This document shows positions 1 through 64,000 of a stretch of DNA of 64,000 nucleotides, piece after piece. Position numbers and translations under genes: made by a program. The notes under the pieces are model-generated. The model ran no database searches. It was not told where the DNA came from and worked only from the letters and a program-made list of their open reading frames with translations. How positions within the stretch are numbered: the first letter of the stretch is position 1; each line of letters starts with the position of its first letter. This DNA comes from Spirochaetae bacterium HGW-Spirochaetae-3 (GTDB lineage Bacteria; Spirochaetota; Spirochaetia; Treponematales; UBA12059), in NCBI GenBank assembly GCA_002839315.1, contig PGXV01000006.1, forward strand, positions 249,176 through 313,175. The letters run 5' to 3'.

Positions 1-240
1 GCTGCCTCCAGGGAGTGCGGCGTCGTGCTCACTGTCGAGAACCATTCCAGGATAGGCGGCTTCGGGAGCGCCGTCTGCGAGGTTCTGGCCGAGGAGGCGC
101 CGTGCAGGGCGTCGATCCTGGGATTCCCGGACGTCTTCCTGGAATCGGGCGACGACGACGCGATATTCGGGAAGCACGGCCTCGACGCGGCCGGAATCGC
201 CGCGGCCTGCCGGGAACTGCTCGGGGCGAGGACGCGATGA
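1..240 (+). CDS. Transketolase C-terminal subunit (3' end only)
   Basis: The window opens inside this gene; the frame is open from base 1 and stops at 238-240. The visible 79 residues match the C-terminal domain of split transketolases and DXP-synthase-like proteins: a V-L-T-V-E-N-H-S segment followed by a glycine-rich I-G-G-F-G-S-A-V stretch, then E-V-L-A-E and a terminal helix. In split transketolases this subunit pairs with a separate TPP-binding N-terminal subunit, which should lie just to the left. Together they move two-carbon ketol units between sugar phosphates. The next gene, an RpiB-like isomerase, starts 22 bp downstream, so the two are probably co-transcribed. The catalytic residues lie outside the window, so substrate cannot be judged. 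Confidence 0.8.
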   Translation, partial: AASRECGVVLTVENHSRIGGFGSAVCEVLAEEAPCRASILGFPDVFLESGDDDAIFGKHGLDAAGIAAACRELLGARTR

Positions 241-262
241 CGACCAGCACAGGAGAAGCACG

Positions 263-895
263 ATGAGGATTGCGATCATAAGCGAGACGAGCGCCGCGGC
301 CAGGAACGCTGACATAGTCGACGCGCTCGAGGGACGCGGCCATACGCTTGTCAACTGCGGGATGAAGGAAGCGGGAGCCGAGCCCCAGCTGTCCTACATG
401 CATACGTCATTCCTGTCGGCGCTGCTCCTGGGACTCGGTCGGGTCGACTACGTGGTCGGCGGCTGCGGTACCGGGCAGGGCTTCATGAACGCCGCGCTCC
501 AGTATCCCGGCGTGGTATGCGGGCATGTCCTGTCGCCGCTGGACGCCTGGCTGTTCGCCCGCATCAACGACGGCAACTGCGCGAGCCTCGCGCTCAATCA
601 GGGATACGGCTGGGCGGGCGACGTGAACCTGCGCTTGATTTTCGATCATCTTTTCTCCGACGAGAGAGGCTCGGGCTATCCGCCGCATCGCGCCGATCCC
701 CAGCGGACGTCCCGCGATGCGCTCGCCGCGGTGTCGCTGGCGACGCACCTTCCGTTCGCCCGCATCGTCTCGGCGCTTCCTGAGTCCGTGGCCGTTCCCT
801 CGCTATCGTATCCCGGGATAGCCGAGCTCCTCGATCTCGGATCGGTCGCCGACCGCGGCCTGGCGCTGGCACTGGCGGCGAGGATGAACCGATGA
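263..895 (+). CDS. RpiB/LacA/LacB-family sugar-phosphate isomerase
   Basis: A 210-residue cytosolic protein. The start ATG at 263 has a good AGGAGAAG Shine-Dalgarno (SD) sequence. The N-terminus opens with a Rossmann-like MRIAIISE strand, and residues around 70 carry the family signature G-G-C-G-T-G-Q-G with the cysteine used as the base in RpiB enzymes. It is about 60 residues longer than classical RpiB (about 150). This longer subgroup has an extra C-terminal part ending in a helix rich in Ala and Leu. The family interconverts aldose and ketose phosphates by an enediol mechanism. The stop overlaps the iolD start as ATGA, so translation is probably coupled. Given the transketolase before it and IolD after it, a substrate derived from a polyol or branched sugar is likely, but the exact sugar cannot be read from the sequence. 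Confidence 0.82.
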   Translation: MRIAIISETSAAARNADIVDALEGRGHTLVNCGMKEAGAEPQLSYMHTSFLSALLLGLGRVDYVVGGCGTGQGFMNAALQYPGVVCGHVLSPLDAWLFARINDGNCASLALNQGYGWAGDVNLRLIFDHLFSDERGSGYPPHRADPQRTSRDALAAVSLATHLPFARIVSALPESVAVPSLSYPGIAELLDLGSVADRGLALALAARMNR

Positions 896-2775
896 CGGTC
901 TACGAGGAGCGGCGAGGCCGCGCTACGTCGATCCGCGAGGCCGGAGGGATAGAAGCCGCCCTTTCGTCGGGGCGGCTCGCGCGTACGCTGAACCTGTCGT
1001 TGAGCGAAGGCCTGGTGCTCGGCCTGTTGAGGCAGGGAGTGCGCAAGTATATCGGCGTCTTCGGCCACGGCAGCACCGACGTCGCCGAGGCGCTACGGCC
1101 GTACGCCGACGAGGGAGTGGTCGAGGTCTACAACGTACGTAGCGAGATCGAGGCGTCCCACGCCGCCGCGGCGCTCAAGTGGCAGTACGGCGAGACCCCG
1201 GCCGTCTTCACGTCGATAGGGCCGGGAGCCCTCCAGGCGCTTTCGGCGTCGCTGACCCCGCGTTCTAACGGCGTCGGACTATACTACCTGTTCGGAGACG
1301 AGACCACCCGCGACGAGGGCTACAATATGCAGCAGATCCCGTCGCCGGCCCAGGCCTCGTTCCTCAAGATCGCCTCGGCGATGGGCGCCGCGTACAGCCT
1401 GCATACGGCCGAGGCGCTCGGCGCCGCCCTGAAGCGAGGCGCCGCCGCCGTGTTCTCGCCGATACGGCAGGAACCGTTCTACCTGCTCCTCGCGATGAAC
1501 GAACAGCCGCGCATCATGGAGGGCTTCAACCTCGAGGAACTGCCGCGAGCGCCGGAGCGTCGGCCTACCGCGCCCGTCGGCGACGAGGTCTACGACGAGG
1601 CCGTGGCTCTCATAGCCCGCGCCGAGCGAGTCGTCGTCAAGACGGGCAACGGCGCGCGGGCTCTCGATCCAGCCGTCCTCGAGGAGTTCCTCGAGCGTTC
1701 GGATGCCGCCTACGTCCACGGCCCGTCGATCCCGGGCCTTCTCTCCGGCGGCCATCCCAGGAATATGACGGTCGGCGGCTCCAAGGGCTCGATCTCCGGC
1801 AACGCGGCGATGGCAGCCGCCGACCTCGTCGTGACTATCGGCGCGCGCTCGGTCTGCCAGTGGGATTCCTCCGGCACGGCCTGGAAGAGCGCGCGCGATA
1901 TCATCGCGATCAATACGGACCACGCCGACGCCGGCCACTACAACCGTACGCACCCACTCGTCGGCGACGCCGGAGCCGTCCTCGAACGGCTCCTGGCGCG
2001 TATGCGGGCCGCGGGCCTGCGTAAGGGATTGACCGCGACGGCCTGGAAAGGCGAATGCGATAAGCGGAAGTCCGAATGGGACGCCTTGGTCGGTTCGCGG
2101 GTCTCAGGGCCGCCGCGCTACGACCGCGATCTAGGACGTCCGGCGCTGACCCAGCCCGCGGCCATAGCCGAGGCGATAGCCTTCGCCGACGAGAAGCGCG
2201 CGGTCAAGTACTTCGACGCCGGCGACGTCCAGGCCAATGGGTTCCAGCTGACCGAGGACGATCTGCCCGGAGCGACGTACTCCGATACGGGAGCCTCCTA
2301 TATGGGATTCGCGGCCTGCGGGATACTGTCGGCGGCCTTCGCCGACGAGCCCGCTTTCCCCATAGCGTTCACCGGCGACGGTTCCTTCGTGATGAATCCA
2401 CAGACTCTCATCGACGCCGCTCGCCATGGACTGCGCGGTATGATAGTACTGTTCGACAACCGCCGCATGGGCGCTATCGCCAGCCTCCAGCGAGCGCAGT
2501 ACGGGGAGGAATTCAGGACGGAGGACGGCGTCCGTGTCGACTACGTCGCGCTCGCCACCGCGGTCCGGGGCGTCGGGGGCTTCTTCGCGGGCTACGACCG
2601 GCCGGCGCTGCGGGCGGCGCTCGAATCGGCCTACGCCTATCCGGGCCTTTCGCTCGTGCACGTTCCCGTATACTCGGGACCCGACGAGGAGGGCGGACTC
2701 GGCGCCTATGGAGACTGGAACGTCGGACCCTGGTGCGAACGGGTACAGCAAGAGAAGCGTCGCCTGGGATTATGA
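892..2775 (+). CDS. iolD: 3D-(3,5/4)-trihydroxycyclohexane-1,2-dione hydrolase (IolD)
   Basis: A 627-residue thiamine-diphosphate enzyme, close to the usual IolD length (about 640). The family opens the inositol ring: it hydrolyses the cyclic dione made from scyllo-inosose to 5-deoxy-D-glucuronate. The architecture is an N-terminal PYR domain whose helix contains the S-E-I-E-A-S-H-A glutamate region (about residues 80-95), a central domain with G-S-K-G-S-I-S-G-N, and a C-terminal PP domain with the TPP/Mg motif G-D-G-S-F near residue 497 followed by the D-N-R-R-M-G-A-I segment. The start overlaps the isomerase stop by 4 bp. It is the strongest functional marker of the operon, pointing to inositol or a related cyclitol. 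IolB, IolC, IolE and IolG are not adjacent on this side, so the set is incomplete or lies further left. Confidence 0.9.
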   Translation: MTVYEERRGRATSIREAGGIEAALSSGRLARTLNLSLSEGLVLGLLRQGVRKYIGVFGHGSTDVAEALRPYADEGVVEVYNVRSEIEASHAAAALKWQYGETPAVFTSIGPGALQALSASLTPRSNGVGLYYLFGDETTRDEGYNMQQIPSPAQASFLKIASAMGAAYSLHTAEALGAALKRGAAAVFSPIRQEPFYLLLAMNEQPRIMEGFNLEELPRAPERRPTAPVGDEVYDEAVALIARAERVVVKTGNGARALDPAVLEEFLERSDAAYVHGPSIPGLLSGGHPRNMTVGGSKGSISGNAAMAAADLVVTIGARSVCQWDSSGTAWKSARDIIAINTDHADAGHYNRTHPLVGDAGAVLERLLARMRAAGLRKGLTATAWKGECDKRKSEWDALVGSRVSGPPRYDRDLGRPALTQPAAIAEAIAFADEKRAVKYFDAGDVQANGFQLTEDDLPGATYSDTGASYMGFAACGILSAAFADEPAFPIAFTGDGSFVMNPQTLIDAARHGLRGMIVLFDNRRMGAIASLQRAQYGEEFRTEDGVRVDYVALATAVRGVGGFFAGYDRPALRAALESAYAYPGLSLVHVPVYSGPDEEGGLGAYGDWNVGPWCERVQQEKRRLGL

Positions 2776-2788
2776 CGAGGAGGACTCG

Positions 2789-4279
2789 ATGGCAAGACTA
2801 AGGATAGCGTTCGCCGGCTGCGGCCGGATATCCGATCTCCACCGGCTGGGCTACGTCGACAACCCGGACGCCGAGCTATACGCCCTCTGCGATCCCGACG
2901 CCGAGACCATCGGACGCCGCGCAGCCGAATGGGGCGTAGGCGTGAGCTACTCCTCGTTCGACGATCTCCTTGCCGATCCTCGGGTCGACGCCGTCGAGAT
3001 CCTGACGCCGCAGCTACTCCACGAGGAGATGGTGGTCAAGGCCCTCGCGGCGGGCAAGCATGTCTCGGTCCAGAAGCCGATGACTACCGACCTGCCTAGC
3101 GCGGATAGGATGATAGCGGCGGCCGGGCGCGCGGGTACGGTATTGAAGGTAGCGGAGAACTACGTCTTCTACCCGCCCCTGGAGCTCGCGAGGAAGCTGA
3201 TAGCCGACGGCGCGATAGGCGACCCTATGACGGTCCGCATAAAGATGATGTCGGGCGGGGCGGGCGGCTGGCCGGTGTCTGACTCGACCTGGGCGTGGCG
3301 GCTCAGGGAGTACGCGTCGGGGCGAGGGATGAACACCTTCGACCACGGCCATCACATGTGGTCGGCCGCCTGGTTCCTGCTCGGCGAATTCGACAAGGTA
3401 AGCGCCTGGATCGACCAGATCAACGGTATCGTCGACTCTCCCGCCGTCGTGCAATGGAAGCATCGCGGAGACAAGCGCTACGGCCAGTGCGAATTCCAGT
3501 ACGGGAAGGAATTCATGGTCCCGTCTTCGTACTACGGCAACGACGAGTGGATAGACGTGTCGGGGTCGAGCGGAGTGCTCGTCGTGAACCGTTGCACGGC
3601 CAGCATCAAGGCCGGACCGGCTGTCGGGGTCTACTCTGGCGGCGAGTGGCGGCACTTCGAGTCCGAGAGCGACTGGGCGGCCGGTTTCGTCGGCTCGACC
3701 CGGAATTTCATCGATTCCATACTCGGGCGCGAGGAACCGATGCTGTCGCCGACTCAGGCGAGGCATATCCTGGCCATGGATCTAGCCGTCGCGAAATCCG
3801 ACAGGGCAGGACGGTCGGTATGGATAGACGAGCTCGACGCCCGCTTCCCCCGCGCCTACGCCGGGCGGCGATCGCGTTCGGAACGGGCGGAGAAGGACGC
3901 GCGCCTCCGCGCGCTCTCCGGCTCCGGACCTTCCGGCTCGGAGGCCCTGGCGGCGCGGTCGGGGGAGCTTACGCGCGCGCTCTCCGGACGCTTCCAGCCG
4001 GCGGCGGCGGCGAATTTCGATGCCTCGATCGGCATCGAACTGGACGAGGGGAGCGGCTTCGCCGAGCGCTACAGCTTGCGCGTCACGCCGGTCGGGGCGG
4101 TCGTCGAGGAGGGTATGCTCCCCGAGGAACCGCTACTCGTGCTGCGGACCAGCAGGTCCGTATGGGCGGCCATCCTCACCGGTAAGACCCATGTAGAGAC
4201 GGCGTACCTACGCGGGAACCTAAGGATCGAAGGCGAAGTCGCCCAATCCTTGCGGATACGGGACATTTTCAAGCTGTGA
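2789..4279 (+). CDS. Gfo/Idh/MocA dehydrogenase fused to an SCP2-like domain
   Basis: A 496-residue protein. I chose ATG 2789 because AGGAGG lies 6 bases upstream and the Rossmann motif follows at once (A-G-C-G-R-I-S, residues 9-15). Residues 1-125 form the NAD(P)-binding domain. The conserved E-K-P motif reads Q-K-P with the lysine at residue 96. Residues about 130-360 form the substrate domain (the G-M-N-T-F-D-H-G-H-H helix holds the usual Asp-x-x-x-His). Family members are about 340-390 residues; this one has about 120 extra. The tail, after an Ala/Ser-rich linker, looks like an SCP2 sterol-carrier fold: F-Q-P near its start, then R-T-S-x-x-V-W-A-A-I-L-T-G-K and the closing G-N-L-R-I-E-G-E plus a short helix ending in I-F-K-L. 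It probably oxidises an inositol-type polyol. The purpose of the SCP2 tail is unknown. Confidence 0.85.
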   Translation: MARLRIAFAGCGRISDLHRLGYVDNPDAELYALCDPDAETIGRRAAEWGVGVSYSSFDDLLADPRVDAVEILTPQLLHEEMVVKALAAGKHVSVQKPMTTDLPSADRMIAAAGRAGTVLKVAENYVFYPPLELARKLIADGAIGDPMTVRIKMMSGGAGGWPVSDSTWAWRLREYASGRGMNTFDHGHHMWSAAWFLLGEFDKVSAWIDQINGIVDSPAVVQWKHRGDKRYGQCEFQYGKEFMVPSSYYGNDEWIDVSGSSGVLVVNRCTASIKAGPAVGVYSGGEWRHFESESDWAAGFVGSTRNFIDSILGREEPMLSPTQARHILAMDLAVAKSDRAGRSVWIDELDARFPRAYAGRRSRSERAEKDARLRALSGSGPSGSEALAARSGELTRALSGRFQPAAAANFDASIGIELDEGSGFAERYSLRVTPVGAVVEEGMLPEEPLLVLRTSRSVWAAILTGKTHVETAYLRGNLRIEGEVAQSLRIRDIFKL

Positions 4280-4311
4280 CGGCGGCAACGGCCGCGACGA
4301 GGAGATTCGCT

Positions 4312-5841
4312 ATGAGTGAACGGGTACGGCAACTGGGTTACTATGTGAACGGCGAGCTTCGGGCGTCCGAGACGACCCGCTATATGGACTGCTTCGATCC
4401 ATCGACCGGCGAGGTGACGGCGCGTACGCCGCAATGCACCCCCGGCGAGGTCGAGTCGGCGATAAAGGCCGCCAAGGCGGCCTTTATCGCGTGGTCCGCG
4501 ACGCCCGCGCCCAAGCGGGCCCAGGTGCTATTTCGCCTGAAGGCCTTGATGGACGCGCACCTCGAGGAGCTGACTCTCCTGACCGCCAAGGAGCACGGTA
4601 AGGTCTGGGACGAAGCCATGGGAGACGTGCTCAAGGCCATCGAGGTCGTCGAATTCGCATGCGGCGCTCCGGAGTTGATGAAGGGCTCGACGCTGATGGA
4701 TTGCACCGTCGGCTACGACACGGCACAGTACATGGAGCCCCTCGGCGTGTTCGCCGGCATAGTGCCGTGGAATTTCCCGGCCATGATCCCTATGGGTTGG
4801 ATGGCGCCTCTGTGCATAGCGACCGGCAACACGATGGTCCTGAAGGCCGCGAGCCATACCCCCCGGACGTCGATGCGTATCATGGAGCTGTGGACCGAGG
4901 CCGGCCTTCCTCCCGGCGTCCTCAATCTGGTCACCTGTTCGCGCGACGAGGCGGAGATACTCCTACGTCACGCCGACATCGCGGGCGTCGCCTTCGTAGG
5001 CTCGACCGGAGTAGGGCGTCATATATACGAGACGGCCGCGCGGTACGGCAAGCGCGTGCAATGCCTGACCGAGGCGAAGAACCACGCCCTGGTGCTCGCC
5101 GACGCGGCCCTCGAGCGCGCGGCGGCCGGTATCGTCAATTCCGCCTGCGGGTGCGCCGGCGAGCGATGCATGGCTCTTCCGGTTATAGTCGCCGAGGAAA
5201 GCATAGCCGACCGGCTCGTCGCCCTGCTCAAGGAGAAGATGGGCTCCCTGAGGATGGGCGCCGCCTACGAGAAGGCCTCGAGGCTGGGGCCGCTCGTTAC
5301 CGCGGAGCATCGCGATCACGTGATCTCGTGGATAGAGAAGGGCGTCGCCGAGGGCGCCGAGCTCGTGCTCGACGGCCGCGGCAAGACCGTCTCCGGGTAC
5401 GAAGGCGGATTCTACCTCGGCGCGACGCTTTTCGACCGGGTCGAACCGGGCATGAGCATTGGCGACAAGGAGATATTCGGCCCGGTAGCCTGCGTTAAGC
5501 GCGTCCGGGACTTCGAGGAAGGTCTCGCCGTCATGAACGCCAACGAGTTCGCCAACGGATCGGTAATCTATACCCAGAGCGGGTACTACGCCCGTGAATT
5601 CTCGCGCCGCACGCACGGCGGCATGGTCGGCATCAATATTGGCATTCCGGTGCCCCTTGGCGTATTCGGCTTCACCGGCCATAAGAACTCCTTCTTCGGC
5701 GACCTCCACGCGATGGGAAAGGACGGCGTCCGTTTCTTCACCGAGCTCAAGAGCGTCACCGCCCATTGGTTTTCGGAATCGGAAGCCGCGGTCGCTACCG
5801 TCGATAACAGTTGGGATGGCATGATCTCGATGCCGAAGTAG
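4312..5841 (+). CDS. iolA: CoA-acylating methylmalonate-semialdehyde dehydrogenase
   Basis: A 509-residue aldehyde dehydrogenase. ATG 4312 is preferred because GAGGAG lies just upstream; an earlier in-frame ATG at 4276 has none. The catalytic cysteine is residue 286 in G-E-R-C-M-A-L, and P-W-N-F-P (about residue 150) and F-V-G-S-T-x-V-G (about 235) form the cofactor site. The A-K-N-H-A segment in place of the usual E-L-G-G-K of hydrolytic enzymes is typical of the MMSDH/IolA branch, which releases a CoA ester rather than an acid. In inositol breakdown this enzyme converts malonate semialdehyde to acetyl-CoA and CO2; in valine breakdown it makes propionyl-CoA. The position behind iolD favours the inositol role. 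It is the last gene of the operon, followed by a hairpin. Confidence 0.9.
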   Translation: MSERVRQLGYYVNGELRASETTRYMDCFDPSTGEVTARTPQCTPGEVESAIKAAKAAFIAWSATPAPKRAQVLFRLKALMDAHLEELTLLTAKEHGKVWDEAMGDVLKAIEVVEFACGAPELMKGSTLMDCTVGYDTAQYMEPLGVFAGIVPWNFPAMIPMGWMAPLCIATGNTMVLKAASHTPRTSMRIMELWTEAGLPPGVLNLVTCSRDEAEILLRHADIAGVAFVGSTGVGRHIYETAARYGKRVQCLTEAKNHALVLADAALERAAAGIVNSACGCAGERCMALPVIVAEESIADRLVALLKEKMGSLRMGAAYEKASRLGPLVTAEHRDHVISWIEKGVAEGAELVLDGRGKTVSGYEGGFYLGATLFDRVEPGMSIGDKEIFGPVACVKRVRDFEEGLAVMNANEFANGSVIYTQSGYYAREFSRRTHGGMVGINIGIPVPLGVFGFTGHKNSFFGDLHAMGKDGVRFFTELKSVTAHWFSESEAAVATVDNSWDGMISMPK

Positions 5842-5871
5842 GCGCTCCAGGACTTCTACTACCGGCGCATC

Positions 5872-5899
5872 GCCCGGCCGTCAGAATCGACGGCCGGGC
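5872..5899 (+). terminator. Hairpin after the inositol-type operon
   Basis: A perfect 11-bp GC-rich stem (5872-5882 with 5889-5899) around a 6-base loop, 30 bp after the dehydrogenase stop. The following AACTTTAAAA is only a weak U-tract, so termination may be partial. Confidence 0.65.
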
Positions 5900-5902
5900 A
5901 AC

Positions 5903-5932
5903 TTTAAAAGCTAGGCCCGATCGTGCTATAGT
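5903..5932 (+). promoter_or_regulatory. parE promoter with -10 hexamer 6 bases from the start codon
   Basis: TTTAAA at 5903-5908, an 18-bp spacer, then an extended -10 (TGC TATAGT, hexamer 5927-5932). The parE ATG is at 5939, so transcription would begin at or next to the start codon. No Shine-Dalgarno precedes this ATG, so the message is probably leaderless. Confidence 0.6.
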
Positions 5933-5938
5933 CCCGGC

Positions 5939-7753
5939 ATGGCATCCAAAGCTACTTCTTCGCAATACGATGAATCAAAGATAAAGACCCTCTCGTCCCT
6001 TGAGCACATACGCCTGCGGACGGGCATGTACATCGGCCGCCTCGGTACGGGCGCCAACCCCGACGACGGTATCTACGTCCTCCTCAAGGAAGTCGTGGAC
6101 AACGCCGTGGACGAGTTCATCATGGGCTGCGGCGACCTGATAACCGTCGCGGTGAAGGACGGCTCGGTATCGATACGAGACCGCGGCCGGGGCATACCCC
6201 TGGGCAAGGTGATAGAGTGCGTGTCGATCATCAACACCGGCGCCAAGTATTCCGACGACGTATTCCAGTTCTCGGTCGGCCTCAACGGCGTCGGCACGAA
6301 GGCCGTCAACGCGCTGTCCTCGCGTTTCCGCGTCGTGTCGTATCGCGACGGCAAGTACACCGAGGCGCTTTTCGAGAGAGGCGTGCTCAAGGACAAGCAC
6401 GAAGGCAAGGCGGGCCGAGAACCTAACGGCCTCCTCGTCGAATTTACGCCGGATAGTGAGATGTTCGGCGACTACTCGTACAACATGGAATTCGTCGAGA
6501 AGCGGATGCGCCACTACGCGTACCTCAATTCCGGCCTGAGGCTCGAGCTGAACGGGCAGGGCTTCGCCAGCGAGAACGGTCTCCTCGACCTGCTCAAGGA
6601 CGAGACGGGCGACGACGTGCTGTACGACGCCGGGTACTGGCGCGGGGACAAGATAGAGTTCTCCTTCACGCACTCCAACAACTACGGCGAGGAGTACTTC
6701 AGCTTCGTCAACGGCCAGTACACGTCGGACGGCGGCACCCACCTGTCGGCCTTCCGCGAGGGATTCCTGAAGGCGGTCAACGAATTCTTCCGGGCCTCCT
6801 ACAAGGGCGAGGACATACGCGAGGGCCTCGCCGCCGCGGTCGCCATAAAGCTCAAGAACCCGATGTTCGAGAGCCAGACCAAGAACAAGCTGGGCAACGG
6901 CGACATCAAGGCCTGGATCATCCAGGAGGCCGTCCGGGGCGTCGACGACTACCTCCGCCGTAACCCGACCGCCGCCAAGCGGCTCGAAGAGAAGATAGCC
7001 ACCAACGAGAAGCTCCGTACCGAGCTCAACGTCGTCAAGAAGGAGGCCCGCGAGGCCGCCAAGAAGATAGAGCTGAAGATCCCCAAGCTCAAGGACTGCA
7101 AGATACACCTCGGCGACGGCCCGGACGGCGAGCGCTCGACCATCTTCCTTACCGAGGGCCAGTCCGCCACCGGCTCCATGGTCAGCTCGCGCGACGTGAT
7201 GAGCCAGGCCATCTTCAGCCTGCGCGGCAAGGTCGAGAACATGCACGCGCGCAAGCGCGTCGCTATCTACAAGAACGAAGAGCTCTATAACCTGATGATG
7301 GCGCTGGGCATAGAGAACGACGTGGAGGGCCTGCGCTACGCGCGCATCGTACTCGCTACCGACGCCGACTACGACGGGTTCCATATCAGGAACCTGCTCC
7401 TGACCTTCTTCCTGACCTTCTTCGAGGAACTCGTCACCCAGGGCCGCGTGTTCATCCTGGAGACGCCTATTTTCCGGGTCCGGACCAAGAAGGAGACGCG
7501 GTACTGCTACAGCGCCAAGGAGCGCGACGAGGCCGTGAAGTCCTTCGGATCGAGCTCCGAGGTGACGCGGTTCAAGGGCCTCGGCGAGATAAGCCCCAAC
7601 GAATTCGGCCAGTTCATAGGCGAGGACATACGCCTCGTGTCGGTAGATATCCAGACGCTCAAGGCGGTGCCCGAGGTGCTCTCCTTCTACATGGGCAAGA
7701 ATACCCCCGAGCGCCGCGACTACATCATGAAGAACCTCAAGAACGACCTGTAG
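5939..7753 (+). CDS. parE: DNA topoisomerase IV subunit B (type IIA ATPase subunit)
   Basis: A 604-residue GHKL ATPase that powers strand passage and pairs with the downstream ParC to unlink daughter chromosomes. N-terminal ATPase motifs: R-T-G-M-Y-I-G near residue 28, V-D-N-A-V-D-E-F (N-box) near 57, D-R-G-R-G-I-P (G1) and a G-L-N-G-V-G-T-K lid. The toprim domain shows T-E-G-Q-S-A (Glu 406) where gyrase and most ParE proteins have E-G-D-S-A, and D-A-D-Y-D-G (Asp 475) where D-A-D-V-D-G is usual. The acidic metal ligands themselves are retained. The length is slightly shorter than E. coli ParE (630). It lies 7 bp before parC in one operon. GyrB is the alternative call, but the short form and the partner support ParE. 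Confidence 0.9.
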   Translation: MASKATSSQYDESKIKTLSSLEHIRLRTGMYIGRLGTGANPDDGIYVLLKEVVDNAVDEFIMGCGDLITVAVKDGSVSIRDRGRGIPLGKVIECVSIINTGAKYSDDVFQFSVGLNGVGTKAVNALSSRFRVVSYRDGKYTEALFERGVLKDKHEGKAGREPNGLLVEFTPDSEMFGDYSYNMEFVEKRMRHYAYLNSGLRLELNGQGFASENGLLDLLKDETGDDVLYDAGYWRGDKIEFSFTHSNNYGEEYFSFVNGQYTSDGGTHLSAFREGFLKAVNEFFRASYKGEDIREGLAAAVAIKLKNPMFESQTKNKLGNGDIKAWIIQEAVRGVDDYLRRNPTAAKRLEEKIATNEKLRTELNVVKKEAREAAKKIELKIPKLKDCKIHLGDGPDGERSTIFLTEGQSATGSMVSSRDVMSQAIFSLRGKVENMHARKRVAIYKNEELYNLMMALGIENDVEGLRYARIVLATDADYDGFHIRNLLLTFFLTFFEELVTQGRVFILETPIFRVRTKKETRYCYSAKERDEAVKSFGSSSEVTRFKGLGEISPNEFGQFIGEDIRLVSVDIQTLKAVPEVLSFYMGKNTPERRDYIMKNLKNDL

Positions 7754-7760
7754 GAAGCAT

Positions 7761-9935
7761 ATGGCATACGTCAAGAAGCTGTTCAACGAGAATTTCCTCT
7801 ACTACGCGAGCTACGTGATAAAGGACCGCGCCATACCGGAGCTGGAGGACGGGCTCAAGCCGGTCCAGCGGCGTATCATGCATACCCTGTTCGAGGCCGA
7901 CGACGGCAAGTTCCACAAGGTCGCCAACATCGTCGGCTCGTGCATGAAGTACCATCCCCACGGCGACGCGTCCATATACTCGGCCGTCGTCGTGCTCGCC
8001 AACAAGGACCTGTTCATAGACAAGCAGGGGAACTTCGGAAACGTGCTGACCGGCGACGAGGCCTCGGCCGCCAGGTATATCGAGTGCCGCGCGTCGGCGT
8101 TCGCCAAGGACGTATTCTATAACCCCAAGACCACCCGGTACGAGGAGAGCTACGACGGCCGCAACAAGGAGCCCGTCGTATTCCCGGCGAAGATCCCCGT
8201 GATCGCCATAACGGGCGCCGAGGGCATAGCGGTAGGCATGAGCACGAAGATACTGCCGCACAACCCCGTCGAGGTGCTGACCGCCGAGATAGCCTGCCTC
8301 AAGGGCGAGTCGTTCAAGCTGTATCCGGATTTTCCGACGGGCGGCATCGTCGACGCGGGAGAGTACCAGGACGGCCTCGGGCGGGTACGCGTGCGCTCGA
8401 CGCTCGATACGTCTGATCCCAAGCGCATCGTCATCCGCGACCTGCCTTACGGCGTGACCACCGAGAGCCTCATCGAGAGCGTCGAGTCCGCCGCCAAGTC
8501 CGGCCGGCTCAAGATAGCGTCCATCAGCGACTATACGACCGATCGCGTCGAGATAGAGGTAAAGCTGGCGCGCGGCGTCTACTCGCAGGAGACCGTCGAC
8601 GCGCTCTACGCGTTCACCCAGTGCGAGCAGTCGATATCGTGCAACCTCCTCGTCATCAAGGATGGCCAGCCGACGCTGATGACCGTCACCGAGGTCGTGC
8701 GCCACCACGCCAAGCGCCTGCTCGCCATACTCAAGGCCGAGCTGGACCTCGAGATAAAGGAACTGCTGGACGACCTGCACGCGCGGACCCTGGAACGCAT
8801 CTTCATCGAGGAGCGCGTCTACAAGGCAATAGAGACCAAGAAGACCCAGGGCGCCGTAGACAAGGCCGTTATCGACGGCCTCGCGCCCTTCGCGTCGGAG
8901 ATAAAGCGCGAGGTCACGCTCGAGGACGTGGAGCGACTCCTGCGGATACCGATACGGCGCATATCCCTCTACGATATCGAGAAGGCCCAGGCCGAGATGG
9001 CGCGCATCAAGGCCAGCCTCAAGGAGGCACGGTATAACCTGGCGCACCTGACCGAGTACGGCATCGGCTTCCTGGAGGGCCTCTGCAAGCGGCTCAAGCC
9101 GGACTGGAAACGCAAGACCCGCATCGGCTCGTTCGACAGGGTCGACGCCAAGGAAGTCGCCAGGCGCGACATAGCCGTGCGCTACGATCCGCAGACCGGC
9201 TACCTCGGCACCGCCGTATCGGGCGGCGAGTACCAGTTCGACGTATCCCCCTTCGACAAGGTGCTGATCATACGGAGATCGGGCATATACTCCGTCGTGC
9301 CCGCCCCCGAGAAGCTGTTCGTCGACAAGGGGCTCCTCTATTGCGGCATCGCCGACAAGGACGTCCTCTCGGATATCGTATTCACGTTCGTCTACGTAGA
9401 GCCCAAGAACGGCTCGGCCTATATCAAGCGCTGCAAGATCGAGGCCTGGATCATGAACAAGGACTATCAGCTCGCGTCCGAGGGCGGCAAGCTGCTGTTC
9501 TTTACCTTCGCGCCGAAGAAGTCCTTCATCGTCAAGTACGCGCCCAAGCCCCGCTTCAAGATAGACGAGGAACGCTTCAAGGTCGAGTCGTACCTCGTAA
9601 AGGGCCTCAAGGCCCAGGGCGTCCGCCTTTCGACGAGGCAGGCCCTGTCCGCCGCCGGCGAAGGCGAGAAGGGGCTCTTCGACGACGTCGCTCCGTCCCT
9701 GGCCGCCCGCGCATCCGCGACTAAACCAGAGGCCGCCAAGAAAGCTAAACCCGCCAAGAAGCCCGCCGTCGTCAAGAAAACGGCTACCGCGACCAAGGCC
9801 GCCGCTCCGAAGAAAGCCTCGCCCAAGGGCGTCGCGAAGCCGACCAAGAAGCCGGCCGGCAAGAAGGATGACGGGAAGCCGCACGGCGGCCTCCTGGACA
9901 AGGCCGCCGCCAAGAAGAAACCCCCGAAGCGCTAG
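7761..9935 (+). CDS. parC: DNA topoisomerase IV subunit A with a lysine-rich tail
   Basis: A 724-residue breakage-reunion subunit. The start at 7761 follows GGAAG. The N-terminal winged-helix domain contains Q-R-R-I-M-H and the active-site tyrosine 106 in A-R-Y-I-E; the H-P-H-G-D segment of the quinolone-resistance region is also present. A tower and coiled-coil region follows, with a shortened C-terminal domain up to about residue 635. The last 75 or so residues are almost only Lys, Ala and Pro (many K-K-A, K-P-A and A-K-K steps), resembling histone H1 or HU-like tails, and would bind DNA non-specifically. Standard ParC and GyrA end in a beta-pinwheel. It is co-transcribed with parE. Confidence 0.9.
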   Translation: MAYVKKLFNENFLYYASYVIKDRAIPELEDGLKPVQRRIMHTLFEADDGKFHKVANIVGSCMKYHPHGDASIYSAVVVLANKDLFIDKQGNFGNVLTGDEASAARYIECRASAFAKDVFYNPKTTRYEESYDGRNKEPVVFPAKIPVIAITGAEGIAVGMSTKILPHNPVEVLTAEIACLKGESFKLYPDFPTGGIVDAGEYQDGLGRVRVRSTLDTSDPKRIVIRDLPYGVTTESLIESVESAAKSGRLKIASISDYTTDRVEIEVKLARGVYSQETVDALYAFTQCEQSISCNLLVIKDGQPTLMTVTEVVRHHAKRLLAILKAELDLEIKELLDDLHARTLERIFIEERVYKAIETKKTQGAVDKAVIDGLAPFASEIKREVTLEDVERLLRIPIRRISLYDIEKAQAEMARIKASLKEARYNLAHLTEYGIGFLEGLCKRLKPDWKRKTRIGSFDRVDAKEVARRDIAVRYDPQTGYLGTAVSGGEYQFDVSPFDKVLIIRRSGIYSVVPAPEKLFVDKGLLYCGIADKDVLSDIVFTFVYVEPKNGSAYIKRCKIEAWIMNKDYQLASEGGKLLFFTFAPKKSFIVKYAPKPRFKIDEERFKVESYLVKGLKAQGVRLSTRQALSAAGEGEKGLFDDVAPSLAARASATKPEAAKKAKPAKKPAVVKKTATATKAAAPKKASPKGVAKPTKKPAGKKDDGKPHGGLLDKAAAKKKPPKR

Positions 9936-9967
9936 CCGGAAGGGGCGGCCCGCCCGCCCCCTCGCGC

Positions 9968-9996
9968 TTGACATTTTCCTGCGTATCAGGTAATTT
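9968..9996 (+). promoter_or_regulatory. Promoter of tRNA-Asn
   Basis: TTGACA (9968-9973), a 17-bp spacer and TAATTT (9991-9996) place the start site about 15 bases before the tRNA. This is a strong sigma-70 promoter, as expected for a stable RNA. Confidence 0.75.
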
Positions 9997-10018
9997 TGCC
10001 TCGCTTCTTACGGAGCAT

Positions 10019-10091
10019 TCCCCTGTAGCTCAGCTGGCAGAGCAAGTGGCTGTTAACCACTGGGTCCGTGGTTCAAATCCGCGCGGGGGAG
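10019..10091 (+). tRNA. tRNA-Asn (anticodon GTT)
   Basis: A complete cloverleaf can be folded by eye. The acceptor stem is 10019-10025 with 10084-10090 (one G-U pair), the D-stem GCTC/GAGC at 10028-10043, the anticodon stem AGTGG/CCACT at 10045-10061 with loop CTGTTAA and anticodon GTT at 10052-10054. The variable loop is 5 nt, and the T-stem is CGTGG/CCGCG with loop TTCAAAT. The discriminator is G at 10091, and the 3' CCA is not encoded. A -35/-10 promoter and a rho-independent terminator flank it, so it is a single-gene unit. Confidence 0.95.
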
Positions 10092-10100
10092 CATTTTTTG

Positions 10101-10140
10101 GCGCCAGATGACGTTACCCGTCATCTGGCGCTTTTTTTTT
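10101..10140 (+). terminator. Rho-independent terminator of tRNA-Asn
   Basis: A perfect 12-bp stem (10101-10112 with 10120-10131) with a 7-base loop followed by nine T residues. This is the strongest intrinsic terminator in the window. Confidence 0.93.
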
Positions 10141-10300
10141 GTTGCGCGGATTTGAACCGGAAGGGCCGCCGAGCGATAGCGAGGAAGAGCGCGCAGGATG
10201 CGCGCGGAAGGCCCTGGAGGCGGCCCGGAAAGGCGAGACACGATGTCGAGCCTTGTAGGGCAAATCCGCGCGGGTGCAATCCGAGCAGTGCGCAGGATTG

Positions 10301-10349
10301 CAGGGGTGAGAACGATGGTACTCCATCGTTCGAGGGGGTATCCCCCTTT
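10301..10349 (+). repeat. Hairpin repeat, copy 1
   Basis: The unit begins CAGGGGTGAG, forms an 8-bp stem (10311-10318 with 10323-10330, loop TACT), then CGA, then a 5-bp GGGGG/CCCCC stem with loop TAT and TTT. Its twin lies at 10378-10426. The flanks are identical but the first stem differs in sequence while keeping its pairing. Confidence 0.8.
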
Positions 10350-10377
10350 CCTTACAATCGCGAGACTCGTAGCGGCG

Positions 10378-10426
10378 CAGGGGTGAGACCGGCGGTACCC
10401 TGCCGGTCGAGGGGGTATCCCCCTTT
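10378..10426 (+). repeat. Hairpin repeat, copy 2
   Basis: Same layout as copy 1: CAGGGGTGAG, an 8-bp stem (10388-10395 with 10400-10407, loop TACC), CGA, a GGGGG/CCCCC stem and TTT. Relative to copy 1, three stem pairs change on both sides and one G-C becomes G-U, so pairing is preserved. This points to selection on structure or to a family of hairpin elements. Confidence 0.8.
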
Positions 10427-10567
10427 ACTATGAGCACCTTCGGGACGGCCTTTTCTTTTGCCATACCCCCCCGCGCGGATTTGAACCGAGCGCCGTCGCG
10501 ACCAAAGGAAGCGGAAGCCAAATCCGCGCCGTTTCATCGTCCTGCCGGGCAACGTAGCTTGTTCCCT

Positions 10568-11478
10568 CTACTGGTATGCAAGACTAGCTAAATCATTATC
10601 TGCCGCGGCTAGAATCCGTCTGCCCTCGGTAAGCATGATTTCTGAAAAACGCTCGAGCAATGCGGATGGCCGACTCCATCGATACCAGAAGAGCGGCGTA
10701 TCGAGCCTGCTCCGCGGATCGAGCTCCATGAGCCTTCCTGATTCTATCTCAGGCGACGCTTGTACTTGCGGCATCATTGCATAGCCCAGACCGCGTCGCA
10801 CCGCTTGGGCGAGTTTCTCCGCGGAGGGGATATAATGTGCTGGCGGGGAGACTTGAGGCATCCCGAAGGCCTGGGATAGCGCGCGGTATTGAAGCTGGTC
10901 GTCGCGGTTGAAATGAATGATGGGCGCCTTTGCCGCGGAGACTCGATCAAAGCCGTTAGGGAACCATCGTCGGGAAAAATCCGGCGAGGCGACCATCACG
11001 TACCGCATCAAGCCGATTTTCGTCGAGGTGAAGCCCTGAACGCTGAGCTTTTCAGAGGCGATGCATCCGGCAACGGTTCCGGCTCTCAGGGACCCGATGG
11101 TTTTTTCCTGATCGGCGACGAATATCTCGAGCGTAATCCTGTTCTCGAGGAGAAACGGAGAGACGGCGTCGAGAAACCATACTGAAAGCGAGTCGGCGTT
11201 CACGGTGATAGGAATCCTGCGGAATTCGGCCTCCTCGCTCATGCCAAGGTCGTTGAAGGCCTCTTCCTCCAGCTCTGCCACCTGACGGTAGTGGCGGAGG
11301 AGTCGTTCCCCCGCGGCGGTAGCTCGCGGCGGATCAGGATTCGGCCGATTTCTTCCTCCAGCGTGCGTATCCGTTGAGATACCGCTGATTGGGTGATGCC
11401 CACTCGTGAGGCTGCGCGGTCGAAACCGCCTTCGTCAAGAACAGCAGCGAAGGCTTCGAGCAATCTGTAATCGATCAT
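10568..11478 (-). pseudogene. ArgP/IciA-type LysR regulator, frameshifted
   Basis: Two overlapping minus-strand frames make one LysR protein. The first (11478 down to about 11310) holds the N-terminal helix-turn-helix: D-Y-R-L-L-E-A-F, then R-A-A-S-R-V-G-I-T-Q-S-A-V-S-Q-R-I and L-E-E-E-I-G-R. The second (about 11325 to 10568) holds A-T-A-A-G-E-R-L-L-R and the complete effector-binding domain. The break is at 11312-11323, where one 12-base stretch reads E-L-P-P-R in the first frame and A-T-A-A-G in the second. Intact homologues need both in sequence, so a tandem near-repeat seems to have collapsed. ArgP regulates amino-acid exporters, which suits the divergent EamA exporter. A sequencing error is possible but would have to be a 13-base loss. 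Confidence 0.8.
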
Positions 11479-11640
11479 TATCTATATTAGCATCCCTTAT
11501 GAAACATTAGGAGTATTCGTTGTACTAATATCGCTCGCTTTGATATCGTTTCATTGAAAAGGACGGGCAGGGGAAAGGTGCATTAGTGCTTTTCTGGATA
11601 TGAGTCCTGTATCTTTTTCCTGGTAGTATCGGAGGGTCTG

Positions 11641-12483
11641 ATGTTCTTGGTTCTAGCGATTGCCTCGGCCATGTTCTATGGCTTGGGGGACTTTTCCGGG
11701 GGGTACGCCGCCAGTAGAAGCAAGGTGCTTCCTGTCCTGGTCGTATCCCAGGGCTTCGGCTTGGCGACGGCAGCGGTAGCGTTGATAGTCATGTGGCCGG
11801 GTCTGCCTGGCCGCGCCGATCTTGTTTGGGGTCTCATAGGAGGACTCGCGGGAGCGTTCGGGATAGTCATGCTCTATCGCGGCATAGCCACCTGTGTCGT
11901 CGCTATCGTCTCGCCTACCGCCGCCTTCCTGAGTTCGATCCTTCCCCTTGCCGTGGGTTTCATGCTCGGCGATCAGCCTGGGATTCTGGCGCTCTTCGGG
12001 ATAGGCCTATGCGTACCTGCGATAATTCTGGTCTCATCAAGTCCGGCGGATAGCCTAATCGACAAGCACCGTGCCAGGTCCTCATTGCTTCACGGTCTTG
12101 TAGCAGGCCTCGGTTTCGGGCTCTTCTACGTGGCGCTTTCGCGTCCTGGCGTGCATGCTGGTTTCTGGCCGCTCGTCGCGGCCCGTTCCGCTTCGATATC
12201 CACGGCGCTTATCGTCATGCTAGCCAAGCGCGAACACCTGTCCCTCGATAAAGGAAGTCTCGTACCGGCGATTCTTGCGGGCATCCTGGACATGGTCGCC
12301 AATATACTGTTTGTTCTTGCCTCCAGTTCTGGGATGCTCTCGATCGTGGCGATAATCGTGTCGCTTTACCCTGTGCCTACTATCCTGATGGCCAGAATGG
12401 TGTTCAAGGAGCGCATCACGCCCGCCAGGTGGATTGGTTTGGGGCTATCTGTCGCTGGGCTCGTCTTGATCAGCCTGAACTAG
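11641..12483 (+). CDS. EamA/DMT-family transporter
   Basis: A 280-residue inner-membrane protein with about ten predicted membrane segments arranged as two five-helix EamA repeats. The first repeat opens with F-Y-G-L-G-D-F-S-G-G, and the second ends with the typical P-x-x-x-x-x-x-A-x-x-x-F-K-E-R-I-T-P-A-R-W-I-G loop. These proteins export amino acids, metabolites or drugs, or act in scavenging uptake. The divergently placed ArgP-like regulator gene suggests amino-acid export, but that regulator is broken. No strong SD is seen; GGAG occurs 9-12 bases before the ATG. Codon use is like the neighbours. Substrate is unknown. Confidence 0.85.
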   Translation: MFLVLAIASAMFYGLGDFSGGYAASRSKVLPVLVVSQGFGLATAAVALIVMWPGLPGRADLVWGLIGGLAGAFGIVMLYRGIATCVVAIVSPTAAFLSSILPLAVGFMLGDQPGILALFGIGLCVPAIILVSSSPADSLIDKHRARSSLLHGLVAGLGFGLFYVALSRPGVHAGFWPLVAARSASISTALIVMLAKREHLSLDKGSLVPAILAGILDMVANILFVLASSSGMLSIVAIIVSLYPVPTILMARMVFKERITPARWIGLGLSVAGLVLISLN

Positions 12484-12491
12484 CGGCGTGA

Positions 12492-12743
12492 ACCGCCACG
12501 GGTCCGCCGGTAGCGTTGCCCATAGCCTTGGGCCTCGGCGTCTCTATGGTCGTCGACCTCGCGATCGGCACGATCGCCCCGCCCGTCGGCTTGGGTCTTT
12601 TCGTCGCGAGCGCGATAACAAAGATTCCCATAGAACGCCTGATACGGGTTATTATGCCCTGTCCTATAATGATGCTGGCGGATCTCGTCATCCCGACGTA
12701 TATCCCCCGGATCATCACGTGCCCGCCGAACCCGCTAAATTGA
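12492..12743 (+). pseudogene. TRAP transporter large permease (DctM) C-terminal relic
   Basis: An open stretch of about 83 codons with no start of its own; a TGA in frame closes it upstream at 12489. It reads as the end of a DctM protein: V-V-D-L-A-I-G-T-I-A-P-P-V-G-L-G-L-F-V-A-S-A-I-T, then the last helix and a Y-I-P-R-I motif. Complete DctM proteins are about 430 residues, so roughly four-fifths is missing, together with the DctP and DctQ partners. Its stop is merged with the SD of the malic enzyme gene (TTGAGGAG). A former dicarboxylate-uptake/malic-enzyme operon is the likely origin. Confidence 0.8.
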
Positions 12744-12753
12744 GGAGCCTGGA

Positions 12754-14208
12754 ATGAGTATCGATATTAGCCTGAAGGATCTATCCGACGCCCTGCCCGC
12801 CGACTTGTCGCCTGACCAGCGGGCGAAGGCCCAGACCCTGTTCCTGAAGAGACTGTCAATGGACGCCCACTCCTTCTTCGGAGGGAAGATGCAGACCCTG
12901 CCCAAGTGCGGATTGTGGGGCTTCAACTGGTTCAATGTCTGGTACACGCCCGGGGTCTCAAAAGTATCGACCTCAATACGCGACGACAACGAATCGTCCT
13001 TCGCCCTGTCCAACCGCGGCAATCTCGTCGCGGTGGTCTCCGACTCGACGCGGGTGCTCGGCGACGGAGACTGTACGCCCCCGGGCGGCCTGGGCGTCAT
13101 GGAAGGCAAGGCCTTCCTGATGAAGTACCTCGGCGGCGTCGATGCGACCGCGCTGTGCATCGACTCCCGCGGCCCCGACGGCAAGCACGATCCCCGGAAG
13201 ATCATAGACTTCGTGAAGATGGTCCAGCCCAGCTTCGGCGCCGTCAACCTGGAGGATATCAGCCAGCCCAACTGCTTCAAGGTCCTCGACGATCTCCGCG
13301 ACGCCTGCGATATCCCCGTCTGGCACGATGACGCGCAGGGTACGGCGACCGTTACCCTCGCCGGCCTGATCAACGCGCTCAAGCTGACCGGCAAAAGGAT
13401 GGGCGATGTCCGTATAGTGCTACTAGGCGCGGGCGCCTCGAATACGACCATAGCCCGGCTGATACTGGCCGACGGCGGCGACCCCGACAAGATGACGCTG
13501 TTCGATTCGAAGGGCTCGCTCCACCTCGGACGCGCTGACATAGAGAAGGATCCCAGGAATTACCGCAAGTGGGAACTATGCCAGAAGACCAACCCCAAGC
13601 GCTACGCCGACGAGGCCGCGGCGCTGGCGGGCGCCGACGTGCTGATCGCCCTGTCTACTCCCGGCCCGGACACGGTCAAGCCGGAATGGGTAAGGGCCAT
13701 GGCGCCCAAGGCCATCGTCTTCGCCTGCGCCAACCCCGTGCCCGAGATCTGGCCCCACGCCGCCAAGGAAGCGGGAGCCTACATCGTCGCCACCGGCCGC
13801 GGCGACTTCCCCAACCAGGTAAACAATTCGATATGCTTCCCCGGCCTGCTCAAGGGCGCCCTCCTGGTGCGCGCCAGGAAGATCACCGACGGCATGGCCA
13901 TCAGCTGCGCCCATTCGATAGCCGATTTCGCCGAGAGGCGCGGGATAAACCCCGATGATATCATCGCGAAGATGGACGAGACGGACGTTTTCGCCATCGA
14001 GGCCGCCGACGTGGCGATGCAGGCGATAAAGGAAGGCGTCGCCCGTAATCCGATGTCCTGGGACCAGGTCCACGACCGCGCGATGGCCGACATCCTGGAA
14101 GCCAGGAAAACCACGGACGACCTGATGAGGCTGGGCCATATCAAGACCCCGCCGCAGTCGATGATCGACGCGGCGCTGGCTTGGGCGGTGGCGGAGGCGC
14201 GCGCGTAG
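12754..14208 (+). CDS. Malic enzyme (malate to pyruvate)
   Basis: A 484-residue cytosolic enzyme that oxidatively decarboxylates malate to pyruvate with NAD or NADP. The start ATG follows TTGAGGAG. The N-terminal domain has the tyrosine region W-Y-T-P-G-V and the signature with D-G-D-C-T-P-P-G-G-L-G-V-M-E-G-K near residues 104-120. The metal-binding segment includes N-L-E-D-I and H-D-D-A-Q-G-T-A near 167-195. The Rossmann motif is L-L-G-A-G-A-S-N (about 225). It is longer than typical small bacterial malic enzymes (about 390-410) by an N-terminal helical part and a C-terminal extension of about 60 residues. Cofactor preference cannot be settled by eye. The upstream TRAP relic suggests it once metabolised imported malate. 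Confidence 0.92.
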   Translation: MSIDISLKDLSDALPADLSPDQRAKAQTLFLKRLSMDAHSFFGGKMQTLPKCGLWGFNWFNVWYTPGVSKVSTSIRDDNESSFALSNRGNLVAVVSDSTRVLGDGDCTPPGGLGVMEGKAFLMKYLGGVDATALCIDSRGPDGKHDPRKIIDFVKMVQPSFGAVNLEDISQPNCFKVLDDLRDACDIPVWHDDAQGTATVTLAGLINALKLTGKRMGDVRIVLLGAGASNTTIARLILADGGDPDKMTLFDSKGSLHLGRADIEKDPRNYRKWELCQKTNPKRYADEAAALAGADVLIALSTPGPDTVKPEWVRAMAPKAIVFACANPVPEIWPHAAKEAGAYIVATGRGDFPNQVNNSICFPGLLKGALLVRARKITDGMAISCAHSIADFAERRGINPDDIIAKMDETDVFAIEAADVAMQAIKEGVARNPMSWDQVHDRAMADILEARKTTDDLMRLGHIKTPPQSMIDAALAWAVAEARA

Positions 14209-14238
14209 ATCGGCGAGAGGCCCGCCTTCGATCACCGG

Positions 14239-14628
14239 ATGGCCAAGGTCTCCTTCGGGAGCATCGTCGAGGTTGTATGCGCCGTTGACGCCGCCCATCA
14301 CCTCGACGTGCTCTGCCGCCTCGCCGGCATAGGCTCGCCCCCGCCAGCGGTCGTCATCAAGGCCCCCGAGCTGGCGGCCGGGCGCCGCGTCTCGACGCTC
14401 CATTCCGCCAAGGGCCTGGACTTCCCCGTCGTGCTCCTGTTCCTCGACAGGGCCCCGTTCTTCGGAACCGGCTACGACGACGAGTCGATAGAGCGCATGA
14501 GCGCCAACCTCGTCTACGTCGCCATGACCAAGGCCATGGACCGCCTCGACGTGTTTACGCTCGAGAACCAGGAGAGCGTCGCGATCGTCAACGTGGCGAG
14601 GGTGTTCGCGGAGCTCGGGGCGGGATGA
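14239..14628 (+). pseudogene. UvrD/Rep-type helicase fragment (motifs V and VI)
   Basis: The C-terminal two-thirds of this 129-codon frame carries two superfamily-1 helicase motifs in the correct order: S-T-L-H-S-A-K-G-L-D-F-P-V-V (motif V, about residues 53-66) and N-L-V-Y-V-A-M-T-K-A-M-D-R-L (motif VI, about 94-107). Motif VI normally reads L-x-Y-V-A-x-T-R-A; here the arginine is lysine. The Walker A and B motifs and the whole first domain are absent, so it cannot hydrolyse ATP. The first 45 or so residues resemble nothing I recognise. It is a relic, probably of an ATP-dependent DNA repair helicase. It could be translated but not as a helicase. Confidence 0.65.
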
Positions 14629-14645
14629 CCGAGGCCCCGACTCTC

Positions 14646-15641
14646 TTATCGGCCGCCGAGCGGCAGTACTCCCTGGGCTGAGACGATCATTCCGGTGCCG
14701 GCGACTATAACCGTATCCCCTCCATAGGTCTCCCGGCTGTCGAAGGCGTATCCGAGGCAGAGCTGCAGGACCCCGAGATCGAGTCTTCCATACGCGTTGT
14801 AGCTCTGAAGCTTATACGATCCATCGGATCGATCGAATTTCAATTCCGAGTTCGAGACGCCGACCGCGAGATTGATGAAATCGAGTTCTTCTACACGGCC
14901 CGCGAACGGGCGATACACGAGCGACGCGTCGAAGATAAGGTCGCGTAGACTGTCGAAGCTGTCCATCCGCGCCTCCGCGTTGATTCCGAAGGGACTCCGC
15001 GGCGCTATGGCCAGCGAGAGATCCGGGCCTGATATGAATTCGAATTTCGTTTCGAGCCAGGACGCCTTCGCGGTGAATCGGACGAACGGGACCGGAAGGA
15101 TCGGCAGGGGGCTGCCGTCCGATAGGTCGATGCCGAAGTCCCCGATCACCGCGCCGCCTCCGAGCGTAAGCGACAGGCCCGGCGCCGAGACGACGTCGTA
15201 TCCGTATATCGCCCCGGTCTTGAACGTAGGAAGCCCTCCGGCTACAGGGCGATCCGATTCGCTCACGAATAGGCCGATCCCTCGATGCCGTCCGTGCCGC
15301 GCGCTGAATATGCCGCTGATCTCGTGGCTCAGATCGGGATATCCGAATTCGAGCCCGCCTTCGTAGAGATGGGCCGAGTACAGGGCCAGCACGACGAGTT
15401 CATTCGGGCTCTCCTCGTCGCCGGTTGTTATGATCAATCCGATCGACGGGCTGACCACGGTCCGGTTCGTCAGAAGGATCTGTTCGTATTGCGCCAGGGG
15501 ATACGCTTTCATCCCCGCGGCGGCCTCTCCCCGCTTCGTAGCGTCGGCCTCGACGCCTCCGGAACGCTCCTCTGCCACTAGCCCCGTACTACCGAACGAC
15601 AGGATCAAGGTTAAAACGACGAGGCTCTTCAAGCGATTCAT
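14646..15641 (-). CDS. Exported protein, probable outer-membrane beta-barrel
   Basis: A 331-residue protein I cannot assign to a named family. Residues 1-22 form a signal peptide (basic start, then V-V-L-T-L-I-L-S-F-G, with likely cleavage after L-V-A). The mature part alternates short polar and hydrophobic stretches (for example L-E-F-G-Y-P, L-S-L-T-L-G-G-G, F-V-R-F-T-A-K-A, L-D-L-G-V-L-Q-L-C-L-G-Y-A-F), as in beta-barrels, and has no internal hydrophobic helix. GGAG sits at good distance before the ATG. It is transcribed away from the TetR/ABC operon, and the 51-bp palindrome lies between them, so the same regulator may control both. A role as outer-membrane channel for the ABC system is a guess. 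Confidence 0.7.
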   Translation of the reverse strand: MNRLKSLVVLTLILSFGSTGLVAEERSGGVEADATKRGEAAAGMKAYPLAQYEQILLTNRTVVSPSIGLIITTGDEESPNELVVLALYSAHLYEGGLEFGYPDLSHEISGIFSARHGRHRGIGLFVSESDRPVAGGLPTFKTGAIYGYDVVSAPGLSLTLGGGAVIGDFGIDLSDGSPLPILPVPFVRFTAKASWLETKFEFISGPDLSLAIAPRSPFGINAEARMDSFDSLRDLIFDASLVYRPFAGRVEELDFINLAVGVSNSELKFDRSDGSYKLQSYNAYGRLDLGVLQLCLGYAFDSRETYGGDTVIVAGTGMIVSAQGVLPLGGR

Positions 15642-15692
15642 TTGTTTCTCCGACTAATTGTTTGCTGTTCGAACAGCGGCTTGCTTGTTCTT

Positions 15693-15743
15693 CTTGCATA
15701 CTACCCTATAGACCGACAGTCGGTCTATAGGGTAGTATGCAAG
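15693..15743. promoter_or_regulatory. 51-bp perfect palindrome, TetR operator
   Basis: Two perfect 25-base arms (15693-15717 and 15719-15743) around a single central A. The core GACCGACAGTCGGTC is the operator type often seen next to TetR-family genes. The arm ends 1 base before the tetR ATG, and no separate SD for tetR is visible, so repressor binding would block its start completely. Being symmetrical, it can control the outer-membrane gene on the left and the tetR-ABC operon on the right. Confidence 0.88.
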
Positions 15744-15744
15744 C

Positions 15745-16422
15745 ATGAGGCTAGCAAAAGACCCTGTTGAGCGCAGGAAAGAGATTCTGGACGCCGCCGA
15801 GCGACTCTTCGAGACGAAGGGTTTCGACGTGGCGACTACCGGCGACATCCTCGCGGCGGTAGGAATCGCGCGCGGGACGCTATACTACCACTTCAAGTCC
15901 AAGGAAGAGATCCTGGATTCTATCGTGGAGCGGAACTGCGCGCAGGGATTGGAGGCGGCCGGAAGGCTAGCCGCCGACAGGACCCTGCCGGTCCTGGAAC
16001 GCCTGTTCATGTGCATAGGAGCCTCCCGGCCCGCGGGCAAGGACATGAACTGGATAATCGACCAGCTCCACCGGCCGCAGAACGCCCGCATGCACGAGAA
16101 GATGAATTCCGCCTTGCTGAACGGCCTCGTGCCGATCATGACCGCCGTCGTGGAGGAGGGGATAAGGGACGGGACCTTCGCTACGGCCTGTCCGCGAGAA
16201 AGCGTCGAGATGGCGTTGTGCTACGGCGTCGCGGCCTTCGACGACGAACTGTTCGGTTCGGATCTGACGGATAGGCGGAATCGCGCGCACGCGTTCCTAC
16301 GAAATCTCGAGCTCGTCCTGGGAGCCGCCCAAGGCAGCATGGAGCGCTTCCAGCCTATGCTCGCCGACGGTAGGTCCGCGTCCTGCGGAGGCCCGGAGAC
16401 GGGCCCCGGGGCGGAAAGGTAG
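15745..16422 (+). CDS. TetR-family transcriptional regulator
   Basis: A 225-residue repressor-type protein. Residues 1-60 form the helix-turn-helix domain, with R-R-K-E-I-L-D-A-A-E-R-L-F, then T-T-G-D-I-L-A-A-V-G-I-A-R-G-T-L-Y-Y-H-F and K-S-K-E-E-I-L, all close to the family consensus. The rest is the ligand-binding and dimer domain, where specificity is not readable. The ATG lies 1 base after the palindrome, so autoregulation is very likely. The ABC permease gene starts 3 bp after its stop, so the regulator heads the operon. Its ligand is probably a substrate of the exporter. Confidence 0.92.
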   Translation: MRLAKDPVERRKEILDAAERLFETKGFDVATTGDILAAVGIARGTLYYHFKSKEEILDSIVERNCAQGLEAAGRLAADRTLPVLERLFMCIGASRPAGKDMNWIIDQLHRPQNARMHEKMNSALLNGLVPIMTAVVEEGIRDGTFATACPRESVEMALCYGVAAFDDELFGSDLTDRRNRAHAFLRNLELVLGAAQGSMERFQPMLADGRSASCGGPETGPGAER

Positions 16423-16425
16423 GGT

Positions 16426-18744
16426 ATGTACTATCGTATCATCAAGGATGACGTCCTCAAGAGCAAGGGCGTCACGCTGGCTACCCTGCTATTCATAGTC
16501 GCGGCGGCCGCCCTTGTAGCTTCCGGCGCGGCGCTGGCGGCTCAGCTCTTCGGGGCCGTCGACGCGCTCATGGAGGCGGCGAGGACGCCGCACTTCATGC
16601 AGATGCACGCCGGCGAGCTGGATCGGGCGTCGCTGGAGCGCTTCGCCTCGCTGAACGAGCTCGTAGAGGACTATTCCGCCGGCGAATTCCTCAATATAAG
16701 CGGAGCACGCTTCAGCCTCGGGAGCAAGACCCTTGCCGACAGCGTCCAGGATAACGGCCTCTGGACGCAGAAGGCCGGCATGGACCTCCTGCTCAGCCTG
16801 GACGGCGAGATGATACGCCCGGTCGACGGGGAACTATACGTCCCGCTGGCCTACCTGAAGGACGGCACGGCGGCACTGGGCGATGAGGCTAGCGTAGCGG
16901 GCCGACGCTTCCGGGTAGCGGGTTTCCTCCGCGATTCCCAGATGAACTCCCCCCTCGCGTCGTCCAAGCGCTTTCTCGTGAGCGAAGGCGATTTCGAGGC
17001 CCTGCGCGCCGATGGCAGCGTGGAATACCTGATATCCTTCAGGCTCAAGGATCCCGCCGCCCTCGGGGCCTTCGAGGCGGCCTATGCCGAGTCGGGCCTC
17101 CCCGCCAACGGCCCGACCCTGAGCTATCCGCTCTTCCGCCTGATCAACGCGGTATCGGACGGCCTCCTGGCGGCCCTGCTGACCCTTTCCGGAGCCCTGA
17201 CGGTCTGCATATCGCTCCTCTGCGTGCGGTTCACGCTTCTGGCCAAGATCGAGGAGGACTACCGCGAGATAGGCGTCATGAAGGCTATCGGGCTCCGGCT
17301 CGCTACCATCAAGAGGATATACCTCGCCAAGTACGCCGCCATGGCGGCGCTCGGCGGCGCGGCGGGCTGGGGCCTGTCCCTCGCGTTTCGGCGCCCGCTC
17401 CTGGCCGGCCTGAAGCAGTCGATGGGAGAAGGCGCGGGAGCCGGCCTGGGGCCCGCCCTCTCGGCGCTGGGCGCGTCTCTTGTCGCGCTCTCTATCGTCT
17501 GCTACGTCAGCCTGGCTCTCGGTCGCTTCCGCCGCCTGTCCGCGGCAGAGGCTCTGCGCTTCGGCGCGCCGGCCGATGCCCGCGCCGGCGCGAACCGGCC
17601 CCGCCTGTCCCGCTCTCGCGTCCTGGGGGTCAACACCCTCCTCGGCATCAAGGACGTCTGGGCCAGGAAACGGCTCTACGCCGTCATGGCGATCGTCATG
17701 GCCGCGGCGACGTTCATGGCGGTCGTACCGACCAGCCTCTACTCCACGATGGCCTCGCCGGGCTTCTCCGCCTATATGGGCGTGGGAGAGTGCGACCTGC
17801 GCCTCGGCGTCCAGCAGGCTGAAGACATCCCCGCCAGGGCCGCCGCTATCGCCGAGGCCCTGCGCGCCGATCCGGCGGTGCTCTCGTCGGTCGCGCTGAC
17901 GACCAAGGCCCTGTGGACGACGGATCCGTCGGGAGCGCGCATACGGCTGAAGGTCGAGCTCGGCGACCACCGGTCCTTCCCCGTGCTGTATTCGGACGGA
18001 GTCCCGCCGACGGGCCCGGGCGAGATAGCGCTATCGGCCATGAACGCCGCTGACCTGCGGAAGGCGACCGGGGACGCCATGGTCATCTACGACGGATCAT
18101 CGTACCGGAAACTGCGCGTGAGCGGCGTCTACGGCGATCTGACCAACGGCGGCAAGACCGCCAAGGCCTCGTTCGAGGCTCCGGAGGCGGAGGCGATGTG
18201 GGCCGCGGCCTACGCGAAGCTGCGCGATCCGTCCCGGGCCGCGGAGGCGGCGGAGCGCTACGCGACGGCTTTCCCCTACGCCAAGGCCTCGGATATAGGC
18301 GAGTTCGTCCGCCAGACGTTCAGCGCCACCCTGGACTCGGTGAAGACCGCGGCCTACGCGTCGGTCGCGGTCGCCCTCGCCGTGGCGGCCCTGATCTCCT
18401 ACCTGTTCATGCGGATGCTCATAGCCAAGGATCGACGCCCCGTCGCCATCGTCAAGGCCTTGGGCTTCAGCGAGGCTGACCTGTCCGCCCAGTTCGCCGT
18501 CCGCTCCATCCTCGTGCTGGCGGTCGGCGTCTCCGTGGGCGTCCTGGCGGCCGATACCCTGGGAGAGTCATTGGCGGGAGCGGCGATTACGTCCTTCGGC
18601 GCGGCCGCCTTCCGATTCACAGGCGACCCGCTCGTCACGTACCTGGCCATACCCGCGGGCCTCGTCCTTTCATCAGCCCTAGCCTCGTACGTCGGGGCCC
18701 GCGGCGCCGGACGCGCGGCGTTCGTCGACCATCTCAAGGAGTGA
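16426..18744 (+). CDS. FtsX/MacB-type ABC transporter permease
   Basis: A 772-residue inner-membrane protein with two FtsX-like modules. A first membrane helix (about residues 18-42) is followed by a large extracytoplasmic domain, three helices around 245-365 (including E-I-G-V-M-K-A-I-G-L, the coupling-helix region), a helix near 420, a second external domain, and three final helices (about 640-765, with I-V-K-A-L-G-F as the second coupling motif). A single polypeptide thus carries what LolC and LolE provide as a pair. Such permeases move lipids, lipoproteins or peptides rather than small solutes. The ATPase gene begins 3 bp downstream. Substrate is unknown; export of an antimicrobial or lipid is plausible given the TetR control. 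Confidence 0.88.
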   Translation: MYYRIIKDDVLKSKGVTLATLLFIVAAAALVASGAALAAQLFGAVDALMEAARTPHFMQMHAGELDRASLERFASLNELVEDYSAGEFLNISGARFSLGSKTLADSVQDNGLWTQKAGMDLLLSLDGEMIRPVDGELYVPLAYLKDGTAALGDEASVAGRRFRVAGFLRDSQMNSPLASSKRFLVSEGDFEALRADGSVEYLISFRLKDPAALGAFEAAYAESGLPANGPTLSYPLFRLINAVSDGLLAALLTLSGALTVCISLLCVRFTLLAKIEEDYREIGVMKAIGLRLATIKRIYLAKYAAMAALGGAAGWGLSLAFRRPLLAGLKQSMGEGAGAGLGPALSALGASLVALSIVCYVSLALGRFRRLSAAEALRFGAPADARAGANRPRLSRSRVLGVNTLLGIKDVWARKRLYAVMAIVMAAATFMAVVPTSLYSTMASPGFSAYMGVGECDLRLGVQQAEDIPARAAAIAEALRADPAVLSSVALTTKALWTTDPSGARIRLKVELGDHRSFPVLYSDGVPPTGPGEIALSAMNAADLRKATGDAMVIYDGSSYRKLRVSGVYGDLTNGGKTAKASFEAPEAEAMWAAAYAKLRDPSRAAEAAERYATAFPYAKASDIGEFVRQTFSATLDSVKTAAYASVAVALAVAALISYLFMRMLIAKDRRPVAIVKALGFSEADLSAQFAVRSILVLAVGVSVGVLAADTLGESLAGAAITSFGAAAFRFTGDPLVTYLAIPAGLVLSSALASYVGARGAGRAAFVDHLKE

Positions 18745-18747
18745 CCC

Positions 18748-19506
18748 ATGCAGCATATCATCCGGGCCGAAGGCCTTATCAAGACATACGGCGGCGTCGC
18801 CGCGCGACGACGCGTGCTGGACGGCGTATCGGTCGACCTGGGCCGCGGGGAATTCATCGCGGTCATGGGCCCCTCGGGCTCGGGCAAGACCACGCTGCTG
18901 TTCGCCCTCAGCGGCATGGACCGCCCGGACGGAGGCAGGATCGAGTTCGACGGACAGGACCTGTCCTCTCTCGGAGAACGCGCCCTGGCCGACCTGCGCC
19001 GCAAGCGCATGGGCTTCGTTTTCCAGCAGCCGTCCATGCTCAAGCACCTCAACATCCTGGACAACGTCATACTGGCAGCCCTGCATGACCGGAGAGGCCA
19101 GGCAGCGAGGCTATCCGCCAAGGCCCGCTCGCTGATGGAGGGCGCCGGCATAGCCGAGCTCGCCGAGCGCGACGTCTCCCAGGTCTCGGGCGGCCAGCTG
19201 CAGCGGGCCGGCATCTGCCGCGCACTCATGAACGATCCGCTCGTCGTCTTCGGAGACGAACCGACCGGCGCCCTGAACAGCTCGGCCGCCGAGGGCGTCC
19301 TCGAGATGCTTCGGAAGATCCACGCGGGGGGGACGGCGATCGCCCTCGTCTCCCACGACGCCCGCGTGGCGGCCAGGGCGGAACGAGTGCTCTTCATGCG
19401 CGACGGGGCGTTCGTCGCCGAGGAACGGCTCGGGACCTTCGCCGGCACGGGCCTGGAGGGCAGGGTAGACGCCGTGACGGCGCATATGCGCGCCCTCGGC
19501 ATCTGA
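18748..19506 (+). CDS. ABC transporter ATPase (LolD/MacB type)
   Basis: A 252-residue nucleotide-binding protein: Walker A G-P-S-G-S-G-K-T-T (about residues 41-49), Q-loop F-Q-Q-P, signature V-S-G-G-Q-L-Q-R (about 148-155), Walker B V-V-F-G-D-E-P-T and the switch histidine in V-S-H-D. This class pairs with FtsX-like permeases, and the permease is directly upstream. All catalytic residues are present, so it should be active. It ends 63 bp before the CPBP protease gene, which may be read through, since no terminator is visible in the gap. Confidence 0.92.
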   Translation: MQHIIRAEGLIKTYGGVAARRRVLDGVSVDLGRGEFIAVMGPSGSGKTTLLFALSGMDRPDGGRIEFDGQDLSSLGERALADLRRKRMGFVFQQPSMLKHLNILDNVILAALHDRRGQAARLSAKARSLMEGAGIAELAERDVSQVSGGQLQRAGICRALMNDPLVVFGDEPTGALNSSAAEGVLEMLRKIHAGGTAIALVSHDARVAARAERVLFMRDGAFVAEERLGTFAGTGLEGRVDAVTAHMRALGI

Positions 19507-19569
19507 TGGCCGGCCGGGGGCCCCTGGCTAGGACCGACGCTTCTACTACAACATAGACGGGGAATAAGA

Positions 19570-20364
19570 ATGAAAACCACTGGGACGATAGGGTACACGC
19601 GGTACATCATATGGGCGTACGCGGCCTTCTGGGCCGTCGTACTGGTATTCGGAGGCGCCGCCGCCATGCTCTTCGAGTCGCCGCCCGCCGTCATGAACGC
19701 CGTCAGCGTCCTGGGTAGCTGGACCCCGACGATCGTGCTTCTGGTGATGCTGAAGAAGTTGCGGCCCGGTTCGTCGGTAGCGGACTTTTACCGGAACGCG
19801 TTCAAGGCGAGGCCGAGCGTGCCGCTCTTCGCGGCGATAGCCGTCATGGCGTTCGGCGCGCTCGCCGCCGCCGCCCTCGTCGCCTCGCTGGTAGAGGGGA
19901 CCCGGCCACTGGCTCCGTTCGTCATGCCTTCCTCCATCGTCGGAGCCCTGGCCCTTACGGCCATGCAGGGACCGAGCGGCGAGGAATCCGGGTGGCGCGG
20001 CTACCTAAGGCCAGAGCTAGAGGGCCGCTTCGGTTTCTTAAAGGGGAACCTGATCCTTGGCCTGGTCTGGGCATTCTGGCACGCTCCGCTCTGGTTCCTG
20101 GCCTCCGGCTTCTCGGGCGCCCGGCTCGTCCTCTTCATCGCCGCCAACGTCGTCGTGCTGAGCTCGTTGACGCTGATCATGGCCGCTCTCATGCGCCGTT
20201 GCGACAATATCCTCGTGGCCTTCTGGGTGCACTTCTTTTTTAACCTCTCGCTCCGCGTCATCGAGGGCGGCGTCGTGTTCTTCGCGGCGCTCTCGGCGGT
20301 CTATGTCGCGCTGGCCATCGCGGTCCTGGCCGTCATGCGCAAGGATTGGGCGCCCGGAGCCTGA
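19570..20364 (+). CDS. CPBP-family intramembrane metalloprotease
   Basis: A 264-residue protein with about eight membrane segments. The Abi/CPBP motifs are complete: E138-E139-S-G-W-R143 (motif 1), F-W-H171-A-P (motif 2) and a histidine at 221 in V-H-F-F-F-N, which together bind a catalytic metal inside the membrane. Relatives include Rce1 prenyl proteases, bacteriocin-immunity proteins and scaffolds. Placed behind a TetR-regulated export ABC system it may process an exported peptide or protect the cell, but no peptide precursor gene is visible nearby. A weak SD (GGGGAATAAG) precedes the ATG. Confidence 0.88.
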   Translation: MKTTGTIGYTRYIIWAYAAFWAVVLVFGGAAAMLFESPPAVMNAVSVLGSWTPTIVLLVMLKKLRPGSSVADFYRNAFKARPSVPLFAAIAVMAFGALAAAALVASLVEGTRPLAPFVMPSSIVGALALTAMQGPSGEESGWRGYLRPELEGRFGFLKGNLILGLVWAFWHAPLWFLASGFSGARLVLFIAANVVVLSSLTLIMAALMRRCDNILVAFWVHFFFNLSLRVIEGGVVFFAALSAVYVALAIAVLAVMRKDWAPGA

Positions 20365-20394
20365 CGAGCGTACGGCTCCGCCCAGAGCCCGCGC

Positions 20395-20711
20395 TTCATG
20401 CGACGGGCGGCGCGCGGGTTCGAAGGCGAGTCCGACGGTCCGGCCCAGGAGCCGCTCCGTCGCGAAGCGGCTCGCCTCCTCGCCGAAACGCTCGACGGGC
20501 TTGCGCGGGTCCACCGTCTCAGGCGTGTCCACGCCTATCAGCCTGACCTTCTCCACGATACCCTCTTCGACAGGGCTACCACGGTTCCGACGTATGACGG
20601 TACTCTATAGATTCCGAGGAGCCGGGCGTCGGCGGCTTACCCGGATGCCGCGCCGCTGACGATCAAGAGCAATGAGGAAATGACCCACGAACCACGTATG
20701 CGCCGTTTCAT
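20395..20711 (-). pseudogene. Secreted thermonuclease (SNase-like), decayed
   Basis: Read on the minus strand from ATG 20711, which has AGGAG one base before it and a TATACT -10-like box overlapping the leader, the first 23 codons make a signal peptide (M-K-R-R-I-R-G then S-S-L-L-L-I-V-S-G-A-A-S). An in-frame TAA follows, and the frame must shift before the SNase core appears at about 20556: V-R-L-I-G-V-D-T-P-E-T-V-D-P, then E-R-F-G-E-E-A-S-R-F-A. The arginine and aspartate of the active site are recognisable in this segment. Homology stops near 20400, just before the CPBP gene ends, so the second half is lost. At least two disabling changes plus a truncation make it a clear relic. Confidence 0.8.
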
Positions 20712-20791
20712 GCTCCTAGTATAACGGGGGCGAGGATATTGGAAGATACCGTAATCCGATACTCATGCAGGTAACTCACGCTGATTCTTTA

Positions 20792-21178
20792 GAGGGCAGT
20801 GCCGTTGAGTTAGGGGGCAATGCCGTTGGGCTAAGGGGCAATGCCGTTGGGCTAAGGGGCAATGCCGTTGCGCTAGGGGGCAGAGCCGTTGGGTTACGGG
20901 GCACTGCTCTGGAGCTCGGGGGCAATCGTCGGAGCGAGGGGGCAATGCTGTTTTGTCAGGGGGCAGAGCCGTTGGGTTAAGGGGCGCTGCTCTGGAGCCC
21001 GGGGGCAATCGTCGGAGCGAGGGGGCAATGCTGTTTTGTCTGGGGGCCGTGCAATTCGGCCGGGGGCAGAGCCGGTTCGTTAGGGGGCAGGGCTGCTGGG
21101 TAAAGGGGCAGTGCCGTTGAGTTAGGGGGCGTGCCCCGTGGGGTGCGGGGCAGGGCTATTTAATCAGGGGGCAATGCG
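20792..21178. repeat. G-rich 21-bp minisatellite, about 19 units
   Basis: Degenerate tandem units of about 21 bp, consensus GGGGGCAATGCCGTTGGGTTA, each beginning with a run of four or five G. Within it an 83-bp block of four units occurs twice in succession (20876-20958 and 20959-21041) with only about four differences, so the array grew by block duplication. Because the unit is a multiple of three, every frame yields a seven-residue peptide repeat (for example G-N-A-V-G-L-R on plus), but there is no SD or family match and I do not call a gene. Unit-to-unit variation is too high and there are no spacers, so it is not a CRISPR. The G-runs could form quadruplexes on the plus strand. The 260 bp after it hold nothing I recognise. 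Confidence 0.9.
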
Positions 21179-21443
21179 AAACAGGTAGAGGGTAACGCTG
21201 CAACGATGAGTTTTAGGCTCGGATAGTCATTGTCAGGCGACGGGCACTCTCTGCCCGCTAACGGGCGCTCGTTTGCCGACACGGCGTCTCTTGATCGATC
21301 GGGTTATCCGAGGGACCATGGTTAATCGTGAGGGTGAGAGCTGACAGGTGAACGTATCGAGTGAAGTATGATGGGGGTGCTGGAGAAATCCGCTTTGTCG
21401 CGTACAGATATCTTTTAATTATCTAGCGGCTATATAAAAATGA

Positions 21444-21786
21444 TCAGAGTTTCCAATGACCTTTTGCTTTTTGGAAAGATAGAAGAAAGTCAGCAATAGT
21501 TCCAGAACACGGGGCTGTTTCGACTTCTTTATCGGTAGCCGGCCTAAGCTCTACAAATTAATGCCATGAAACATCAAGCTTGCTTTGTCCCCATTTCGTT
21601 ACTCCATTAAAAAAGGACTGGAATACCGACTTGCTCAGCAATAAACCACATTCCATCAATACGACATGACCTACTATTTTTAATAATATCACTGTTTGCT
21701 TTCCCTTCAAGAAGCACGAAGTTCCGAGATCTGAAATTGCCGCCATCTCTGTATTGATATTCAAAAGATGAGTATGGGGTAATCAT
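21444..21786 (-). pseudogene. Small protein coupled to the HNH gene, broken
   Basis: The ATG at 21786 overlaps the HNH stop as ATGA. The protein reads M-I-T-P-Y-S-S-F-E-Y-Q-Y-R-D-G-G-N-F, then G-M-W-F-I-A-E-Q-V-G-I-P-V-L-F and a stop. Moving one base in the T-run at about 21607-21612 continues sensibly (N-G-V-T-K-W-G, then D-V-S-W-H), meets a TAA where most likely a glutamate codon stood, and goes on with F-V-E-L-R-P-A-T-D-K-E to a final TGA at 21444. Total about 113 residues. It is AT-rich like its partner. I recognise only a general type of small uncharacterised protein with a Y-R-D-x-G-N-F start. A role as partner or immunity protein of the endonuclease is only a suggestion. Confidence 0.7.
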
Positions 21787-22643
21787 GATTTAGTACGATC
21801 GGGACTTGTCCCCACATCGACGAGATCGAAAATGTAATTGCGGTGATATTTTAAGTATTGCATCGTTGAATCTGGAACCATACGAAGACGGCTCCTTTCA
21901 TTTAGGCCAGTCTTTCTGACGTCATTCATGTCAATTTTAGCTGATATAGTGATTCTTCCATTATCATCAAAGCTGATAAATCCTTTGTCGAAGAGTTTGT
22001 CGTATGTCGGCACTAGTAGAAGTGAATTAAATCCATCGACTCGTTCTCTATTGTTTGATACTCGCCAAGGCTTGATATGTGATGCTGTGAGGATGCATTT
22101 TTCTGTAAAATCGGAGATACAACATGTATGCCAAATTTGGATGCTTTTCTCTCTGAAAAGACCCTGCCCGATTCTGCTTGACACGATTGCCTCTCGCTCT
22201 GTGATCGCGGGAATGTAATCAGGGGTAGCTTCTGTGGCAATATCAATATCAGGTTGAGTGATGTCGAGGAGCTGCAAATTAAATTTTGAAGGCCTGTCTG
22301 AGTATAGCCTGTAATTTCTGAGTACTGCTCTTCCCTTATAGATAAAATTCTGATGGTGAAGTTCGCGATAAAAAACATGGATATCATCGCGTTGCTCTGT
22401 TATACGATCATCGCTGTTATGACCTTTTTCCCCTTCCCAAAAAAGTTGATCATTATCTATTCGATCTTCATATTGTGTAAGCATTTTCTGTTTTTCTTTA
22501 GTAATAAATAGAATTATGATATTTTGGTCTCTCGGAGTAACGACGCCACGACTTATCGCATTGAATGTTTTATAGTTCCATAGATTGGCAAGGAAGGGAC
22601 GATTATATTCGGTCCCAACTATCAAACTATCGAAATGAACCAT
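21783..22643 (-). CDS. HNH endonuclease, probable restriction-type
   Basis: A 286-residue protein on an AT-rich island. GAGGTAGG precedes the ATG. The C-terminal half is an HNH nuclease of the HNH_2 type: C-C-I-S-D-F-T, then I-L-T-A-S-H-I-K-P-W (catalytic His about residue 187), then N-S-L-L-L-V-P-T-Y-D-K-L-F-D-K-G-F-I-S-F-D-D-N-G. The N-terminal 130 residues (with L-F-W-E-G-E-K-G-H-N-S-D-D-R-I and V-F-Y-R-E-L-H) look like the base-recognition modules found in modification-dependent HNH restriction enzymes, but I cannot name the fold with certainty. No methyltransferase is nearby, which fits a modification-dependent enzyme. The base composition is unlike the window, so it was acquired by transfer. 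It is followed by a coupled but broken small gene. Confidence 0.82.
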   Translation of the reverse strand: MVHFDSLIVGTEYNRPFLANLWNYKTFNAISRGVVTPRDQNIIILFITKEKQKMLTQYEDRIDNDQLFWEGEKGHNSDDRITEQRDDIHVFYRELHHQNFIYKGRAVLRNYRLYSDRPSKFNLQLLDITQPDIDIATEATPDYIPAITEREAIVSSRIGQGLFREKSIQIWHTCCISDFTEKCILTASHIKPWRVSNNRERVDGFNSLLLVPTYDKLFDKGFISFDDNGRITISAKIDMNDVRKTGLNERSRLRMVPDSTMQYLKYHRNYIFDLVDVGTSPDRTKS

Positions 22644-22831
22644 AACCTACCTCTAATTCTTTGGCTACTTTAAGCTATTCCAATGTATTAGTTACGTAAA
22701 CATAGAAATTCCGTCTGACTCCGCCTTAGCTTTTATCGAGAATACCTGCCCGCCGCTATCGTAGTGATCGGGCTCGTCTCTAGCCTACACCCGAAACGAG
22801 GAAGCGTCCATGCGGGCTTCGCCGGAGCTGT

Positions 22832-23575
22832 CCGCGTAGCCTATCCCGATCCCCCGGTGAACCAGCGCACGACGCCGACCTTGTTCCTGGCGTCGTCGTA
22901 TATCATGCCGCCGTTCCAGTATTCCAGCGCCGCGACGAGGCTATTGCCGCCATCGTCCTCGACGATGAAGCGTACGCGCTTGCGGAAGTCGAACGAAACG
23001 CGCAGGCGCTTGGCGGGATCGCTCCGGTTGCCGTGCTTGATGCCGTTCTTGATGATCTCCGACGGTTGCTGCTCTAAGGCTGCCCTCCTTGAACGATTCG
23101 GGGCAGTCCGTCAGCACGAGCGCGGCGTACTCCCTGACGCGCTCGAAGTCGCTGGAGAATTCCATCCGCGCGGAGCACCTTTCCAGCATGACGGAGCAGG
23201 ACATAGAGCTGGCCGGTAGGATACGTGAGCGGCTGGAGTCCGCTAACGAGCCTATAGCGGGGGAGGGCAACCGCTTCGAGGCCTGGTCGCGGTCGGCGAA
23301 GGGTGTCGCGGTTTCGCTGGTCGTCTCCCTCGTATGGGGCATGCTGCGGATGTACGATTTCAGCCGCGGGCTGCCGGCGCTGCTCGTGGCGCTCAACGAG
23401 GCCATCGTCATGACGTTCCACCTGGAGAAGTACTTGACGGTGTTCTTCTGTATAGTCGACCCGGAGACGGGCACGCTGCGATCGGCCGTCATATACCGCT
23501 GGCGCCTCGCTCCGCGACGAGCCGCCTCCGCGCTCGACGGTACCGGCGGCGTCCGATAGCGTCCGATAGCGTTCC
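22832..23575. pseudogene. Collapsed second copy of the partner-switch locus
   Basis: This segment is a shortened copy of 32683-34851 in the same orientation. 22840-23163 matches the anti-sigma kinase (minus strand) but lacks its middle. Then, joined at the shared bases CCA, 23164-23575 continues as the PP2C phosphatase (plus strand), with further gaps joined at AAGGGYGTCG and at CGGCCG. The STAS gene, the starts of both flanking genes and the phosphatase metal-binding centre are deleted. Nucleotide identity in the retained parts is high, so the duplication is fairly recent or was homogenised. No functional product is possible. No other gene is visible in 22644-23667. Confidence 0.88.
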
Positions 23576-23667
23576 GGGGAGTTCCGGCCGCGGCTTGGCG
23601 ACCGTCGACGGGGAGGTAGCGCGGATCCCTTGCCGGTATGTTATCATTGAGGAAGGACGGTGACTCG

Positions 23668-25578
23668 ATGGAATCGAAGATAGCTGCGTTCTCCACGACA
23701 AAGGGCATGACCCGACGATGCAGAGAGGTTTTCGTACGGCAAGGATGCCCGGAGATCCCTATATACGAGATGACGATGGATTCGGCTCTCGCCCAGGCGG
23801 AGAAGTGCATACACGACGGGACCCTCGTGCTGATCTGCCGTGGAGGTACGGCGGAGTTCCTCCGAAAGTGCATCGAGGTGCCTATCATCGATATCCGCCA
23901 TAGCTTCCTGAGCGTCTTCCTAAGCGTCAAGGAACTGAGGAAGCAGTATCGGACGATCGCCATCGTCGCGTTCGGATTGGCGTGCGACGCCGTTCGGAAA
24001 TACAACTCCATAATGAACGATGACGTACGGGTGCTCGAAGTTACGTCGTCGGAGGAATTCGAGTCGTCGTTCGAGGACGCGGTCCGGAGCGGCGCCGAGG
24101 TGGTCCTCGGAGGCATCCAGGTGGAGGCGCTCTGCCGTGAACGCGGTTTCCCGTATTTCTCCATGGAGCCCGACGATTCCGAGATCGGTCAGGCTCTGGA
24201 AGAAGCGTTCTATAGCCTTCGCATCGAGGAGGAACGCAACCAGCAGTACAGCCTGATCACGACTATTCTGAACTGCGCGACCGAGGGTATCGTCGGGATA
24301 GACGGTACGGGGACGGTCTTCCATATCAACCAGGTCGCGCGCCGGCTCCTCCATTATACCGAGCGTTGCCGTATCGACGACCTCATGCCCGCGGAGAAGG
24401 TCCTTCGCACGCTGGAGACCGGGGAGGACTACCCGAGCGAGCTCGTAACGGTCCGCGGGAAGGGGCTGGTATGCGGTTGCCGCGCTATCCGCTCCGGCGA
24501 CGCCGTCAGCGGAGCCGTCCTGACGCTACAAGAGGCGAGCGCGATCTCGACCATGGACGGACAGATACGTAAGAAGCTTCTTGGGCGGGGCCACGTGGCC
24601 AAGAAGGAGTTCGTGGACCTGGTCGGTCATTCCACGGCGATACTACAGGCCGTGAAGACGGCCCAGCGCTACGCCCGGTCCGGTAGCTCCTTACTCATCC
24701 TGGGGGAGACGGGCACCGGGAAGGAGGTGTTCGCCCAGAGCATCCATAACTCGAGCTCCCGGAGGAAGGAACCCTTCGTCGCGGTCAATTGCGCCGCGCT
24801 TCCTCCGAATATCCTCGAGAGCGAGCTGTTCGGCTATGTCCATGGTGCCTTCACGGGAGCCCGGACCGAGGGCAAGCCGGGGATTTTCGAGCTCGCCCAT
24901 AAGGGGACGGTCTTCCTCGACGAGATCAGCGAGATGTCGACCGACCTCCAGGTGAAACTGCTCAGGGTGCTGCAGGAGCGTGAGGTGACGCGCATCGGGG
25001 ACGATCGGGTCATACCCGTCGACGTCCGCGTGCTCGCCGCCAGTAACATAGACATACAGGGCGCGATCGCGCAGGGGCGGTTCCGTATGGACCTGTATTA
25101 CCGCATCGGCGTGCTGGAGCTGTACCTGCCGCCGCTACGGGAGCGGAGAGAGGATATCCCCGATCTCGCCGAGAGTTTCATGCGAGGGCACAAGTCTCTC
25201 ACGGCGAGGGCGGAGGAGGCTTTGAAGGCGTATCCCTGGCCGGGGAACATACGGCAGCTCTCCAACGTCATGGAGCGCTTGGACGTGCTGTGCGATCATA
25301 GCGTCATCACGCACGAGGACGTCCTGAAAGTGCTCGACGTCTCTCCCGGAGCGCCAGGTATCCCCGAGCGCCCGGCATCCGCGGATGCCGGCTCGGCGGC
25401 GGATGAGGCTCTGCTTCCTCGTATGGAGGAACGGCTCATACAGGAGGTATTGTCGCAGGTGGGCGGGAATAAGGCGCTCGCCGCGTCGCGCCTCGGGATG
25501 AGCAAGACGACGCTATGGCGCCGACTGAAGGCGATACGCGGCGCGAATGAGCAAGGCGCTGGGTATCAAGCGGACTAG
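23668..25578 (+). CDS. Sigma-54-dependent activator with PrpR-type sensor
   Basis: A 636-residue enhancer-binding protein. ATG 23668 is chosen because GAGGAAGGA lies upstream. Residues 1-170 resemble the PrpR_N sensor (I-C-R-G-G-T-A near 51, then I-D-I-R and a substrate-binding-like fold). Residues about 190-300 are a PAS-like domain (G-I-V-G-I-D-G-T-G-T-V-F-H-I-N). The AAA+ domain has Walker A G-E-T-G-T-G-K-E, the sigma-54 contact loop G-A-F-T-G-A at 393-398, Walker B V-F-L-D-E-I-S-E and the arginine finger region. A Fis-type helix-turn-helix closes the protein (G-G-N-K-A-L-A-A-S-R-L-G-M-S-K-T-T-L-W-R-R-L). It most likely activates the downstream transport/catabolism operon, whose sigma-54 promoter is visible at 26123-26138. 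The ligand is unknown. Confidence 0.92.
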   Translation: MESKIAAFSTTKGMTRRCREVFVRQGCPEIPIYEMTMDSALAQAEKCIHDGTLVLICRGGTAEFLRKCIEVPIIDIRHSFLSVFLSVKELRKQYRTIAIVAFGLACDAVRKYNSIMNDDVRVLEVTSSEEFESSFEDAVRSGAEVVLGGIQVEALCRERGFPYFSMEPDDSEIGQALEEAFYSLRIEEERNQQYSLITTILNCATEGIVGIDGTGTVFHINQVARRLLHYTERCRIDDLMPAEKVLRTLETGEDYPSELVTVRGKGLVCGCRAIRSGDAVSGAVLTLQEASAISTMDGQIRKKLLGRGHVAKKEFVDLVGHSTAILQAVKTAQRYARSGSSLLILGETGTGKEVFAQSIHNSSSRRKEPFVAVNCAALPPNILESELFGYVHGAFTGARTEGKPGIFELAHKGTVFLDEISEMSTDLQVKLLRVLQEREVTRIGDDRVIPVDVRVLAASNIDIQGAIAQGRFRMDLYYRIGVLELYLPPLRERREDIPDLAESFMRGHKSLTARAEEALKAYPWPGNIRQLSNVMERLDVLCDHSVITHEDVLKVLDVSPGAPGIPERPASADAGSAADEALLPRMEERLIQEVLSQVGGNKALAASRLGMSKTTLWRRLKAIRGANEQGAGYQAD

Positions 25579-25632
25579 CGGGTATAATCCGTAGCGCGAT
25601 CATGATTGTTAGGGCCTGTAGGATAACCGTCG

Positions 25633-25669
25633 CCTATGCTCTTCCATGGGAACCTGGATGGAGCATAGG
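25633..25669. other. Hairpin after the sigma-54 activator
   Basis: A 9-bp perfect stem (25633-25641 with 25661-25669) with an interrupted inner part and no T-run. It is 55 bp after the activator stop and could act as a weak terminator. The stretch 25670-25920 holds nothing else I can support. Confidence 0.5.
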
Positions 25670-25928
25670 TCGCGATAGGATGCCATCGAGGATGAACTAA
25701 GATTCTTCACGCTTATACCGCCATCTTCGATCATCGTTTCATCCGTTGCGATACCGTAAATCCCGGCGTGCCGATAGTATCCGCGGCGTCGGCGCCCGTT
25801 AGGCCTCGTACCGATAAAGAACGATTTCCGGTAACGAGTCGATGGCGGTTCATGCGATAGCGGTATTCGCTTGCCGTCGAACCGCGGCCGCATTATGCCT
25901 CCCAGTTATTGCATAAACTTCTATTCAA

Positions 25929-25972
25929 TTTCAATATGAAACTTATCATGAAAACTTGGTTTCAATATGAGA
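25929..25972. promoter_or_regulatory. Upstream activator sites, paired TTTCAATATGA boxes
   Basis: TTTCAATATGAAA (25929-25941, an inverted TTTCA-ATA-TGAAA) and TTTCAATATGAGA (25960-25972) lie 31 bp apart, about three helical turns, in an AT-rich island about 160-200 bp upstream of the sigma-54 promoter. This is the normal place for enhancer sites. They are the best candidates for binding by the activator at 23668-25578. Confidence 0.6.
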
Positions 25973-26122
25973 TAGATATGAAAATATCGTATCATCGATC
26001 GCTCCTTGGTATGGAGCATCGAACGGAAGAGACAGTGTCGAACAGCACGCATTTCCTATATTCGCAACTTACAGCAGGAGGGGTAAGGCAACTCAGCTGC
26101 GCTCCATTCGAATGCATCGGGT

Positions 26123-26138
26123 TGGCATGATTCTTGCT
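26123..26138 (+). promoter_or_regulatory. Sigma-54 promoter of the TTT transport operon
   Basis: TGGCATG-ATTC-TTGCT, with GG at 26124-26125 and GC at 26136-26137 (10 bases between), matches the -24/-12 consensus almost perfectly. Start of transcription would be near 26148, which rules out the upstream in-frame ATG at 26134 and supports ATG 26203 for the first gene. Confidence 0.88.
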
Positions 26139-26202
26139 ATATAAGATGGCAATGCTAATCCGAATGGGGGGACGCCCTCTCGGGGAGGGGATCGATACTC
26201 AG

Positions 26203-27081
26203 ATGAAGATTGGATTCATTGGATTTGGCGAAGCCGCGTACTGCATCTCCTGCGGACTGAGAGAGGAAGGCGTCACGGGTATCGTCGCCTACGACGCGTT
26301 CGCTAGCCGGGAGCTGGAAGGTCGGCGCATACATGACAGGGCCTCGGAAAGCGGGGTCGGGCTACTGGATAATCCGGCGGACGTCGCTTCGTATGCCGAT
26401 ACCCTGTTCGTAGCCGTACCGTCTACCAACGCGCTGGAGGTATGCGAGGCGATACGGGCGTCCCTGAAGGCCGGGCAGATATACGCCGACGTCAGCGCTT
26501 CTTCCCCGGAGACGAAGCGCAGGATATGGGAGCTGATACGGGATACCGGCGTTCTCTTCGTGGACGCCGCCATGCTGGGGTCGCTCCCCCAGGATAGGCA
26601 TCGCGTTCCGATTACCGCTAGCGGGAACGGGGCCGAGGCCTTTCATGAGGCCATGACTCCGCTAGGGATGCGCATCACCGTCGTCGGAGGCGGGAGCGGG
26701 GCCGCGTCGGCCATAAAGCTGGTACGGAGCATCTTCATGAAGGGGCTGGCCAGCCTGATGATCGAGATGCTCCAGGCGGCGGACGCCCAGGGCGTGACGG
26801 ACGACGTCGTTGCGTCCTTGTCCGGGTCGCTGGACGGGGTCCCGTTCAGGAACCACCTCTCGCGGCTCGTCACCGGGACGGCGCTGCACGCCAAGCGGCG
26901 GGCGGACGAGCTCAAGGGGTCTATCGCTCTCCTGGGCGAGGCGCGCCTGGACGACGCCATGACGATAGCGGCGAAGCACAAGCACGAGCTGGTCGCCGAG
27001 TATCGCTTCAGCGAGGCGTACGCTTCCGGTAAGCCCTCGGGCTACGGGGAGATCATCGAGAGACTCAAGGTAAAGAGATAA
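26203..27081 (+). CDS. NAD-dependent beta-hydroxyacid dehydrogenase-like protein
   Basis: A 292-residue oxidoreductase, first gene of the sigma-54 operon. The Rossmann motif G-F-I-G-F-G-E-A is at residues 4-11. The C-terminal part starts with a glycine-rich V-V-G-G-G-S-G-A-A-S-A-I-K-L-V (with the lysine that is catalytic in this superfamily), followed by helices typical of 6-phosphogluconate and 3-hydroxyisobutyrate dehydrogenase relatives and the DUF1932-type end. The family oxidises 3-hydroxy acids or acid phosphates. Next to an RraA-type aldolase and a carboxylate importer it probably produces the 2-oxo acid that the aldolase cleaves, or consumes its product. The exact substrate cannot be read from the sequence. 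Confidence 0.85.
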   Translation: MKIGFIGFGEAAYCISCGLREEGVTGIVAYDAFASRELEGRRIHDRASESGVGLLDNPADVASYADTLFVAVPSTNALEVCEAIRASLKAGQIYADVSASSPETKRRIWELIRDTGVLFVDAAMLGSLPQDRHRVPITASGNGAEAFHEAMTPLGMRITVVGGGSGAASAIKLVRSIFMKGLASLMIEMLQAADAQGVTDDVVASLSGSLDGVPFRNHLSRLVTGTALHAKRRADELKGSIALLGEARLDDAMTIAAKHKHELVAEYRFSEAYASGKPSGYGEIIERLKVKR

Positions 27082-27092
27082 AGGAGACGAGC

Positions 27093-27794
27093 ATGTCGGT
27101 AGGGAAACGAATATACTTGAAGCGGGACTTGCCCGATCCTGCCCTGGTCGAGGCGTTCAAGGCGATCCCCGCGTCCAACGTCGGCGACGTCATGGGGCGC
27201 TCGTGCGGGATGGACCCGCGCATTCGTCTCATGAGCTCGCCGAAGGCCCAGATGGCCGCGGGCCCCGCTCTGACCGTCAAGACCTGCGCCGGCGACAACC
27301 TGACCCTGCACGCGGCGCTTAATATAGCGCGCGAGGGCGATTTCGTGATCGTGGCGAACGAGGGCGGTAGCGCCCGGGCGCTCATCGGCGAGGTCATGAT
27401 GGCCTATCTGCACCTGACGAAGAAGGTGGCCGGGATCATCATCGACGGCCCGATCCGCGATATCGACGAGATCGGCAAGTGGGATTTCCCCGTTTACGCG
27501 ACCGGCACCAATCCGGGCGGGCCGTACAAGGAAGGCCCGGGCGAGATCAACGTGCCGGTATCCTGCGGGAACATCAGCGTCAGCCCCGGCGATATCGTAC
27601 TCGCCGACCCGGACGGCGTCGTGGTCATCCCGAGGGGCGACGCCGCGGCGATCCTGGAGGACGCTCGCGCGTTCCAGGCCGCCGACGAGGGCAAGCTGGC
27701 GGCGGTCCGGTCGGGCACGGCCAAACGCGAATGGGTCGACAAGGCCCTCGCCGATAAGGGTTACGAGGTTATCGATGACGTCTATCGCGCATAA
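27093..27794 (+). CDS. RraA-family aldolase (HMG/CHA aldolase-like)
   Basis: A 233-residue protein with an AAAGGAG SD. The RraA fold is clear: N-V-G-D-V-M-G-R, then G-P-A-L-T-V-K-T, the glycine-rich A-N-E-G-G-S-A-R-A-L-I-G-E-V-M loop and I-I-I-D-G-P-I-R-D-I-D-E. The arginine-aspartate pair binds substrate and metal in true aldolases and is kept here, unlike in the RNase E inhibitors. Enzymes of this group cleave 4-hydroxy-4-methyl-2-oxoglutarate or 4-carboxy-4-hydroxy-2-oxoadipate to pyruvate plus a second acid, and also decarboxylate oxaloacetate. With the import genes behind it, the operon probably takes up an acid that ends as pyruvate. Confidence 0.87.
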   Translation: MSVGKRIYLKRDLPDPALVEAFKAIPASNVGDVMGRSCGMDPRIRLMSSPKAQMAAGPALTVKTCAGDNLTLHAALNIAREGDFVIVANEGGSARALIGEVMMAYLHLTKKVAGIIIDGPIRDIDEIGKWDFPVYATGTNPGGPYKEGPGEINVPVSCGNISVSPGDIVLADPDGVVVIPRGDAAAILEDARAFQAADEGKLAAVRSGTAKREWVDKALADKGYEVIDDVYRA

Positions 27795-27827
27795 GACGTC
27801 ATATATGCATTCGAAAGGAGATCTACA

Positions 27828-28820
27828 ATGAACAAGAGGACCATCCTAGGTAGTATGGCGACCATCGCCTGCGCTCTCGCGCTCGCCGCTTGCGGGAATT
27901 CCGAGAAGCCGGCGGCCAAGACGGCCGAGGCCGCCTGGCCCGCCAAGACCGTCACCGTCACCCTCCCGTACAACGCCGGAGGCGATACCGACATCTACGC
28001 CCGGCTCACCGCCCGCTTCCTGGGCGAGAAATTCGGCGAGACCTTCGTCGTCGTCAACATGCCGGGCGGTAGCGGCGTCGTCGCCGCGAAGTACGTCATG
28101 GCCCAGGCCCCCGACGGATACAACGTGCTGTTCAACCATACGGCCTCCCTCGTGCAGGAGGTAACCGGCATCGCCGACTTCTCCTATACGAACGGCTTCG
28201 CCAACGTCGGCACCGTAGCCATGGACCAGACCTATACCCTGGTGTGCCGCAAGGACTCCGGCTGGAAGAGCCTGGAGGACATGATCGCCTACGCGAAGGC
28301 CAATCCCGAGAAGGTGACCTACTCGCAGGTCTTCGGCAGCGCTACCCACCTGGTGTCCGTCCAGATGGAGGAGTCCATGGGGATCAAGCTGAAGAAGATC
28401 GACGTCGGATCCGCCGCCGCGGACCGGACCGCCGCCTTCATGGGCAAGCAGGTCGACCTGCTCGTGGCGAACTACGTGAACCTCAAGGACTATATCGAGA
28501 ACGGCGACTTCATCGCCCTGGGCATCTGCGCCAGCGAGCGGAATCCCGCCATCCCGAGCATCCCTACCTTCATCGAGCAGGGATACTCCGTGCTGAACCG
28601 CAAGCTCTACGAGATGAAGTTCCCGAAGGGCACGGACCCAGCCATCGTGGCCAAGCTGACCGACGCGCTCAAGGAGATCTCGGCGAAGCCCGAGTTCCAG
28701 GCCGAGCTGGTCAAGTTCTTCGCCCAGCCGTACTACCGCTCGCCCGAGCAGACGGGCAAGGAAGACCTCGCCGAGATCGAGGAAATCCGCACGATGATGG
28801 GCGACCTGGCTAAGAAATAG
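27828..28820 (+). CDS. tctC: Tripartite tricarboxylate transporter solute-binding lipoprotein
   Basis: A 330-residue Bug/TctC-type protein with a strong SD (AAAGGAGAT). The signal peptide ends in the lipobox L-A-A-C with cysteine 22, so it is a lipoprotein facing the periplasm. The mature start shows V-T-V-T-L-P-Y-N-A-G-G-D-T-D, then the M-P-G-G-S-G-V-V-A loop, both typical of the carboxylate-binding cleft. TctC presents di- or tricarboxylates to the TctAB membrane complex encoded next. The ligand is unknown, but the operon enzymes suggest a hydroxy- or oxo-acid. Confidence 0.92.
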   Translation: MNKRTILGSMATIACALALAACGNSEKPAAKTAEAAWPAKTVTVTLPYNAGGDTDIYARLTARFLGEKFGETFVVVNMPGGSGVVAAKYVMAQAPDGYNVLFNHTASLVQEVTGIADFSYTNGFANVGTVAMDQTYTLVCRKDSGWKSLEDMIAYAKANPEKVTYSQVFGSATHLVSVQMEESMGIKLKKIDVGSAAADRTAAFMGKQVDLLVANYVNLKDYIENGDFIALGICASERNPAIPSIPTFIEQGYSVLNRKLYEMKFPKGTDPAIVAKLTDALKEISAKPEFQAELVKFFAQPYYRSPEQTGKEDLAEIEEIRTMMGDLAKK

Positions 28821-28858
28821 ATACGCCCGTAGCCGGGAATCCGCAGGAGGTTTCGAAT

Positions 28859-29323
28859 ATGGATAATAGGTGGCGGGACATCATATGCGCCGTCTTGTTT
28901 ATAGCTTTCGGGGTATTCATGTTCGTCGTGTCGACGGGCATCGACCCCATCGTCGCCAACGACGTCGGTTCCGGGTTCGTGCCGAGGATCATCGCGGGCG
29001 CGATAGTCGCGCTGGCCGTGGTCCTGCTGGTGCTCTCCGTCCTCAAGAAGCGCGTGGCGCGGACCGAGAAGGCCGACGAGGACCTGAAGGGCGGCGTATT
29101 CACCGTCCTGGCCCTGGCAGCCTACGTCTTCCTGTTCGATCGCCTCGGGTTCCTGGTCTCCACGGCGTTATACCTTTTCGTGCAGATGACGATCCTGAGC
29201 AACCGCGAGAACCGTAAATTCAAGCTGTTCGCCGTGCTGGCCCTGGTCGTGCCTGCCTTGATCTACCTGATCTTCACGAATTTGTTCGACATGGCCCTCC
29301 CGGCGGGGATAATCAGGTTCTAG
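28859..29323 (+). CDS. tctB: Tripartite tricarboxylate transporter small membrane subunit
   Basis: A 154-residue protein with four predicted membrane helices (about 8-26, 38-60, 80-107 and 118-145) and AGGAGG before the ATG. Size, topology and position between tctC and tctA fit TctB. The central loop is charged (K-K-R-V-A-R-T-E-K-A-D-E-D). Confidence 0.88.
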   Translation: MDNRWRDIICAVLFIAFGVFMFVVSTGIDPIVANDVGSGFVPRIIAGAIVALAVVLLVLSVLKKRVARTEKADEDLKGGVFTVLALAAYVFLFDRLGFLVSTALYLFVQMTILSNRENRKFKLFAVLALVVPALIYLIFTNLFDMALPAGIIRF

Positions 29324-29332
29324 GGGTACCAT

Positions 29333-30823
29333 ATGATATTGCAGGGAATCTTATTAGTCTTTAATCCCGCCTGCCTGGGCTTGATCCTGCTCGGGGTCCT
29401 CGTGGGCATCATCTTCGGCTCGATACCGGGACTCTCGGCCACCATGGCCGTCGTCCTCTTCCTGCCGATGTCCTTCGGCATGGATCCCATCAACGGCATA
29501 TCGCTGCTCGTCGGCCTGTACCTGGGCGGTATCTCCGGCGGCCTCATCTCGGCGATCCTGCTGAAGATACCGGGTACGCCCTCGTCGATAGCCACGGTGT
29601 TCGACGGCGGCCCAATGGCCGATAAGGGCGAGGCCGGAAGGGCCCTGGGCGTGGGCATCCTGTACTCGTTCATCGGCGGGCTCATCAGCATCCTGGCCCT
29701 CGTATTCATATCCCCGACGCTCGCCAAGGTCACGCTCGTATTCACGCCGGTCGAGTACTTCGCCATAGCGATCTTCTCACTGACGATCATCGCGAGCCTC
29801 TCGGGCAAGTCGCTGCTCAAGGGACTCCTGGGCGGCCTGTTCGGCATCGCGCTGTCGATGGTCGGCATGGCGCCGCTGGACAGCCTGACGCGCTTCACCT
29901 TCGGCAACTACCAGCTCTTCTCCGGCTTCGACATCGTCGTGATCCTGATCGGCATGTTCGCCGTCACCGACATCATGCAGGCCGGCTTCGAACGGAAGCA
30001 CCTGGCCGACAGGATGAGGAAGACGACCTTCGAGCTCAAGGGCTTCGGCATCACCCTCAAGGAATTCCGCGGGCAGATCGTCAACATGGTGCGCTCGGCG
30101 CTGATCGGCATCGGCATCGGCATCCTGCCGGGCATCGGCGGCTCGACCGCGGGCCTGCTCGCCTATACCGCCGAGAAGAACTCGTCCAAGCACCCCGAGA
30201 AATTCGGCACCGGTATCATCGACGGCGTCATCGCCTCCGAGACCGCGAACAACGCGGTAATCGGCGGCTCGCTCATCCCGCTACTGACGATGGGCATCCC
30301 GGGCAATACCGTGACCGCCGTGTTCCTCGGCGGGCTGATCATCCACGGCATATCGCCGGGGCCGCTCATCTTCATGAAGAGCGGGAACATCATGTACGGA
30401 ATCTTCACGGCCCTGGTCGTGGCGAACGTCTTCATGATCGTCTTCGAGTACCTCGGCCTGAAGTGGTTCGTGAAGCTGCTCGACGTGCCGAAGCACATAC
30501 TCCTGCCGATCATCATGGTGCTCTGCGTGGTCGGCGCGTTCTCGACCAGCAACCGCATCTTCGACGTCTGGAGCGTCTTCGCCTTCGGGCTCGTAGGGCT
30601 GCTGTTCAAGAAGATCAAGATACCGTCGACGCCGCTGATCATCGGCTTCATACTCGGCTCGATGACCGAGGTCAACCTGCGAAGGGCGCTCATGGCCTCC
30701 GACGGGAACTGGGCGGTATTCTTCACGAGGCCCATATCGCTGGGGTTCCTGGCGGTCGCCCTGATCTCCGTGGTCATGACGCTCCGAAAGAGCGCGGCCG
30801 CCCTCAAGGAAGAGGAAGCCTAG
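29333..30823 (+). CDS. tctA: Tripartite tricarboxylate transporter large membrane subunit
   Basis: A 496-residue polytopic protein, about 12 helices, of usual TctA length (about 500). Recognisable signatures are G-I-I-F-G-S-I-P-G-L-S-A near residues 24-35, Y-L-G-G-I-S-G-G and I-P-G-T-P-S-S near 63-88, and a second half repeat with G-I-L-P-G-I-G-G-S-T-A and A-N-N-A-V-I-G-G-S-L-I-P-L-L-T-M-G-I-P-G. It forms the ion-coupled channel with TctB. It lies 9 bp behind tctB. Confidence 0.93.
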   Translation: MILQGILLVFNPACLGLILLGVLVGIIFGSIPGLSATMAVVLFLPMSFGMDPINGISLLVGLYLGGISGGLISAILLKIPGTPSSIATVFDGGPMADKGEAGRALGVGILYSFIGGLISILALVFISPTLAKVTLVFTPVEYFAIAIFSLTIIASLSGKSLLKGLLGGLFGIALSMVGMAPLDSLTRFTFGNYQLFSGFDIVVILIGMFAVTDIMQAGFERKHLADRMRKTTFELKGFGITLKEFRGQIVNMVRSALIGIGIGILPGIGGSTAGLLAYTAEKNSSKHPEKFGTGIIDGVIASETANNAVIGGSLIPLLTMGIPGNTVTAVFLGGLIIHGISPGPLIFMKSGNIMYGIFTALVVANVFMIVFEYLGLKWFVKLLDVPKHILLPIIMVLCVVGAFSTSNRIFDVWSVFAFGLVGLLFKKIKIPSTPLIIGFILGSMTEVNLRRALMASDGNWAVFFTRPISLGFLAVALISVVMTLRKSAAALKEEEA

Positions 30824-30906
30824 GGACCGAAGACCGGCCCGCCGAGGCGCGGGCCGGCGCGCCCCGAGACCTCCGCCTGGGCGGAGCGCGCCCGAGAGGG
30901 GGAGAT

Positions 30907-32040
30907 ATGTACGAGCTACTTATCAGGAACGGCACGGTGGTCGACCCGGCGTCCGGAGTTAACGGCGCGGCCGACGTAGCGATAGCGAACGGCCGCGTCG
31001 CGGCGGTCGGGAGCCTGGGCGACGTTCCCGCTGAACGGGTCGTGGACGCTTCGGGCTGCTACGTGACGCCTGGACTGGTCGACTTCCACCTGCACCTGGC
31101 CCCGCTCGCGGAGATCGGCGTCCCGGGGGAGGCCGCCTGCTTCCCCTCGGGCGTGACGACGGCCGTGGACTGCGGCAGCGCCGGCGCCGGGACCTGGGAG
31201 GGGCACCGCCCGGTAGTAGCGGCGAGCCGCCTGCGGGTACGGGCGTTCCTGCACGTCTGCTCGGCAGGCCTGGCCACGGGCAGGTTCACCGAGAACGCCG
31301 ATCCCCGCTACTACGACGAGGAGAAGATCGGCCGTCTGCTGCGGGAGTACCCCGGGGAGCTCGTCGGGCTCAAGGTACGTCAGGGAGCCGAGATCGTGGG
31401 CGACCTGGGACTGGAGCCCCTGCGCCGGACCGTGGAGCTCGGGGAGAAGTACGGCGTGCCCGTCATGGTCCACTGCTCCAACTCGCCCGCGCCGCTGCCC
31501 GAGATGCTGGACCTGCTCCGGCCCGGCGACATCCTGACCCACGCCTACCAGGACAAGGGACACAGCCTCCTCGACGAGGGCGGCCGGGTCTGCGAGGCGG
31601 CCTGGAAGGCGCGGGAGCGGGGCGTCGTCTTCGACGTGGCCAACGCGAACGTCCACTTCTCCTTCGAGGTGGCCCGCCGGGCGCTGGCCGAGGGCTTCCT
31701 GCCGGATACGATCAGCACGGACCTGACGACCCGGAGCCTGTACAGGCGCCCCGCCGTGTTCAACCTGGCGTTCGTCCTCTCCAAGTACCTCTGCCTGGGA
31801 ATGGACCTGGGGCAGGTCGTCGCTCGCTGTACGGAATACCCCGCGAGGCTGCTAGGGATGGCCGGGGAGATAGGCTGCCTGGCGACCGGGGCCCGCGGCG
31901 ACGTGGCCGTGTTCAGGGAGATCCGGCGCGAGACCGAATTCGGGGACAGGGCGGGGGTCCTCTTCCGGGGGGATCGGCTCCTGAGGCCCGTGCTGACCGT
32001 CAAGGGCGGCGACGTGGTCTATCGGGATATCGAATTCTAG
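30907..32040 (+). CDS. Cyclic amidohydrolase (dihydroorotase-like)
   Basis: A 377-residue metal-dependent hydrolase. ATG 30907 follows GAGGGGGAG; longer upstream readings run through the tctA gene and are rejected. The metal site is complete in outline: F-H-L-H-L near residue 60, the carbamylated lysine in L-K-V-R-Q-G (about 157), V-H-C-S-N (about 190), T-H-A-Y-Q-D-K-G (about 214) and S-T-D-L (about 272). It matches the amidohydrolase/deacetylase subgroup whose members open cyclic imides or remove acyl groups from sugar acids. As last gene of the sigma-54 operon it may generate the carboxylate or an entry substrate. An 83-bp gap with a GC-rich hairpin separates it from tctA. Confidence 0.83.
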   Translation: MYELLIRNGTVVDPASGVNGAADVAIANGRVAAVGSLGDVPAERVVDASGCYVTPGLVDFHLHLAPLAEIGVPGEAACFPSGVTTAVDCGSAGAGTWEGHRPVVAASRLRVRAFLHVCSAGLATGRFTENADPRYYDEEKIGRLLREYPGELVGLKVRQGAEIVGDLGLEPLRRTVELGEKYGVPVMVHCSNSPAPLPEMLDLLRPGDILTHAYQDKGHSLLDEGGRVCEAAWKARERGVVFDVANANVHFSFEVARRALAEGFLPDTISTDLTTRSLYRRPAVFNLAFVLSKYLCLGMDLGQVVARCTEYPARLLGMAGEIGCLATGARGDVAVFREIRRETEFGDRAGVLFRGDRLLRPVLTVKGGDVVYRDIEF

Positions 32041-32180
32041 AGAAGGGCGCCGATCCTCCGACTCGGCGCGGGTGCCGTATTCCTTCTTCTAGGCGACGGT
32101 CTACGGAGAGCCCCCGATGATCAAGGCGATGCATATCCCCTAAGACGAGCGCCGTCGCCTCGATCAAGGCCTCTTCCGGG

Positions 32181-32626
32181 ATGATAGCCTCCTTCGAGAA
32201 CGGCAACGCGGTAGCTCAGAACAAGGAGCAGTCGAAGAGGTCGCTATCGAGCGTAGTCGCGGACGGCAGGGACCATCTGACCGGGATCGAAGGAAGCTCC
32301 TGGACGGTGTCGGGGCGGGTACTCCAGATACGGGACCTGACCTCCGCGATCAACGGCATCGCATTCCAGGCCGACCTTCTGTCGATGAGGACCGCGATCG
32401 AGGCAGTCCGCGTCGGGGACGACCTACCGACGCTCGGCCCGGGCGCGGCCCCGTGATGGCTTCCGTATTCCTCGGGGCGGGCAGGCTGTTCGACGCGGCG
32501 TTCTCCTGCGGTAGCTTCGCCGACATGAGCTCCGTCGCCAGGCTCAAGAACGAGGGAGAGGCTGCCGTCGCCGGCCTCTTCTGCGGGCTCGCCTTCATCC
32601 TGGCCTTCGGCTCCGTCCTGGCCTAG
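32181..32626 (+). pseudogene. Chemoreceptor (MCP) signalling-domain relic
   Basis: A 91-codon frame ends at 32456 and another continues to 32626. The first contains I-R-D-L-T-S-A-I-N-G-I-A-F-Q-A-D-L-L-S-M, clearly the hairpin tip of a methyl-accepting protein (normal form I-A-x-Q-T-N-L-L-A-L-N-A-A-I-E-A), here with the invariant residues partly replaced and no ligand domain. The second (A-G-R-L-F-D-A-A-F and following) looks like the degraded descending helix. Region 32041-32180 has only a weak 7-bp hairpin. Confidence 0.7.
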
Positions 32627-32679
32627 CTCGGCCTGCGCCGCCTGGCCGGGCGGCTCGCTATCCCTCATGACCGCGTCGC

Positions 32680-33192
32680 CTAGCCCGATCCCCCGGTGAA
32701 CCAGCGCACGACGCCGACCTTGTTCTTGGCGCCGTTGTATATCATGCCGCCGTTCCAGTACTCCAGCGCGGCTACGAGGCTGTTGCCGCCGTCGTCGTCG
32801 TCGCTGCGGGGGCCGCGGTAGCTGGCCAAGGACAGGAACGCGTCAATATCCTCGCGGAAGAGCGCCTCCTGCCTGCGGCGGTAGAAGTCGTTCCACGCGT
32901 CCAGTTCCTTGAAGCCCTCGCCCTCGTCCTCGACGATGAAGCGCACGCGCTTGCGGAAATCGAACCATACGCGCAGGCGCTTGGCCGGGTCGCGGCGGTT
33001 GCCGTGCTTGATGCCGTTCTTGATTATCTCCGACAGCTGCTGCTCCAGTAGCTTGCCTTCCTTGAACGATTCGGGGCAGTCCGTCAGCACGAGCGCGGCG
33101 TACTCCCTGACGCGCTCGAAGTCGCTGGAGAATTCCACGAACAGCTCGTTGCGCTCGTCGACTATCAGCTTACGTACGATGAGGGTCCTCAT
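32680..33192 (-). CDS. Anti-sigma-factor kinase (RsbW/HATPase type)
   Basis: A 170-residue GHKL protein. The start (ATG 33192) overlaps the stop of the STAS gene as ATGA. The N-box E-I-I-K-N-G-I-K-H-G-N (about residues 54-64) and the G1 box E-D-E-G-E-G-F (about 88-94) identify the ATP site. About 60 residues between G1 and the end (D-A-W-N-D-F-Y-R-R-R-Q-E-A and following) are an insertion not seen in short RsbW proteins. In partner switching the kinase phosphorylates the STAS protein and holds back a sigma factor or other target. No sigma factor gene is adjacent, so the output is unknown. A truncated duplicate exists at 22840-23163. Confidence 0.85.
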   Translation of the reverse strand: MRTLIVRKLIVDERNELFVEFSSDFERVREYAALVLTDCPESFKEGKLLEQQLSEIIKNGIKHGNRRDPAKRLRVWFDFRKRVRFIVEDEGEGFKELDAWNDFYRRRQEALFREDIDAFLSLASYRGPRSDDDDGGNSLVAALEYWNGGMIYNGAKNKVGVVRWFTGGSG

Positions 33193-33500
33193 GATACTTC
33201 TTCTATGAGCGGCAGTATGTTGGACATTTCGAGCACGCGGCGCGGCGATCCCTTGAGCCCCCTGAACCGTAGCTTGGCTCCTTTCTTGCGTAGGGCCTGG
33301 ACTATCCTGATGATGGTGCCGACGCCGGTGGAATCGAGGTAGCCTACCCCGGCGAGGTCGAGGAGCAGGCCCGGCCATCCGCTCTCTATCTTGTCGAGAG
33401 CGAAGCGGCAGAATCGCGGCGCGTTATACAGGTCGAAGTCGCCGACCAGGCGTAGCTCCGCCGGCTTCGATACGTCGTCGGTCAACGATGTCCATTCCAT
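33189..33500 (-). CDS. Anti-anti-sigma STAS protein (RsbV/SpoIIAA type)
   Basis: A 103-residue STAS domain. ATG 33500 is chosen for its GGAGG at 4 bases; the frame runs further upstream without support. The phosphorylatable serine is Ser57 in Y-L-D-S-T-G-V-G. It would be phosphorylated by the kinase gene product encoded just downstream and dephosphorylated by the divergent PP2C phosphatase, forming a three-part switch. Confidence 0.9.
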   Translation of the reverse strand: MEWTSLTDDVSKPAELRLVGDFDLYNAPRFCRFALDKIESGWPGLLLDLAGVGYLDSTGVGTIIRIVQALRKKGAKLRFRGLKGSPRRVLEMSNILPLIEEVS

Positions 33501-33629
33501 GGAGCCTCCTTGCGTTACGGCGCAGAGGATGACGGGGCGTGATGAGGCTTCCGTGAAACGGAGGCTAGAAAATCGATAAATCACGCGGCCCTAACGAAGC
33601 GCTCATCTGTCCGAGCGATAGTACGGTCC

Positions 33630-34851
33630 ATGAATACGAGCGAGCGGACGGTTACCCTTATTACGGAGATGGCCGCGGCCAGGGATTACGGCACCACGGT
33701 GCTGCGGGCGGCGCGGCACCGGCATAGCGTCCCGGGCGACGTCAACACGATCGCGCTGGCCGACGAGCTGGGCAAGCGGCCGGAGATAGAGCTGGTAGCC
33801 GTCGTCGACGAAGACGGCCGGCCGCGCGGCCTGATACTCAGGGAAGCGCTGTTCGCCCTGCTGGGCAAGCCGTTCGGCCGCGAGGTGCTCGGGCGCAGCA
33901 AGGCCGAGGAGCTGGCGGAGCCGTTCCCGCTCCTCGACTACCATACGGCGCTCTTCGCCGCCGGCGCTACCGTGGCGGGCTCGCCCGCTACAGCGGGCTC
34001 GCCCGCAATAGCGGGCGAAGCGTCGGCGTACCGCGTCCTCGTCGACGCGGACGGGCGGTTCCGAGCCGCGCTGTCCATGCGCGACCTGGCGGAGCACCTG
34101 TCCAGGATAACGGAGGACGACATAGAGCTGGCGGGCAGGATACAGGAGCGGCTGGAGGCGGCCAACGAGCCTATAGCGGGGGAGGGCTACCGTTTCGAGG
34201 CCTGGTCGCGGCCGGCCAAGGGCGTCGGCGGGGACTTCTGGTACTCTTCCCGGCTCGAGGACGGCTCGGCCTTCCTCGCCCTCTGCGACGTCTCGGGCAA
34301 GGGCGTCGCGGCGTCGCTAGTCGTCTCCCTCGTATGGGGCATGCTGCGGATGTACGATTTTAGCCGCGGGCTGCTGGCGCTGCTCGTGGCGCTCAACGAG
34401 GCCATCGTCATGACGTTCCACCTGGAGAAGTACCTGACGGCCTTCTTCTGCATATTCGACCCGGAGACGGGCGTGCTGCGATCGGCCGACATGGGGCACT
34501 CGCACGCGTTCGTACTCCGGGACGGCAAGCCGCGCTCGCTCAAGTCGTCCGACCGCAACCTGCCCATAGGCGTCGAGCCCAGGCTGGAACCCGTCATCTA
34601 CCGCTGGCGCCTGCGGCCGGGAGACGCGCTCGTCGTCTACAGCGACGGCATAACCGAGCAGGAGAACGAGGCCGGCGACGAATTCGGCGAGGGCCGGTTC
34701 GCCGCGGCCGCGCTGGAGGCGGTACGGCGGGAACGACGCGCATCGCGGCTCTACGCCGCAGCAGGACGACATGTCCTTCATGATGCTACGCTACTCGGGT
34801 ACCCCCGAAAGCCGCAGCCCCAGCCTCGTCGGTACCGGCGGTACGCGATAG
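33630..34851 (+). CDS. PP2C (RsbU/SpoIIE-type) phosphatase with CBS pair, 3' end disrupted
   Basis: Residues about 20-150 form a pair of CBS-like domains (V-A-V-V-D-E-D-G-R-P-R-G-L-I, then L-V-D-A-D-G-R-F), followed by a short helix and the PP2C domain from about 170: G-V-G-G-D-F-W-Y (first metal aspartate), D-V-S-G-K-G-V-A-A-S-L, A-D-M-G-H-S-H-A-F and Y-S-D-G-I-T-E-Q-E-N. The normal ending Q-Q-D-D-M-S-F-M-M-L-R-Y is present, but one frame over, at 34763 onward, ending with TAG at 34849-34851. About 20 codons that usually precede it are missing, so a deletion with frameshift lies near 34725-34762. As read, the frame runs on to 35126 through antisense lacZ. Loss of the last metal aspartate motif (D-D-M-S-F) should impair activity. 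The start has no SD; a GATAGT box lies 8 bases upstream. Confidence 0.75.
33975..34018. repeat. Nested GCGGGC/GCCCGC inverted repeats inside the phosphatase gene
   Basis: Five alternating 6-base blocks (GCGGGC at 33975, 33993 and 34011; GCCCGC at 33983 and 34001), separated by TC, TACA or AATA, can form alternative hairpins. The segment is in frame and adds the linker A-G-S-P-A-T-A-G-S-P-A-I-A-G-E between the CBS-like parts. Confidence 0.8.
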
Positions 34852-37800
34852 CGTTCCAGGGTGTCCGGGCCGCAGGTCGCCGTGCCGAGCCCGCGCTGCG
34901 CCGCGTCGACGCAGAGGAAGGTCTCGTCGAGGCGGCGCAGGTCGCAGGCGTGCGCGGCCTTCCAGAGCTGCCCGGCGCCGTGGTGCGACGCGCTGAAGTC
35001 GAAGAGCCGGTCGCCCTCTACGCGCAGCCGGGCGGTACGTCCGGCCAGCTCTATCCAGCGCGCGCCGGAGCGGTTGCCGTTCTCCTGCGGCAGCACGTAC
35101 GGCACCTGCAATCCATCCACCGTTGATTCCCATAGCCCGACCGCGGCGCCCGCCTGACGGTCGGCGTAGCATTCCTGCGGGCCGCGCCCGTACCAGCGCA
35201 CGCGCTCGAAGCCCTTACGGAGAGCGCAGGCGAGCCCGACCTTAGGAAGTTCCGGCAGGCCCGGGTCCAGGTCGAAGAAGAAGTCGCCGTACAGCCCGTC
35301 GTCGCCGAAGCGCAGCGTCTGGACGAAGCGCCCGGCGCGCCTTCCCGTCCTCGTCGTCACCTCGTGCGCTATCCTGAGCGACGCGCCGGGGCGGTCCTCC
35401 TCGACGGCCGGCTTACCGAAGCGTAGCTCGTCGAGCCCCGCGTCCAACCACCCGTACATGGCCTTGCCGTCGCAGTAGAACGAGTAGTCGGCAAGCCCGC
35501 GCTTGTCCATGAACAGCTTGAGCCCGTCGTTCTCCGTCGGGGCCCTCCAGAGGCTCATCGCGAGCGGCGCGCAGAGCGTCTCCTCGCCGTTTATGGAGAA
35601 GCCGTCTATGAATCCCGCGTCCGATATCGACGCTTGCCAGGCCGAACCGGCGGAAGCGGCGCCGCGCGCTGTCCAGCCGTCGCCGCGTCGCTCCAGCGCG
35701 CCTGACTTTGTAGGCGTCGTCGATAGCCGAGCCGCCGGGGCGGCCGATAGCGGCAGCTGCTCCCAGCCGAGGCGGTGGCCGGCGGGCGCCCAGGCCGTAG
35801 CCGTCGCGGCCATGAACTCGAGCAACAGGAACGATTCGCCGCGTACGACGGCCTCGCGCGCCTCGCTTGTCCAGGTAATGCCCAGGTCGACGTCCGCCTC
35901 CAGCCCGGGGCCTACGTCGGGCAGGGCGACGACGCCGCGGAGCAGGGCCGCGCCTTCGCATTGCACGGTCCAGCGCAGCTCCACGCCCGCGAGGCCGGTA
36001 AAGTGCCTGCGGTTGCGTATCCTGACGCGGCCGGCGGCCGGATGGTCGGCGGCCGCGACGACCGGCCTGAACAGCCAGGCGCACTCGTCGAGCACGGGCT
36101 TGGGACCGCGGTCCGGGAACACGAGCCCGTTGCATATAAAGTCGAGGTCTGACGGCACGTCGCCGTAGTCGCCGCCGTACTTCCAGTACTTGGCGCCCGA
36201 CGCGTCGAAGGCCTCTATGCCCTGGTCGACCCAGTCCCATATGAAGCCGCCCTGCAGGCCCTCGCGCGACTCTATGAGCGCCCAGTAGTCGGCGAGGCCG
36301 CCGTTGGAGTTGCCCATGGCGTGCGAGTACTCGCACATGATGAACGGTCGGTCGTCCGTCGTGGTCTTCGCCCAGGCGTCGAGCAGCGACAGGGGCGGGT
36401 ACATCGTCGATACGATATCGGAGCAGCCCTTGCCGCGCTTGACCGACTCGATGTCGTGGCGGCCCTGGCCCCATTCCGGGCGCATACAGCCCTCGTAGTG
36501 TATGGGGCGGGTAGGGTCGGCCGAGCGTATCCACGCGGCCATGGCGTCATGGTTGCAGCCGTAGCCGGACTCGTTGCCGAGCGACCATACGATGACGGAC
36601 GGGTGGTTGCGGTCGCGTATTACCATGCGCGAGCCGCGCTCCAGGAAGGCGGCGGCCCAGCGCTGGTCGCGGCACAGGTGGTCGTAGTACGCGTGGCTCT
36701 CTACGTTGGCCTCGTCGAAGAGGTAGAGCCCGTACTCGTCGCACAGATCGTACCAGCGCTCGTCGTTGGGGTAGTGCGACAGCCTGACCGCGTTGAAGTT
36801 GGCCCGCTTCAGGAGCTCCACGTCCTTGATCATGCCGTCCATGTCGAGGGTCTTGCCGTTCCGCTCGTCGTGCTCGTGGCGGTTGACGCCGCGTATCATG
36901 ACGCGCTCGCCGTTGACGAGGAGCTTGCGGTCCCTGACCTCTACGCTGCGGAAGCCGAGCCTGAGCGCGACGTGCTCCGGCTGATCCCCCGACGGCGACA
37001 CGAGGCTGACGACCAGCGCGTACAGCGCCGGCGACTCGTCGGACCACGGCTCGGGGGAATCGACGGCCAGCGACAGCCTGGCCTGCCATATCGAGTCGCG
37101 GTACGACGAGCCTATCGTCGCCTCGGCCGTCGCTACGGGAACCTCGTCCCGCGCGCCGGCGGCCGGCTCGCCGCGCGCCGGGGCGAAGCCTGACGGCCCG
37201 CGGGTCCTGGCGCCGTAGAGCGCCAGCCGTACCTTCCAGTCGCCGGTCGGCGCGGGCGGCCCGGGAGGCCCGGGAGGCCCGGATCGCGCGCCGGCGGGCG
37301 CCGGGTAGTCGACCGGGGCCGTGCCCGGCGGTACGGCGGCGGCCGGGTCGTAGGTAAAGCCGAGCCGCACGGTAACGTCTACCGAGCCGCGGGCGAAGCC
37401 GGGCTCCGGGACGGCGCGCGCGTCGACGTCGGCGATGTAGGCCGCCTCGGTGGAGTACAGGTAGACGCTACGGTAGATGCCGCCGAACCACCACTGGTCC
37501 TGGTCCTCTATGAAGCTGGAGTCCGAGTAGCGTATGACCCGGAACGCCAGCGCGTTGCGCCCGGGCCTCAGGCTACCGCTCAGGTCGAACTCGCAGGGCA
37601 GGCGCGTGTCCTTGGAGAAGCCGAGCCGCTCGCCGTTGCACCACGCCTCCAGGTAGCTCTCGGCGCCGCCCACGTGCAGAACGACGCGGCGAGCCTCCCA
37701 ATCCGGCGGCAGGTCGAAGCCGACGCGGTACAGCCCGGTGGGGTTATGCGCCGCGGGAGCGGACGGCGGCGCGTTGCCGAAGGGCATGATGACGTTGGTG

Positions 37801-38120
37801 TAATGGGGCTTGTCGTAGCCCTGCAGGGTCCAGGTGCCTGGCACGCGCAGCGGCTTCCATCCCGAATCGTCGAAGCCCGGCTCGTGGAAGCCGGCCGGCG
37901 TCGCGTCCGGGTTCTCCGCGAGCGCGAAGGCCCACTCGCCGTCGAGGCTAAGGACGAACGGGTCGGCCGGCGCGTCTCCCGCGGGGCCCTGGCGGGCGGC
38001 CAGTAGGGCGTCGGCGGGGGTTGGCCACGGCAACAGCGGTGCGCGCATCGGTAGCCTGCCTTGCCCCTGGACTTCCGGGGATTCCCAGGCCGTCGGTCGG
38101 TGGAAGAGATCGGTATCCAT
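34791..38120 (-). CDS. lacZ: Beta-galactosidase, GH2 LacZ type
   Basis: A 1109-residue enzyme, close to the 1024-residue E. coli LacZ with some extra loops. It hydrolyses beta-galactosides. Order of domains: N-terminal jelly roll, immunoglobulin-like domain, TIM barrel with the acid/base Glu517 in L-G-N-E-S-G-Y-G and nucleophile Glu597 in I-M-C-E-Y-S-H-A-M-G-N-S, then the Bgal_small_N beta-sandwich (M-S-L-W-R-A-P-T-E-N-D-G). No signal peptide, so it acts in the cytosol on sugar imported by the ABC system encoded just upstream. A Pro/Gly/Ala-rich low-complexity loop of about 30 residues (37250-37330) interrupts the second domain. Its 3' end overlaps the PP2C gene by 61 bp, tail to tail. Confidence 0.95.
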   Translation of the reverse strand: MDTDLFHRPTAWESPEVQGQGRLPMRAPLLPWPTPADALLAARQGPAGDAPADPFVLSLDGEWAFALAENPDATPAGFHEPGFDDSGWKPLRVPGTWTLQGYDKPHYTNVIMPFGNAPPSAPAAHNPTGLYRVGFDLPPDWEARRVVLHVGGAESYLEAWCNGERLGFSKDTRLPCEFDLSGSLRPGRNALAFRVIRYSDSSFIEDQDQWWFGGIYRSVYLYSTEAAYIADVDARAVPEPGFARGSVDVTVRLGFTYDPAAAVPPGTAPVDYPAPAGARSGPPGPPGPPAPTGDWKVRLALYGARTRGPSGFAPARGEPAAGARDEVPVATAEATIGSSYRDSIWQARLSLAVDSPEPWSDESPALYALVVSLVSPSGDQPEHVALRLGFRSVEVRDRKLLVNGERVMIRGVNRHEHDERNGKTLDMDGMIKDVELLKRANFNAVRLSHYPNDERWYDLCDEYGLYLFDEANVESHAYYDHLCRDQRWAAAFLERGSRMVIRDRNHPSVIVWSLGNESGYGCNHDAMAAWIRSADPTRPIHYEGCMRPEWGQGRHDIESVKRGKGCSDIVSTMYPPLSLLDAWAKTTTDDRPFIMCEYSHAMGNSNGGLADYWALIESREGLQGGFIWDWVDQGIEAFDASGAKYWKYGGDYGDVPSDLDFICNGLVFPDRGPKPVLDECAWLFRPVVAAADHPAAGRVRIRNRRHFTGLAGVELRWTVQCEGAALLRGVVALPDVGPGLEADVDLGITWTSEAREAVVRGESFLLLEFMAATATAWAPAGHRLGWEQLPLSAAPAARLSTTPTKSGALERRGDGWTARGAASAGSAWQASISDAGFIDGFSINGEETLCAPLAMSLWRAPTENDGLKLFMDKRGLADYSFYCDGKAMYGWLDAGLDELRFGKPAVEEDRPGASLRIAHEVTTRTGRRAGRFVQTLRFGDDGLYGDFFFDLDPGLPELPKVGLACALRKGFERVRWYGRGPQECYADRQAGAAVGLWESTVDGLQVPYVLPQENGNRSGARWIELAGRTARLRVEGDRLFDFSASHHGAGQLWKAAHACDLRRLDETFLCVDAAQRGLGTATCGPDTLERYRVPPVPTRLGLRLSGVPE

Positions 38121-38150
38121 GGTTCATGCGCTCCTTCGGGCCCAGGCCCG

Positions 38151-38972
38151 TTACTTTACCGAGCCCAGGAGTCCCGCGACGAACTGCCTCTGCAGCGCGA
38201 GGAACAGGATCAGCACCGGCAGCACCGATATGCATACGATGACCATGATGGCGCCGTACTCTATCGTGTACGCGTTCATCATAGAGCTGATCGCTATCGG
38301 CATCGTCTTCTTGGCGTCCGAGAGGATCGTTATCAGGGGCCACAGGTACGAGTTCCACTGGTTGATGAAGATGTAGATGGCGGACGACACGTAGGTCGCC
38401 TGCATCGACGGCGTGACGATGCGCAGGAAGATGGCCAGCTCGCCCGCGCCGTCGGCCCGCGCAGCCTCGATGATCTCCGTAGGGAACATCTTGAAATTCT
38501 GCCGCATGAAGAAAATTATGAACACCGACATGATCGAGGGCAGGACGATGGCCGCGTGGGAGTCGAGCAGCCGCATGAAGGCGAACATCCTGAACATCGG
38601 TATGACGAGGGCGATCTGCGGGATGATGAGCGTCAGCAGCAGCACGTTGAATACCCGGTCGCGCGCCTTGGACGGGTACTTCTCGAACCCGTAGGCGGCG
38701 AATCCGTTGACGAGCAGCCCGAAGACGACGGTAAGGATCGCTATCTTGAGGGAGTTCCAGAAGAACAGCGGCAGGTTGTACGACTTGGTGGCCTTGGCCC
38801 AGTTGCTGGCGAATTCCGCGCCGGGCATCAGGTTGCCCCTGAGCACGTCGTTGGGGTTGAGGGTGGAGCCGACGACCATCCATACGAACGGGAATACGCT
38901 TATGACCGTAGCGGCGAGGAGGACGACGAGCGCCAGGACCCTGCCTGCGCTCCAGTTCCTGACCATGCTCAT
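38151..38972 (-). CDS. Sugar ABC permease, MalG type
   Basis: A 273-residue CUT1 permease with six helices. ATG 38972 overlaps the stop of the partner permease as ATGA; a longer reading to 39149 runs inside that gene and is rejected. The ATPase-docking EAA loop reads E-A-A-R-A-D-G-A-G-E-L-A-I-F-L-R-I-V-T-P (about residue 176). It ends 30 bp before lacZ. No ATPase gene is in the operon, so a shared MsmK/UgpC-type ATPase encoded elsewhere is needed. Confidence 0.92.
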   Translation of the reverse strand: MSMVRNWSAGRVLALVVLLAATVISVFPFVWMVVGSTLNPNDVLRGNLMPGAEFASNWAKATKSYNLPLFFWNSLKIAILTVVFGLLVNGFAAYGFEKYPSKARDRVFNVLLLTLIIPQIALVIPMFRMFAFMRLLDSHAAIVLPSIMSVFIIFFMRQNFKMFPTEIIEAARADGAGELAIFLRIVTPSMQATYVSSAIYIFINQWNSYLWPLITILSDAKKTMPIAISSMMNAYTIEYGAIMVIVCISVLPVLILFLALQRQFVAGLLGSVK

Positions 38973-39865
38973 TTGGCCTTCCTGTTCTCGCCGAGGAGGC
39001 GCATCTGTATGAACGCGAAGATACCGGAGATCAGCACGACGACGTACGACATCGCGGTCGCGTACCCGAAGTCCGCGTTTACGAAGAACGCCTGGCGGTA
39101 GATGTACAGCGCGGCGGTCATCGTCGCGTTGGCGGGTCCGCCCTGCCATGTCAGTATGTTGGGCTCGTCGAAGAGCTGCATCGTGCCGCTGGTCGAGGTG
39201 ACGACCGAGAACAGTATCACCGGTACCAGCAGGGGGATCGTTATCCTGAAGAACTGCCGCGCCTTGGACGCGCCGTCCACCTCGGCGGCCTCGTATATCT
39301 CGGGGTCTATGCTCTGCAGGCCGACCAGGAAGAAGACCATGTTATAGCCGGTCCATCGCCACGTCATAGCGAGCACGATGGTCACCTTGGCCCAGAAGGC
39401 GTCGTTGAGCCAGCCTATCGGCTCGGCTATCAGGCGCGCCTTTATGAGGACGTTGTTGAGCATGCCGTTCTCCTGCAGCAGCACGCGGAACAGCACCGAC
39501 ACGACGACGAGCGACGTGACCGCCGGGAGGAAGATGGCCAGCCTGAACGGCCCCTTGAAGCGCCTGATGCCCTGGTTGAGCAGCACGGCGAGCAGCAGCG
39601 CCAGGAATACCATCAGCGGTATCTGGAACAGCATGAACAGGAAGTTGTTGCCGAGCGCGGCCTGGAACACCTTGTCCTGGCCCATGCGTATGAAGTTGCC
39701 CAGGCCGATGAAGGTATTGGTCATGCCCTTCCATCTCCTCGTCACGTAGTACAGCGACGATAGTATCGGGTAGAGCATGAAGAGGCAGAACAGGACGATG
39801 GACGGGGCTACGCACATCCAGCCGAACTGGTTGAGGTATCGCTGGTACGTCGCTTTCTTTTTCAC
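38969..39865 (-). CDS. Sugar ABC permease, MalF type
   Basis: A 298-residue CUT1 permease with six helices; the first follows a basic N-terminus (M-K-K-K-A-T-Y-Q-R-Y). The EAA loop is E-A-A-E-V-D-G-A-S-K-A-R-Q-F-F-R-I-T-I-P (about residue 198). It pairs with the next permease and with the solute-binding lipoprotein encoded upstream. The 88-bp gap to the binding-protein gene contains GC-rich inverted repeats that may set the usual higher level of binding protein. Confidence 0.92.
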   Translation of the reverse strand: MKKKATYQRYLNQFGWMCVAPSIVLFCLFMLYPILSSLYYVTRRWKGMTNTFIGLGNFIRMGQDKVFQAALGNNFLFMLFQIPLMVFLALLLAVLLNQGIRRFKGPFRLAIFLPAVTSLVVVSVLFRVLLQENGMLNNVLIKARLIAEPIGWLNDAFWAKVTIVLAMTWRWTGYNMVFFLVGLQSIDPEIYEAAEVDGASKARQFFRITIPLLVPVILFSVVTSTSGTMQLFDEPNILTWQGGPANATMTAALYIYRQAFFVNADFGYATAMSYVVVLISGIFAFIQMRLLGENRKAK

Positions 39866-39953
39866 GGCGGGCTCCTGGGCGTCGGATGATTCCGTCTGCC
39901 CCGGCCGGTACGATACCGTCCGGGACCGACGGAATTGTTATATACGCTGCGCG

Positions 39954-41261
39954 TCAGTTACCGGTGACCTGTTTGTACTCCGCCTCGGCCGCGGCGATGG
40001 CGTCGTCGATGGTCGCGATCTTGCCCTGGAAGTAGTTGAGCGTCGCGTGGGCCACGGCGTCGCGCATCGGCACGTAGTGGGGCGTGTACTTGAGCGTCGG
40101 CACGTTGGCCATCCACGACGCGAAGTCCCTGGAGAGGGCCTGTCCCTTATAGAAGAAAGAGTCATTTGCGGTGTAGTTGGAACCGGACTGGCTGGGCAGG
40201 AAGGTGCCCATGGCGCCCGCGTCCTTGAGTATCGTGTTGTAGAACTCGAGGTTCTCGGGCGTGGCGGTGGCCCAGACGGACTTCAGCAGGTCTACGGCCC
40301 GCGCCTTGTTCTTGCTCGACGAGAAGACGTACCAGCTGGAGCCGCCGTTGTTGGACGCGTTGGCCGCGCCGGCGACGCCCTCGATGAGCGGCGTCGGGAC
40401 GACCATGTACTTGCCCGCGTTCTCGGGGCGGGACTTGACCGAGCCGACCATCCAGATGGCGTTGAGGAACCCGGCGCTCGTGTCGCTGTTGATCGCGTTG
40501 ATCCAGTCAGACCAGCCGACGACCTGGTAGAGCAGGCCCTTGTCGTTGAGCTCCTTGAAGAGCGCCAGCGACTTCCTGAACGCGTCGCTGCGCAGGTTGA
40601 GGCTGCCGTCCTCCTTGAAGAACTGGCCGCCGGTGGACTGGACGACGATGCGCAGCATGTCGAAGTTGTCGCTCTGGTAGGCGAGGAGCGGCTTGCCTGT
40701 CTTGGCCTTGACCTGCTCGCCGAGCTCGATGACCTCGGACCAGGTGAGGTTCTTGCCCATGTAGGCGTCGGGGTTTAGGCCGGCGGCCTGGATGTAGTCG
40801 GTACGCAGCCATAGGCCGGTGGAGCCGGTGTCGAACGGTATGCCGTAGACCTTGTCGCCTACGGTCATCGGGCCGACCTTGTAGGCGGCGAACTGGCTGT
40901 AGTCGACGCCCTCGGCCTTGAGGTCCACGAAGGCGTTCGGGTAGTCGGTGAGGAACTGCTCGATGCGGAAGTCCTGGAACAGCGCGACGTCGGGGAGCCC
41001 GGCGCCGTTGGCCTGCAGGCCCGATATGATCTTGGCCTCGATGTCCTGGGCCATGTCCACGATCTCTATGGTCACGCCGGGGTTGGCCTTGTTGTAGACG
41101 GCCGCGGCCTGCTTCATGGCGTAGACGTTGAAGTTGGGGTCCCAGCACCAGACCGTGACCTTGTCGGTCATCTTGGGCCCGGAGCCGCAGGACGCGACGG
41201 CGCCCAGTACGAGCGCGAGGGTCAGCGCCATGGCGATCGCGACGGATAGTCTCTTCTTCAC
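39954..41261 (-). CDS. Sugar ABC solute-binding lipoprotein
   Basis: A 435-residue binding protein. The start is GTG 41261 with AAGGAGG at 6-7 bases; a longer frame to 41336 lacks an SD and would bury the signal peptide. The lipobox is A-V-A-S-C with cysteine 25. The mature protein has the COG1653 pattern (V-T-V-W-C-W-D-P-N-F, then Y-N-K-A-N-P-G-V-T-I-E-I). Aromatic residues typical of oligosaccharide binding are common. With lacZ at the end of the operon, a beta-galactoside such as lactose or a galacto-oligosaccharide is the likely ligand. Confidence 0.92.
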   Translation of the reverse strand: MKKRLSVAIAMALTLALVLGAVASCGSGPKMTDKVTVWCWDPNFNVYAMKQAAAVYNKANPGVTIEIVDMAQDIEAKIISGLQANGAGLPDVALFQDFRIEQFLTDYPNAFVDLKAEGVDYSQFAAYKVGPMTVGDKVYGIPFDTGSTGLWLRTDYIQAAGLNPDAYMGKNLTWSEVIELGEQVKAKTGKPLLAYQSDNFDMLRIVVQSTGGQFFKEDGSLNLRSDAFRKSLALFKELNDKGLLYQVVGWSDWINAINSDTSAGFLNAIWMVGSVKSRPENAGKYMVVPTPLIEGVAGAANASNNGGSSWYVFSSSKNKARAVDLLKSVWATATPENLEFYNTILKDAGAMGTFLPSQSGSNYTANDSFFYKGQALSRDFASWMANVPTLKYTPHYVPMRDAVAHATLNYFQGKIATIDDAIAAAEAEYKQVTGN

Positions 41262-41387
41262 GTGATGCCTCCTTGAGGAATGATGCGCCGCGCGGGCGGC
41301 GCGTCTCCATGATGGATCCATACTGGGATTCCGCAAGAGACAGCTGTCACTGAATCGGCGGCGCCGTAGGGTACATTTGTCCCGTCC

Positions 41388-42080
41388 CTAGGGGCGGGCG
41401 CGGAATTTGTTGGCCATCCGTATGATCTGGAAGCGGTCCTTCACCTCGAGCTTGGCGTAGATCGCGCTGACGAGGTTCCTGACCGTATGCTCGGCGAGGC
41501 GGAGCTCCGCGGCTATCCGCGGATTGTCGTAGCCGGCCGCGATGAGCGAGAAGACCTCCCGCTCCCTGCCCGTCAGGCTGTCGAACCACTCTATCCCGTC
41601 TATCATCGCGGGCTCCGGAGCCGGCGCGGGAACCGGAGCCGGAGCGGAAGCCTGCTCGACGCCGGCGGGGGCCTGCATCAGCTTGGCGACGATCTGCGGC
41701 GATATCTGCACGACGCCCGTCATCAGCGCCCGGATGCTCGCTATCAGCTCCAGCGGGGATATGTCCTTGAGCAGGTAACCCGCGGCCCCGAGCGCCAGCG
41801 CGTGCTTGACCCGGTCGTCCTCGTCGTAGGTCGACAGCATCAGTATCCTGATACCCGGCGAAGCCTCCATGACGCGCTCCGTCGCCTTGACGCCGTCCAT
41901 GACGGGCATGAAGACGTCCATCAGTATGACGTCCGGGGACAGCGCCGCGGCCAGCGCCACGGCCTCGGCGCCGTTGGCCGCCAGGCCCACGACGTCTATG
42001 TCCTTGGCGGAGTTGCGGAGCGTGGTGGACAGGCTCTCTCCGAAGAGCCTCTGGTCGTCCGCTATGAGTACCCTGATCAT
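41388..42080 (-). CDS. NarL/FixJ-type response regulator
   Basis: A 230-residue regulator: receiver domain with D-D at 8-9, the phosphoacceptor in S-P-D-V-I-L-M-D-V-F-M-P (about residue 53) and K-D-I-S-P; a Pro/Ala-rich linker (A-P-A-P-V-P-A-P-A-P-E-P); and a LuxR helix-turn-helix (L-T-G-R-E-R-E-V-F-S-L-I-A-A-G). The start overlaps the kinase stop by 4 bp. It probably controls the sugar transport/lacZ genes directly downstream, possibly from a promoter in the 126-bp gap 41262-41387, where a 7-bp GC hairpin lies near 41285-41302. Confidence 0.9.
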   Translation of the reverse strand: MIRVLIADDQRLFGESLSTTLRNSAKDIDVVGLAANGAEAVALAAALSPDVILMDVFMPVMDGVKATERVMEASPGIRILMLSTYDEDDRVKHALALGAAGYLLKDISPLELIASIRALMTGVVQISPQIVAKLMQAPAGVEQASAPAPVPAPAPEPAMIDGIEWFDSLTGREREVFSLIAAGYDNPRIAAELRLAEHTVRNLVSAIYAKLEVKDRFQIIRMANKFRARP

Positions 42081-43396
42081 TTAATCGCCTTCCCGCCCGG
42101 TTCGCGGGCCGCCGGAAGCGGAATGTCCACGGCAAGCGCGAAGCCGCCCTCCAGCGACGCGCCTACCTCTACGCGCCCGCCCAGCGCGCCTATCCGCTCT
42201 TCCATGCCGCAGAGGCCTATGCCCTTGACGAATTCGGAGGCGCCCTTGCCGTTGTCGCTTATAGTCAGGAAGATGCGCCCCTCCCGTACCCAGAACCGTA
42301 TCCCGACCGCCGTCGCCATGCCGTGCCGCACCGCGTTCGTCAGGCCCTCCTGGATGGTCCGGTACAGCGCGAGGTTAAGCTCGACCGGTAGTAGCCTGGG
42401 CAGGTTGCCGAGGTTGAGGTCGACCCTGATGCCGGCGACCGAGCGGAAGATCGATACGATCTTGTTGATGGCGTGCGCGTTGTCGGCCAGGCGCGGCCCG
42501 TCGCTGCGCAGCTTGCGGAGCGCCGTCCTCGTCTCCTGGAGCCCCTCCTGCGCCTGCTTGCGCGCCGTGACGATGATGTCCGAGACGGCCGCGCGGTCCT
42601 CCCCGGGCAGGCTGCCCGCGGCGTCCATCAGCGCTATGAGGTTCGTGAAGATGTAGCCGGATATGTCGTGGATCTCGCGGCTGATGCGGTTGCGCTCGCG
42701 CTCGGCCGACTCCTCGTCCACGGTGCGGGCGTAGCCCTGGAGGTTCTGGTTGAGCTCGGCGAGCGTGTCGACGTTGAGCTCCTGTATCCGCAGCGAATCG
42801 GCCAGCTCGGCGTTCCTCGAGGCGAGCCGCACTATCCACGCGGCGGATACGGCCGTGAGCGCCATGACCGCGGTCAGCATGACCAGCTCCTCGGCGCTCG
42901 GAAGCGCTACGGCGTCGATGACGAGGCTCCTGCCCAGGAAATACGGGAACGCCTGCGCCAGCGACAGGGCCAGTATCGTCGCGGCCGAGACGGCGAGGTT
43001 GGCGGGGAACGCCAGAAGCACGCATATCTCCGTCATCAGCCCTATGCCGAGGGCTAGCTTGGCAGATAGGTAGGCGGGTATGCCGTACCCGAGGACGACG
43101 ATAGCGTAGCAGCGGACGAGCGCGATGAGCGCGACGGCGAGCCCCGGCTTGACCGCGAGCGCGACCAGGCTCAGCGCTATGGAGACGTAGACGCAACCGA
43201 GGTAGGTACCGGCGAACCACGGGTGGTCCGAGGTCTCCTGGATGGACAGGCGGAAGAATATCAGCGCCATCGCGTAGGTCGTCGCCAGGGTCGTGACGAG
43301 GAAGGCCTTTGCGGGGGAGATCCAGGTCTTTACGGCCGGCGCGGTCGGTCTCGCGGCCGTCGTCGGGGGCCCGTCGAGGGCGCTGGCTCGGGTCAT
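42077..43396 (-). CDS. Membrane sensor histidine kinase (HisKA_3 type)
   Basis: A 439-residue kinase. ATG 43396 has AGGA at 6 bases; an alternative ATG at 43411 would add five residues. Residues about 25-205 carry five or six membrane helices with very short loops, so the sensor is in the membrane itself. A coiled segment leads to the phosphorylated histidine in E-I-H-D-I-S-G-Y (about residue 243) and to a short HATPase with D-N-G-K-G near 400 and G-L-C-G-M-E-E-R-I near 415. It is the cognate kinase of the response regulator encoded next. The stimulus is unknown, perhaps sugar import or membrane state. Confidence 0.9.
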   Translation of the reverse strand: MTRASALDGPPTTAARPTAPAVKTWISPAKAFLVTTLATTYAMALIFFRLSIQETSDHPWFAGTYLGCVYVSIALSLVALAVKPGLAVALIALVRCYAIVVLGYGIPAYLSAKLALGIGLMTEICVLLAFPANLAVSAATILALSLAQAFPYFLGRSLVIDAVALPSAEELVMLTAVMALTAVSAAWIVRLASRNAELADSLRIQELNVDTLAELNQNLQGYARTVDEESAERERNRISREIHDISGYIFTNLIALMDAAGSLPGEDRAAVSDIIVTARKQAQEGLQETRTALRKLRSDGPRLADNAHAINKIVSIFRSVAGIRVDLNLGNLPRLLPVELNLALYRTIQEGLTNAVRHGMATAVGIRFWVREGRIFLTISDNGKGASEFVKGIGLCGMEERIGALGGRVEVGASLEGGFALAVDIPLPAAREPGGKAIK

Positions 43397-43477
43397 GCTC
43401 GATCCTATCATCCTATGCGCCTAAGGCCAATGGAAATTATGCGCCGACGAATGTTTCTATACATAAAGCGATAATCG

Positions 43478-43518
43478 TTGACAAATGGTTAGGCTCTGAT
43501 ATTCTGTTGAAATATCAG
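43478..43518 (+). promoter_or_regulatory. Promoter and operator of the DUF3798 operon
   Basis: TTGACA (43478-43483), a 16-bp spacer and TATTCT (43500-43505). An inverted repeat CTGATATT/AATATCAG (43496-43503 with 43511-43518) covers the -10 box and start site, so a repressor site is likely. No dedicated regulator gene is adjacent. Confidence 0.75.
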
Positions 43519-43539
43519 TTGATTCTATCAGGAGGCACT

Positions 43540-44751
43540 ATGAAAGGCTTACCTAAGTCGGCGATCGTGTTGCTCGTCGTCGCGTTCGCGCTATCGAGCA
43601 CCAACGTTTTCGCCGGACCCGCCTACCACATCGGTATTTGCACCGAAACGGTCTCGCAGGCCGAGGACGACCTGCGCGGCGCTGAACAACTCATCAAGGA
43701 GTACGGGGCCGTATCCGAGGGCGGCATCATCCAGCACATAACCTATCCGGACGACTTCATGTCCCAGCAGGAGACGGTTATATCCAACCTGGTCGCGCTC
43801 GCCGACGATCCCCTGATGAAGGCGATCGTCACGTGCAACGCTCTGCCCGGCGTCGCCGAGGCGTATAAGCGCATACGCGCCAAGCGCCCCGACATCCTCC
43901 TCCTCGCAGCCCTTCCCGCCGAGGACCCCCTCGTCATCCAGAAGGCCGCGGACCTCGTCGTCGACCTCGATTTCGTATCCCGCGGCTACACGATCGTCTG
44001 GGGCGCCAAGCAGCTCGGCGCCGAGACCTTCGTGCATATATCGTTCCCCCGCCACATGTCGTACGAGACCCTCGGCCGCCGAAGGGCGATCATGGAAGCC
44101 GCCTGCAATGACCTCGGCTTGAAGTTCGTCTTCGAGACGGCTCCCGATCCCACATCGGACGTCGGTATCTCCGGAGCGCAACAGTTCATCCTCGAGAAGG
44201 TGCCCCAGTACCTCCAGAAGTACGGCCCCAAGGGCGAGAAGGTCGCGCTCTTCTGCACGAACGACGCGCAGACCGAGCCGCTCATCCAGCAGATCATAGC
44301 GTCCAAGAACGGCATATTCGTAGAGCCCGACACCGCCTCTCCGCTGATGGGATTCCCCGGGGCCCTCGGCTTGGACCTGTCCGCGGAGAAGGGAGACTTC
44401 CCCGCCATCGTCGCCAAGATAGAGAAGGCCATCGTCGCGAAAGGCGCGTCGGGTCGGCTCGGGACGTGGTCCTACAGCACGGGATTCTCCCTGACCGCCG
44501 GTATGGGCGAGCTCGCCAAGCGCGTCCTGGACGGCAAGGCCAAGCTTACCAAGGTTCAGGATATCTATAGCGCCATAGGAAAGTACACGCCCGGCGCCCA
44601 GTGGAACGGCGCTCTCTATACCGACATGAGCACCGGTGTAAAGGCCAAGAACGAGCTACTCGTATATATGGATACATACGTTTTCGGCAAGGGTTATCTC
44701 GGTTCGACGAAGGTGAAGATCCCGGCTAAATACGCGCTTATCAAGCGCTAA
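43540..44751 (+). CDS. DUF3798-family periplasmic binding protein
   Basis: A 403-residue exported protein with CAGGAGG before ATG 43540. The signal peptide spans about 25 residues (cleavage after N-V-F-A). The mature domain opens with Y-H-I-G-I-C-T-E-T-V-S-Q-A-E-D-D and has two Rossmann-like lobes in the style of type-1 sugar-binding proteins. It contains V-A-L-F-C-T-N-D-A-Q-T-E-P-L near the hinge. The family is only known as DUF3798, which occurs with ABC ATPase and permease genes of the ribose type, as here. It should deliver an unknown ligand. A GC hairpin after the gene (44770-44807) may reduce read-through into the membrane genes. Confidence 0.88.
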   Translation: MKGLPKSAIVLLVVAFALSSTNVFAGPAYHIGICTETVSQAEDDLRGAEQLIKEYGAVSEGGIIQHITYPDDFMSQQETVISNLVALADDPLMKAIVTCNALPGVAEAYKRIRAKRPDILLLAALPAEDPLVIQKAADLVVDLDFVSRGYTIVWGAKQLGAETFVHISFPRHMSYETLGRRRAIMEAACNDLGLKFVFETAPDPTSDVGISGAQQFILEKVPQYLQKYGPKGEKVALFCTNDAQTEPLIQQIIASKNGIFVEPDTASPLMGFPGALGLDLSAEKGDFPAIVAKIEKAIVAKGASGRLGTWSYSTGFSLTAGMGELAKRVLDGKAKLTKVQDIYSAIGKYTPGAQWNGALYTDMSTGVKAKNELLVYMDTYVFGKGYLGSTKVKIPAKYALIKR

Positions 44752-44769
44752 GCGGTAACGAAGACCGTA

Positions 44770-44807
44770 CGGGCCCGGCTCGAGGCTTGCGCCGCGACTC
44801 GGGCCCG
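44770..44807 (+). terminator. Attenuator-like hairpin between binding protein and ABC genes
   Basis: CGGGCCCG at 44770-44777 pairs with CGGGCCCG at 44800-44807, extended by partial inner pairing and followed by a T/C-rich stretch. Partial termination here would keep the binding protein in excess over the membrane subunits. Confidence 0.55.
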
Positions 44808-44866
44808 ACCGCTTTCTCTTCGGCCGCCTACTGGCGGCGCATAGGGAAATAATCTCAGGAGAATAA

Positions 44867-46486
44867 ATGGGACAGGAAGATGCCCTTCTATCCATCGAGC
44901 ACTTGTCGAAGGAATACTATGGGAACATCGTGCTGCGCGACGTTTCCTTCGACCTCAAGGCCGGGGAGATCCTCGGCCTCGTAGGTGAAAACGGCGCGGG
45001 GAAGACGACGCTCATGAGCGTTCTCTTCGGCATGACCGTCATATCGGAAACGGGCGGATACAAAGGCAGCGTTCGTATCGACGGCGAGGAGGCGAAGTTC
45101 GGCAGCCCGTTCGACGCGCTCGACGCAGGGCTCGGGATGGTCCATCAAGAATTCAGCTTGATCCCCGGCTTCTCGACCATGGAGAACATCGTACTCAATC
45201 GTGAAACCATGAAGGCGTCGCTGCTCAACGACGTATTCGGCGACAGGATGAGTCTTCTCGATAGGGCCGCGATGAGGCAAAGGGCGGCCTCGGCCATATC
45301 GAAGCTCGGCGTGACGCTCGATACCGATATGCTTGTAGCGGACATGCCGGTCGGCCATAAGGAATTTACCGAGATAGCCAGGGAAATCAACCGGGAGAAG
45401 ACGCGCCTGCTCATCCTGGACGAGCCGACGGCGGTCCTTACGGAATCGGAGGCCAAGATACTTCTCAAAGCCCTCCGCAACCTCGCCGGACAGGGCATCG
45501 CCATCATCTTCATCTCGCACCGCCTACAAGAGATAGTCGAGATCGCCGATCGCATCGTAGTGCTGCGCGACGGAACGGTCGTCAAGGATACCGTCAACGA
45601 GTCGCTATCCATAAAGGACATAGCCTCCTGGATGGTCGGCCGTAGCGTGTCGGTCGATCGTAAGCAAGACGGCGCGGGGAGATCGTTCGGCGAGGATATC
45701 CTGCAGGTCGACGGACTATGGGTCGATATGCCGGGCGAGCCGGTCTGCGATGTATCGTTCTCGGTTCGATCCGGGGAGATATTCGGTATAGGCGGCCTCG
45801 CGGGGCAGGGGAAAGTCGGTATACCCAACGGGATCATGGGCCTTTTCCCGGCGGGCGGCTCCGTTCGATACAGGAAAAAGGAAGTGCCCCTCAACTCTCC
45901 CCGCGCCGTTCTCGAGATGGGCATCGCGTCCGTCTCGGAAGACCGGAGGGGCGTGGGACTGCTCCTCGATGAGAGCCTGGAATGGAATATCGCCTTTACG
46001 GCGATGCAGATACAGGAGAAATACCTGAAATTCCGCCTCGGCGGCCTGATTAAGTACCGCGACGAGGCCGGTATGCGGGCGTTGACCGCGGAATACATAG
46101 ACCTGCTCGATATCAAATGCACGAGCCCGAAGCAGAAGGTCAAGCAACTCTCGGGCGGCAACCAACAAAAGATCTGCCTCGCGAAGGCTTTCGCGATGAA
46201 ACCCGATCTCTTGTTCGTTTCCGAGCCGACTCGCGGGATAGACGTCGGAGCGAAGAAGCTTGTGCTCGATACGCTACGCCGCTATAACGCCGAGAACGGT
46301 ACTACGATAGTCATGATATCGAGCGAACTGGACGAGCTGCGCTCGATATGCGATCGCGTCGCGATAGTCAACGAGGGCCGTATCGCGGGTATTCTACAAC
46401 CAAGCGCCGACGTGGCCGATTTCGGGCTCATGATGTCCGGGGTCGCGCCTGAGAGCAGCGACGCCCAGGAGACCGCACATGTCTAG
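44867..46486 (+). CDS. Two-domain ABC ATPase of ribose/nucleoside-import type
   Basis: A 539-residue RbsA-like protein. The first domain has a full Walker A (G-E-N-G-A-G-K-T-T, about residues 44-52), Q-loop V-H-Q-E-F and Walker B L-L-I-L-D-E-P-T. The second domain has the degenerate G-L-A-G-Q-G-K as in RbsA, with signature L-S-G-G-N-Q-Q-K and Walker B L-L-F-V-S-E-P-T-R-G-I-D-V-G. One site is therefore expected to be catalytic. AGGAG precedes the ATG. It overlaps the first permease gene by 8 bp. Confidence 0.93.
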   Translation: MGQEDALLSIEHLSKEYYGNIVLRDVSFDLKAGEILGLVGENGAGKTTLMSVLFGMTVISETGGYKGSVRIDGEEAKFGSPFDALDAGLGMVHQEFSLIPGFSTMENIVLNRETMKASLLNDVFGDRMSLLDRAAMRQRAASAISKLGVTLDTDMLVADMPVGHKEFTEIAREINREKTRLLILDEPTAVLTESEAKILLKALRNLAGQGIAIIFISHRLQEIVEIADRIVVLRDGTVVKDTVNESLSIKDIASWMVGRSVSVDRKQDGAGRSFGEDILQVDGLWVDMPGEPVCDVSFSVRSGEIFGIGGLAGQGKVGIPNGIMGLFPAGGSVRYRKKEVPLNSPRAVLEMGIASVSEDRRGVGLLLDESLEWNIAFTAMQIQEKYLKFRLGGLIKYRDEAGMRALTAEYIDLLDIKCTSPKQKVKQLSGGNQQKICLAKAFAMKPDLLFVSEPTRGIDVGAKKLVLDTLRRYNAENGTTIVMISSELDELRSICDRVAIVNEGRIAGILQPSADVADFGLMMSGVAPESSDAQETAHV

Positions 46487-47522
46487 CATCAAGCAATACC
46501 TGGCCGATTTCGGATGGCCGCGCATCATCATATTCTTCTTCCTGCTATCGCTCTTCGTTGCGGCCCCTTTCTTCGGGGTCCGGCTCGATAACTCACTCGC
46601 GGACGTGCTCAACCGCTTCGGCCAGAACGGCATATTCGTGCTGGCGATGGTTCCGATGATCCAGTCCGGATGCGGGCTCAACTTCGGGCTATCGCTCGGT
46701 ATAATCGCCGGCCTCATTGGCGCGTTGCTTTCCATCCAGGCGGGCCTCGTCGGCGCGTTAGGATTCGCCGGCGCCATCGCGATGGCGGCGCCGTTCGCCG
46801 TGCTGTTCGGCTGGGCCTACGGGCGAATATTGAACAAGGTCAAGGGCGAGGAGATGACCATCGCGATGTACGTCGGATTCGCCAGCGTGATGTTCATGTG
46901 CATCATGTGGATAATCCTTCCCTTCGATAGCCCGACGATGATCTGGGGATACGGAGGGAAGGGCCTCCGGACGACGATAAGCCTCGAAAGCTTCTATAAG
47001 CGGGTGCTCAACGACTTTCTCGCTATTAGGATGACGCCGAGCGCAATCATCCCGACGGGAGAGCTGCTGTTTTTCTCGCTTTGCATCTACCTCATGTGGA
47101 GCTTCCTGCGGACCAAGACGGGGACGGCGATGACCGCGGTCGGATCGAATCCGGATTTCGCACGAGCCTCCGGCGTCAGCACCGATAGGATGCGTACCCT
47201 GTCGGTCATCATCTCTACGTTCCTGGGCGCGGTGGGTATACTCGTATACCAGCAGAGCTACGGATTCCTGCAGCTGTATACGGCGCCCCTGCAGATGCCC
47301 TTCGCCGCGGTCGCCGCTATCTTGATAGGCGGCGCTTCCGTCAATAAGGGGAGCATGCTCAACGTCGTCGTCGGCACGTTCCTGTTCCAGGGGCTCTTGA
47401 CCATGACCCCTTCGGTTATAAACTCTGCGCTCCAGACGGATATGTCCGAGGTCATCAGGCTCATCGTCTCGAACGGCATCATTATCTACGCGCTTACCCG
47501 GAAACTCAAGGTGACGAAATGA
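46479..47522 (+). CDS. ABC permease of the RbsC/BPD_transp_2 type (first)
   Basis: A 347-residue protein with about eight to ten helices. The Q-S-G-C-G-L-N-F-G-L-S-L-G segment near residue 64 and the A-V-G-S-N-P-D-F-A-R-A-S-G-V coupling region near 223 are typical of branched-amino-acid/ribose-type permeases. A final stretch A-A-I-L-I-G-G-A-S-V-N-K-G-S-M is also shared with the next permease. It overlaps the next gene as ATGA. Confidence 0.92.
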   Translation: MSSIKQYLADFGWPRIIIFFFLLSLFVAAPFFGVRLDNSLADVLNRFGQNGIFVLAMVPMIQSGCGLNFGLSLGIIAGLIGALLSIQAGLVGALGFAGAIAMAAPFAVLFGWAYGRILNKVKGEEMTIAMYVGFASVMFMCIMWIILPFDSPTMIWGYGGKGLRTTISLESFYKRVLNDFLAIRMTPSAIIPTGELLFFSLCIYLMWSFLRTKTGTAMTAVGSNPDFARASGVSTDRMRTLSVIISTFLGAVGILVYQQSYGFLQLYTAPLQMPFAAVAAILIGGASVNKGSMLNVVVGTFLFQGLLTMTPSVINSALQTDMSEVIRLIVSNGIIIYALTRKLKVTK

Positions 47523-48640
47523 GCGGTAAATACACGGTAAAACGTTTCTTGTCGGAGAACGCGGTCATCATCACCTTCATCGTCATAACGGTGATCGCCA
47601 TTCCGTCGTCGCAGTTGTCTGCGAACTACATAATTCAGGAAATGATAACGAGACTGGGGCGGAACTCCTTCCTCGTCCTCGCGCTCCTCCTTCCTATCTA
47701 CGCCGGGATGGGCCTTAACTTCGGGATGTCGCTCGGGGCGATGGCGGGGCAGGTCGGCCTCATACTCGCCGTTAACTGGAGGATATCCGGGATAGAGGGC
47801 CTGCTCTTCGCGGCCCTCGTCGGGACGCCGATAGCCGTCGTCGTCGGATGGATATGCGGATCTATATTGAACAGGGCCAAGGGCCGAGAGATGGTGACGA
47901 GCTATATGCTAGCCTTCTTCATCAACGGCATCTATCAGTTCGTGGTGCTCTACGTGATGGGAATGGTCATACCGATCCGGTCCCCCGCGATACTGCTGTC
48001 GAGGGGATACGGGATACGCAATACGCTCAACCTGGAGAGCGTTCGGCAGTCGCTCGATACGGCGTGGATGCTCACTATCGGCCCGTTCTCCGTACCGGTC
48101 GTGACGTTCCTCGTTATCGCGTCGCTCTGCCTATTCATTGTCTGGTTCAAGCGAACCAAGCTCGGGCAGGATATGAGGGCCGTCGGGTACGATATGGTGG
48201 TGGCCGAGGCCGCGGGCATTCCGGTTGACCGTACGCGCGCGATATCCATCGTCGTCTCTACCGTCCTCGCCTGCCTCGGCCAGATAATCTTCCTGCAGAA
48301 CATGGGGAACATGGCCACGTATAACGCGCACGACCAGACCAGCTTCTTCGCGGTCGCCGCGATCCTGGTAGGCGGCGCTTCCGTCAAGAAGGCCTCCTTG
48401 CCTAACGTATTCATAGGCGTGGTGCTCCTCCACCTCCTGTTCGTCATATCGCCGAGGGCGGGGCAGAATTTCTTCGGATCCGCGATGATCGGCGAGTACT
48501 TCAGGCAGTTCATAGGCTACGGCGCCATCGCCCTCTCCCTCGTGCTGTACGCTTCGAAGGCGAGGCGCGAGGCTGTTCGGGTGCGGGAAGTCCAGTACGG
48601 CCACGGCGGCGGCAAGAAGGCCGCGGGAGAAGCGCGATGA
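47519..48640 (+). CDS. ABC permease of the RbsC/BPD_transp_2 type (second)
   Basis: A 373-residue paralogue of the preceding permease: Y-A-G-M-G-L-N-F-G-M-S-L-G near residue 61, A-V-G-Y-D-M-V-V-A-E-A-A-G-I near 221 and A-A-I-L-V-G-G-A-S-V-K-K-A-S near 281. The two form a heterodimeric channel. The tail is lysine- and glycine-rich (G-G-G-K-K-A-A-G). It overlaps the next gene as ATGA. Confidence 0.92.
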   Translation: MSGKYTVKRFLSENAVIITFIVITVIAIPSSQLSANYIIQEMITRLGRNSFLVLALLLPIYAGMGLNFGMSLGAMAGQVGLILAVNWRISGIEGLLFAALVGTPIAVVVGWICGSILNRAKGREMVTSYMLAFFINGIYQFVVLYVMGMVIPIRSPAILLSRGYGIRNTLNLESVRQSLDTAWMLTIGPFSVPVVTFLVIASLCLFIVWFKRTKLGQDMRAVGYDMVVAEAAGIPVDRTRAISIVVSTVLACLGQIIFLQNMGNMATYNAHDQTSFFAVAAILVGGASVKKASLPNVFIGVVLLHLLFVISPRAGQNFFGSAMIGEYFRQFIGYGAIALSLVLYASKARREAVRVREVQYGHGGGKKAAGEAR

Positions 48641-49101
48641 ATACGAAGAAGAAGCGCTTGATAGTCCGGGCGACCCTGGTCGTTGCGTACGTCCTGGCGA
48701 TAGCCGTCGTCTTCGTTACGGGGAAAGAGCATACCCTCCTGATCGATAACATGGAGGTCGACGAAGGGCGGATCGCTGCCTTCGAAGAAGTGCTGGTATC
48801 GATCGACGGCAGGGAATCCGTGGAGTACTACGCCGACGACCGCGACATGACGGTCCTCAAGGGCCAGACGCACCGTATAGTCATCGAAGACGAGATAAGC
48901 GGCACGAAGGTCGAACGAGAATTCAAGATCCCGCTCGACGAGGATATGGTCATCCTGTACCTACCGAAGGTTGCCTCCGGCGAGGAACCCTACGTCGAGC
49001 GTTTCGTGCCGTTGGAGCTCGAGTCAATGCCGGAAGACGACGGCGAGATCGATACTGGTTTCCTGAGCGATCCTTCGCCTGACGCGGAGGTCGTCCCGTA
49101 G
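48637..49101 (+). CDS. Small membrane-anchored protein of the DUF3798 operon
   Basis: A 154-residue protein with a basic N-terminus (M-N-T-K-K-K-R) and one helix (about residues 12-28), then a soluble extracytoplasmic part that is acidic and beta-rich, ending in a Glu/Asp/Pro-rich tail. It resembles small uncharacterised proteins found at the end of DUF3798 ABC operons; I recall the label DUF6672 but cannot verify it. Its coupling to the permease by ATGA suggests an accessory transporter subunit. Confidence 0.7.
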   Translation: MNTKKKRLIVRATLVVAYVLAIAVVFVTGKEHTLLIDNMEVDEGRIAAFEEVLVSIDGRESVEYYADDRDMTVLKGQTHRIVIEDEISGTKVEREFKIPLDEDMVILYLPKVASGEEPYVERFVPLELESMPEDDGEIDTGFLSDPSPDAEVVP

Positions 49102-49106
49102 CCGGG

Positions 49107-49145
49107 CGCGAAGGCCCGTATCGCGTCTCGATACGGGCCTTCGCG
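49107..49145. terminator. Long hairpin between converging operons
   Basis: A perfect 17-bp stem (49107-49123 with 49129-49145) with a 5-base loop, placed exactly between the ends of the DUF3798 operon and the envelope operon. There is no T-run, but the position fits a two-way terminator. Confidence 0.75.
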
Positions 49146-49154
49146 TCCTACCCC

Positions 49155-50369
49155 CTAGAACCTGATCTTCGCCGTCGCGGATACCGACGCGTAGGCGCCT
49201 GCGTGCTCGGGGCCTAGCTCGCCGCGCTCGCCCGAGCCGGTTATAGTCCGCTCGTCCAGCGCGGCGCGGCCTACGATGGTAACGGTCAATCCCTGGAACG
49301 GCTCGTGCTCCAGCGACAGGGCGGGGGAGAAGGACAGGTCGTCTATGCCGGCCAGGCATGACAGGCCCGCCCGGGTGTAGTCGTCGATGCTGTACATCGC
49401 CTGCACGAACGCGTAGTTCCTGCGGTTGTAGACGCCTGTCGCGTCTCCCGCGAGGATCGCGGCGTCGAGCCTCGTCAGGTCCTCGTCCGGGTCGAGCATC
49501 CCGGGGCCGTTGTACAGGTATTGCGCGAGGGCGTACAGCTTGCCGTCCAGTAGCGAGTAGTCGACGCCGATAGCGGCCTCGAGCCCTTCGATGCCGGCTC
49601 CGTCGGCTGGAGCCAGGGAATACGTCGCGTCGAGGACGATACCGACCGTCGCCTCCAGTTTTACGGAGAGCCCCGCGCGGTGTACGCCCATGCTCCGCTC
49701 GCCGTCGGGCGTCCGGTAGGCGTAGAGCCCCTGCACGCTCGCGCGCTCGAAGTGGGCGTCTATGGACGTACCGCAGAGCAGGCCCTCGCCGTCCATGGCG
49801 AGAGGATCCTTTCCGGCTACGACGAATCCCGTGGCCTTGCCTTCCCAGGAAGGGTAGGCCGCTATAGCGGCCCCGAGCGATCCGCGCGGGCGGGCGTCGG
49901 CGACGAGGGGATTCGGCGGGTTGAGGAAGTCCGACGGGCGGAAGGCCTGGCCGTATCCGAAGGCCAGTCTCATCAGCCCGAAATCGACGTCGGCCCGCTC
50001 CCCCCGGACGCTCACGTACAGCCGCTCCAGCTCCAGCGCGGCGACGTAGTTCTCTCCGACCGAATAGGGATTCGCGACCGCGAGCGCCGCGGCGTTTGCC
50101 CCTGACGCGGCTATCAGGTTGACCGCCGCGTATACCGTGCCCGAGTCTCCCGCCCTGGCCTTGAGCCTGATGTTGGCGTACTGCTCCATGCCGTAGACGA
50201 ACGGGGACGAGATTCCGGCTCCGGCGGCGGCGTTCGCCGTTCCGCTGACGATCCCCGATACGACCGGCTCGTCGGCCGACGCCATGGGCGCGGTCGCCAG
50301 CGCCATGAGCGCCGGCATTACCGTCGCGATGAGCGAGCGGCCCAGCCAGGCGGACGGCTTGCGCGTCAT
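49155..50369 (-). CDS. Exported protein, probable outer-membrane beta-barrel
   Basis: A 404-residue protein. ATG 50369 overlaps the LolA-like gene stop as ATGA; the longer frame upstream is an artefact. The signal peptide spans about residues 1-33 (cleavage after A-S-A). The rest alternates amphipathic strands with turns (V-Y-A-A-V-N-L-I, L-E-L-E-R-L-Y-V-S-V-R-G, L-Y-A-L-A-Q-Y-L-Y-N, Y-A-F-V-Q-A-M-Y-S-I) and ends in a terminal aromatic strand, T-A-K-I-R-F, the standard targeting end for barrel assembly. I recognise no named family. As last gene after two permeases and a LolA-like carrier it would supply the outer-membrane exit or receiver. Confidence 0.78.
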   Translation of the reverse strand: MTRKPSAWLGRSLIATVMPALMALATAPMASADEPVVSGIVSGTANAAAGAGISSPFVYGMEQYANIRLKARAGDSGTVYAAVNLIAASGANAAALAVANPYSVGENYVAALELERLYVSVRGERADVDFGLMRLAFGYGQAFRPSDFLNPPNPLVADARPRGSLGAAIAAYPSWEGKATGFVVAGKDPLAMDGEGLLCGTSIDAHFERASVQGLYAYRTPDGERSMGVHRAGLSVKLEATVGIVLDATYSLAPADGAGIEGLEAAIGVDYSLLDGKLYALAQYLYNGPGMLDPDEDLTRLDAAILAGDATGVYNRRNYAFVQAMYSIDDYTRAGLSCLAGIDDLSFSPALSLEHEPFQGLTVTIVGRAALDERTITGSGERGELGPEHAGAYASVSATAKIRF

Positions 50370-51109
50370 CGTTCCAGGTTCCTCATGCTGAACACCGAGT
50401 CGTCTATGGGCGCGTCCAGCTCCAGCGAGTCCATGATGAATACGGTGCGGCTGTCCCTGCGCAGGAGGTCGCGCATCTCGGACTCCACGGGGAATCGGCG
50501 CTCGCCGATGGTCTCGGCCCTGATCAGGTTGTATTCCTTGAGCCTCGCGCCCGAGAGCGCGTAGAGTTCGTACCGCAGCACGTCGCCGGTCTCCTTGTCT
50601 ATCCAGAGCCTGCGCCGGGGATAGCTCTCGGTCTTGGCCTTCGCCGCCAGGTCGAGGACCCAGGCGGCGCGGCCGTTCAGGGGCTCCGACCCGCTTAGGG
50701 TCGGCACGTACCGGGCGGATAGCTTCTCGTTCTCTATGCTGTCCTCGTACGACATGTCCGAGCCCATCATGGATTCCTTGAGCAGGTGCCCGGAGATGAG
50801 CATTACCTGCTCGCTGTCCGGGGAGTAGACGTACAGCCGGCCGCCCTTCTTCAGGTACTTGGTCCCGCGGTCCTCCGGATTGACGAATTCCACGAAGGTA
50901 TCGTCGTTCCCCTTGCCCCAGAACGCCATCTTCTTGACGAAGCGCTTGCCCTGGTACTCTATGATCATCCGCCCCTTGTAGACTATGGTCGAGTAGAATT
51001 CGTTTCCGTCCACCCGGGCCAGTAGTTCCGCGGCGCTCGGGCCCGATTGCGCCGCGGCGCTCGCCGTCAGGGCGGCTAGCATGATAATCGTCTGTATCGT
51101 TCGTTTCAT
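50366..51109 (-). CDS. LolA-like outer-membrane lipoprotein-sorting protein
   Basis: A 247-residue periplasmic protein with a signal peptide (M-K-R-T-I-Q-T-I-I-M-L-A-A-L-T-A-S-A-A-A, residues 1-20) and a soluble half-barrel rich in beta strands. The stretch from G-R-M-I-I-E-Y-Q-G to D-T-F-V-E-F-V-N-P-E-D-R-G-T-K-Y-L-K-K and the R-R-R-L-W-I-D-K-E-T-G-D-V-L-R-Y strand match the LolA-type fold used in many export operons. Such carriers shield lipid chains between membranes. It lies between the ABC permease and the barrel gene. Confidence 0.85.
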   Translation of the reverse strand: MKRTIQTIIMLAALTASAAAQSGPSAAELLARVDGNEFYSTIVYKGRMIIEYQGKRFVKKMAFWGKGNDDTFVEFVNPEDRGTKYLKKGGRLYVYSPDSEQVMLISGHLLKESMMGSDMSYEDSIENEKLSARYVPTLSGSEPLNGRAAWVLDLAAKAKTESYPRRRLWIDKETGDVLRYELYALSGARLKEYNLIRAETIGERRFPVESEMRDLLRRDSRTVFIMDSLELDAPIDDSVFSMRNLER

Positions 51110-51145
51110 GTCGTTCTCCTTGAGTAATCGCGCCTATGCCCCGCG

Positions 51146-52417
51146 CTATCGCCTGAGCGCCTCTACCGGCTCTATGAACGCGCTCTTGAGCGAGGGTATC
51201 AGCGTGCAGGCGGCGGATACGGCGACGCCGAATACGAAGCCCTGCGCGAGTATGGCCGGCGAGAAGGACAGGAAGAGGGTGCCCGACACCGGGAATTCCT
51301 TCATGCCCCCGCCCATCATCGCGTTCATGTCTATCGGGAACATCGAGCCTATCGCCGACGCGGCTCCTCCGACGACCGTGCCCACGGCCGCGCCGAAGAC
51401 GCTCAGGAAGACCGCCTCCAGGAAGAACACCGCGACGATCTCCGCGCGCGTCATGCCCAGGGCTCCCATCATGCCTATCTCCTTGATGCGCTCGTGTATG
51501 ACCATCAGCACCGTGTTGATGATGAGGAAGCTGGCCACGATCTGGAACACGGCGAAGACGACGACGTAGACGATGTTCATCTGCCTCATCATGGCGACCC
51601 AGTAGCTGTCGCCCCATTCCCGCACGACGTGGCCCGGGCCCATGACGTCCGCGACGAGGCCCTTGAGCCGCCGCGAGTCGTTCGCGTCCCGGGCGTATAC
51701 GAAGAGCTGCTGGGTCCTGTCCTCCAGCCCGAGGATGCGTTGCAGCCTGGCTATCGGGACGATGATGACTTCCTCGTCGAACTTGCGATAATCGAACTCG
51801 AATATGCCGACGATCCGGGGGTTCCAGTACTTGTCTGAGAACTGCGACGATACGGTTTTTAGCGGCAGAGGGTCGCCGACGCGTAGGCCCGACTTACGGG
51901 CGAATTCGCTGCCGACGGCGCACTCGTTGCCGTCGCCGGGGAAACGGCCCTCGAGGAGGCCGTCGTCGCGGTCGGTCAGGTTGAATACGTTGACCCGTAG
52001 CTCCCGTTCCATGTCGACGCCCCACAGGAGCGCGTGCTTTACCGTGCTGTCGAACAGCGACGCGTACGCGGTGATGCGCGGCAGCGCGGCGACGACGCCG
52101 GGCAGGGATTCCAGCTCCGCTACGACGTCCTGCAGCGCGCGGTCCTCGGCTACGGGGTACTGTACGGGGTAGTACTCCTTCTCCGCCTCGAACCCCACGC
52201 TCGTCACGTTCACGTGGCCGGTCTCGTAGGTTTTCACGACTTCCTCTATGCCGTCGACCATGCCCACTATCCACGCCTGCATGAATATATTGAAGAACAC
52301 GGCTACCGCAACGGCGACGACGCACAGGGCCGTCCTGCGGCCGTTCCGCCAGATGTTCCGGTACGCTATGGTCGTCAGCGCCGAGAGACGGCCGCGGCTT
52401 CTGCGTTCTGTATCCAT
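51146..52417 (-). CDS. FtsX/LolC-type ABC permease (second)
   Basis: A 423-residue membrane protein. ATG 52417 has GAGGAG at 7 bases; ATG 52432, which overlaps the previous stop as ATGA, is an alternative adding five residues. Layout is one N-terminal helix (about 20-45), a periplasmic domain of about 210 residues and three helices (about 275-410) with the coupling motif E-I-G-M-M-G-A-L-G-M. LolC/E proteins have exactly this form. It pairs with the preceding permease. A 36-bp gap precedes the LolA-like gene. Confidence 0.88.
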   Translation of the reverse strand: MDTERRSRGRLSALTTIAYRNIWRNGRRTALCVVAVAVAVFFNIFMQAWIVGMVDGIEEVVKTYETGHVNVTSVGFEAEKEYYPVQYPVAEDRALQDVVAELESLPGVVAALPRITAYASLFDSTVKHALLWGVDMERELRVNVFNLTDRDDGLLEGRFPGDGNECAVGSEFARKSGLRVGDPLPLKTVSSQFSDKYWNPRIVGIFEFDYRKFDEEVIIVPIARLQRILGLEDRTQQLFVYARDANDSRRLKGLVADVMGPGHVVREWGDSYWVAMMRQMNIVYVVVFAVFQIVASFLIINTVLMVIHERIKEIGMMGALGMTRAEIVAVFFLEAVFLSVFGAAVGTVVGGAASAIGSMFPIDMNAMMGGGMKEFPVSGTLFLSFSPAILAQGFVFGVAVSAACTLIPSLKSAFIEPVEALRR

Positions 52418-52428
52418 CGTGACGCTCC

Positions 52429-54111
52429 TCATTCGAAACGCAGGCTTTCGGTGACCGGCAGCCGCAACGCCCGTATGGTCGGCGGCAGGGCCATCAGCGC
52501 CGACAGCAGGGTCGCCGCGGCGGCGGTCAGGATTATGGTCGCGGGGTTCCAGGCCGAGCGGAAGAGGGCCGCGACGCGATAGCCGAAGTCGCCGCCCATC
52601 TCCTTGGACATCGACGAGAAGTCGACGCCGTATTCCACCATCGGTATGTTGATCAGGCAGCCCAGGGCTACGCCAGCCATCGAGCCGAGGAATCCTATCA
52701 TGCCCGCCTCGATCGAGTAGGATAGCAGCAATTGCCCGTCGGTCATGCCGAGCGCCCGCATCATCCCTATCTCCTTGGTCCGTTCCAGCACGGCCATCAG
52801 CATGGTGTTGGCGATCCCTATGAACGAGAGGATGAACAGGAACACGATCATGACCCGGGTAGAGACGTTATCCCCCGCGGAGGCGGCTAGGTAATCCTCG
52901 GCGTAGGCCTCCCATCCCCGTACCGAGAGCCCCTCGGGCAGGGTCTCGCCCGAGGCCGCGAGCGCCGAATCGAGGGCAGCGCGTATCGATTCCGGCCGCT
53001 CCGCCTTGCCGGGTAGCGCCGTGTCGCTCGCCCCGGAGGAACGTATCAGGAGCTCGGTCACGGCTCCGTCGAGCATCAGGCCAGCCTCGCCCTGCAACGC
53101 GTCCAGCGGTATGAACCCGACGTTGCCGTTGGTCTTCGGGTTAGGCGAGTTGACGATCCCGACGACCGTCGCGTCTATCAGCTGGTTGACGTGGCGTATG
53201 GCGCCCGAATAGTCGGCGACGGTCATCGCGCGCAGCAGCGCCGCCAGGGTCGCGGGGTCGTCCGTCGTCAGGTAGTATTCGTCGAGCACCGGGTCGCGTT
53301 CGTACGAGCCGAGCGCCAGCGCCCGTCCCTCCGCGTCCAGCGACGGCAGGAGGTCCTCCTCGAAGCGGTCGCGCCTGACTGTCTCCGGCGCGGCCACCAT
53401 GTCTATGACGGTGGAGATACGGACGTCCATGCGGCCCGAGCGGGAGAGTATGCCCCAGAGCCGATCGAGCTCGGCGGCTCCGGCGTCGTCGCGTAACGCC
53501 ATGAGTCCGTCCCGCTCGTCGTAGAGGCCGGCTATGAACCCGGCCTCCCCGGCGTCCGTCGCCGCGCCGTAGACGTCCTTCTCGTACTCCTCCGTCGTCG
53601 GGCGGCGCGGTATCCCCACCCGGAGCTTGTCGGCGGCTACGGTGCCGAGGGCCAGCTCGGCGCGTCCCGCCTCGGGGAAGCGTCCCGACTCGACGAAGTC
53701 CGGGTATCGGAGCAGCGCGGTTTCCTGTTCGGGGTCTACCGCGTCGAAGAGTATCGGCGCGGTGCCGGTGCGCGAGTAGAGCGTGCCCGAGAATACGAAG
53801 CGGGGGGCGGAATCGTAGCCGGCGGTCTCCAGCGCGTCCGCGATCTTTTCCCAGCCGACGAAGCTCTCGTACATCGGCAGCTCGTCCTTCTTGGCGAAGT
53901 AGGCGTCGGACTGGATCTTGGCGGCCCCGATCTCGTACGATACGATGTTGCGGCGCGAGTCCAGGTTCATGCCCAGGAGCCACGCGTCTGCCGCGATGTA
54001 CAGCGCGACGCTTACTGCTACCGCTATGGTGGTGATGACGGTCTTGACCCGGTGCCGGGCCAGGTTCCGCAGGGCTATCGTCCCTACGGTCTTGAGCGGT
54101 CCTTCCTTCAT
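52429..54111 (-). CDS. FtsX/LolE-type ABC permease (first)
   Basis: A 560-residue membrane protein starting at ATG 54111, which overlaps the ATPase stop as ATGA; a longer frame to 54168 is inside the ATPase gene. N-terminal helix about 18-38, a periplasmic domain of about 390 residues (larger than in its partner), and three C-terminal helices with the coupling motif E-I-G-M-M-R-A-L-G-M. The larger external domain may contact the LolA-like carrier, as in LolC versus LolE. Confidence 0.88.
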   Translation of the reverse strand: MKEGPLKTVGTIALRNLARHRVKTVITTIAVAVSVALYIAADAWLLGMNLDSRRNIVSYEIGAAKIQSDAYFAKKDELPMYESFVGWEKIADALETAGYDSAPRFVFSGTLYSRTGTAPILFDAVDPEQETALLRYPDFVESGRFPEAGRAELALGTVAADKLRVGIPRRPTTEEYEKDVYGAATDAGEAGFIAGLYDERDGLMALRDDAGAAELDRLWGILSRSGRMDVRISTVIDMVAAPETVRRDRFEEDLLPSLDAEGRALALGSYERDPVLDEYYLTTDDPATLAALLRAMTVADYSGAIRHVNQLIDATVVGIVNSPNPKTNGNVGFIPLDALQGEAGLMLDGAVTELLIRSSGASDTALPGKAERPESIRAALDSALAASGETLPEGLSVRGWEAYAEDYLAASAGDNVSTRVMIVFLFILSFIGIANTMLMAVLERTKEIGMMRALGMTDGQLLLSYSIEAGMIGFLGSMAGVALGCLINIPMVEYGVDFSSMSKEMGGDFGYRVAALFRSAWNPATIILTAAAATLLSALMALPPTIRALRLPVTESLRFE

Positions 54112-54791
54112 CGGCGGGTCTCCGTCTCCACGATACCGTCGCGTAGCCTGACGAGGCGGCGGGCGCACTCCATGACCATCGGGTCGTGGGTAGAGAATAT
54201 GAAGGTCGTGCCTTCCTTGCGGTTTAGCTCGAGCATCAGGTCCAGGATATCCTTGCCGGTCCTGGAATCCAGGTTGGCGGTAGGCTCGTCGGCCAGTATC
54301 AGCGAAGGCTTCTTGACCAGCGCACGCGCGATGGCCACGCGCTGCTGCTGTCCCCCCGACATCTCCTTGGGCTTGCGGCCGCCCATGCCCGCGAGCCCGA
54401 CCTCCTCGAGCGCCGCGAGCGAGCGGTCGCGTATCTCCGCGGTATCGTAGCCCATCAGCGTCAGGGGCAGGGACACGTTCTCCAGCGCCGAGAGCACGGG
54501 GATGAGGTTGTACGCCTGGAAGATGAAGCCTATCTTCTCCCGCCGCAGCAGCGCCAGCTCTTTCCTGGACAGGGATCCTATCTCGGTACCGTCTATCGCT
54601 ACCGAGCCCGAGCTAGGTACGTCGAGGCAGCCTACCAGGTGCAGGAATGTGGATTTGCCGCTACCGGAGGGGCCGGCTACGGCGGCGAACTCGCCGCCCC
54701 GGAACTCCAGGCTCACGCCCTGCAGCGCGTTGATCGTGAGCCCGTTCAGGGAATAGTCCTTCGTCAGCCTATCGGTCGTTACGGCGTTCAT
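54108..54791 (-). CDS. LolD/MacB-type ABC ATPase
   Basis: A 227-residue ATPase. ATG 54791 is best placed for the GAGGAG at 7 bases; ATG 54797 would be one base from the SD. Walker A G-P-S-G-S-G-K-S-T (about residues 38-46), Q-loop F-Q-A-Y-N-L-I-P, signature M-S-G-G-Q-Q-Q-R, Walker B L-I-L-A-D-E-P-T-A-N-L-D and S-T-H-D-P. All functional residues are kept. It overlaps the slipin gene by 23 bp. Confidence 0.93.
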   Translation of the reverse strand: MNAVTTDRLTKDYSLNGLTINALQGVSLEFRGGEFAAVAGPSGSGKSTFLHLVGCLDVPSSGSVAIDGTEIGSLSRKELALLRREKIGFIFQAYNLIPVLSALENVSLPLTLMGYDTAEIRDRSLAALEEVGLAGMGGRKPKEMSGGQQQRVAIARALVKKPSLILADEPTANLDSRTGKDILDLMLELNRKEGTTFIFSTHDPMVMECARRLVRLRDGIVETETRR

Positions 54792-55887
54792 CGTCATGCT
54801 CCTCGCTATCGTCCTTCTTCGCGCGCTTCGTCTCGTTCAGGGCCTGTAGCCCGAACAGGTCGTTCGCCTTCAATTCCTCGGTTATCGAATTCGGCACCAG
54901 CATCATGGAGTTGCCCGCCTTGAGCCCCTCGTTGAGTATGGACAGGCTCTTGAGCTTCATCGCCGTACCGTGCCGGTCGTATATCTCGGCGGCTTTCGCG
55001 AGCGTCTCGGCTATCTCTATCTCTGCCTCCGCCAGCATGACGCGGCCCTTCTTCTCGCGCTCCATCTGCGCCAGCCGGCTCATGGAATCCTGGAGCGACT
55101 CGGGTATCTGTATGTCGGTGATCTCTATGTGCTGAACCGTTATGCCCCAGTCGGTGGTCTTCTCGTCCACCTCGGCCCGGATCTGCTCTTCTATCATGTC
55201 TCCGCGCTCCAGGAAGGTGGACAGGTCGTTGCGGCTGATCGCGCTCCTGAGGGCCGTCTTGGACGACAGGGCCACCGCGTCCTCGTAGTCCTGAACCTCG
55301 CAGACGGCCTTCTCGGCGTCCCAGACAAGCCAGAAGCACAGGGCGTCGACGGTCACGGTGACCGAGTCGCGGGTCAGCGTGGTCTCCGCGGTAAAGTCCG
55401 TTACCCTGATACGCAGGTCTACGGTCCTGGCTATCCTGTCCGCGAACGGCAGGAGCAGGAATATTCCCGGCCCCTTTACGCGGTGGAACTTACCCAGCCG
55501 TAGCACGATGGCGCGTTCCCACTCCTCTACCTTCTGGAGAGCCGGCGCGACGAGGGCTCCCGCCGCCGCGAACGCGAGTATATAGCCGCCTTCGCTCAGG
55601 TACAGGGCCGTCACGGCTATGGCGATAAGGATGAGCAACTTTACCGCGATGGTCCACCTGGGGAAGAGGCTCATGATCCCTATGGTCAGGACCGGCGTGC
55701 CGAGGAGCACTCCCATATCCGCGGCGGTGGGCGCGGTTCCCGCGCCGAGCCGGAGGGCGACCCCGCCGACGGTGAGAAGGGCTAATAGGCCTAGGCCCAT
55801 CGCGTTAACCGCGAAATCCTTCCTCCGCTCGTGTCTCGGCATATTCTTGATGGGAGGATTGCGTTCCGCCCCTTTTACGAACCACAT
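54769..55887 (-). CDS. Slipin (SPFH/band-7 membrane scaffold)
   Basis: A 372-residue stomatin-like protein with GGAGG at 7 bases. The N-terminal 110 residues contain three or four hydrophobic stretches, more than the single hairpin of standard slipins. The SPFH domain follows: V-E-E-W-E-R-A-I-V-L-R-L-G-K-F, then G-P-G-I-F-L-L-L-P-F-A-D-R and the D-L-R-I-R-V-T-D-F strand. A coiled-coil segment rich in Ala, Glu and Lys (A-E-A-E-I-E-I-A-E-T-L-A-K-A-A-E-I) gives oligomers, and the tail is strongly charged. SPFH rings organise membrane microdomains. Here it is translationally linked to an export ABC transporter, which suggests it gathers the transporter. No NfeD protease gene is next to it, unlike many slipin operons. 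Confidence 0.9.
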   Translation of the reverse strand: MWFVKGAERNPPIKNMPRHERRKDFAVNAMGLGLLALLTVGGVALRLGAGTAPTAADMGVLLGTPVLTIGIMSLFPRWTIAVKLLILIAIAVTALYLSEGGYILAFAAAGALVAPALQKVEEWERAIVLRLGKFHRVKGPGIFLLLPFADRIARTVDLRIRVTDFTAETTLTRDSVTVTVDALCFWLVWDAEKAVCEVQDYEDAVALSSKTALRSAISRNDLSTFLERGDMIEEQIRAEVDEKTTDWGITVQHIEITDIQIPESLQDSMSRLAQMEREKKGRVMLAEAEIEIAETLAKAAEIYDRHGTAMKLKSLSILNEGLKAGNSMMLVPNSITEELKANDLFGLQALNETKRAKKDDSEEHDDERRNDR

Positions 55888-56288
55888 GTTCGGTCCTCCT
55901 TATGATTCCTGACCAATTCTACTGCCGATGCGCGGTCGACTCCGAGCGCGGCCATGTCGCGTATGAAACGCGCGACCGTCTCGTCGATCTTGGCGGGCAG
56001 TCCGTCCTCCGGCGCCGTCGGCTTCCGGTCGGAGACGTAGGTGCCGCTCCCGACCTGGGTAATGACGATGCCGCGTATCTCCAGTTCGCCGTAGGCTTTC
56101 GCGATGGTGTTGGGGTTGATCTTGAGCTCGATGGCCAATGATCGAATGGTCGGCAACCGGTCGCCGGGCAGGAGTCTTCCCGCCAGGATAGCGTGCTCGA
56201 CATGCTGGATGACCTGCCTGTAGAAAGGCACCCCGCTCGCCGAGTCGAGACTGATGGTAATGTCTCCATAGGTCATTGTACTATTCAT
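55875..56288 (-). CDS. YtrA-type GntR regulator
   Basis: A 137-residue short GntR protein. The winged helix has Y-R-Q-V-I-Q-H-V-E-H-A-I-L-A-G-R-L-L-P-G-D-R-L-P-T-I-R-S-L-A-I-E-L-K-I-N-P-N-T-I-A-K-A-Y in separate conserved pieces, followed by the wing V-G-S-G-T-Y-V and a short helical dimer domain. Either ATG 56288 or ATG 56276 may serve as start; both lie in the operator. YtrA-type proteins repress ABC transporter operons that answer to envelope stress or antibiotics. The gene overlaps the slipin gene by 13 bp and heads the operon. Confidence 0.9.
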   Translation of the reverse strand: MNSTMTYGDITISLDSASGVPFYRQVIQHVEHAILAGRLLPGDRLPTIRSLAIELKINPNTIAKAYGELEIRGIVITQVGSGTYVSDRKPTAPEDGLPAKIDETVARFIRDMAALGVDRASAVELVRNHKEDRTCGS

Positions 56289-56325
56289 CTAATACAAGAT
56301 TAAATGAACTAGTACAATATGTCAA
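56276..56325 (-). promoter_or_regulatory. Promoter and operator of the envelope operon
   Basis: On the minus strand: TTGACA (56320-56325), a 17-bp spacer and TAATCT (56297-56302). An inverted repeat, TTGTACTATTCAT at 56276-56288 on plus against ATGAACTAGTACAA at 56304-56317 (one extra base), spans the -10 box and the start codons. A dimeric YtrA regulator bound here would block its own operon. Confidence 0.85.
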
Positions 56326-56403
56326 TACATTTTCTCATACAATAGAGCGGACGTCCGGAGGAGGGTTGGCGCCTGCCCGCCGTCATGGCTCAGGCGGTAT
56401 GAG

Positions 56404-56796
56404 CTACTCGAGTAGCCGCCTGCACTCGGCGACGAGCCTGTCGGGGTTCCATGGCTTCTTGATGAAGACGTCGAGCGAGTCGGAGGCCTTGAGCTTGTCC
56501 AGCTGATCCTCGTCGGTCTGCCCGGATACCATCATGGTGCGTATCTCGGGGTGGAGCCGCCGTACGAGCATAAGGAATTCGTCTCCCTTCATCCCCGGCA
56601 TCAGCCAATCGGAGATGACGAGGACGACGCGCACGCCGTCCGAGCCGAGCTCGCCTATGACGGCCAGGCCCTCGTCGGCGCTACCCGCGATCTCGTATCG
56701 GTACGACGGGCCGAGCTCGGAGCGGAGCTCTTGGCGTAGCGCGAGCAGGATTATCGCCTCGTCGTCGACGAGCAGTATAGCCTTGTCAGCCTTCAA
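56404..56796 (-). CDS. Single-domain response regulator
   Basis: A 130-residue receiver without output domain. The likely start is TTG 56796 with GGGGAAGG upstream; ATG starts lie much further up in unrelated sequence. Receiver motifs are complete: L-V-D-D-E (acidic pair), V-L-V-I-S-D-W-L-M-P-G (phosphoacceptor Asp) and I-K-K-P-W (lysine). Stand-alone receivers act through protein contacts. The kinase fragment directly upstream suggests that its original partner is lost. Confidence 0.82.
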   Translation of the reverse strand: MKADKAILLVDDEAIILLALRQELRSELGPSYRYEIAGSADEGLAVIGELGSDGVRVVLVISDWLMPGMKGDEFLMLVRRLHPEIRTMMVSGQTDEDQLDKLKASDSLDVFIKKPWNPDRLVAECRRLLE

Positions 56797-56797
56797 T

Positions 56798-56974
56798 CTA
56801 TCGCCTTCCCCGACCGTCGTCGCCGCGCGGTAGCCTGACGGTGAATACCGCTCGTCCCGGGGCGCCCGCGAATGATATATCGTCGACGTTACCCCGCGCA
56901 AGCCGGATCGCGATATCCGCCCATTCGATGGAGGGCATGCGTACAGTATCGGGATCGCCTGTGCCGCCGTCAAC
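56798..56974 (-). pseudogene. Histidine kinase C-terminal relic
   Basis: A frame of 58 codons without a proper start. It ends V-D-D-I-S-F-A-G-A-P-G-R-A-V-F-T-V-R-L-P-R, which is how many PAS-type kinase ATPase domains end, and it stops 2 bp before the receiver gene. The G boxes and the histidine are missing. Confidence 0.5.
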
Positions 56975-56992
56975 TCAGCCGGAACGGCCCGA

Positions 56993-58321
56993 TCACCGCT
57001 CTCCGTACCAGTCGACCCTGCGGGTTACGAACATCACTATCCCGATGACGCAGAACGCTCCCACGGATCCCGTGAGCAGGGCCCAATCCTCGGACTGGAG
57101 CGTTATGAACAGGTACAGGTACGACACAGCCATCACCGGTCCCATGTACCAGGCCTTCGAGGTATCCTTGAACAGGGACAGCGAGTAGGCAAGTACCATC
57201 GACGAAACCGCGGCCGCCGACGCCAGGTACGCGGCTCCGAACGGTATATGCTCGGAGAGCGATAAGAGCAGCAGGTAGAATACGAGGTTACCGATTCCGG
57301 CCAGCGCGTATTGGACGGGATGTATCGACCGCTTGCCGAGCGTCTCGATAAGGAACATGGTCAGGAACGGAACGACGATGAACAGTATAGCGTACTTGAC
57401 CGCCCGATCGTTCAACGCGTACAGGTCCAGCACCTCGAGCAGGTCGACGCCGAAGAAGGCTCGCGACAGGCGGTCGTCGCCTCGGGCGGATCCCGTCCAG
57501 GAGAGGGGCGTCCCTCGGCTGAGGTGCGATACGGTCCATCGCGCCGTGAAGCCGTCTTCGCCGAGCGTCTGGCTGCCGGGCAGATAATCTCCGCGATACG
57601 AAGGCGCGGTCCAGTCGGACGATACGGTCGCGTCGACGTCCTCGCCCAGGGGCAGCAGGCGTACGCGTCCCCCGCCCTGTACGGACAGGACCGCGCCGAA
57701 CGATACCGGCTCGTCCGGGGCGATGGGAGCCGCGGCGCGTATCCCTCCGGTCAGGAGCCCCAGGCCCGCGTCGCCGGGCTTGAACGACAGGGGCGCTCCT
57801 CCCCAAAGCGGATCTTCGAGCCCCCGCAGACCCTTCTGGTTCTCGATCGCCACGACGATCTCCGCCTCTCCGGCGAGAGCCGTCTCATGCCCGGCGAGGC
57901 CGGCCAGGGCCTCGGTAGCGTCGAACTCGGCGTCGACGCGTAGCGTCCCCGAGAATACGGGCACCGAGAATATGCCGCGCGACTTGCGGGTCGTATCGAG
58001 GTCGACCCGCAGCGACGTACGGGAAGGCGTTATCCAGAGGTCGAAGTACGATTCCCGCAGCTCCTTCGTCTCTCTTCCCTTGTCGTCGCGTAGCGTCACC
58101 TCCTCGAGCCTCGCGCAGGGGACGCGCAGCACGGGCCCCGCGAACCGGAGCTCTCCGCCCCACGACTCGATGATCTCGTTTTCCACTTCCTGGGCCCTTC
58201 CTGAGCGCTCCCTCACTATCTGCCTGACCAGCGCCGTCGGCATCATCATGACGAGTATGAGCGCGCCTATCAGCGCCGCCTTGAACCCCATACTCCCCGT
58301 AAACTTGCCCGATATTCGCAT
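56993..58321 (-). CDS. creD: CreD-family inner membrane protein
   Basis: A 442-residue protein of CreD type: an N-terminal helix (about 14-33, G-A-L-I-L-V-M-M-M-P), a large external domain (about 35-300) with strands such as L-R-V-P-C-A-R-L-E-E-V and V-P-V-F-S-G-T-L-R-V-D-A, and five or six C-terminal helices that contain K-R-S-I-H-P-V-Q-Y-A-L-A-G, the family signature. In E. coli creD is controlled by the CreBC two-component system and affects envelope and beta-lactam/colicin tolerance. Here the regulator/kinase pair is divergent and next to it, which supports the same logic. Confidence 0.9.
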   Translation of the reverse strand: MRISGKFTGSMGFKAALIGALILVMMMPTALVRQIVRERSGRAQEVENEIIESWGGELRFAGPVLRVPCARLEEVTLRDDKGRETKELRESYFDLWITPSRTSLRVDLDTTRKSRGIFSVPVFSGTLRVDAEFDATEALAGLAGHETALAGEAEIVVAIENQKGLRGLEDPLWGGAPLSFKPGDAGLGLLTGGIRAAAPIAPDEPVSFGAVLSVQGGGRVRLLPLGEDVDATVSSDWTAPSYRGDYLPGSQTLGEDGFTARWTVSHLSRGTPLSWTGSARGDDRLSRAFFGVDLLEVLDLYALNDRAVKYAILFIVVPFLTMFLIETLGKRSIHPVQYALAGIGNLVFYLLLLSLSEHIPFGAAYLASAAAVSSMVLAYSLSLFKDTSKAWYMGPVMAVSYLYLFITLQSEDWALLTGSVGAFCVIGIVMFVTRRVDWYGER

Positions 58322-58447
58322 TACGCGCTCCTTGAAGAATCCTGGATGCTATGAGCCTACTCCCCGCCCGCGGCGGAACGACGGCGGAATCATGGCGGAA
58401 TTCGAGCATCTGGGCGACGGGCGCTCCGCGTGCTATCCTATCGGCCG

Positions 58448-59143
58448 ATGAATACGATAGGCGTCGTAGACGACGAGAAGAACATCCGCGAGACGGTCTG
58501 CATGGCCCTGAGGCGCGAAGGCTACGGCGTGGCGGAGTACTCCAACGGCGAGGAGGCGTGGGCCGCGTTCGGCGCTGGAATCCCGGACCTCCTCGTGCTG
58601 GACATCATGATGCCGCGCATGGACGGCATCGAGCTGTGCCGGCGCGTCAGGGCGCTGCGTTCCCGCGTGCCCATCATCTTCCTGTCGTCCAGGGACGACG
58701 AGATAGACAGGGTGCTCGGCCTGGAGTCGGGAGGCGACGACTACGTGTGCAAGCCTTTCGGTATGCGCGAGCTGCTGGCGCGGATAAGGGCGGCCCTGAG
58801 GCGGGCCGCGCCGGAACGGGACGAGCCGCCGACGGCGGCGGGACTCTCCGTCGGGCGACTGACGATGGATGACGAGCGCTACGTCGCCAGGCTTTCGGGC
58901 CGCGCCGTACCGCTGACCGTTACCGAGTTCAGGATGCTCCGCAGCCTCGCCGAGTCGCCGGGCGCGGTCAGGACCCGCGAGCAACTGATGCGGTCGGCCT
59001 TTCCCGACGACTGCTATCCGAACGACAGGGCCGCCGATAGCCACATCAAGCGCATCCGCGGCAAGCTGTCGTCCGCCGACGAGTCGTTCGACGGCATTGA
59101 GACCGTCTACGGGCTCGGGTACCGGCTCGCGATAGACCCATGA
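58448..59143 (+). CDS. OmpR/CreB-type response regulator
   Basis: A 231-residue regulator. Receiver: V-D-D-E-K at 7-11, D-L-L-V-L-D-I-M-M-P (Asp about 51) and C-K-P-F. Winged helix: V-P-L-T-V-T-E-F-R-M-L-R-S-L near 153 and the I-K-R-I-R-G-K-L recognition helix. ATG 58448 has no SD; a TGC-TATCCT extended -10 box (58433-58438) ends 9 bases before it, so the mRNA may be leaderless or nearly so. It overlaps the kinase gene as ATGA and is divergent from creD, its probable target. Confidence 0.92.
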   Translation: MNTIGVVDDEKNIRETVCMALRREGYGVAEYSNGEEAWAAFGAGIPDLLVLDIMMPRMDGIELCRRVRALRSRVPIIFLSSRDDEIDRVLGLESGGDDYVCKPFGMRELLARIRAALRRAAPERDEPPTAAGLSVGRLTMDDERYVARLSGRAVPLTVTEFRMLRSLAESPGAVRTREQLMRSAFPDDCYPNDRAADSHIKRIRGKLSSADESFDGIETVYGLGYRLAIDP

Positions 59144-60720
59144 GGCGCCTGTCCGTCCGCCTGCTCGCGTTCAATATCATGCTCATATTCCTGCCGCTCG
59201 CGAGCCTCCTGTACCTGGATACCTACGAGACGCAGCTGCTCGATACGCAGGAAGGATCGATGATACAGCAGGGCCGCATCCTGGCGTCGGCGTTGACCGG
59301 TACCGACCTGGCCGCCGAGGCCGCGCTCGTGCTCGGGCGGCTCGGCGGCCGCGTCGATTCGCGTCTCCGGGTCGTCGACGCGGCCGGCCGACTTATCGCC
59401 GATTCCGCGACGATGGTGCCGTCCGCCGAGACCGCTGCGACCGGGACGCGGTCTTCGTACGGTGCCGCGGGAGAGCCGGCGGCTCCCGTAGACTCGAGGA
59501 AGGCCAACGAGCGCGCGCTGTACAGGACGGTGGTCTACCCGCTGAACCTCCTTCGTCGTTTCCTGTCGCCTCCCAGCGAGGCGTACGACTCCGGCGAGTA
59601 CTATTCCGGCAAGAACGTTCTCCTCGGACCCGAGGTCGTCGCGGCGCTGGAAGGCCGCTACGGCGCCGTCACGCGGCTATCGTCCGGAGGGCAGGTGTCG
59701 GTCAACCTGTACTCGGCCATCCCGATAGTGGGCGTCGCGCCGGGAGACGTTCTGGGAGCCGTGCTCGTATCGCGCTCGACCTACGGCATCCTCGTGAAGC
59801 TCTACGCCCTCAGGCTCGATATCATCAGGATATCCGTGGTGTCGCTCGTAGCCGCGGCGTTGCTATCGTTGACGCTGTCTATGACGATAACCTCGCCCAT
59901 AGGGCGGCTCAAGAGCGAGGCCGAGACGGTGCTCGATAGCGCCGGCCGATTCAGGGGGCGTTTTACCGGCCTGCGGCGCAAGGACGAGATAGGCGACCTC
60001 TCCCGGGCCCTGTCGTCGCTGTCCGAGCGGCTGGAGAAGCGCATCGCGTATATTGACGGCTTCACCGCCGACCTGCTCCATGAGCTCAAGAATCCGCTGG
60101 CGGCGATACGGGGGGCGACCGAGCTGGCCCTCGAAGCGGAGTCCCCAAACGACGAGCGTACGAGCCTGCTCGAGCGCGTGCGCGACGAGGAACGCCGCAT
60201 GGAACGGCTACTGGCGGGATTGCGCGAGATGGGCGGCATCGACAACCGGCTTGACGGCGAGAGCGTCCAGCCGGTCGACCTCCGTGAGCTCGTTCCCGTC
60301 GCCCTTTCCCGCTATCCTCATAGGGACTATCCGATGGTCGGCGTCCGATTCGAGGTCGGCGTCGATCGGCCGGCCCTCGTACGGGTCAACCCAGACAGGC
60401 TGGTGCAGGCGATAACCAATCCCGTAGACAACGCCGTATCGTTCTCTCGCGCGGGCGCTACCGTGTCGGTCCGGCTCTACGAGCGGGGCGGGGCGTACGT
60501 CATCGACGTCGACGACGTGGGGCCGGGTATCGCCGAGGCATCCAGGAACAAGGCCTTCGATCGCTTCTACTCGGACCGGCCCGAGGGGGAGAGCGATGCG
60601 CATTCCGGCCTCGGCCTTGCGATCGTCAAGGCAATAGCAGCCGGCTACGGCGGAAGCTGCTCCATCGGCGACGGCCCCCGGGGCGGCTGCCGTTTCAGCC
60701 TGACGCTGCCCAAGGCCTAG
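59140..60720 (+). CDS. Sensor histidine kinase (CreC/ChvG-like)
   Basis: A 526-residue kinase. Helices at about 8-26 and 225-250 flank a periplasmic sensor of about 200 residues. A HAMP linker follows (S-P-I-G-R-L-K-S-E-A-E). The HisKA motif is L-L-H-E-L-K-N-P-L-A-A-I-R (His about residue 311). The ATPase has N-P-V-D-N-A-V (N-box), D-D-V-G-P-G-I (G1), F-D-R-F-Y (F-box) and G-L-G-L-A-I-V. It is coupled to the response regulator. Its stop overlaps that of the converging lipase-like gene by 4 bp. Confidence 0.92.
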   Translation: MRRLSVRLLAFNIMLIFLPLASLLYLDTYETQLLDTQEGSMIQQGRILASALTGTDLAAEAALVLGRLGGRVDSRLRVVDAAGRLIADSATMVPSAETAATGTRSSYGAAGEPAAPVDSRKANERALYRTVVYPLNLLRRFLSPPSEAYDSGEYYSGKNVLLGPEVVAALEGRYGAVTRLSSGGQVSVNLYSAIPIVGVAPGDVLGAVLVSRSTYGILVKLYALRLDIIRISVVSLVAAALLSLTLSMTITSPIGRLKSEAETVLDSAGRFRGRFTGLRRKDEIGDLSRALSSLSERLEKRIAYIDGFTADLLHELKNPLAAIRGATELALEAESPNDERTSLLERVRDEERRMERLLAGLREMGGIDNRLDGESVQPVDLRELVPVALSRYPHRDYPMVGVRFEVGVDRPALVRVNPDRLVQAITNPVDNAVSFSRAGATVSVRLYERGGAYVIDVDDVGPGIAEASRNKAFDRFYSDRPEGESDAHSGLGLAIVKAIAAGYGGSCSIGDGPRGGCRFSLTLPKA

Positions 60721-61829
60721 CGCTTCTTTTCTTCGCGCGCGTGCCTGAACACATCGAGGTTGTTCCTGGCGGCCTTGAACAGGAGCCCTAAGGTCTCTAT
60801 GAGCGCCTTCTTCGTCGGTTCGTCTACGTCCTTGAACGACTTGCCCAAGGCCATAGCGCTCTTGAGCCAGTCCTTCGTCAGTTCAGGCAACGTGCGCGCC
60901 TCGGTACCGCCTATCACGCGGTAGAGCACGTCGACGAAATGCTCGCGCTGCTCGAGCGTCATCCCCGCTATCCATTCCTTGACCGTCTGATCGATGAATA
61001 CGCTCTCGTTCGTGACCGACTGCATCCGCACGAAATCGGTGCCCAGGACGCTCCACGAGTACGGATCGTGCTGCATCAGGCCGGATTGGTCGCTATGGAC
61101 GATCGTGTATCGCTCGGCGTGTTCCAGGAGCATGCCTATGATCGACGATTGCGGTATGAACGCGAAGATCCGGTCCTGCATCTCTCGGAACTCGTCCCTC
61201 TCCAGTATCGAGGAGCTGACCCCCGGTCCGTCGTTGTTGTAGACGGCCAGGATCCTTTTCCTCGTCCGCCTCTTCGCGAAGACGGAAGCGTATACCGCCA
61301 GGTTGCCGCCCTTGGAGTGTCCGCCTACGTACAGCTTGCCGCGCAAGCGGGCGGCTACCTGCTCCAGGTAGACCGCGGCCGCCTCCTGCGAGGGGACGGG
61401 GCAGCGGAAGCTCATATTAAAGTCTTCCTTCCAGCCTACGAGCGACAGGTCCGTGCCGCGGAACGCGACGTAGGTCCTTCCCCGCCCCAGGAGGATCGTG
61501 ACGGCGGAGAATTGCTTCTCCGCCGTGAGGTCGATGCTGTTGACGTAGCCGGTCAGTCTCATGTCCCCGAATCGGTCCGAGGCCGCCAGCGCCGACAGCA
61601 GGCGTACGTCCTCTTCGTTCCTGATGGCGGCCTCGGCGGTATCCGAGTCAGCGAACAACTCGGCCGCGTCCGCTATCGAGATGCCGTTCCTGTCGATCTC
61701 GGCCGAGACTATGCCGTCGAAGGGTATATAGGACAGAACGCTGAGTATCAGGCTGTCTACCGAGTTGAAACCGCTCGCGGAGAGGCCGACGTCTCCCCTC
61801 CATTCCAGGTAATCGAAAAGGTTGGCCAT
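60717..61829 (-). CDS. Mbeg1-like (DUF2974) alpha/beta-hydrolase
   Basis: A 370-residue protein without signal peptide. The N-terminus (N-L-F-D-Y-L-E-W-R-G-D) is typical of the Mbeg1/DUF2974 group. The central part is lipase-like: Y-V-A-F-R-G-T-D, D-F-N-M-S-F, then the nucleophile elbow G-G-H-S-K-G-G-N (about residue 170) and N-N-D-G-P-G with the presumed acid. Bacterial members are unstudied or annotated as putative lipases. It lies 12 bp after the ArsC-family gene, so the two form an operon. Confidence 0.85.
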   Translation of the reverse strand: MANLFDYLEWRGDVGLSASGFNSVDSLILSVLSYIPFDGIVSAEIDRNGISIADAAELFADSDTAEAAIRNEEDVRLLSALAASDRFGDMRLTGYVNSIDLTAEKQFSAVTILLGRGRTYVAFRGTDLSLVGWKEDFNMSFRCPVPSQEAAAVYLEQVAARLRGKLYVGGHSKGGNLAVYASVFAKRRTRKRILAVYNNDGPGVSSSILERDEFREMQDRIFAFIPQSSIIGMLLEHAERYTIVHSDQSGLMQHDPYSWSVLGTDFVRMQSVTNESVFIDQTVKEWIAGMTLEQREHFVDVLYRVIGGTEARTLPELTKDWLKSAMALGKSFKDVDEPTKKALIETLGLLFKAARNNLDVFRHAREEKKR

Positions 61830-61841
61830 CGTCTCGTCCTC

Positions 61842-62189
61842 CTAGGATCTTTCCGCCTTGGCGAATTCCATCCAGTCGTCGGGGCGGTCGCCCGCCGACG
61901 CTCGCGGTCCTTCTCGTACTATCGGCGTGCGTAAGAGGAGAGGGTGGGCGAGTATCTCTTCCTTGGGGTCGTAGTCCATGTAGGCGAGCCCCCTGTCCTT
62001 GTAGTACCTGGATTCTTCGTCGACGAGCGAATCGAGGCCGACGGCGCGGGCTATCGCGTCCAGCTCGCCGGAGCTGATACCCTTTTCGGCCAGATCGACG
62101 AAGTGGTAGCCGACGTCGCGGTCCTTGAAGAACCGCTCCGCCTTGCGGGTCGCCTGGCATTTACGAGTTCCGAAGATCTGTAGCGCCAT
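61842..62189 (-). CDS. ArsC/Spx-family thioredoxin-fold protein
   Basis: A 115-residue ArsC-fold protein. The N-terminal strand leads to R-K-C-Q-A-T-R-K-A-E-R with one cysteine (Cys11) in the catalytic position. The arsenate-reductase arginines are only partly obvious, and the later segment H-P-L-L-L-R-T-P-I matches the usual R-P-x-x-R-T-P-x region with changes. Arsenate reductase or an Spx/YffB-like role are both possible. No arsenic genes are nearby, so I favour the second. Confidence 0.82.
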   Translation of the reverse strand: MALQIFGTRKCQATRKAERFFKDRDVGYHFVDLAEKGISSGELDAIARAVGLDSLVDEESRYYKDRGLAYMDYDPKEEILAHPLLLRTPIVREGPRASAGDRPDDWMEFAKAERS

Positions 62190-62301
62190 AGTGAACCTCC
62201 CCGGTCGGAATTCGAGATCCGTATAATACTACTACCGCCCGATTATTCCAATCGACGAGCGAGGACCGTCGCCGCCGCTCGTAGCAGCACAGGCGTTTTC
62301 C

Positions 62302-62633
62302 ATGATCGGCTGCGAGAACATGAAACGGTCGACCAAGTCGACCGGTTCCGCGCAGGTCGCGTCCAGGGCCGTTTCCGGCATGCACGGCGGCATGACCGTT
62401 GAAGTTACCCTTTCCGATAGAAGGATCGAGAAGGTCGTCGTCAAGGCCCAGAACGGGGCCTCCGGCGTTTCCGACACGGGCATCGCGCCATGGGCTGCCC
62501 CGCGATTACCCCGAGGACCGAGATCCATGAAATCCGGGGCCAGGTTATTCCCGGGCTCTTCGCGGCCGGCGCGCACGGCTACATAGCCGGCCGGGTAGCC
62601 GCCGACGGGGCTTTTATTCCTATGCGTATATAG
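62302..62633 (+). pseudogene. Fumarate-reductase-type flavoprotein relic
   Basis: Two pieces of one family in different frames. 62302 to about 62510 reads as an FMN-binding domain: S-G-M-H-G-G-M-T-V-E-V-T-L-S-D-R-R-I-E-K-V, then G-V-S-D-T. 62523-62633 reads I-R-G-Q-V-I-P-G-L-F-A-A-G-A-H-G-Y-I-A-G, the end of the FAD-binding domain (usually I-P-G-L-Y-A-A-G-E). The catalytic middle of about 350 residues is deleted. Such proteins use an FMN-S-FAD chain to reduce fumarate, urocanate or related acids. Confidence 0.75.
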
Positions 62634-62715
62634 CTACGAAAAGCATGAGAAGCGTACTTCTCAAAAGATACACGGCGCGGTATTGTCCTGTGGAAATAAT
62701 GAAAGGGAGTGGGAC

Positions 62716-64000
62716 ATGAGTACTGAGCTAAAGAAAAAATTCGGGCTCTTCACCGCTATAGCGATGGTAGTAGGAATCGTGATCGGCAGCGGCGTCTTCT
62801 TCAAGGCCGAGAAGATACTGACCGCGACAGGCGGGAACCTGCCGCTGGGCATCCTCGCCTGGGTCATCGGCGGCATCATCATGATAGCCTGCGCGTATAC
62901 CTTCTCGGTGATGGCGACTCGATACGAGCATATAAACGGTATCGTCGATTACGCCGAGGCGACGATGGGCAAGACCTACGGATACTACGTCGGCTGGTTC
63001 ATGGCCATAATCTACTATCCGACGCTGACGTCCGTCCTCGCGTGGGTATCCGCGCGCTATACGGCGGTGCTGTTCGGATGGAGCATCACGGGCGGAGAAT
63101 GCATGACGATCGCCGCCTTCTTCCTAACGGCGAGCTATGCCCTCAACGCGCTGTCTCCGACGCTCGCGGGCAAATTCCAGGTATCTACCACCGTCATAAA
63201 GCTCGTTCCGCTCCTGATCATGGCGGTCGTCGGAACCGTCGTCGGCCTCGGTAGCGGTATGATAGTACGGAATTTTACGACCGTCGTCTCGAGGGTCGAC
63301 ACGGCGACCGCTCTCTTTACCGCCGTCGTCGCGACGGCCTTCGCCTACGAGGGCTGGATCATCGCTACCAGCATCAACGCGGAGCTAAAGGATTCCAAGA
63401 AGAACCTGCCCATAGCGCTGGTGGTCGGAACCTTTACGGTGATGCTCGTATACATTCTCTACTACGTCGGCCTGTCGGGGGCCGTCGCCAACGAGACGCT
63501 GATGGCCGGCGGACAGGAAGGCGCCAGGCTCGCCTTCGAGACGCTGTTCTCCGGCCTCGGAGGAACCTTGATATTCGTATTCGTCATCATATCGTGCCTG
63601 GGTACCCTGAACGGATTGATGCTCGGTTGCACCAGGGGCGTCTATTCCATCGCCGCGCGAGGCAAGGGGCCCAATCCGTCCATGTTCAAGCAGGTAGACG
63701 CTGTTACCAACATGCCCACGAATTCGTCCGTCCTCGGTTTGTTGCTGTGCGGAGTCTGGCTTGCGTTCTTCTATGGCGCCAATCTCACCGCGCCATGGTT
63801 CGGTTTTTTCTGCTTCGATTCCTCCGAACTCCCGATCGTAACCATCTATGCCCTGTATATTCCCATCTTCATAATGCTGATGAGGAACGAGAAGGAGCTC
63901 CCGGCCTTCAAGCGATTCTTTATGCCCGTTCTAGCCATACTGGGCAGCCTCTTCATGATCGTCGCCGCCGTATTCTCGCATCGCATGGCGGTCGCGGCTT
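62716..64000 (+). CDS. APC-family amino-acid permease (3' end outside window)
   Basis: 428 codons are visible, starting at ATG 62716 with GGGAG upstream. The first helix carries the APC motif V-V-G-I-V-I-G-S-G-V-F-F, followed by N-L-P-L-G-I-L-A-W-V-I-G-G, and about eleven helices are visible. F-A-Y-E-G-W near residue 210 (consensus F-A-Y-x-G-W) and N-L-P-I-A-L near 232 place it among LAT-like/SteT-type exchangers. It should transport or exchange amino acids, possibly Ser/Thr or aromatic ones; specificity is not readable. Only the last one or two helices seem missing. Confidence 0.9.
   Translation, partial: MSTELKKKFGLFTAIAMVVGIVIGSGVFFKAEKILTATGGNLPLGILAWVIGGIIMIACAYTFSVMATRYEHINGIVDYAEATMGKTYGYYVGWFMAIIYYPTLTSVLAWVSARYTAVLFGWSITGGECMTIAAFFLTASYALNALSPTLAGKFQVSTTVIKLVPLLIMAVVGTVVGLGSGMIVRNFTTVVSRVDTATALFTAVVATAFAYEGWIIATSINAELKDSKKNLPIALVVGTFTVMLVYILYYVGLSGAVANETLMAGGQEGARLAFETLFSGLGGTLIFVFVIISCLGTLNGLMLGCTRGVYSIAARGKGPNPSMFKQVDAVTNMPTNSSVLGLLLCGVWLAFFYGANLTAPWFGFFCFDSSELPIVTIYALYIPIFIMLMRNEKELPAFKRFFMPVLAILGSLFMIVAAVFSHRMAVAA

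Follow-up and report, generated by a model that had tools for sequence, protein, structure and literature searches.

The two hairpin repeats lying 3' of a tRNA-Asn gene in the stretch of DNA analysed here (64,000 nucleotides, referred to as the window, in a spirochaete genome of 3.88 Mb) are not free-standing and belong to a 390-bp pile-up of structured cassettes, namely a hairpin cassette (H1-H2-H3) and a larger, far more widespread element named E. We consider it fairly probable that both cassettes are small non-autonomous mobile elements that reside at the 3' ends of genes and are handled as folded single strands. The evidence in hand consists of a family of copies, covariation within it, copies of gene ends, and one orthologous site found empty in one genome and filled in another. 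The DNA from tRNA-Asn and its terminator to about position 10530 is non-coding, and its folding gave a z-score of -6.5 against shuffled sequences (Table 1). The hairpin cassettes occupy the former left-arm position of an older tRNA-Asn terminator. The next gene, on the minus strand at 10568-11281, resembles the C-terminal part of a LysR-type regulator.

Table 1. Features of the tRNA-Asn locus in window coordinates, and loci of other elements near tRNA genes
Feature	Position or locus	Strand	Remark
tRNA-Asn(GTT)	10019..10092	+	host gene of the cassettes; ARAGORN; Rfam RF00005
X	10070..10092	+	tRNA 3' end from T-arm GGTTCAAATCC on, copied downstream
T	10100..10132	+	intrinsic terminator of the tRNA
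Cassette E	10144..10274	+	X'-P2-hairpins-X; conserved structured element
X'	10144..10158	-	inverted copy of tRNA 3' end, ends ...GAACC; left strand of E outer helix
Direct X copy	10261..10274	+	CAAATCCGCGCGGG, starts CAAATCC; right strand of E outer helix
H1a	10275..10302	+	hairpin TGCAATC-CGAGCAGTGCGCAG-GATTGCA; hairpin cassette copy 1
H2, copy 1	10310..10331	+	variable 9-bp stem, loop TACT
H3, copy 1	10332..10349	+	constant GGGGGTATCCCCC hairpin
H1b motif	10361..10372	+	CGAGACTCGTAG; copy 2, stem reduced to 3 bp
H2, copy 2	10387..10408	+	variable 9-bp stem, loop TACC
H3, copy 2	10409..10426	+	constant hairpin
Right arm of older tRNA-Asn terminator	10442..10465	+	whole in relative G007 (L096)
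Second inverted tRNA 3'-end copy	10468..10487	-	20 nt
Short remnant of older E	10488..10518	+	related to E remnant in G002
Direct X copy	10519..10529	+	closes older E remnant
Integrase-like genes behind tRNAs	L063 (own C15:21000-22400), L093 (own C5:180030-181600), L099, L120, L127, L155		
Third recurrent module	L064, L071, L100, L105, L107, L125, L128, L003		

The hairpin repeats are two tandem 49-nt copies (10301-10349 and 10378-10426) that lie 77 bp apart with 83% identity over 53 nt; in each, the variable hairpin H2 is followed by the constant hairpin H3, with flanks common to both. The H2 stems, AACGATGG/CCATCGTT with the loop TACT and ACCGGCGG/CTGCCGGT with the loop TACC, differ by two-sided changes at three pairs (A-T to C-G, A-T to G-C and T-A to C-G) and by one G-C to G-U change, and a flanking G-C makes the stem 9 bp long. 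The 8-bp stem with these changes, the common flanks and both loops had been given in a preliminary description of this DNA, and all were confirmed. The unit is larger than outlined there, as it takes in the upstream H1, complete in copy 1 (10275-10302) and present only as a remnant in copy 2, and it belongs to a pile-up linked to a tRNA; the tRNA context and the copies of the tRNA end were likewise absent from that description. Since the 19-nt constant part occurs twice against 0.04 occurrences expected, and the full hairpin pattern was found again in related genomes, the repeats are not a product of chance.

When 11 H2 copies from the own genome and from G002, G003, G004, G006 and G008 were compared, 80 of 80 cells were paired, against 78% with the strands swapped; up to four pair types were seen at a position with every pair kept, and no copy breaks the stem. 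The five copies of equal length carry four two-sided pair changes, a number reached by 3 of 500 shuffles. Stems measure 8-11 bp across copies and loops mostly 4. The H2 repeats are a real structured family under selection for structure, as had been supposed from the first two copies. The covariance-model search proposed at that time detected the hairpin cassette in 8 of 39 related genomes from three genera of one family, and the expectation of a dispersed structured family was borne out by further copies in the own genome and in relatives. The fullest form, of about 105 bp, is found repeatedly in G007 and has H1a and inverted H1b ends about 90 bp apart. Seven full-length cassettes of G007 (L232, L239, L244, L248, L250, L252 and L268) are enclosed by an inverted repeat CACAGAGACACAGAG...CTCTGTGTCTCTGTG, as though they had entered a dispersed palindrome, and additional hairpins of the type GAGGGGGTAGCG-AGAAGCG...CGACCTTCG-AGCGAGGGGG were noticed near hairpin cassettes at L009, L031 and L249. 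The broad pattern GGGTGAG...CGAGGGGG gave chance matches beyond the family and was set aside. The search of viral contigs with the hairpin pattern returned 0 matches.

The genomic sites of the hairpin cassette are 3' ends of genes of several kinds. It was found 3' of tRNA-Val in G002 and of tmRNA in G006, and 3' of an E copy at tRNA-Leu in G000, G004 and G016. It was also found at the stop codon of a gene that we take to be sucD-like and within the 3' ends of presumably asnS-like and radical-SAM-like genes, all three identities coming from our reading of the sequence only. The asnS 3' end is duplicated directly around the cassette in G000 and G004 (26 bp exact in the latter) and in a diverged form in G008, and the cassette at the radical-SAM gene of G004 is likewise flanked on either side by the 3' end of that gene. 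At these duplicated ends the upstream gene is whole and the broken end lies beyond the cassette, a pattern that would fit insertion with long target duplication.

Cassette E is about 130 nt long, and its body between X' and X is conserved and strongly covarying. With a model built from seven copies, 22 of the 23 family genomes were found to carry E, at 5-17 copies each (9 in the own genome among the matches listed), and a sample of 296 genomes from across the phylum gave 44 carriers. In 72 distinct sequences, 623 two-sided changed cells were counted against 196 in shuffles and 88% of cells were paired against 63%, figures that lean towards the model because the alignment (A8) was fitted to it; an independent MAFFT alignment of the seven copies gave the same picture. 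In the 72 sequences covariation extends over all six helices, the outer helix is 91% paired, and sliding the partners abolishes pairing. A pseudoknot P3 suggested by 7 sequences failed on 67 (36 paired against 35.2 expected by shuffling) and was rejected.

E is located in the T-loop of genes for tRNA or tmRNA, and a tRNA or tmRNA lies immediately upstream in nearly all loci examined. Three copies apparently lacking a tRNA (own C8, G012 and G350) were all found to adjoin tRNA 3' fragments, likely left by integrated islands. A plasmid search gave no match, and the E pattern had 9 matches in viral contigs, one of them a weak half-E at a contig end. A viral-collection contig with phage-tail-like genes (L216, 1-82) ends inside a half E and is perhaps a prophage beside a tRNA. 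Behind the tRNA genes for Ala-CGC, Leu-GAG, Val, Pro and Met, tyrosine-integrase-like genes were seen 3' instead of E (Table 1); because a 3' fragment of tRNA-Ala-CGC together with its E is present on contig C8 (L283), an island has probably split that locus. Another recurrent module, the third, consists of a hairpin with the sequence CACTACAATACnnTTCCrCTCGGC after it and often adjoins tRNA-end copies.

In the outer helix of E, the 3' end of the host tRNA itself, cut in the T-loop, is present as one inverted and one direct copy. Of the 95 tRNA genes in loci of the own genome and the genus, 31 are followed within 130 nt by an exact inverted copy of at least 10 nt of their own 3' end, and the controls gave 0 of 95 for the own 5' end and 36 of 1900 (1.9%) for the 3' ends of other tRNAs. 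The copies also follow local sequence: the form of tRNA-Val is CAGGTTCAAATCCTG in G000 and G002 and GGGGTTCAAATCCCTC in G005 and G006; the X' copies of G002, G005 and G006 each agree with the local form, and the same holds for tRNA-Met and tRNA-Asn. G002 and the window both have an older E remnant at the same place of their tRNA-Asn loci, following a homologous terminator arm, yet each remnant matches its own tRNA. The X and X' copies are either renewed or kept alike by palindrome-correcting replication or gene conversion. Larger arrangements were found as well, including a 79-bp X-T-X' palindrome on either side of E (L119), tandem units (L115, L185 and L206) and a 189-bp tandem array 3' of tRNA-Pro in G296. 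The orthologous tRNA-Gly-CCC locus, followed by the same downstream gene, carries E in G000 and has neither E nor X' in G002, a comparison of one locus in which G002 could have lost the element. The direct gene-end repeats, the tandem units and this empty site would agree with insertion accompanied by long target duplication.

In the mechanism that we propose, insertion of the cassettes into the 3' end of a gene would duplicate a long stretch of the target and leave the gene whole: as the cassette sits between copies of the gene's 3' end, the gene would stay intact with a broken copy downstream. The folds are most likely conserved because a mobile intermediate is recognised as folded RNA or single-stranded DNA by an enzyme acting in trans; both the single-strand mobility and this enzyme are what we infer. 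X' may arise when a new strand copies X and the terminator hairpin, folds back, copies X again and joins E. Several observations weigh against such mobility. Ordinary recombination could have produced the tandem arrays and some of the duplications, X and X' could stay alike through template switching at palindromes with the element itself inactive, copy numbers are low, the empty and filled states were compared at one locus with possible loss, and alignment A8 leans towards the structure of its model. No mobilising protein was found and no element carries a gene.

A more daring and only tentatively held view is that E represents a new class of tRNA-homing structured element, which would copy the T-arm and 3' end of each gene it enters into its outermost helix and would have spread across the phylum without encoding a protein. 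With the copy inverted on one side and direct on the other, one RNA or single-stranded DNA fold would be re-addressed for each host gene. Mobile DNA enters bacterial genomes most often at the 3' ends of tRNA genes, sites normally used by integrase-bearing elements; a gene-free structured cassette that is found there phylum-wide, adopts the host tRNA sequence and builds tandem arrays would put these sites to a new use. Thanks to the covariation, the fold and hence a partner interacting with it can be tested directly, and complete chromosomes are available for several carriers.

A different and rather unlikely explanation of both cassettes would be that they are small RNAs of the host or regulatory RNAs at 3' ends, for example protein-binding sponges with GGA loops of the CsrA-bound type, the hairpin cassettes serving to stabilise or end transcripts. 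The strong covariation is what such RNAs would show, both hairpins of E have conserved GGA loops (CAGGAUG/AUGGAU), the E units are located between terminators, and CsrB appeared as a sub-threshold Rfam match; but that match (RF00018, in L206) scored 17.4 bits against a cut-off of 71, and Rfam 15 at gathering score assigned the cassettes to no family, with only tRNA and tmRNA matched. Furthermore, no sigma-70-like promoter was found in window 9950-10580, the presence of E at a given tRNA differs between close relatives, and an outer helix copied from the target is needless for host regulation.

That the cassettes are REP/REPIN elements mobilised by RAYT, a Y1 transposase, seems improbable to us, even though the full hairpin cassette is an inverted doublet, gene 3' ends are its location, the own genome has a RAYT-like gene and insertion of REPs into palindromes has been described (PMC3733652). 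The Y1_Tnp domain (PF01797) is absent from G004 with 8 H1a motifs, from G016 with 14 E copies and from G031 with 7 E copies, and none of the RAYT genes found adjoins a hairpin cassette, unlike the partner gene of REPINs, which is flanked by the repeats. The lone E match beside a RAYT gene belongs to tRNA-Gly-CCC. In the own genome the RAYT-like Y1 transposase gene (G000:C14:122766-123101) lies just upstream of tRNA-Gly-CCC, and in G002 it adjoins the same tRNA. The H2 hairpin has the stem (8-9 bp) and loop (4-5) of the CGTC type of REP, and the H1a/H1b copies of G007, but not those of the window, form two inverted units in one long hairpin as in a REPIN. Of the REP tags, GTAG or CGTC at one foot of the hairpin, neither occurs next to H2 on either strand; on the minus strand CCTC, a listed variant of the CGTC tag (PMC3733652), directly precedes the 9-bp stem, leaving the CGTC tag doubtful. 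The REP-like mobile hairpin of the preliminary description agrees with the behaviour, hairpins at gene 3' ends between duplicated ends, but the tags are unclear and RAYT is missing from copy-rich genomes. Least probable of all is that palindrome-prone DNA at tRNA terminators has duplicated and snapped back during replication without any dedicated element, which would suit the long palindromes of X, T and X', the match of T and X' to the local tRNA and the tandem arrays and may still account for the X/X' matching, but is contradicted for the cassette bodies by the same covarying E at different tRNAs across a phylum and by the recurrence of the hairpin cassette at unrelated genes.

Among known systems, REP/REPIN elements come nearest to these cassettes in behaviour, yet their defining features are not found together here. 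REPs are short palindromes repeated at the 3' ends of genes; their stems show compensatory changes, and some of them form inverted doublets or lie inside palindromes (PMC3116915, PMC3733652). The cassettes share the palindromic repeats, the compensatory changes and the location, and differ in the copy-rich genomes without RAYT, in the long duplications of gene 3' ends, and in E being a 130-nt multi-helix element tied to tRNAs. Duplications of gene ends of such length are, to our knowledge, no feature of REPs. With tRNA-integrating islands and prophages the cassettes have in common the use of the T-loop and 3' end and a direct 3'-end duplication that keeps the tRNA whole, but at about 130-400 bp they carry no integrase or any other gene (the units read, ~130-190 bp, are too short for a tyrosine integrase gene), E adds an inverted tRNA-end copy, and the same cassette is found at many tRNAs. 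Like MITEs they are short, non-coding and dispersed with target duplications, though these span about 25-80 bp instead of a short fixed length and no parent transposon was found. The GGA-loop hairpins of E resemble those of CsrB/RsmZ sponge RNAs, but E is far below the Rfam cut-off and the sponge RNAs are not linked to tRNAs. A literature search found no description of the hairpin cassette or of E, and both are classed as small structured mobile repeats new to Rfam and to the literature searched, among which E, specific to tRNAs and with an outer helix derived from its target, could be the part that is categorically new.

Follow-up and report, generated by a model that had tools for sequence, protein, structure and literature searches.

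An AT-rich island within a 64,000-nucleotide window of the genome of Spirochaetae bacterium HGW-Spirochaetae-3 (the window being the whole stretch of DNA analysed) is likely to be a horizontally acquired restriction module, made up of an intact type IV (modification-dependent) endonuclease gene and a decaying, optional accessory gene. The endonuclease, an HNH protein, probably depends on modified cytosine for cleavage, as judged by sequence comparison. What the enzyme does is decided by its N-terminal domain, which had been missed by the original prediction made from this DNA and is best read as a relative of the SRA-fold recognition domain (DUF3427) of SauUSI. Both EVE and SRA sensors have been described in type IV sensor-HNH enzymes, and SauUSI has DUF3427 as its sensor; the predicted DUF3427-HNH combination is a new sensor/nuclease pairing among these enzymes. 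The accessory gene, hereafter the partner, belongs to a family of about 115 amino acids with a YRD-x-x-N-Y-K motif that has no name in the libraries searched.

An AT-rich island with two coupled genes

The island (positions 21444-22643) has a GC content of 39.5%, compared with 63.0% across the whole window. Values as low as this were found in just 4 of 1,256 sliding segments of 1,200 nt, and the minimum outside the area was 54.9%. The sharp contrast in composition with the flanks that had been predicted was thus borne out, and the view of the island as a foreign-looking, AT-rich insert is supported.

Two overlapping genes on the minus strand occupy this segment. The HNH gene (21783-22643) starts with ATG and encodes 286 amino acids with no internal stop. 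The ATG of the partner lies at 21786, and the two genes share four nucleotides (21783-21786), an ATGA that contains the HNH stop and the partner start. The original prediction had described an intact HNH gene, a coupled downstream gene with an ATGA overlap and the breakage of the latter by a homopolymer frame shift and a TAA; all three points were confirmed, and the left coordinate proposed at that time, 21444, turned out to be exactly the last stop of the partner gene.

The host genome assembly measures 3.88 Mb and is 98.28% complete. A comparison within the genus by way of the flanking sigma-54 regulator found no syntenic site that could serve as an empty site, because the matches of this regulator elsewhere are almost confined to its conserved AAA stretch. 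Scanning positions 19000-26000 against Rfam gave no match, and a combined promoter and terminator scan returned six promoter sites, versus 3.5 (s.d. 1.9) in shuffled sequences, and no terminator.

Both sides of the island have features of their own. A G-rich tandem array (20789-21135) sits between a CAAX-protease-like gene and the island, with a 21-nt unit repeated in 16.7 copies at 68% matches and a higher unit of 83 nt. The other side (22850-23560) holds possible gene debris, with HATPase-like sequence on the minus strand (E = 0.0049) and SpoIIE-like sequence on the plus strand (E = 0.0013); neither fragment reaches Pfam's cut-off.

The partner gene carries two lesions

The first open piece of the partner (21607-21786, minus strand) consists of 59 codons followed by a TAA (21607-21609), which touches a run of six A (21609-21614; T6 in the gene sense) at which the frame breaks. 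The remainder (21447-21608, minus strand) lies in the next frame, where an inner TAA (21558-21560) precedes the terminal TGA (21444-21446). This inner TAA is a second lesion, separate from the frame break at the homopolymer.

The pieces were scored with a partner-family profile built from 46 relatives, the window's copy not included. The gene matched the family across its length, with 59.1 bits for the first 59 amino acids and 28.4 bits for the remainder (an X being placed at the inner stop). Within the latter, the 16 amino acids between the lesions scored just 2.2 bits and the 37 past the second stop 13.5 bits, the best of 2,000 shuffles of that piece reaching 7.1. Since the profile scores on both sides of the lesions, the pieces are those of one decayed gene.

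The HNH domain retains a complete active site

Pfam called HNH_2 on the 286-residue protein (32.2 bits, cut-off 21). With E values up to 1 this was the only match, a PLD nuclease and a helicase not being found. We then compared a profile of the window's protein and six relatives (L012-L017) with proteins of solved structure. The HNH half matched VcaM4I (PDB 6yex) with an E value of 5.6e-32, and VcaM4I was the sole solved protein matched by this half. The active site of VcaM4I comprises H224, N241, D250 and D254 (PMC7897488), and all four positions are kept in the window's protein as H189, N206, D215 and D219, within a domain that spans residues 148-278 (21810-22202, minus strand). The same four residues are invariant in the seven sequences of the profile.

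Matches to the HNH protein were detected in 38 of 392 genomes of the phylum, few of them full-length. The full-length relatives are those at the six loci L012-L017, all from the spirochaete phylum and 33-37% identical to the window's protein, together with a second copy in genome G394, a DUF3427-HNH-like sequence matched in two segments within a single frame of 342 amino acids. A candidate assignment of the HNH protein to phosphorothioate-DNA restriction (NCBIfam) was rejected, its 23.6 bits being far under the cut-off of 180.

A predicted DUF3427-type sensor in the N-terminal half

The Pfam DUF3427 model makes no call on the window's protein itself, and the sensor is assigned by way of relatives. 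Three of the four two-domain relatives scanned (L012, L015 and L044 from Sinorhizobium) exceeded the DUF3427 cut-off of 27.7 bits, with scores of 28.5, 34.7 and 31.8 bits, and L017 fell below it (22.2 bits). When the DUF3427-HNH family (window plus L012-L017) was aligned by hhalign to the C-termini of SauUSI-like proteins, the probability was 85% and the E value 6.3e-6, both profiles being shallow (Neff of about 2). The predicted sensor, or target-recognition domain, takes up residues 4-125 approximately (22269-22634, minus strand).

The DUF3427 domain of SauUSI has an SRA fold (PDB 7clg) and a predicted 5-methylcytosine pocket, including an inserting residue, formed by M829, Y831, F841, I842, D858 and W868 (PMC7913695). 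Mapped onto the window's protein through the 7clg alignment, four of these six residues are identical, F841, I842, D858 and W868 corresponding to F46, I47, D60 and W69. The D60 and W69 positions are invariant in all seven sequences (window plus L012-L017), while the F and I positions vary. M829 and Y831 are replaced by R32 and V34; Y831 is the residue proposed to sense the methyl group (PMC7913695), so the modification read by the window's enzyme may differ from that read by SauUSI.

A search of PDB sequences with the sensor alignment did not reach SauUSI, the best E value being 0.41 for a uracil-DNA glycosylase inhibitor. In an AlphaFold model of the HNH protein, residues 1-144, which include the putative SRA/PUA-fold region, have a pLDDT below 50.

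A small family beside differently built restriction genes

The first relative of the partner, in genome G006 from the same family as the host, was found 110 nt downstream of a PLD-helicase-DUF3427 gene (Pfam PLDc_2, ResIII and DUF3427). A scan of 84,980 species genomes confirmed 109 relatives, and a census of gene neighbours was taken on the best 80 of the 109, ranked by likeness to the window's copy. These 80 include near relatives, such as several Gallionella-type genomes and two identical partners, and the counts among them are therefore not independent events. An HNH gene was scored as upstream when it ended within 260 nt of the partner on the same strand, and as downstream when it lay within 1.5 kb.

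By this rule, 43 of the best 80 relatives have an HNH gene no more than 1.5 kb away. In 36 of these the partner comes directly after the HNH gene in the same orientation, and in the other 7 the HNH gene is downstream of the partner. A SauUSI-like gene adjoins the partner in four more (L093, L111, L113 and L115), and in L085, a case missed by the rule, the partner precedes a SauUSI-like gene by 50 nt, making five in all. No HNH or SauUSI-like neighbour was scored in 22 of the 80, each with at least 1.5 kb of sequence on both sides; these 22 include L085, as well as L094, in which SauUSI-like sequence begins to be seen only 1.25 kb upstream, and L130, where tblastn detected a short remnant resembling HNH. 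Less than 1.5 kb was available on one side in the remaining 11. Going by the titles of their records, the restriction-linked relatives span Proteobacteria, Verrucomicrobiota, Bacteroidota, Bacillota and Spirochaetota.

A tree of the partner was built from 68 rows, leaving out 11 loci that were too short as well as L113 and L121 (<75 amino acids). The window's copy falls in a set of 40 rows (SH-aLRT 83), of which 37 are HNH-linked; the other two members are L066 and L093, the latter SauUSI-linked. The row closest to the window's copy is the HNH-linked L055, the window's own branch being long, and about half of the forks of the tree are weakly supported (33 of 64).

Relatives without an HNH gene were found on 10 viral contigs (7 of them distinct), where a SauUSI-like neighbour was absent too, and also on plasmids. 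Phage records searched with the Marinobacter relative as the query yielded no partner, and single-sequence queries of viral contigs gave no match.

Several single loci deserve mention. L066 carries a partner (5917-6348) nearly identical to the copies of L072 and L074, and no HNH gene was found in that locus, which indicates that the small gene can outlast the enzyme. L072, from Rhodanobacter, has two different HNH genes in a row (3744-4709 and 4873-5703), followed by the partner; the first of these, by its N-terminal sequence, is presumably EVE-HNH-like. On an Erythrobacter plasmid (L042, 3697-5339) a partner relative follows a gene annotated as DNA cytosine methyltransferase by 35 nt, and on a Marinobacter plasmid (L006) another lies about 560 nt from a DNA cytosine methyltransferase gene, in opposite orientation. 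In records of Chloroflexi and of Anaerolineales, relatives such as L105, L108, L110 and L116 overlap by 8 nt an upstream gene that is not HNH, DUF6908 in L105. In L133 (1999-3188) the partner and an HNH gene are convergent; Pfam makes no call on the N-terminal half of this HNH protein, which appears SRA-like by eye. Finally, an ORF6N-domain protein that matches PADLOC PDC-S05 precedes the partner relative of L098, from Elusimicrobia (5248-5976).

HNH genes often have the partner beside them but persist without it

The original prediction would have been undone if intact copies of the small gene did not occur beside other HNH genes. In its broad form this objection fails, given the 43 relatives in the census that lie near an HNH gene. 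In its narrow form it applies, as none of the seven DUF3427-HNH loci examined (L012-L017 and Sinorhizobium L044) has a partner beside it. The claim that the small gene is accessory rather than an immunity factor is supported, since HNH genes without a partner are common. The HNH protein of L065, used as the query in 300 genomes of its order, found a like gene in 21 (E values up to 1e-20); the partner was present at 6 of these loci, the seed included, and absent from 15, with flanks of about 1.5 kb examined (shorter in L242 and L243). All three loci with a full-length fused methyltransferase had the partner, compared with 3 of the 18 others, the seed being among the latter. L226, L236, L238 and L242, which have methyltransferase remnants or a separate methyltransferase, were without it.

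Within the spirochaete phylum, 29 HNH loci were checked (L012-L040, out of 44 match rows that include the window's own), and the partner was present at three of them (L031, L034 and L037), none of the DUF3427-HNH layout. A search of viral contigs with the HNH alignment confirmed 101 loci, and none of the 80 kept had a partner in the flanks examined; the sensor alignment alone matched no viral contig. Plasmid HNH loci of Acinetobacter and Pontibacillus likewise showed no partner in the stretch examined. The partner is thus a frequent but optional companion of these nucleases, tied most closely to the methyltransferase-HNH fusions in the L065 sample, and the window shows its loss half-way.

How the host tolerates the enzyme was addressed with PF00145, which covers the C5 class of methyltransferases only. 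The search gave no match in the host's own genome; of 14 control genomes, 10 were positive. In a cell with no C5 methyltransferase, an enzyme that depends on modified cytosine would do no harm and would need no immunity gene. Among 13 genomes with an HNH-partner pair free of a methyltransferase, 7 had no PF00145 match at all (completeness of these genomes unstated). The original prediction had also offered a silent endonuclease as a way out; this assumption is unneeded, as all the active-site positions are present and no C5 methyltransferase is recognisable in the genome.

These data bear on the view that the partner is an immunity protein or brake on the nuclease and that the window's HNH enzyme is tolerated only for being silent or for lacking a target, a view that we consider unlikely. 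It draws on the tight coupling of the partner to the nuclease gene that precedes it: of the 36 cases with an HNH gene directly upstream, 28 have an upstream frame whose end falls somewhere from 16 nt inside the partner to 9 nt ahead of its start, distances that depend on start calls made in this analysis. The retention of the partner at all three loci of the L065 sample with a full-length fused C5 methyltransferase also fits, for an enzyme that reads a mark made by the domain fused to it would have to be held in check. However, the partner is missing at 15 of the 21 HNH loci and at all seven DUF3427-HNH relatives examined, and it is broken in the window. The HNH-free partner of L066 weighs neither way. 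HNH genes persist without an intact partner, as is known from sequence alone, and the host has survived the loss of the partner in the present case; an obligatory immunity role towards this enzyme is thus unlikely, and an optional accessory role would fit better.

It is more improbable still that a type II (modification-blocked) system has lost its methyltransferase and left the HNH gene as its restriction half. Of the 36 partners directly preceded by an HNH gene, 19 do have a C5 methyltransferase upstream; in 16 of these 19 there is one upstream frame of 682-749 amino acids, and two of the 16, L059 and L060, are methyltransferase-HNH fusions according to Pfam. In addition, three PADLOC models match the window's HNH protein, two of which are described as 'type II restriction enzyme'. 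Yet the N-terminal half of the window's protein is of the DUF3427 kind, unlike that of those enzymes, and its nearest solved HNH relative, VcaM4I, is modification-dependent. Moreover, in this host, which has no PF00145 match, an enzyme that is active and kept from cutting solely by a C5 mark would be lethal.

The homopolymer had also been suggested to allow phase variation. We rejected a phase-variable switch: six bases are short for a phase-variable tract, the gene has two lesions, and a change in run length alone would not restore the protein because the second stop lies behind the tract. That the partner is intact in the organism, its frame break being an assembly error or a phase-variable tract, is highly improbable, for although the frame breaks exactly at a six-base homopolymer, the second TAA follows about 50 nt on with homology beyond it, and two further A6 runs in the island are harmless, both lying inside the intact HNH gene.

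Fold and possible function of the partner

The AlphaFold model of the L055 partner (123 amino acids) has a pLDDT of 93.5 and a pTM of 0.87. Fold searches with this model found no relative (Foldseek best E 0.35 in the PDB and 0.086 in BFVD; VIA best Z 2.5), which does not prove a new fold. The partner profile, compared with PDB sequences, gave a best E value of 0.17 for a GFP fusion, taken as chance. The window's partner pieces matched nothing in Pfam, PADLOC or NCBIfam, and two partner relatives had nothing above cut-off in Pfam and PADLOC. Across the 46 relatives, searches of PHROGs, NCBIfam and Pfam yielded isolated single-member matches, each family being hit by 1 of 46. These matches, the best of which were a beta-grasp toxin C domain (E = 3.1e-6), an adenylation domain (E = 2.6e-5) and an RNA ligase PHROG (E = 0.0066), were dismissed as chance or local likeness. 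The partner is unnamed, and a DUF3427-HNH enzyme is not described, in the portion of the open-licence PMC text covered.

Judged by gene neighbourhood alone, the partner would most likely bind its enzyme and modulate it. The 22 relatives scored without an HNH or SauUSI-like neighbour, and the viral-contig copies, which have none either, speak against such contact. Modulation of the reading or handling of the mark, or of the enzyme bound to it, appears more likely than inhibition of one active site, because the common thread among the neighbours is cytosine-5 methylation and not one nuclease. We suggest, tentatively and as something short of probable, that the broken gene is the relic of an accessory factor, widespread but so far unrecognised, that serves restriction linked to cytosine methylation and is shared by unrelated enzyme architectures, and that the copies on viral contigs and plasmids could counter the same enzymes. 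If so, the target of the partner would be something common to all these architectures, either the modified DNA or a shared handling step.

Discussion

We favour the reading of the island as an acquired type IV endonuclease with a decaying accessory gene, and homology together with the pocket residues suggests how such a module would work. The N-terminal SRA-like domain of the SauUSI/DUF3427 type would flip out and read a modified cytosine (5mC or 5hmC), and the C-terminal HNH domain, which may be dimeric as in VcaM4I, would then cut the DNA. The host would be spared since no recognisable enzyme makes C5-methylcytosine. The second gene would have encoded an accessory protein of some 115 amino acids, optional for the enzyme and coupled to it in translation. 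This protein appears to recur beside restriction enzymes linked to cytosine methylation, of no fewer than three builds: HNH, whether or not fused to a C5 methyltransferase; SauUSI-like PLD-helicase-DUF3427; and DUF3427-HNH.

Enzymes that depend on modification curb gene transfer as well as phages whose DNA is modified, and the catalogue of their sensor and nuclease combinations is still being filled. By dropping the motor of SauUSI and swapping its nuclease, the DUF3427-HNH layout could make a new reader of modified cytosine out of a single small protein. More unexpected is that a small, unnamed family with no matched fold trails differently built restriction genes in several phyla; if the partner modulates those enzymes, it would represent an overlooked general control point of restriction. 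The intact pairs in environmental proteobacteria make this role testable at once.

Comparison with known systems

TagI-type enzymes join an SRA-type sensor to an HNH domain. Compared by description only, they resemble the window's protein in this combination, and its sensor, which aligns with the SauUSI/DUF3427 branch, is set apart from theirs on the same descriptive basis. In SauUSI, the C-terminal target-recognition domain is related to the N-terminal domain of the window's protein; SauUSI cuts with a PLD domain and requires an ATP-driven motor, neither of which was found in the window's protein, where an HNH domain is present instead (PDB 7clg, PMC7913695). VcaM4I has the same order of sensor followed by HNH, but its sensor is described as an EVE domain (PDB 6yex, PMC7897488), whereas that of the window's enzyme is DUF3427/SRA-like.

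In vivo restriction of methylated plasmids and phage has been shown for PcaII (PcaRCII), an HNH enzyme that has no methyltransferase gene next to it (PMC8989522), a precedent in favour of the present reading. PcaII would resemble the window's enzyme, as read here, in being a methylation-dependent HNH enzyme without a methyltransferase neighbour, and differs from it in its N-terminus, a TRF1-like helical bundle in place of DUF3427; the text covered makes no mention of a small partner (PMC8989522). With regard to the partner, the counterparts are the C5 methyltransferase-HNH fusions, in which HNH_2 is followed directly by an intact member of the window's partner family; in these enzymes, however, the methyltransferase is fused in, and the N-terminal domain of the HNH part differs from that of the window's protein.
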